Positions 1 to 13,814 of a stretch of 13,814 nucleotides of DNA are shown piece after piece (the first letter of the stretch is position 1; every line of letters starts with the position of its first letter). The translations under genes and the position numbers were made by a program. This DNA is from Mycolicibacterium malmesburyense (GTDB lineage: Bacteria > Actinomycetota > Actinomycetes > Mycobacteriales > Mycobacteriaceae), in assembly GCF_001050015.1 (NCBI RefSeq), contig NZ_CVTB01000317.1:1-13814 (forward strand), written 5' to 3'. The notes below the pieces were generated by a model. The model searched no databases, was not told the DNA's origin, and saw nothing but the letters and a program-made list of their open reading frames with translations.

Positions 1-155
1 GCTGTCGCGGCCGGCGACGTCGGCTTGCCCGCCGCGGCTTCGGTCGACCGACCCGTCGTGAGCACCGCGGCCACCGCCACGACGACGGCAACCAGCAGCA
101 ACACCGCCACCGAAACCGCCACGTGTGTGGATCGCCGCCACTGACTGGGCCGCAT
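1..155 (-). CDS. dacB: D-alanyl-D-alanine carboxypeptidase-like protein, N-terminal fragment (runs off the window)
   Basis: Only the first 51 codons lie in the window. Reading leftward from ATG at 155 gives a short basic N-terminus ([14 protein letters not shown]), one hydrophobic segment of about 22 residues rich in Val/Ala/Leu, then a Ser/Thr/Ala/Pro-rich linker. This is the layout of an uncleaved or Sec signal anchor. An AGGAGG-like site (159-164 on the opposite strand) sits 3 bases before the ATG, close but usable. No catalytic motif (SxxK, SxN, KTG) can be checked because the rest is outside. The name rests on the N-terminal style and on the divergent position next to ppa, which I recall as the mycobacterial order (dacB, penicillin-binding S13 family, beside ppa). 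If right, the enzyme trims peptidoglycan stem peptides outside the membrane. The presence of an exported protein is fairly sure; the dacB identity is less so. Confidence 0.6.
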
Positions 156-255
156 AACCCTCCTGCTCAAACCTGGACCGCCCCCGTACAGCAGCGTATC
201 CCTCGTTTAAGGTTGACCAGATTTGTCACCCGACGACCCAGACCAAGCACAGGGC

Positions 256-261
256 AAGGAG
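256..261 (+). promoter_or_regulatory. Ribosome binding site that fixes the ppa start
   Basis: AAGGAG lies 8 bases before the GTG at 270. The open frame continues upstream to ATG at 123, but that extension has no family similarity and crosses the divergent promoter region, so this site decides in favour of the GTG. Confidence 0.7.
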
Positions 262-269
262 CCGCTGCC

Positions 270-755
270 GTGCAGTTCGAAGTAGTCATCGAGATTCCCA
301 AGGGTTCGCGCAACAAGTACGAGGTGGACCACGACACCGGCCGGGTGAAGCTGGACCGCTACCTGTACACGTCGATGGCCTACCCGACCGATTACGGCTT
401 CTTCGAGGACACGCTCGGCGAGGACGGCGACCCGCTCGACGCCCTGGTGCTGCTGCCGGAATCGGTGTTCCCCGGCTGCATCGTCGAGGTGCGCCCGGTG
501 GCCATGTTCAAGATGACCGACGAGGCCGGCGGCGACGACAAGGTCCTGTGCGTGCCCGCCGACGACCATCGTTGGGACCACATCCAGGACCTGGGCGACG
601 TGCCTCAGTACGAGCTCGACGCGATCAAGCACTTCTTCGTGCACTACAAGGATCTCGAGCCGGGCAAGTACGTCAAGGCCGCCGATTGGGTCGGCCGCTC
701 GGAGGCCGAGGCCGAGGTGCAGGCGTCGGTGGAGCGGTTCAAGAAGGAGCACTGA
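270..755 (+). CDS. ppa: Inorganic pyrophosphatase, soluble family I
   Basis: 161 residues, the usual length for bacterial family I PPases. The enzyme hydrolyses cytosolic pyrophosphate to two phosphates using Mg2+, pulling biosynthetic reactions forward. The diagnostic metal-binding signature DGDPLDA is at residues 52-58 (Asp52, Asp54, Asp57). [14 protein letters not shown] at 7-20 gives the catalytic Glu/Lys/Arg set, and Asp84, Asp89 and Asp90 with KxxDW near the end complete the site. GTG at 270 is chosen because the protein then starts [12 protein letters not shown], as in mycobacterial PPases, and because AAGGAG lies 8 bases upstream. It diverges from the dacB-like gene with 114 bases between starts. 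His21, one of two histidines I recall being reported as special to the M. tuberculosis enzyme, is present; the other position (86) is Ala here. The synthetase downstream in this window releases PPi when it adenylates amino acids, but no operon link exists. Confidence 0.96.
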
Positions 756-785
756 GCCCGAGATTGACGGGCGCGCTTATTTTTC
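756..785 (+). terminator. Candidate intrinsic terminator after ppa
   Basis: Directly after the ppa stop, GCCCG (756-760) and CGGGC (768-772) form a 5-bp stem with a 7-base loop. A T-rich run (TTATTTTT, 777-784) follows a few bases later. The stem is short and separated from the T run by GCGC, so activity is plausible rather than certain. Confidence 0.4.
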
Positions 786-840
786 CTGCCTGTAACACGA
801 CGTAACCTGGGCGTTCTCGTCGCGATCGATCATTGCTCTC

Positions 841-1362
841 GTGTTGATGCATCAGGGGATCGGCCTCGAAGTGTTCAACGCGATGCCGATGCGCAGGGCC
901 GTGCACGCCGTCTACGAATGCTGCTACAGCGTGCCGCTGGCCGCCGATGTGGCGCGCGCCCGCCCGTACGCCGACCACGACGCCTTGTTCCGCGAGGCCG
1001 ACGCGCTGCTGTTCGGCCTCGGCGAGGATTCCATCGACACGATCCTGCAGGCGTACCCGGACATCGGGCGCCGGCCGGGGAGCGAGAAGTCCGCCGCCGA
1101 GCAGTGCGCGATCTGGTGTGACCAACCAGAGGTGATGGAGCAGTTGGCCACCGCGTCGAAGCGCTACCTCGAACACTTCGGCTTCGGCTTCGTGATGTTC
1201 ATCAACGGCTATGAAGCCGGGCAGGTGCTCGCGACCATGACCGACCGGCTGCACAACGACATCGAGACCGAGCGCAAGATCGTTCGCAACGAGCTGGCCC
1301 GCATCAACCGCACGCGGCTCGAGCGCATGCTGGGGCCCGAAGGCGGCTACGACAACTGGTGA
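841..1362 (+). CDS. OHCU decarboxylase-like protein (uric acid pathway family), active-site His replaced by Tyr
   Basis: 173 residues, normal length for 2-oxo-4-hydroxy-4-carboxy-5-ureidoimidazoline decarboxylases, which turn the second product of urate oxidation into S-allantoin. Family marks are visible: FNAMP near the start, RPY (41-43), a PDIG segment (73-76), SxxEQ (84-88), FGFGFVMFINGY (113-124), and a helical C-terminus RLxNDxxTExxxxxxELxRIxRxRL. The segment normally written A-H-P-D reads A-Y-P-D here, Tyr72 (codon TAC, 1054-1056), where characterised members use a catalytic His. GTG at 841 is used because the MHQGIGLEVFNAMP stretch looks native; TTG 844 and ATG 847 are equally possible and no good ribosome site is visible. 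A NANNNT-type element (GATCAT, 828-833) seven bases ahead of 841 would allow a leaderless start. No uricase or HIU hydrolase is nearby. It converges on the next gene with a 9-base gap. Confidence 0.8.
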   Translation: MLMHQGIGLEVFNAMPMRRAVHAVYECCYSVPLAADVARARPYADHDALFREADALLFGLGEDSIDTILQAYPDIGRRPGSEKSAAEQCAIWCDQPEVMEQLATASKRYLEHFGFGFVMFINGYEAGQVLATMTDRLHNDIETERKIVRNELARINRTRLERMLGPEGGYDNW

Positions 1363-1371
1363 GGCCGGAGG

Positions 1372-1905
1372 CTAGGCCGTCTGCCAGTTCCTGATCGCCG
1401 CGGCCTGTTTCTGACCGAGCTCGATGACCATGTCGGCCGGGACGGGATCGTTGGGAGGGCCGTCGAATTCGATCGTGGTCGCGGTGTTGCCTTCGGTGAA
1501 GCTCAGCACCGCCACGGATTCGGTGCCGTCGGGCGACGTCCCGGTGACCATCGTCCCGCCGGTGCCCACGTCGACGGGTTGTGAGTGTTGGTTGGCCACC
1601 TCGGCCGCCGCGCCGTCGAGCGCCGCGGTGGCGGCCGGCGCGTCGGGCAGCACCTTGATGGTGGTGGTGATCTGTCGCGTGCCGCCTTCGCGGTGGGTGT
1701 ACTCGGCCTGCACGCCGGGCTGCCCGTCGGGATTCACGTCGAGCGGCGCCACGGTGTACGCCAGCGAGTCGGTGATGGTGTTCGGATCGACCGGCAGCGT
1801 GCTGTAGTCAGTGGATTGCGCTGCGGCCGAACCGATTCCGAGAGCCGACGCGAACGTCGTCGCCGCGATCGCACAGGCGGCCTTGAACACCGTGGACGTC
1901 AGCAC
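1372..1905 (-). CDS. Predicted exported protein of unknown function
   Basis: With GTG at 1905 the product is 177 residues. The first 30 or so form a signal peptide: LPV.. hydrophobic segment FKAACAIAATTFASALGI followed by GSAAAQS, a good signal peptidase I site after AAA or AAQ. The mature part begins around STDYSTLPVDPNTITDS. It is a soluble domain with alternating beta-like and acidic stretches and ends in a helical VIELGQKQAAAIRNW. No Cys and no lipobox are seen. I do not recognise a named family; the style is that of small mycobacterial secreted proteins. GTG 1905 overlaps the stop of the upstream gene by 4-7 bases, with a G-rich patch about 9 bases before it; the frame is open to 1959, so GTG 1914 or longer starts are possible. 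It is probably translated together with the upstream small secreted protein. Confidence 0.75.
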   Translation of the reverse strand: MLTSTVFKAACAIAATTFASALGIGSAAAQSTDYSTLPVDPNTITDSLAYTVAPLDVNPDGQPGVQAEYTHREGGTRQITTTIKVLPDAPAATAALDGAAAEVANQHSQPVDVGTGGTMVTGTSPDGTESVAVLSFTEGNTATTIEFDGPPNDPVPADMVIELGQKQAAAIRNWQTA

Positions 1906-2135
1906 GGGTAGCACCCCCAGCCCCGCCAGCCGTCGCGCCAGAACCATCCGGGACCGCACCCCATGTTCCCGGTCGTGCCCTGGCAGTCGAACGCCTCGAC
2001 CTTCGGTTCGACGGGCACCGTCGGGACCGGGGCGATGGTGTCGGGGGCCACCTGGGCGGCACTCGCGGACTGAGCCGTCACGAGCGGACCCAGGATCAGC
2101 GCCCCTACGGCGACCGCCGTCGCGAACCTGCGCAT
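1899..2135 (-). CDS. Small exported Cys/Trp-rich protein
   Basis: 78 residues from ATG at 2135. A signal peptide is clear: MRRFATAVAVGALILGPLV then AQSASAAQV, with cleavage expected after ASA or SAA. The mature part is about 50 residues, starting with a Pro/Val-rich stretch (APVPTVPVEPKV) and ending in FDCQGTTGNMGCGPGWFWRDG..GWGCYPC. The tail holds four Cys (51, 60, 75, 78) and four Trp within about 28 residues. Two disulfides outside the cell are likely. The frame is open further upstream, but nothing there looks coding and the signal peptide marks the start. The ribosome site is weak. The stop overlaps the start of the next exported protein, so the pair looks like a two-gene operon. I recall short mycobacterial exported proteins with similar CQGTTG..GCGPG tails but know no function. 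Confidence 0.7.
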   Translation of the reverse strand: MRRFATAVAVGALILGPLVTAQSASAAQVAPDTIAPVPTVPVEPKVEAFDCQGTTGNMGCGPGWFWRDGWRGWGCYPC

Positions 2136-2174
2136 CGCATACGGGGCGAGCGTCCGGATCGAGGCCGTTTTCTC

Positions 2175-2180
2175 GATATA
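2175..2180 (-). promoter_or_regulatory. Possible -10 element for the two exported-protein genes
   Basis: On the minus strand TATATC lies about 40 bases before the ATG at 2135, within the only AT-rich patch of the gap 2136-2227. It matches TATAAT at four positions. No convincing -35 is visible, so this is a weak call. The rest of the gap has a G/C hairpin (ACCCCC/GGGGGT, minus strand) after the stop of the neighbouring gene, without a T run. Confidence 0.25.
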
Positions 2181-2227
2181 TGCGCAGGCAGGGGCACCCC
2201 CTCGGTGTCGCGGGGGGTTGCGCCGGT

Positions 2228-2620
2228 CTACGAGGCCTTGGCCTGAGCCCGCGACTCCAGCCGATGCAGCACCGCGCGGCCCAGCGCGTGCACGTCGTTG
2301 CACGGCGACACCGGCACGAGGGTGACGCCGTCGGCCACCTCGGCCGATTCGATGTCGGCGATCAGGCCCGCGAGACCGTCGACGGTGCCTGCGTAGCGCA
2401 CGCCCGCGGCGGCTTCCAGAACGTCGCGCACCGAATGGAAGTCCGACGCGACGGCGACCGTGACGTCGAGGATGACCGCGACATCGCCGGCGGCCCGGGC
2501 CCGCGCGCGGACCCGCCGCGCCTGTTGCAGATCCTTCGCCGCGATGCGGATGGGCGGAGCCCCGCCGTCGGTCAGTTCATCCCAGCCGCCGTCGGGCGTA
2601 TCGGTCACGAATAGGCGCAC
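2228..2620 (-). CDS. Hypothetical protein, 130 residues
   Basis: Starts at GTG 2620 (MRLFVTDTPDGGWDEL). It is a soluble alpha/beta-looking protein without signal peptide or membrane segment. Alternating hydrophobic strands (IRIAAKD, VAVILDVTVAVA, GVTLVPVSP) alternate with helical, Arg/Ala-rich segments. The C-terminal half (GLIADIESAEVADGVTLVPV, then a helix LGRAVLHRLESR) faintly resembles the end of luciferase-like flavin monooxygenases, where an ADG[FV]xLxP strand precedes a last helix. It is far too short to be such an enzyme, so this is a hint about fold only. The gap to the upstream terC-type stop is 44 bases, so it may be read through from that transcript. The ribosome site is weak. Codon use is like the neighbours, which supports a real gene. 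Confidence 0.6.
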   Translation of the reverse strand: MRLFVTDTPDGGWDELTDGGAPPIRIAAKDLQQARRVRARARAAGDVAVILDVTVAVASDFHSVRDVLEAAAGVRYAGTVDGLAGLIADIESAEVADGVTLVPVSPCNDVHALGRAVLHRLESRAQAKAS

Positions 2621-2664
2621 GCGGCAAGGCTAGGAGAGCCGCGGCGGCCGGACGAGCATTGCGC

Positions 2665-3669
2665 TCAGCGCGAATCCAACGATTTCGAATCGTCAGCGGC
2701 GTTCTTCACGTCGTGCACCCGCGTCTTGTACAAGCTCGCCACGGTGGTGATGAACAGCGTCACGATGATCACACCCAGCGACAGCAGGGTGGGGATCTCG
2801 GGCACCGGCACGGGCTCGCCGCCGTTGATGAACGGAACCTCGTTCTCGTGCAGGGCGTGCAGCAACAGCTTCACGCCGATGAACCCGAGGATGAACGCCA
2901 GGCCCTGGGACAGGAAGACGAGCCGTTTGAGCAGGTCGCCCAGCAAGAAGTACAGCTGGCGCAACCCCATCAGCGCGAACACGTTCGCGGTGAAGACCAG
3001 GTACGGCTCCTGGGTCAGCCCGTAGATGGCCGGGATCGAGTCGAGCGCGAAGATCAGGTCCGTGGTGCCGAGCGCGACGATGACGAGGAACATCGGCGTC
3101 ATCAGCCGCTTGCCGTTTTCCTTCACCCACAGCTTCAGCCCGTCCCACTTGTCGGTCATGCTCAGGTGGTTGCGGGCGAATCTGACCACGATGTTGTCGC
3201 CGTCGTCTTCGTGATCGGTGTCGCGGGCCAGGTTGATCGCCGTATAGATCAGGAACGCGGCGAAGATGTAGAACACCCAGGAGAACTGGTTGATCGCCAC
3301 GGCGCCGAGCGCGATGAAGATGCCGCGGAAGATCAGGGCCAGGATGATGCCGACCAACAGGGCCTGTTGCTGGTACTTCCTGGGCACGTTGAAGCTGGCC
3401 ATGATGATCAGGAAGACGAACAGGTTGTCCACCGACAGGCTGTATTCGGTCAGCCACCCGGCGAAGAACTCGACGCCGTACTGGCTGCCGTGGAAGAACC
3501 AGGTCCACAACCCGAACGCGATCGCCAGGCTCACGTAGAACGTCAGCGCGATACCGGTTTCCCGCTTCGAGGGTTCGTGCGGCCGGCGGCCGATCACGAT
3601 CACGTCGAACAGCAGAATGGCGATCGTCACGCTCAGCGTGATGATCCATTCGAGATTGGAAACGTTCAC
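2665..3669 (-). CDS. TerC-family integral membrane protein, probable manganese exporter
   Basis: 334 residues from GTG 3669, giving MNVSNLEWIITLSVTIAILL. The frame is open to 3849, but that stretch is the RNA leader described separately. GGAGG (3674-3678) lies 4 bases before the GTG. The protein has about eight or nine membrane segments. TerC hallmarks are present: GWLTEYSLSVDNLFVFL (71-87) with acidic Glu75 and Asp81, and the second copy TTDLIFALDSIPAIYGL (202-218) with Asp204 and Asp210. Membrane acidic residues of this kind are proposed to bind a divalent metal. A cytosolic acidic loop (DTDHEDDGDN, 150-159) and a basic amphipathic segment separate the halves. Family members under manganese riboswitches (ykoY, alx types) protect against or export Mn2+. 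The leader supports this role here rather than tellurite resistance. Confidence 0.93.
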   Translation of the reverse strand: MNVSNLEWIITLSVTIAILLFDVIVIGRRPHEPSKRETGIALTFYVSLAIAFGLWTWFFHGSQYGVEFFAGWLTEYSLSVDNLFVFLIIMASFNVPRKYQQQALLVGIILALIFRGIFIALGAVAINQFSWVFYIFAAFLIYTAINLARDTDHEDDGDNIVVRFARNHLSMTDKWDGLKLWVKENGKRLMTPMFLVIVALGTTDLIFALDSIPAIYGLTQEPYLVFTANVFALMGLRQLYFLLGDLLKRLVFLSQGLAFILGFIGVKLLLHALHENEVPFINGGEPVPVPEIPTLLSLGVIIVTLFITTVASLYKTRVHDVKNAADDSKSLDSR

Positions 3670-3697
3670 TGATCCTCCGGTCGTCAAACGCCGGAGG
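3670..3697 (-). promoter_or_regulatory. Expression platform: hairpin that can hide the terC ribosome binding site
   Basis: On the minus strand CCTCCGG (3697-3691) and CCGGAGG (3680-3674) form a perfect 7-bp hairpin with a 10-base loop. The second arm contains GGAGG, the ribosome binding site, 4 bases before the GTG. The first arm is also the 3' strand of aptamer helix P1. The two helices cannot coexist, so aptamer formation frees the ribosome site. This predicts translation switched on by the ligand. Confidence 0.72.
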
Positions 3698-3800
3698 TCT
3701 CTTCCACCGCCACAAACGATCGTGTCGGCCCGCAGCACCGGTCGTCCGATGACGGCCGACGTGATGACGACACCGCGGCGAAAGGAATACTCCCCTCCGC
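3691..3800 (-). ncRNA. yybP-ykoY-type manganese riboswitch aptamer in the terC leader
   Basis: Read on the minus strand. The closing helix P1 is CGGAGG (3799-3794) with CCTCCG (3697-3692), six perfect pairs. Immediately inside the 5' strand is GGAGTA, giving the GGGGAGTA hallmark of this class. Immediately before the 3' strand is AGAGA. The Lactococcus aptamer as I recall it has GGGGAGUA and AAGACC at the same places. A further perfect 7-bp helix GTCGGCC/GGCCGAC and an outer helix using CCGC/GCGG lie inside, and GTCGTCA before the first of them also occurs in the recalled Lactococcus sequence. Position directly upstream of a TerC-family gene is the classic context. Identification is by eye against a remembered consensus; the second conserved loop is not confirmed. 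Confidence 0.72.
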
Positions 3801-3944
3801 AGGCGATTCTGCCAGGTACTTGCGGATGACCGAAAGCGGACGGGATCAAACCTCCTGCGGAGAACCGGTTGGACCCGGCGACCGGTGTCGCAATCGTGAT
3901 CGCGACGCCGCGTGCGGCTCAGGCGTCACGGGCGCTTCGCTGAG

Positions 3945-3950
3945 TAGCTT
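3945..3950 (+). promoter_or_regulatory. Candidate -10 element for a leaderless synthetase transcript
   Basis: TAGCTT fits the mycobacterial TANNNT -10 pattern and ends 7 bases before GTG 3958, the spacing expected if transcription starts at the G of the start codon. No ribosome binding site is visible in front of that GTG, which fits a leaderless start. No clear -35 is seen. The region 3801-3944 between this element and the riboswitch should also hold the promoter of the divergent terC transcript; I see no convincing hexamers for it. Confidence 0.42.
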
Positions 3951-3957
3951 TATAGCC

Positions 3958-6900
3958 GTGACTGGGGAGTTGCGACAGGAGATTCCGGCTCAATATCTGT
4001 TGTCCCCATTCGCGCCGGAACCGCGCACGCTCATCGACATCCTCTACGAGACCGCGAGTCGCTATCCGGAGGCGCCGGCCATCGACGACGGAAACGTCCA
4101 GCTCACGTACGCCGAGCTGATCTCCGACATCGAGGACAGCGTCCGGTGGCTGGCCGCGCGGGGCATCGGGCGCGGCGACCGGATCGGGATCCGGATGGCG
4201 TCGGGCAGTTACGCGCTCTATGTCGCGATCCTCGCCGTGTTGGCCACCGGCGCCGCTTATGTACCCGTGGACGCCGACGATCCTGCGGAGCGCGCCGAGC
4301 TCGTGTTCAGCGAAGCCAACGTGGTGGCGATCATCACCGAGGCGGGCCTGTCACGGGGACCCGGATCGTCGCGCGGCTGGCGGGCCGCGGCCCCGCTGGG
4401 CCGAGACGACGCCTGGATCATCTTCACATCCGGCTCCACCGGCACCCCCAAGGGCGTCGCGGTCACCCACCGCAGCGCGGCGGCCTTCGTCGACGCCGAG
4501 GCGCGGTTGTTCCTGCAGGAGAATCCGCTCGGACCCGGCGACCGCGTGCTGGCCGGGTTGTCGGTGGCATTCGACGCGTCCTGCGAAGAGATGTGGCTGG
4601 CCTGGCGCCACGGCGCCTGCCTCGTGCCCGCGCCGCGTTCAATGGTGCGCAGCGGGATGGATCTGGGGCCCTGGCTCGTCGCGCGTGACATCACCGTCGT
4701 GTCGACGGTGCCGACGCTGGCCGCACTGTGGCCCGCCGAGGCGCTCGAGGCGGTCCGGCTGCTGATCTTCGGCGGCGAAGCCTGTCCCCCGGAGCTGTCT
4801 GAGCGGCTCGCGGTCGAGGGCCGGGAGGTGTGGAACACCTACGGGCCGACGGAGGCGACGGTCGTGGCGTGCGCCGCCCGGTTGTCGGGGGGTGACCCGG
4901 TGGCCATCGGGCTGCCGCTGGTCGGCTGGGACCTGGCCGTCGTCGACTGGCACGGCGAGCCGGTGCCGTACGGCGCGGTGGGGCAGCTGATCATCGGCGG
5001 TGTCGGGCTGGCCCGCTACCTCGACCCGGACAAGGACGCCGAGGAGTACGCCGCGATGCCCTCGCTCGGCTGGAAGCGCGCCTACCGCAGCGGCGACTTG
5101 GTGCGGCTGGAGTCCGACGGGCTCTACTTCGTGGGCCGCGTCGACGATCAGGTCAAGCTCGGCGGGCGCCGCATCGAGCTCGGCGAGGTGGACACCGCGC
5201 TGGTCAACCTGCCCGGGGTGAGCGGTGGGGCCGCCGCGGTCCGCCGCACGGCCGGCGGTACGCCGCTGCTGGTCGGCTATGTCGCGAGCGCCGACCCCGC
5301 GTTCGACATCGCCAAGGCTCGCGTGTCGTTGGCCGAGACGTTGCCCGCACCGCTGGTGCCGCGCCTCGTACTGGTCGACGAACTGCCCACCCGCACCTCC
5401 GGCAAGGTCGACCGCGAGGCGCTGCCGTGGCCGGTCGACGTCGGCGACGACGAGGGCGCGCAGCTGACGGGGACGATGCGGTGGCTGGCCGGTCTGTGGC
5501 GCGATGTCCTCGCCGCTCCGGTCGCCGGTCCGGAGGCCGACTTCTTCGCGCTCGGCGGCGGCTCGCTGTCGGCCGCGCAACTGGTCGCCGCCGTGCGCCG
5601 GCGCCATCCGCAGGTGACGGTCGCCGACCTCTACGACCATCCGCGCCTGGGTTCGCTCGCGGGGTTCCTCGACGAGCTCGACCCGCCGCCCCAGGTACAG
5701 CCGCGCGAGGTGAAGCCGACATCGCGACTGACGCAGACCGTGCAGGCGGCGTTGTCGCTACCGCTGGCCGCGCTGTCCGGGTTGCAGTGGGTGGTGTGGC
5801 TGGCGGTGGCCAACAACGTGCTGGCCGGATTCGTCCCGTGGACCGCGCCCCTGAACTGGTGGTGGGTCGGCGTGGGCTTCCTGGTGTTCGTCACGCCGCT
5901 GGGCCGCATGGGCATCGCGGCGTTGTGCGCCCGGCTTCTCCTCGACGGGCTGCGGCCCGGCACCTACCGACGCGGCGGGCCGGTGCACCTGCGGGTGTGG
6001 TTCGCCGAACGGCTCGCCGAGGCCAGCGGTGCCGAAAACCTGGCGGGCGCACCATGGTTGGTGTATTACGCGCGCGCGTTGGGCAACAAGGTCGGCAAGG
6101 GCGTGGACCTGCACTCCGCCCCACCGGTCACCGGAATGCTCAAGCTCGGGCACCGCAGCTCGATAGAACCGGAGGTCGACCTGTGCGGACACTGGGTCGA
6201 CGGTGACCTCTTCCATGTCGGGCCGATCACGGTCGGAAACGACGCGACGGTCGGCGCGCGGACCACGCTGTTGCCCGGCGCCGTGGTCGGGAAGAACGCC
6301 GATGTGGCACCCGGCTCCGGGGTGGTCGGCAAGGTGAAGAACGGCCAGTACTGGAAGGGGTCACCCGCGGTGAAATCGGGTAAGGCCCGCCATCCCTGGC
6401 CGCAGCACCGCCCGCCCCGCGCCCCGCTGTGGGTCGCGGTCTACGGCATCACCTCGATACTCCTCGGCGGGCTTCCGCTGCTGGCGATCGCGGCCGGGCT
6501 GGCCGTTGTCGGATACGGTGTGCGCAATACGGATTCGGTGGTGGACGCGATCCTTCCCGCCGCGCTGTGGACGCCGGCGGCGACCCTGGTGGCTGCGTTC
6601 GCCTACGCCGCGCTGACGGTGGTCGGCGTGCGACTGCTCTCGCTCGGCCTGCGCGAGGGGTACCACCCGGTGCGCAGTCGTACGGGCTGGCAACTCTGGG
6701 CCACCGAGCGCCTGATGGACGCCGCGCGCACGTATCTCTTCCCGATCTACGCGAGCCTGCTCACACCGTGGTGGCTGCGCGCCCTCGGCGCGAAGGTCGG
6801 TCGCGGAACCGAGATTTCGACGGCGCTGTTCACACCCAAGTTCACCGTGGTCGAGGACGGCGCCTTCCTCGCCGACGACACCATGGTGGCGTCCTACGAG

Positions 6901-7857
6901 TTGGGCGGCGGCTGGATTCACGTGGCCAAGGCCACGATCGGTAAGCGGGCGTTCCTGGGCAACTCCGGCATCACCCAGCCGGGTCGCAAGGTTCCCGACG
7001 ACGGGCTGGTGGCGGTGTTGTCGGCGGCCCCGCACAAGGCCAAGGCGGGGTCGTCCTGGTTGGGCAGCCCACCGGTTCGGTTGCGCCGCAAGCCGACCGC
7101 CGCCGACGCGCTGCGCACGTTCCACCCCTCGGCGCGGCTGAAGCTGCTGCGCGGACTGGTCGAGTTGTGTCGGGCGGTACCGCTGATCGTGACGTTCGGC
7201 ATCGGGGTTGCGGTGCTGTTGACCCTGCAGTGGCTGGTCGTGGAGGCCGGCTGGGGGTGGGCCGCGCTGAGCGTCGGCCCGCTGCTGCTGATCGCCGGGG
7301 CGGTCGCCGGAACGGTGGCCGTGATCGCGAAATGGCTTGTGGTCGGTCGCATCGACCCGGGTGAGCATCCGCTCTGGTCGCCGTTCGTCTGGCGGAACGA
7401 GGTCTACGACACCTTCGTCGAGACCGTCGCCGCCCCGTGGTTCGCGCGCGCGGCCAGCGGCACGCCGGTGATGAACCTGTGGCTGCGGGCGCTGGGCGCC
7501 AAGATCGGCCGCGGCGTCTGGTGCGAGACCTACTGGCTGCCCGAGGCCGACCTGGTCACGCTCGAAGAGGGCGTCGCGGTCAACCGTGGCTGCGTGGTGC
7601 AGACGCATCTGTTCCACGACAGGATCATGCGGATGGACCGTGTTGCGCTGGAACGGGGTTCGACGTTGGGCGCACATGGTGTGGTGCTGCCCGCGGCGCG
7701 CATCGGCGCCGGGGCCACCGTGGGCCCGGCCTCACTGGTCATGCGGGGCGACGAGGTGCCCGCGTCGACCCGATGGCAGGGCAACCCGATCGCACCGTGG
7801 CGCACGCGCAAGAAGCGCGGCGCGTCGGCACCTGCGACCGAAGAAACCGCCGCGTGA
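3958..7857 (+). CDS. Pls/PosA-type single-module peptide synthetase: candidate cationic poly(amino acid), probably polylysine, synthetase
   Basis: 1299 residues from GTG 3958; the open frame to 3820 has no family-like sequence. Adenylation domain about 25-490: P-loop-like FTSGSTGTPKG (156-166), YGPTE (295-299), YRSGD (376-380), core Lys483 in TSGK. Carrier domain about 505-572 with phosphopantetheine Ser536 in LGGGSL. There follow three repeats of two membrane helices (about 594-623/632-660, 824-855/864-895, 1071-1095/1100-1128), each pair followed by a left-handed beta-helix domain (about 694-805, 925-1040, 1150-1285) opening with RALGxKxGxG. No classical HHxxxDG condensation domain or thioesterase is present. 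This is the order and nearly the length I recall for Streptomyces epsilon-poly-L-lysine synthetase. Specificity residues read D-A-E-S-I-G-T-V-V-K, close to a lysine code. It is expected in the membrane, joining activated amino acids through side-chain amides. It is the first gene of a tightly packed operon. Confidence 0.88.
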   Translation: MTGELRQEIPAQYLLSPFAPEPRTLIDILYETASRYPEAPAIDDGNVQLTYAELISDIEDSVRWLAARGIGRGDRIGIRMASGSYALYVAILAVLATGAAYVPVDADDPAERAELVFSEANVVAIITEAGLSRGPGSSRGWRAAAPLGRDDAWIIFTSGSTGTPKGVAVTHRSAAAFVDAEARLFLQENPLGPGDRVLAGLSVAFDASCEEMWLAWRHGACLVPAPRSMVRSGMDLGPWLVARDITVVSTVPTLAALWPAEALEAVRLLIFGGEACPPELSERLAVEGREVWNTYGPTEATVVACAARLSGGDPVAIGLPLVGWDLAVVDWHGEPVPYGAVGQLIIGGVGLARYLDPDKDAEEYAAMPSLGWKRAYRSGDLVRLESDGLYFVGRVDDQVKLGGRRIELGEVDTALVNLPGVSGGAAAVRRTAGGTPLLVGYVASADPAFDIAKARVSLAETLPAPLVPRLVLVDELPTRTSGKVDREALPWPVDVGDDEGAQLTGTMRWLAGLWRDVLAAPVAGPEADFFALGGGSLSAAQLVAAVRRRHPQVTVADLYDHPRLGSLAGFLDELDPPPQVQPREVKPTSRLTQTVQAALSLPLAALSGLQWVVWLAVANNVLAGFVPWTAPLNWWWVGVGFLVFVTPLGRMGIAALCARLLLDGLRPGTYRRGGPVHLRVWFAERLAEASGAENLAGAPWLVYYARALGNKVGKGVDLHSAPPVTGMLKLGHRSSIEPEVDLCGHWVDGDLFHVGPITVGNDATVGARTTLLPGAVVGKNADVAPGSGVVGKVKNGQYWKGSPAVKSGKARHPWPQHRPPRAPLWVAVYGITSILLGGLPLLAIAAGLAVVGYGVRNTDSVVDAILPAALWTPAATLVAAFAYAALTVVGVRLLSLGLREGYHPVRSRTGWQLWATERLMDAARTYLFPIYASLLTPWWLRALGAKVGRGTEISTALFTPKFTVVEDGAFLADDTMVASYELGGGWIHVAKATIGKRAFLGNSGITQPGRKVPDDGLVAVLSAAPHKAKAGSSWLGSPPVRLRRKPTAADALRTFHPSARLKLLRGLVELCRAVPLIVTFGIGVAVLLTLQWLVVEAGWGWAALSVGPLLLIAGAVAGTVAVIAKWLVVGRIDPGEHPLWSPFVWRNEVYDTFVETVAAPWFARAASGTPVMNLWLRALGAKIGRGVWCETYWLPEADLVTLEEGVAVNRGCVVQTHLFHDRIMRMDRVALERGSTLGAHGVVLPAARIGAGATVGPASLVMRGDEVPASTRWQGNPIAPWRTRKKRGASAPATEETAA

Positions 7858-9185
7858 CGAGAAGCAAGAAGAAATCGACACCGGTCATCGACCCCTACCT
7901 GCCCTCCAGCGGCAACTTCGGTTATCGCGTCTCCCGCTACGAACTCGACCTCGAGTACAAGGTGGCCATCAACCGGCTCGCGGGCACGGCGACGATCACG
8001 GCGGTGACACTGGCCACGTTGCGCACCTTCACCCTCGACCTCGCCGACACCATGTCGGTGACAAAGCTGACCGTCAACGGCGTTCGGCCACAACAGTTCC
8101 GAACATCGGGGGGCAAGCTGCACGTCACACTGCGCGAGCCGCTGCCCACCGGTGCGGCGATGACCATCGTCGTGCGGTACGGAGGGTCGCCCCGGCCTCT
8201 CCGTTCGTTATGGGGCGACGTGGGTTTCGAGGAATTGACCGACGGCGCCCTGGTGGCCGGCCAGCCGAACGGTGCGCAGACCTGGTTTCCCTGTGACGAC
8301 CACCCGAGCGCCAAGGCGAGCTTTCGCATCCGGATCGCGGCCGAGAGCCCGTACCGCGTGGTCGCCAACGGCGAGTTGGTGTCCCGGCGAGCGCGGGCGG
8401 GCATGACGGCCTGGACGTACGAGTTGCCCGAGCCGACCTCGACCTACCTGTTCACCCTGCAGATCGGGTTGTACGAGCGCCTTCGACTGGCCAAGAACGG
8501 GGTTCCGATTCACGCGGTGCTTCCAACCCGGTTGCGCGAGAACTTCGAACACGACTTCTCCCATCAACCCCAGATGATGCAGCTGTTCGTCAAGCTGTTC
8601 GGTGACTATCCCCTGAGTGAGGGATACACGGTCGTGGTGACCGACGACGACCTCGAGATTCCGCTGGAGGCACAGGGGATCTCGATCTTCGGAGCCAACC
8701 ACTGCGACGGTGAGCGCGGCGCCGAGCGTCTGATCGCGCACGAACTCGCACACCAGTGGTTCGGCAATGCGGTGACCGCCAGGCGGTGGCGGCACATCTG
8801 GCTGCACGAGGGATTCGCGTGCTACGCCGAGTGGTTGTGGTCGGAGAATTCCGGCGGCCGCAGTGCCGAAGAGTGGGCGCGGCATTACCACCGGCGCCTC
8901 GCGGAGTCGCCGCAGAACCTCGTGCTCGCCGATCCCGGGCCGCGCGACATGTTCGACGACCGCGTCTACAAGCGCGGAGCCCTGACGTTGCACATGTTGC
9001 GGCGCCGGCTCGGGGACGACGGCTTTTTCGCGCTGCTGCGGGACTGGACCGGCCGCTACCGCCACAGCACCGTGGTGACCGACGATTTCACCGGGCTGGC
9101 ATCGCATTACGCCACCGAGTCGTTGCGCCCGCTGTGGGACGGCTGGCTGTATTCCAGCGAACTACCACAACTGGATCCGCCGTGA
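7854..9185 (+). CDS. M1-family zinc metallopeptidase, candidate polymer-degrading aminopeptidase
   Basis: 443 residues. GTG 7854 overlaps the synthetase stop (GTGA), so the two are probably translationally coupled. Zinc site: HELAH at 296-300 and Glu319 exactly 18 residues after the second His, in the gluzincin pattern HEXXH-18-E. Tyr372 in VYKRGALTLH is the likely transition-state Tyr. An N-terminal beta-rich domain (about 25-205) precedes the catalytic domain. The long helical C-terminal domain of full-size aminopeptidases is missing. The substrate-binding motif usually written GAMEN or GGMEN reads PLEAQGISIFG (270-280), keeping the Glu but not the rest. There is no signal peptide or membrane segment, and the N-terminus is Lys-rich (TRSKKKS). 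In polylysine producers I recall an M1-type polymer-degrading enzyme (Pld) associated with Pls. The shared operon suggests this one trims or recycles the product, or protects the cell; general peptide turnover is the alternative. Confidence 0.9.
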   Translation: MTRSKKKSTPVIDPYLPSSGNFGYRVSRYELDLEYKVAINRLAGTATITAVTLATLRTFTLDLADTMSVTKLTVNGVRPQQFRTSGGKLHVTLREPLPTGAAMTIVVRYGGSPRPLRSLWGDVGFEELTDGALVAGQPNGAQTWFPCDDHPSAKASFRIRIAAESPYRVVANGELVSRRARAGMTAWTYELPEPTSTYLFTLQIGLYERLRLAKNGVPIHAVLPTRLRENFEHDFSHQPQMMQLFVKLFGDYPLSEGYTVVVTDDDLEIPLEAQGISIFGANHCDGERGAERLIAHELAHQWFGNAVTARRWRHIWLHEGFACYAEWLWSENSGGRSAEEWARHYHRRLAESPQNLVLADPGPRDMFDDRVYKRGALTLHMLRRRLGDDGFFALLRDWTGRYRHSTVVTDDFTGLASHYATESLRPLWDGWLYSSELPQLDPP

Positions 9186-10459
9186 CCGACACGGGCGCGC
9201 CCTTCGATCCGCTCACCGCGAGCGGCGCATCGACGACCGGTCCTGCCGCGCGCGGCAGCGTCGTCCGCGTCGGCGCGGCCACCGCCGTCATCGCGGTCTG
9301 CGGTTACGCCGTGCTCTATCTGGCCGCCCGTGACCTCGAGCCCGCCGGGTTCTCACTGTTCGCGGTGTTCTGGGGTGCGTTCGGTCTGGTCTCGGGGGCG
9401 ACGGGCGGCCTGTTGCAGGAGGCCACCAGGGAGGCCCGGTCCGCCGCGCACGTGGACGCGCGACGAGGTCCCCATACTCGCCCGATGTGGGTGGCCGCCG
9501 GCGTGGGTGCGGTAGCGGCCGCGGTGATCGCGCTCAGCTCGCCGCTGTGGTCCGGGCACGTGTTCGTCGAGTCGCGGTGGCTCTCGGTAACGCTGCTCGC
9601 GATCGGCTTGGCGCTGTTCTGTTTGCACTCAACGCTTTTGGGCATGCTGGCGGGCCAGGACAGGTGGACGGCCTACGGATCGCTGATGGTGACCGACGCG
9701 AGCCTTCGGTTGCTGGTCGCCGTGGCGACTTTTCTCGTCGGCTGGGGGTTGGCCGGTTACCTGTGGGCCACGGTGGCCGGCGCGGTCGCGTGGCTGATCA
9801 TGCTGCTCGTCTCCCCGGCCTCCCGGCGCGCCGCGAGCCTGCTGACGCCGGTCGGCACCGTGTCCTTCCTGCGCGGCGCATCCCACTCCATCACCGCGGC
9901 GAGTGCCAGCGCGATCCTGGTCATGGGGTTCCCGGTGCTGCTGCAGGCCACCTCGGGCGACCTCGGCGCGGCCGGCGGCATCGTGATCCTGGCCGTCACG
10001 CTGACGCGGGCGCCGCTGCTCGTTCCGCTGACCGCGATGCAGGGCAACCTCGTGGCTCACTTCGTGGACCAACGAACGCATCGGGTGCGGGCGCTGGTGA
10101 CCCCGGCCGCCATCGTGATCGGTGTGGGCCTGGCCGGTGTGCTGGTCGCCTGGGCCGCCGGACCGTGGCTGCTGCGCAGCGCGTTCGGCGCCGAATACCG
10201 CGCGGACGGCGCGCTGTTGGCGTGGTTGACGGGCGGGGCGATCGCGGTGTCGCTGCTCACGCTCACCGGGGCGGCGGCGGTGGCGGCCGCACTGCACCGC
10301 GCGTACTCGGTGGGCTGGGTGTCGGCGACCGTCGCGTCGACATTGTTGCTGCTGCTACCGCTCGATCTCGAGACCCGCACGGTCGTCGCGCTGTTGTGCG
10401 GTCCGGTGGTCGGCATCGCCGTGCACCTGTTCGCGCTCTCGCGTGGGCGCGCGTCGTGA
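9182..10459 (+). CDS. Polytopic membrane protein, MOP-type flippase/polysaccharide exporter-like
   Basis: 425 residues from GTG 9182, which overlaps the peptidase stop by 4 bases (GTGA). After a Thr/Ser/Ala-rich N-terminus of about 28 residues, some eleven or twelve hydrophobic segments fill the protein, with short Arg-rich loops such as EATREARSA and PASRRAA. The even spacing of helices and the LGMLAGQDRW and GAEYRADGALLAW stretches fit the multidrug/oligosaccharidyl-lipid/polysaccharide (MOP) superfamily, which holds Wzx and MurJ flippases. I recall a similar integral membrane protein (Rv3630-type, about 430 residues) near ppa and galE1 in M. tuberculosis, so the gene may be ancestral at this locus. 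The role could be flipping a lipid-linked sugar, or export of the product of the upstream genes. Family placement is moderate, substrate unknown. No transporter ATPase is present. Confidence 0.75.
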   Translation: MTDTGAPFDPLTASGASTTGPAARGSVVRVGAATAVIAVCGYAVLYLAARDLEPAGFSLFAVFWGAFGLVSGATGGLLQEATREARSAAHVDARRGPHTRPMWVAAGVGAVAAAVIALSSPLWSGHVFVESRWLSVTLLAIGLALFCLHSTLLGMLAGQDRWTAYGSLMVTDASLRLLVAVATFLVGWGLAGYLWATVAGAVAWLIMLLVSPASRRAASLLTPVGTVSFLRGASHSITAASASAILVMGFPVLLQATSGDLGAAGGIVILAVTLTRAPLLVPLTAMQGNLVAHFVDQRTHRVRALVTPAAIVIGVGLAGVLVAWAAGPWLLRSAFGAEYRADGALLAWLTGGAIAVSLLTLTGAAAVAAALHRAYSVGWVSATVASTLLLLLPLDLETRTVVALLCGPVVGIAVHLFALSRGRAS

Positions 10460-10489
10460 AGCCGGTTCGGAACCGAGGCCGCCGATCCG

Positions 10490-10495
10490 TATGCT
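10490..10495 (+). promoter_or_regulatory. Possible internal promoter (-10) for galE
   Basis: TATGCT fits TANNNT and lies in the 64-base gap between the flippase stop and the galE ATG, with about 28 bases to the start. Upstream is a small inverted repeat CGGTT-CGG-AACCG (10463-10475), which overlaps a poor -35 (TTCGGA, 18-base spacing). It could allow galE to be expressed apart from the synthetase operon. Confidence 0.3.
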
Positions 10496-10523
10496 GGCCC
10501 CGTTCTACGGTGAGGAAGATCGA

Positions 10524-11501
10524 ATGACTTGGCTGGTGACCGGCGGCGCGGGATACATCGGTTCCCATGTGGTGCGCGCCTTGTCGGGTGCCGACATGCC
10601 CGTGGTGGTGATCGACGACCTGTCGACCGGACTCGAGCGATTCGTCCCTGCGACGGTCCCGCTGGTACGCGGCACCCTGCTCGACGGCGAGCTGGTCACC
10701 CGCACGCTCGACGAGCACCGCGTCGACGGCGTGATCCACATCGCGGGTTTCAAGTACGCCGGTGTCTCGGTGCAGCGGCCGCTGCACACCTATGAGCAGA
10801 ACGTCTCGGCGATGGTCACGCTGCTCAAGGCGATGGATGCCGTCGGCACGGACAAGATCGTGTTCTCCTCCAGCGCCGCCACCTATGGCACCCCGGATGT
10901 CGACACCGTCACCGAGCAGACTCCGACGGCGCCCGAATCGCCGTACGGGGTCAGCAAGTTGGTGGGCGAGTGGATGATTCGCGACGCCGCACGCGCGTCC
11001 GGGTTGGGGCACACCAGCCTGCGGTACTTCAACGTCGTGGGATCGGGGTCGGCGGACCTGTTCGACGTCAGCCCCCACAACCTCTTTCCGCTGGTGTTCG
11101 ACATGCTGTGCCGCGACGAGACCCCGAGGATCAACGGCGCCGACTATCCCACGCCGGACGGGACGTGTGTGCGCGACTACGTCCACGTCTCGGACCTCGC
11201 GCTGGCCCACGTCGCCGCCGCGCGTCGACTGGTGAGCGGCGAACCGATCGAGCCCGTCTACAACCTCGGCAGCGGCAGCGGAACCTCCGTGCGCGAGATC
11301 ATGACGACGATCCGCGACGTCACCGGTTTCGATTTCGAGCCCGTCATCGGTCCGCACCGCCCCGGCGACCCCGCCCGCATCGTCGCCTCGGGCGACCTGG
11401 CCGCACGCGACCTCGACTGGCGCATGCGGCATTCGTTGGAGGAGATGGTGCGGTCGGCATGGATCGCTCGCCGGCAAGCAGGGGATGCGTATCCGCGGTA
11501 A
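10524..11501 (+). CDS. galE: UDP-glucose 4-epimerase (extended short-chain dehydrogenase family)
   Basis: 325 residues from ATG 10524. GAGGA about 7 bases before it sets the start; the frame is open upstream to 10443 but overlaps the flippase gene. The NAD-binding loop GGAGYIGS is at 7-14, the active site is Ser117 with Tyr141-x-x-x-Lys145 (YGVSK), and YFNVVG is at 168-173. DYPTPDGTCVRDYVHVSDLA (207-226) is the GalE-type sugar-nucleotide segment. The enzyme interconverts UDP-glucose and UDP-galactose in the cytosol, feeding galactan and other envelope glycans in mycobacteria. The segment HIAGFKYAGVS (72-82) matches the family. It lies 64 bases after the flippase gene and overlaps the next gene by 17 bases. 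It could also act on N-acetylated UDP sugars; sequence alone does not exclude this. Confidence 0.9.
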   Translation: MTWLVTGGAGYIGSHVVRALSGADMPVVVIDDLSTGLERFVPATVPLVRGTLLDGELVTRTLDEHRVDGVIHIAGFKYAGVSVQRPLHTYEQNVSAMVTLLKAMDAVGTDKIVFSSSAATYGTPDVDTVTEQTPTAPESPYGVSKLVGEWMIRDAARASGLGHTSLRYFNVVGSGSADLFDVSPHNLFPLVFDMLCRDETPRINGADYPTPDGTCVRDYVHVSDLALAHVAAARRLVSGEPIEPVYNLGSGSGTSVREIMTTIRDVTGFDFEPVIGPHRPGDPARIVASGDLAARDLDWRMRHSLEEMVRSAWIARRQAGDAYPR

Positions 11502-13275
11502 GTTCGCGCCGGGCAACTGGGTCGCTCGCACCGCCGTCGTCCTGATCGCCGTGCAGTTGGCGATCCGGGCGGTGCTGGCGTTCGGCGGCTACTTCTATTG
11601 GGACGACCTGATCCTGATCGGCCGCGCGGGCACGCAACCGCTCCTCTCACCGGAGTACCTGTTCGACGACCACGACGGCCACGTCATGCCCGCGGCGTTC
11701 CTCGTGGCGGGCGCCATCACGCTTCTCGCGCCGCTGAACTGGGTCGGCCCGGCGATCAGCCTGGTCGTTCTGCAGGTGTTGGTGTCGCTGGCATTGCTGC
11801 GCACGCTGCACGTCATCCTCGGATGGCGGCCAGTGCTGTTGCTGCCGTTGACATTCGCGTTGTTCACGCCGTTGGCGGTACCCGGATTCGCGTGGTGGGC
11901 GGCGGCCCTGAACTCGTTGCCGATGCTGGCGGCGATGGCGTGGGTCTGCGGCGACGCGATCCTTCTCGTCCGCACCGGCGACCGGCGCCACGCGGTGCGG
12001 GCGTTGGCGGTCTACCTCGGAGGGCTGCTGTTCTTCGAGAAGGCGGCGGTGATTCCTTTCGTCGCGTTCGCGGTGACGGCGCTGCTGGCCCACGTGACCG
12101 AGACGGGGTCGGTGAAAGCGGTGTGGCGCCGGGGTATTCGCCTGTGGGTTCCATCGCTGGTGATCACCGCGGCTTGGGTCGGCGTGTACCTGATGGTGGT
12201 CGATCAGAAGCGGTGGACCCTCGATCTGCCGATGACGTGGGACCTGCTCGCGAGATCGGTGACCCACGGGATCGTGCCGGGATTGGTCGGCGGTCCGTGG
12301 GATTGGCAGCGTTGGGCGCCTGCGTCGCCGTGGGGCACCCCGCCGGTGACGGTGATGGTGCTGGGTTGGGTGGTCCTGGCCGCGGTGGTGGCGCTCACGA
12401 TGCTGCGCAAGCGGCGGTTGACCGCGGTGTGGCTGGTGGCGGCCGGGTACGCGGTGGGCTGTCAGATCCCGATCTACCTCATGCGCTCGTCGCAGTTCAC
12501 CGCGCTGGAACTGGCGCAGGCCCTGCGTTATCTGCCCGATCTGGTCATCGTGCTGGCGCTGCTGGCCGCGGTGGGGTTGTGCGCGCCGAACCGGGAGGGG
12601 ACGCGATGGCTGGACGCTTCGCGACCCCGCACAGCGCTGATCTGTGCGTTCACCGCGGCATTCGTCGCCAGCAGTCTGTACTCGACGGCGTCCTTCCTGA
12701 CGGTGTGGCGAGACGACCCGGCGCGGACGTATCTACGAAATGCGTTGCCGGGCTTGGCCCATGCCGCACGGATGTCGAATGCGCCGATGCTCGACCAGGA
12801 GGTCGACCCGATGGTGCTGCAGCGGGTGGTCGGGCCGGAGAACCGGGCCAGCCACATGTTCGCCTTGGTGCGCGATCGTCCCGAATTCGCTTCGGCCACC
12901 GACGAATTACGGATGCTCGATCACGTGGGGCGGGTCGTCGACGCCAAGGTGACCTGGGTTCGCAGCATCGCGCCGGGACCACATCCGGACTGTGGATACC
13001 TCGTGCAGCCGGAGGTTCCCGTCCGCATGCCGCTGGACGGGCCGCTGCTACCTGCGGACTGGACGGCCGAGATCAACTACCTGGCCAACAGCGACGGTTC
13101 GATGACGATGTCGCTGTCGGAGGGCATCGAGGTCAGGGTGCCGGTGCGACCGGGACTGAACCGGGTGTTCGTCCGGTTGCCGGGTGCGGGCGACGCAATC
13201 GACGTCCGTGCGAACACGGCCGCGCTGTCGGTGTGCATCGCATCGGGACCCGTCGGCTTCGTTGCGCCGAGGTAG
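11485..13275 (+). CDS. Large polytopic membrane protein with extracytoplasmic C-terminal domain, GT-C glycosyltransferase-like
   Basis: 596 residues from ATG 11485, which overlaps the end of galE by 17 bases; an AGGGG patch directly before the ATG is the only ribosome site. About ten or eleven membrane helices cover residues 13-400. The first helix is followed by YFYWDDLILIGRA (37-49) with Asp40-Asp41, then FDDHDGHVMPA (60-70). Paired acidic residues in the first outside loop are a GT-C signature (lipid-phosphosugar-using transferases). After the last helix (about 381-400), about 190 residues form a soluble, beta-rich domain with few Cys, probably outside. I recall a membrane protein of nearly this length next to galE1 in M. 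tuberculosis (Rv3635, 591 residues, function unknown), likely its orthologue. It may add sugars to an envelope polymer. The membrane topology is firm; the enzyme class is inferred. Confidence 0.8.
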   Translation: MRIRGKFAPGNWVARTAVVLIAVQLAIRAVLAFGGYFYWDDLILIGRAGTQPLLSPEYLFDDHDGHVMPAAFLVAGAITLLAPLNWVGPAISLVVLQVLVSLALLRTLHVILGWRPVLLLPLTFALFTPLAVPGFAWWAAALNSLPMLAAMAWVCGDAILLVRTGDRRHAVRALAVYLGGLLFFEKAAVIPFVAFAVTALLAHVTETGSVKAVWRRGIRLWVPSLVITAAWVGVYLMVVDQKRWTLDLPMTWDLLARSVTHGIVPGLVGGPWDWQRWAPASPWGTPPVTVMVLGWVVLAAVVALTMLRKRRLTAVWLVAAGYAVGCQIPIYLMRSSQFTALELAQALRYLPDLVIVLALLAAVGLCAPNREGTRWLDASRPRTALICAFTAAFVASSLYSTASFLTVWRDDPARTYLRNALPGLAHAARMSNAPMLDQEVDPMVLQRVVGPENRASHMFALVRDRPEFASATDELRMLDHVGRVVDAKVTWVRSIAPGPHPDCGYLVQPEVPVRMPLDGPLLPADWTAEINYLANSDGSMTMSLSEGIEVRVPVRPGLNRVFVRLPGAGDAIDVRANTAALSVCIASGPVGFVAPR

Positions 13276-13300
13276 TCCCCGGCCATGTCACGCTGTGGGA

Positions 13301-13672
13301 ATGACAGACATTCGTGAGCAGGGCATGCAGGTTTTCCGCGAGTTGCTTCCGGGAGTCCTTCCCGACGGCGACGTCGAACTGCCGACGGAATCGTTCGGCG
13401 GCGAGATGCTCGGCCTCGCAATGGACAACGTGTTCGGTCGGCTCTGGACCCGCGAGGGCCTGAGCCGCCGCGACCGCAGCCTCATCACGCTCGGCATCCT
13501 CGTCGCGCTGCGCGCCGAGGACGAGCTGCGGATCCACGTCCAGATCGCGCGCAACAACGGGCTGACCGACGACGAGATCGCCGAACTCATCTACCACTGC
13601 ACCGGCTACGCCGGTTTCCCCGCCGCCAATTCGGCGATGAAGGTCGCTCACGAGGTGTTGCAGAACGCGTGA
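13301..13672 (+). CDS. Carboxymuconolactone decarboxylase-family protein
   Basis: 123 residues, the usual length for single-domain members. Family features: LSRRDRSLITLGILVALRAEDELRIHV (54-80), with Glu75 and His79 where the family has its conserved Glu/His, then NNGLTDDEIAELIYH (85-99) and YAGFPAANSAM (103-113). The CxxC pair of the AhpD peroxidase branch is absent, so it resembles the PcaC-like or general CMD branch rather than alkyl hydroperoxidase. It is cytosolic and probably oligomeric. PcaC acts in protocatechuate breakdown, but no other pathway genes are here, so the substrate is unknown. ATG 13301 lies 25 bases after the GT-C-like gene; only a weak GTGGGA precedes it. It may be read from the upstream operon or from a promoter inside it. 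It converges on the tRNA gene. Confidence 0.85.
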   Translation: MTDIREQGMQVFRELLPGVLPDGDVELPTESFGGEMLGLAMDNVFGRLWTREGLSRRDRSLITLGILVALRAEDELRIHVQIARNNGLTDDEIAELIYHCTGYAGFPAANSAMKVAHEVLQNA

Positions 13673-13686
13673 GGCGTCAAACGGTG

Positions 13687-13762
13687 TGGAGCCACCTAGG
13701 AGAATCGAACTCCTGACCTGCTCATTACGAGTGAGCCGCTCTGCCGACTGAGCTAAGGTGGC
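13687..13762 (-). tRNA. tRNA-Thr, anticodon CGT
   Basis: Read on the minus strand. The acceptor arm GCCACCT/AGGTGGC pairs over 7 bp, the D arm is GCTC...GAGC, the anticodon stem is GCTCA/TGAGC with loop CTCGTAA (anticodon CGT, reading ACG threonine codons), and the T arm is AGGAG-TTCGATT-CTCCT. The discriminator is T and the 3' CCA is encoded (13687-13689). All arms are intact. The gene faces the CMD gene with 14 bases between. In the 52 bases upstream (13763-13814) I see no clear promoter and no gene. Confidence 0.97.
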
Positions 13763-13814
13763 GTGCCCTGCCAACGCACGCTCACGCGGAAGCGTCGGCC
13801 ATAGGCGGGACGAG

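Follow-up and report, generated by a model that had tools for sequence, protein, structure and literature searches.

Does the mycobacterial locus studied here encode an enzyme that links lysines into a cationic isopeptide polymer, and would such an enzyme be unusual in its host? The window, the whole 13,814-nucleotide stretch of DNA that was analysed, carries on its plus strand a pls-like gene at 3958..7857 (GTG start, 1299 aa) that encodes a Pls/PosA family non-ribosomal peptide synthetase. The sequence-only reading had assigned to these coordinates an adenylation (A) domain, a carrier domain and three units of a helix pair plus a beta-helix, and Pfam, the NCBIfam model TIGR02353 and an AlphaFold2 model all agree with it. 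Specifically, the A domain (4006..5436, residues 17-493) scores 204.6 bits with the Pfam AMP-binding model, and the carrier, or thiolation (T), domain (5479..5670, residues 508-571), with its GGGSLS attachment site at Ser536, scores 48.4 bits with PP-binding. Further along the same strand, a first membrane helix pair (5755..5940, residues 600-661; first helix from the model only) precedes the C1 unit, a predicted beta-helix (6076..6393, residues about 707-812); a second predicted pair (6424..6642, residues 823-895) precedes the C2 unit, which is beta-helix-like mainly on the basis of the model (6790..7098, residues about 945-1047); and a third predicted pair (7174..7344, residues 1073-1129) precedes the C3 unit, again a predicted beta-helix (7495..7800, residues about 1180-1281).

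The terminal-domain profile of the Pls/PosA family, against which a search had been proposed, matches the synthetase with 746 bits (cut-off 423) over residues 595-1278 and profile positions 2-695 of 695, which places the enzyme with Pls and PosA. A Pfam hexapeptide repeat model scores 27.4 bits (cut-off 27) and a second hexapeptide model 14.2, below its cut-off. In the AlphaFold2 model, the other suggested check, three soluble tandem units with three helix pairs between them reproduce the Pls/PosA layout; the model predicts six membrane helices, and hydrophobicity alone predicts five. As had also been noted, no condensation or thioesterase domain is matched by Pfam in the synthetase at E up to 1, and the single A and single T domains stand without the condensation domain of a canonical non-ribosomal peptide synthetase. 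The host of the window is close to Mycobacterium sp. GA-1199 and 1164985.4, with 92-93% protein identity in the best segment.

Which amino acid would such an enzyme load? The top solved match to the whole synthetase is 7wew, the A domain of Streptomyces albulus Pls (645 bits), and 8g95, the ornithine-loading PosA A domain and a shorter chain, scores 184 bits. Over 480 columns the A domain is 66% identical to 7wew. As read off the alignment, with equivalence to the classical pocket set from known motifs, the pocket code DAESIGTVVK (synthetase residues 206, 207, 210, 249, 270, 272, 294, 302, 303 and 483) agrees with 7wew at 10/10 positions. The same code is present in all 77 orthologues that have all ten positions, the other 3/80 being truncated loci, and in 15/15 of loci L086-L100; the main text of PMC12283262 does not contain it. 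The available excerpt of PMC10522769 associates Ala at position 2 and Glu at position 3 with lysine, Met with ornithine and Phe with diaminopropionate, and gives DMEHNGTVSK as the code of PosA and DGESISVVNK as that of a beta-lysine enzyme. Because the pocket code is shared with 7wew and fits the rules given in that excerpt, lysine is strongly predicted as the substrate of the A domain. Substrates other than lysine were rejected on the code DAESIGTVVK. In the portions available of PMC10522769, PMC4668381 and PMC8117764, the same architecture also serves ornithine, diaminobutyrate, diaminopropionate or beta-lysine, but a Pls/PosA-type enzyme for one of these other diamino acids is very improbable here, the code being that of lysine-loading Pls and unlike both codes excerpted from PMC10522769. 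Since a Pls architecture is combined with a pocket identical to that of S. albulus Pls, epsilon-polylysine is the likely product of the synthetase.

Immediately downstream lies a gene absent from the earlier reading, encoding an M1-family zinc peptidase (7854..9185, plus strand, GTG start, 443 aa), whose start and the stop of pls share the 4 bases GTGA. Pfam matches both M1 domains, and the zinc-binding motif HELAH-x18-E is located at 8739..8810 on the same strand (peptidase residues 296-319). At 8664-8678 the peptidase seemingly has LEAQG in place of the usual exopeptidase motif GxMEN, with the glutamate apparently kept; this variant may matter for whether the enzyme is exo- or endo-acting on the polymer. 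The closest solved relative by sequence is PDB 6a8z, a 474-residue chain of an M1 zinc metalloprotease from Deinococcus (E 4.3e-41), which is not known as a polylysine hydrolase.

Among loci L001-L080, an M1 gene follows pls within 3 kb in 79/79 loci that reach past the pls stop (L014 ends at that stop and was outside those scored). By estimate, the two genes overlap or lie no more than 36 bases apart in 72/79 loci, and they are 68-2136 bases apart in L041, L046, L047, L048, L053, L072 and L078. These M1 genes are full length in 78/79 loci, any stop falling at position 441 of 443 or later, and the one in L072 is cut by the contig end; within the 4.4 kb stretches of L086-L100, no M1 match was found. 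The M1 gene sits where the PldII gene lies in known epsilon-polylysine loci. Streptomyces PldII degrades epsilon-polylysine and is called a peptidase, its family not being named; Pld and PldII are described as exo- and endo-acting in the available part of PMC8506220, according to which their inactivation leaves production and polymer length unchanged. Judged from its position, its co-occurrence with pls and the analogy with PldII, the M1 peptidase probably hydrolyses the polymer.

How widely, then, do the two genes occur, and do they occur together? In a family sample (the family to which G001 belongs, G001 being the genome with locus L001), TIGR02353 scores above cut-off in 362/401 genomes, and in a sample of the genus of G001 it does so in 293/396; the two samples overlap, and because genome completeness is not given, some absences of the synthetase may be assembly gaps. 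A class sample, assessed by a different measure (A-domain match to 7wew at E up to 1e-100), gives 64/296 genomes, and a control genome of Corynebacterium glutamicum also scores above the TIGR02353 cut-off. Additionally, among the 120 relatives listed, more than 20, all of them with Mycobacterium or Mycolicibacterium labels, already bear the name Pls/PosA family synthetase. The likening to S. albulus Pls made by the sequence-only reading holds for the architecture and the lysine pocket, but its surprise at finding such an enzyme in a mycobacterium does not survive the genus count and these existing names.

The M1 protein was found in 80/80 genus genomes with a synthetase (80 of 295 with a match, taken in handle order, with G712 passed over for its weaker, split synthetase match), at best E values of 1.0e-276 to 1.6e-159. 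Many genome rows contain a single stop inside the M1 match, which where inspected is the gene end at position 441; the same stop ends the M1 gene in 10/79 loci, and also in L101. For the 101 genus genomes without a synthetase match, 80 were searched for the M1 protein, and an intact orthologue was found in one, G776, a 1.9 Mb assembly in which the terminal part of a synthetase gene (residues 1219-1287) abuts the end of its contig; since this partial synthetase runs off the contig, G776 probably has both genes. In G767 (L102, 3.3 Mb), decayed fragments of pls and M1 with in-frame stops adjoin one another, and the two genes decay together. G746 retains M1 fragments only, and in G736 there is a short additional M1-like stretch. 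The matches in the other searched genomes without a synthetase are to distant M1 enzymes, about 26-34% identical, and 2/80 have no M1 match at E up to 1e-6. Across these 80 genomes the best identity to the presumed pyrophosphatase chain of M. tuberculosis is 92%, so M. tuberculosis is probably not among them. Separately, G716, G745, G749 and G791 have, in addition to the pls-linked M1 peptidase, another one that is similar in length to that of the window and 28-30% identical to it. Taken together, the joint retention and loss of the two genes across the sampled genus genomes provides strong evidence that the synthetase and the M1 peptidase act together.

In a FastTree phylogeny of sequences longer than 1200 residues, rooted on L076, the 38 mycobacterial tips, including the window, form one group with a support of 0.997; these tips were assigned by hand from record titles and take in some actinobacterial assemblies as well as a single contig with the label Bifidobacterium breve. 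The single group fits vertical descent. The notion that pls is an oddity, either rare or acquired by recent transfer, was discarded, ruled out by its presence in 293 of the 396 genus genomes together with this single mycobacterial group. The metagenome contig labelled Bifidobacterium breve (L031) carries a pls-M1 locus with 76% identity to the window; this identity is well within the mycobacterial range, and the contig is probably misbinned or mislabelled. Against seven mycobacterial orthologues, pairwise comparison by the simple Nei-Gojobori method gives a pls dN/dS of 0.09-0.19 at synonymous distances of 0.41-0.77. With the window copy intact and dN/dS in this range, it is extremely improbable that pls is a non-functional remnant, even though one in four of the genus genomes sampled scores without the gene and one, G767, holds decayed fragments of both partners.

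The surroundings of the pair are more varied. Upstream, a TerC/Alx family membrane protein is encoded on the minus strand (2665-3849; 376 bits, cut-off 246), and the gap between TerC and pls, roughly 100-300 bases depending on start codon choice, is a candidate divergent promoter region. Between a uraD-like gene (841-1362) and TerC, the stretch 1375-2629 has open reading frames on both strands; no Pfam family matches the minus-strand frames tested there, and the minus-strand frame 1375-2361 finds a match in only 4/80 loci. Downstream, 8756-13275 contains a membrane-type protein whose real start lies near 9190, then a GalE-type epimerase and after it another membrane-type protein, of 596 residues, neither of the two membrane-type proteins having a Pfam match; a tRNA-Thr is located at 13687-13762. 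The region downstream of pls-M1 may resemble the Rv3630-Rv3635 region of M. tuberculosis. Within 8 kb of pls, TerC occurs in 23/41 and ppa in 19/41 mycobacterial loci, some of which are short. In the other 39 loci, among the seven window genes tested, ppa occurs in 10/39 and the remainder, M1 apart, in 0-3.

We consider it highly probable that the synthetase is an orthologue of Streptomyces epsilon-poly-L-lysine synthetase with a lysine-loading A domain and a polymer-cutting M1 partner, which is the best joint explanation of the locus. Under this explanation, the A domain would activate L-lysine, as its pocket suggests, and load the carrier domain; the three membrane-anchored units C1-C3 would, by homology, link lysines repeatedly via side-chain amides without a thioesterase; and the M1 peptidase, whose start codon overlaps the pls stop, probably hydrolyses the polymer for cell protection or lysine recycling. 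With S. albulus Pls the window enzyme shares the A-T-(TM/C)x3 order, 66% A-domain identity, the ten-residue pocket code and an adjoining peptidase gene; it differs in belonging to another host clade and in having a predicted product, the sequences being compared over the A domain only. Corynebacterium variabile is a relative of the mycobacteria within the same order. Its Pls resembles the window enzyme, by description, in architecture and in the peptidase gene alongside (PMC8117764), and its product is established by heterologous expression, whereas that of the window enzyme is predicted. PosA of Acinetobacter baumannii (delta-poly-L-ornithine synthetase, with the A domain 8g95) belongs to the same family and has the same architecture but, in the excerpt of PMC10522769, has Met at pocket position 2 and a single-gene operon.

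What the enzyme releases bears on a different reading, in which a lysine-using Pls-type enzyme makes short oligo-lysines or passes lysine to an envelope acceptor, and the peptidase shortens an oligomer attached to the wall or to lipid. In this subgroup, short oligomers could be released, or an acceptor loaded, by the membrane units. Neither C. variabile itself nor C. glutamicum expressing its pls yields detectable epsilon-polylysine (PMC8117764), and the near-core spread in the bacterial family would be odd for an antibiotic. However, when produced in Streptomyces coelicolor, the C. variabile Pls yields free epsilon-polylysine 26-35 residues long (PMC8117764), and M1 alone, out of the seven window genes tested, stands beside pls in all non-mycobacterial loci (39/39), which makes the oligomer or acceptor product unlikely. 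Mycolate-type bacteria may differ in expression or in the form of the product.

Enzymes of this kind have been published before, including their operon with a peptidase and their occurrence in Corynebacterium and Rhodococcus. Epsilon-polylysine clusters in Prescottella and Rhodococcus are reported by similarity in the available parts of PMC10972888 and PMC10819586, and the part available of PMC11865118 names Mycobacteriaceae and an epsilon-polylysine network without linking the two. In the literature searched, a non-exhaustive set with some papers represented by excerpts, no paper on epsilon-polylysine from mycobacteria was found; relative to that literature, the wide spread of pls and its strict pairing with the peptidase in mycobacteria are new. 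We tentatively propose that epsilon-polylysine synthesis and hydrolysis might be near-core housekeeping in mycolate-type actinobacteria, with an obligate gene pair that is lost together and a polycation that is retained at the cell envelope or produced under specific stress instead of being secreted as an antibiotic. The enzyme kind being known, it is the near-core, paired distribution in mycobacteria that deserves attention, and the strict pairing with the peptidase makes the polymer question easy to test. If the expected product is made, most sampled mycobacteria hold a gene for a cationic isopeptide polymer, and such a polymer could alter the charge of the surface, the way drugs are taken up, and encounters with fungi, amoebae or host cells.
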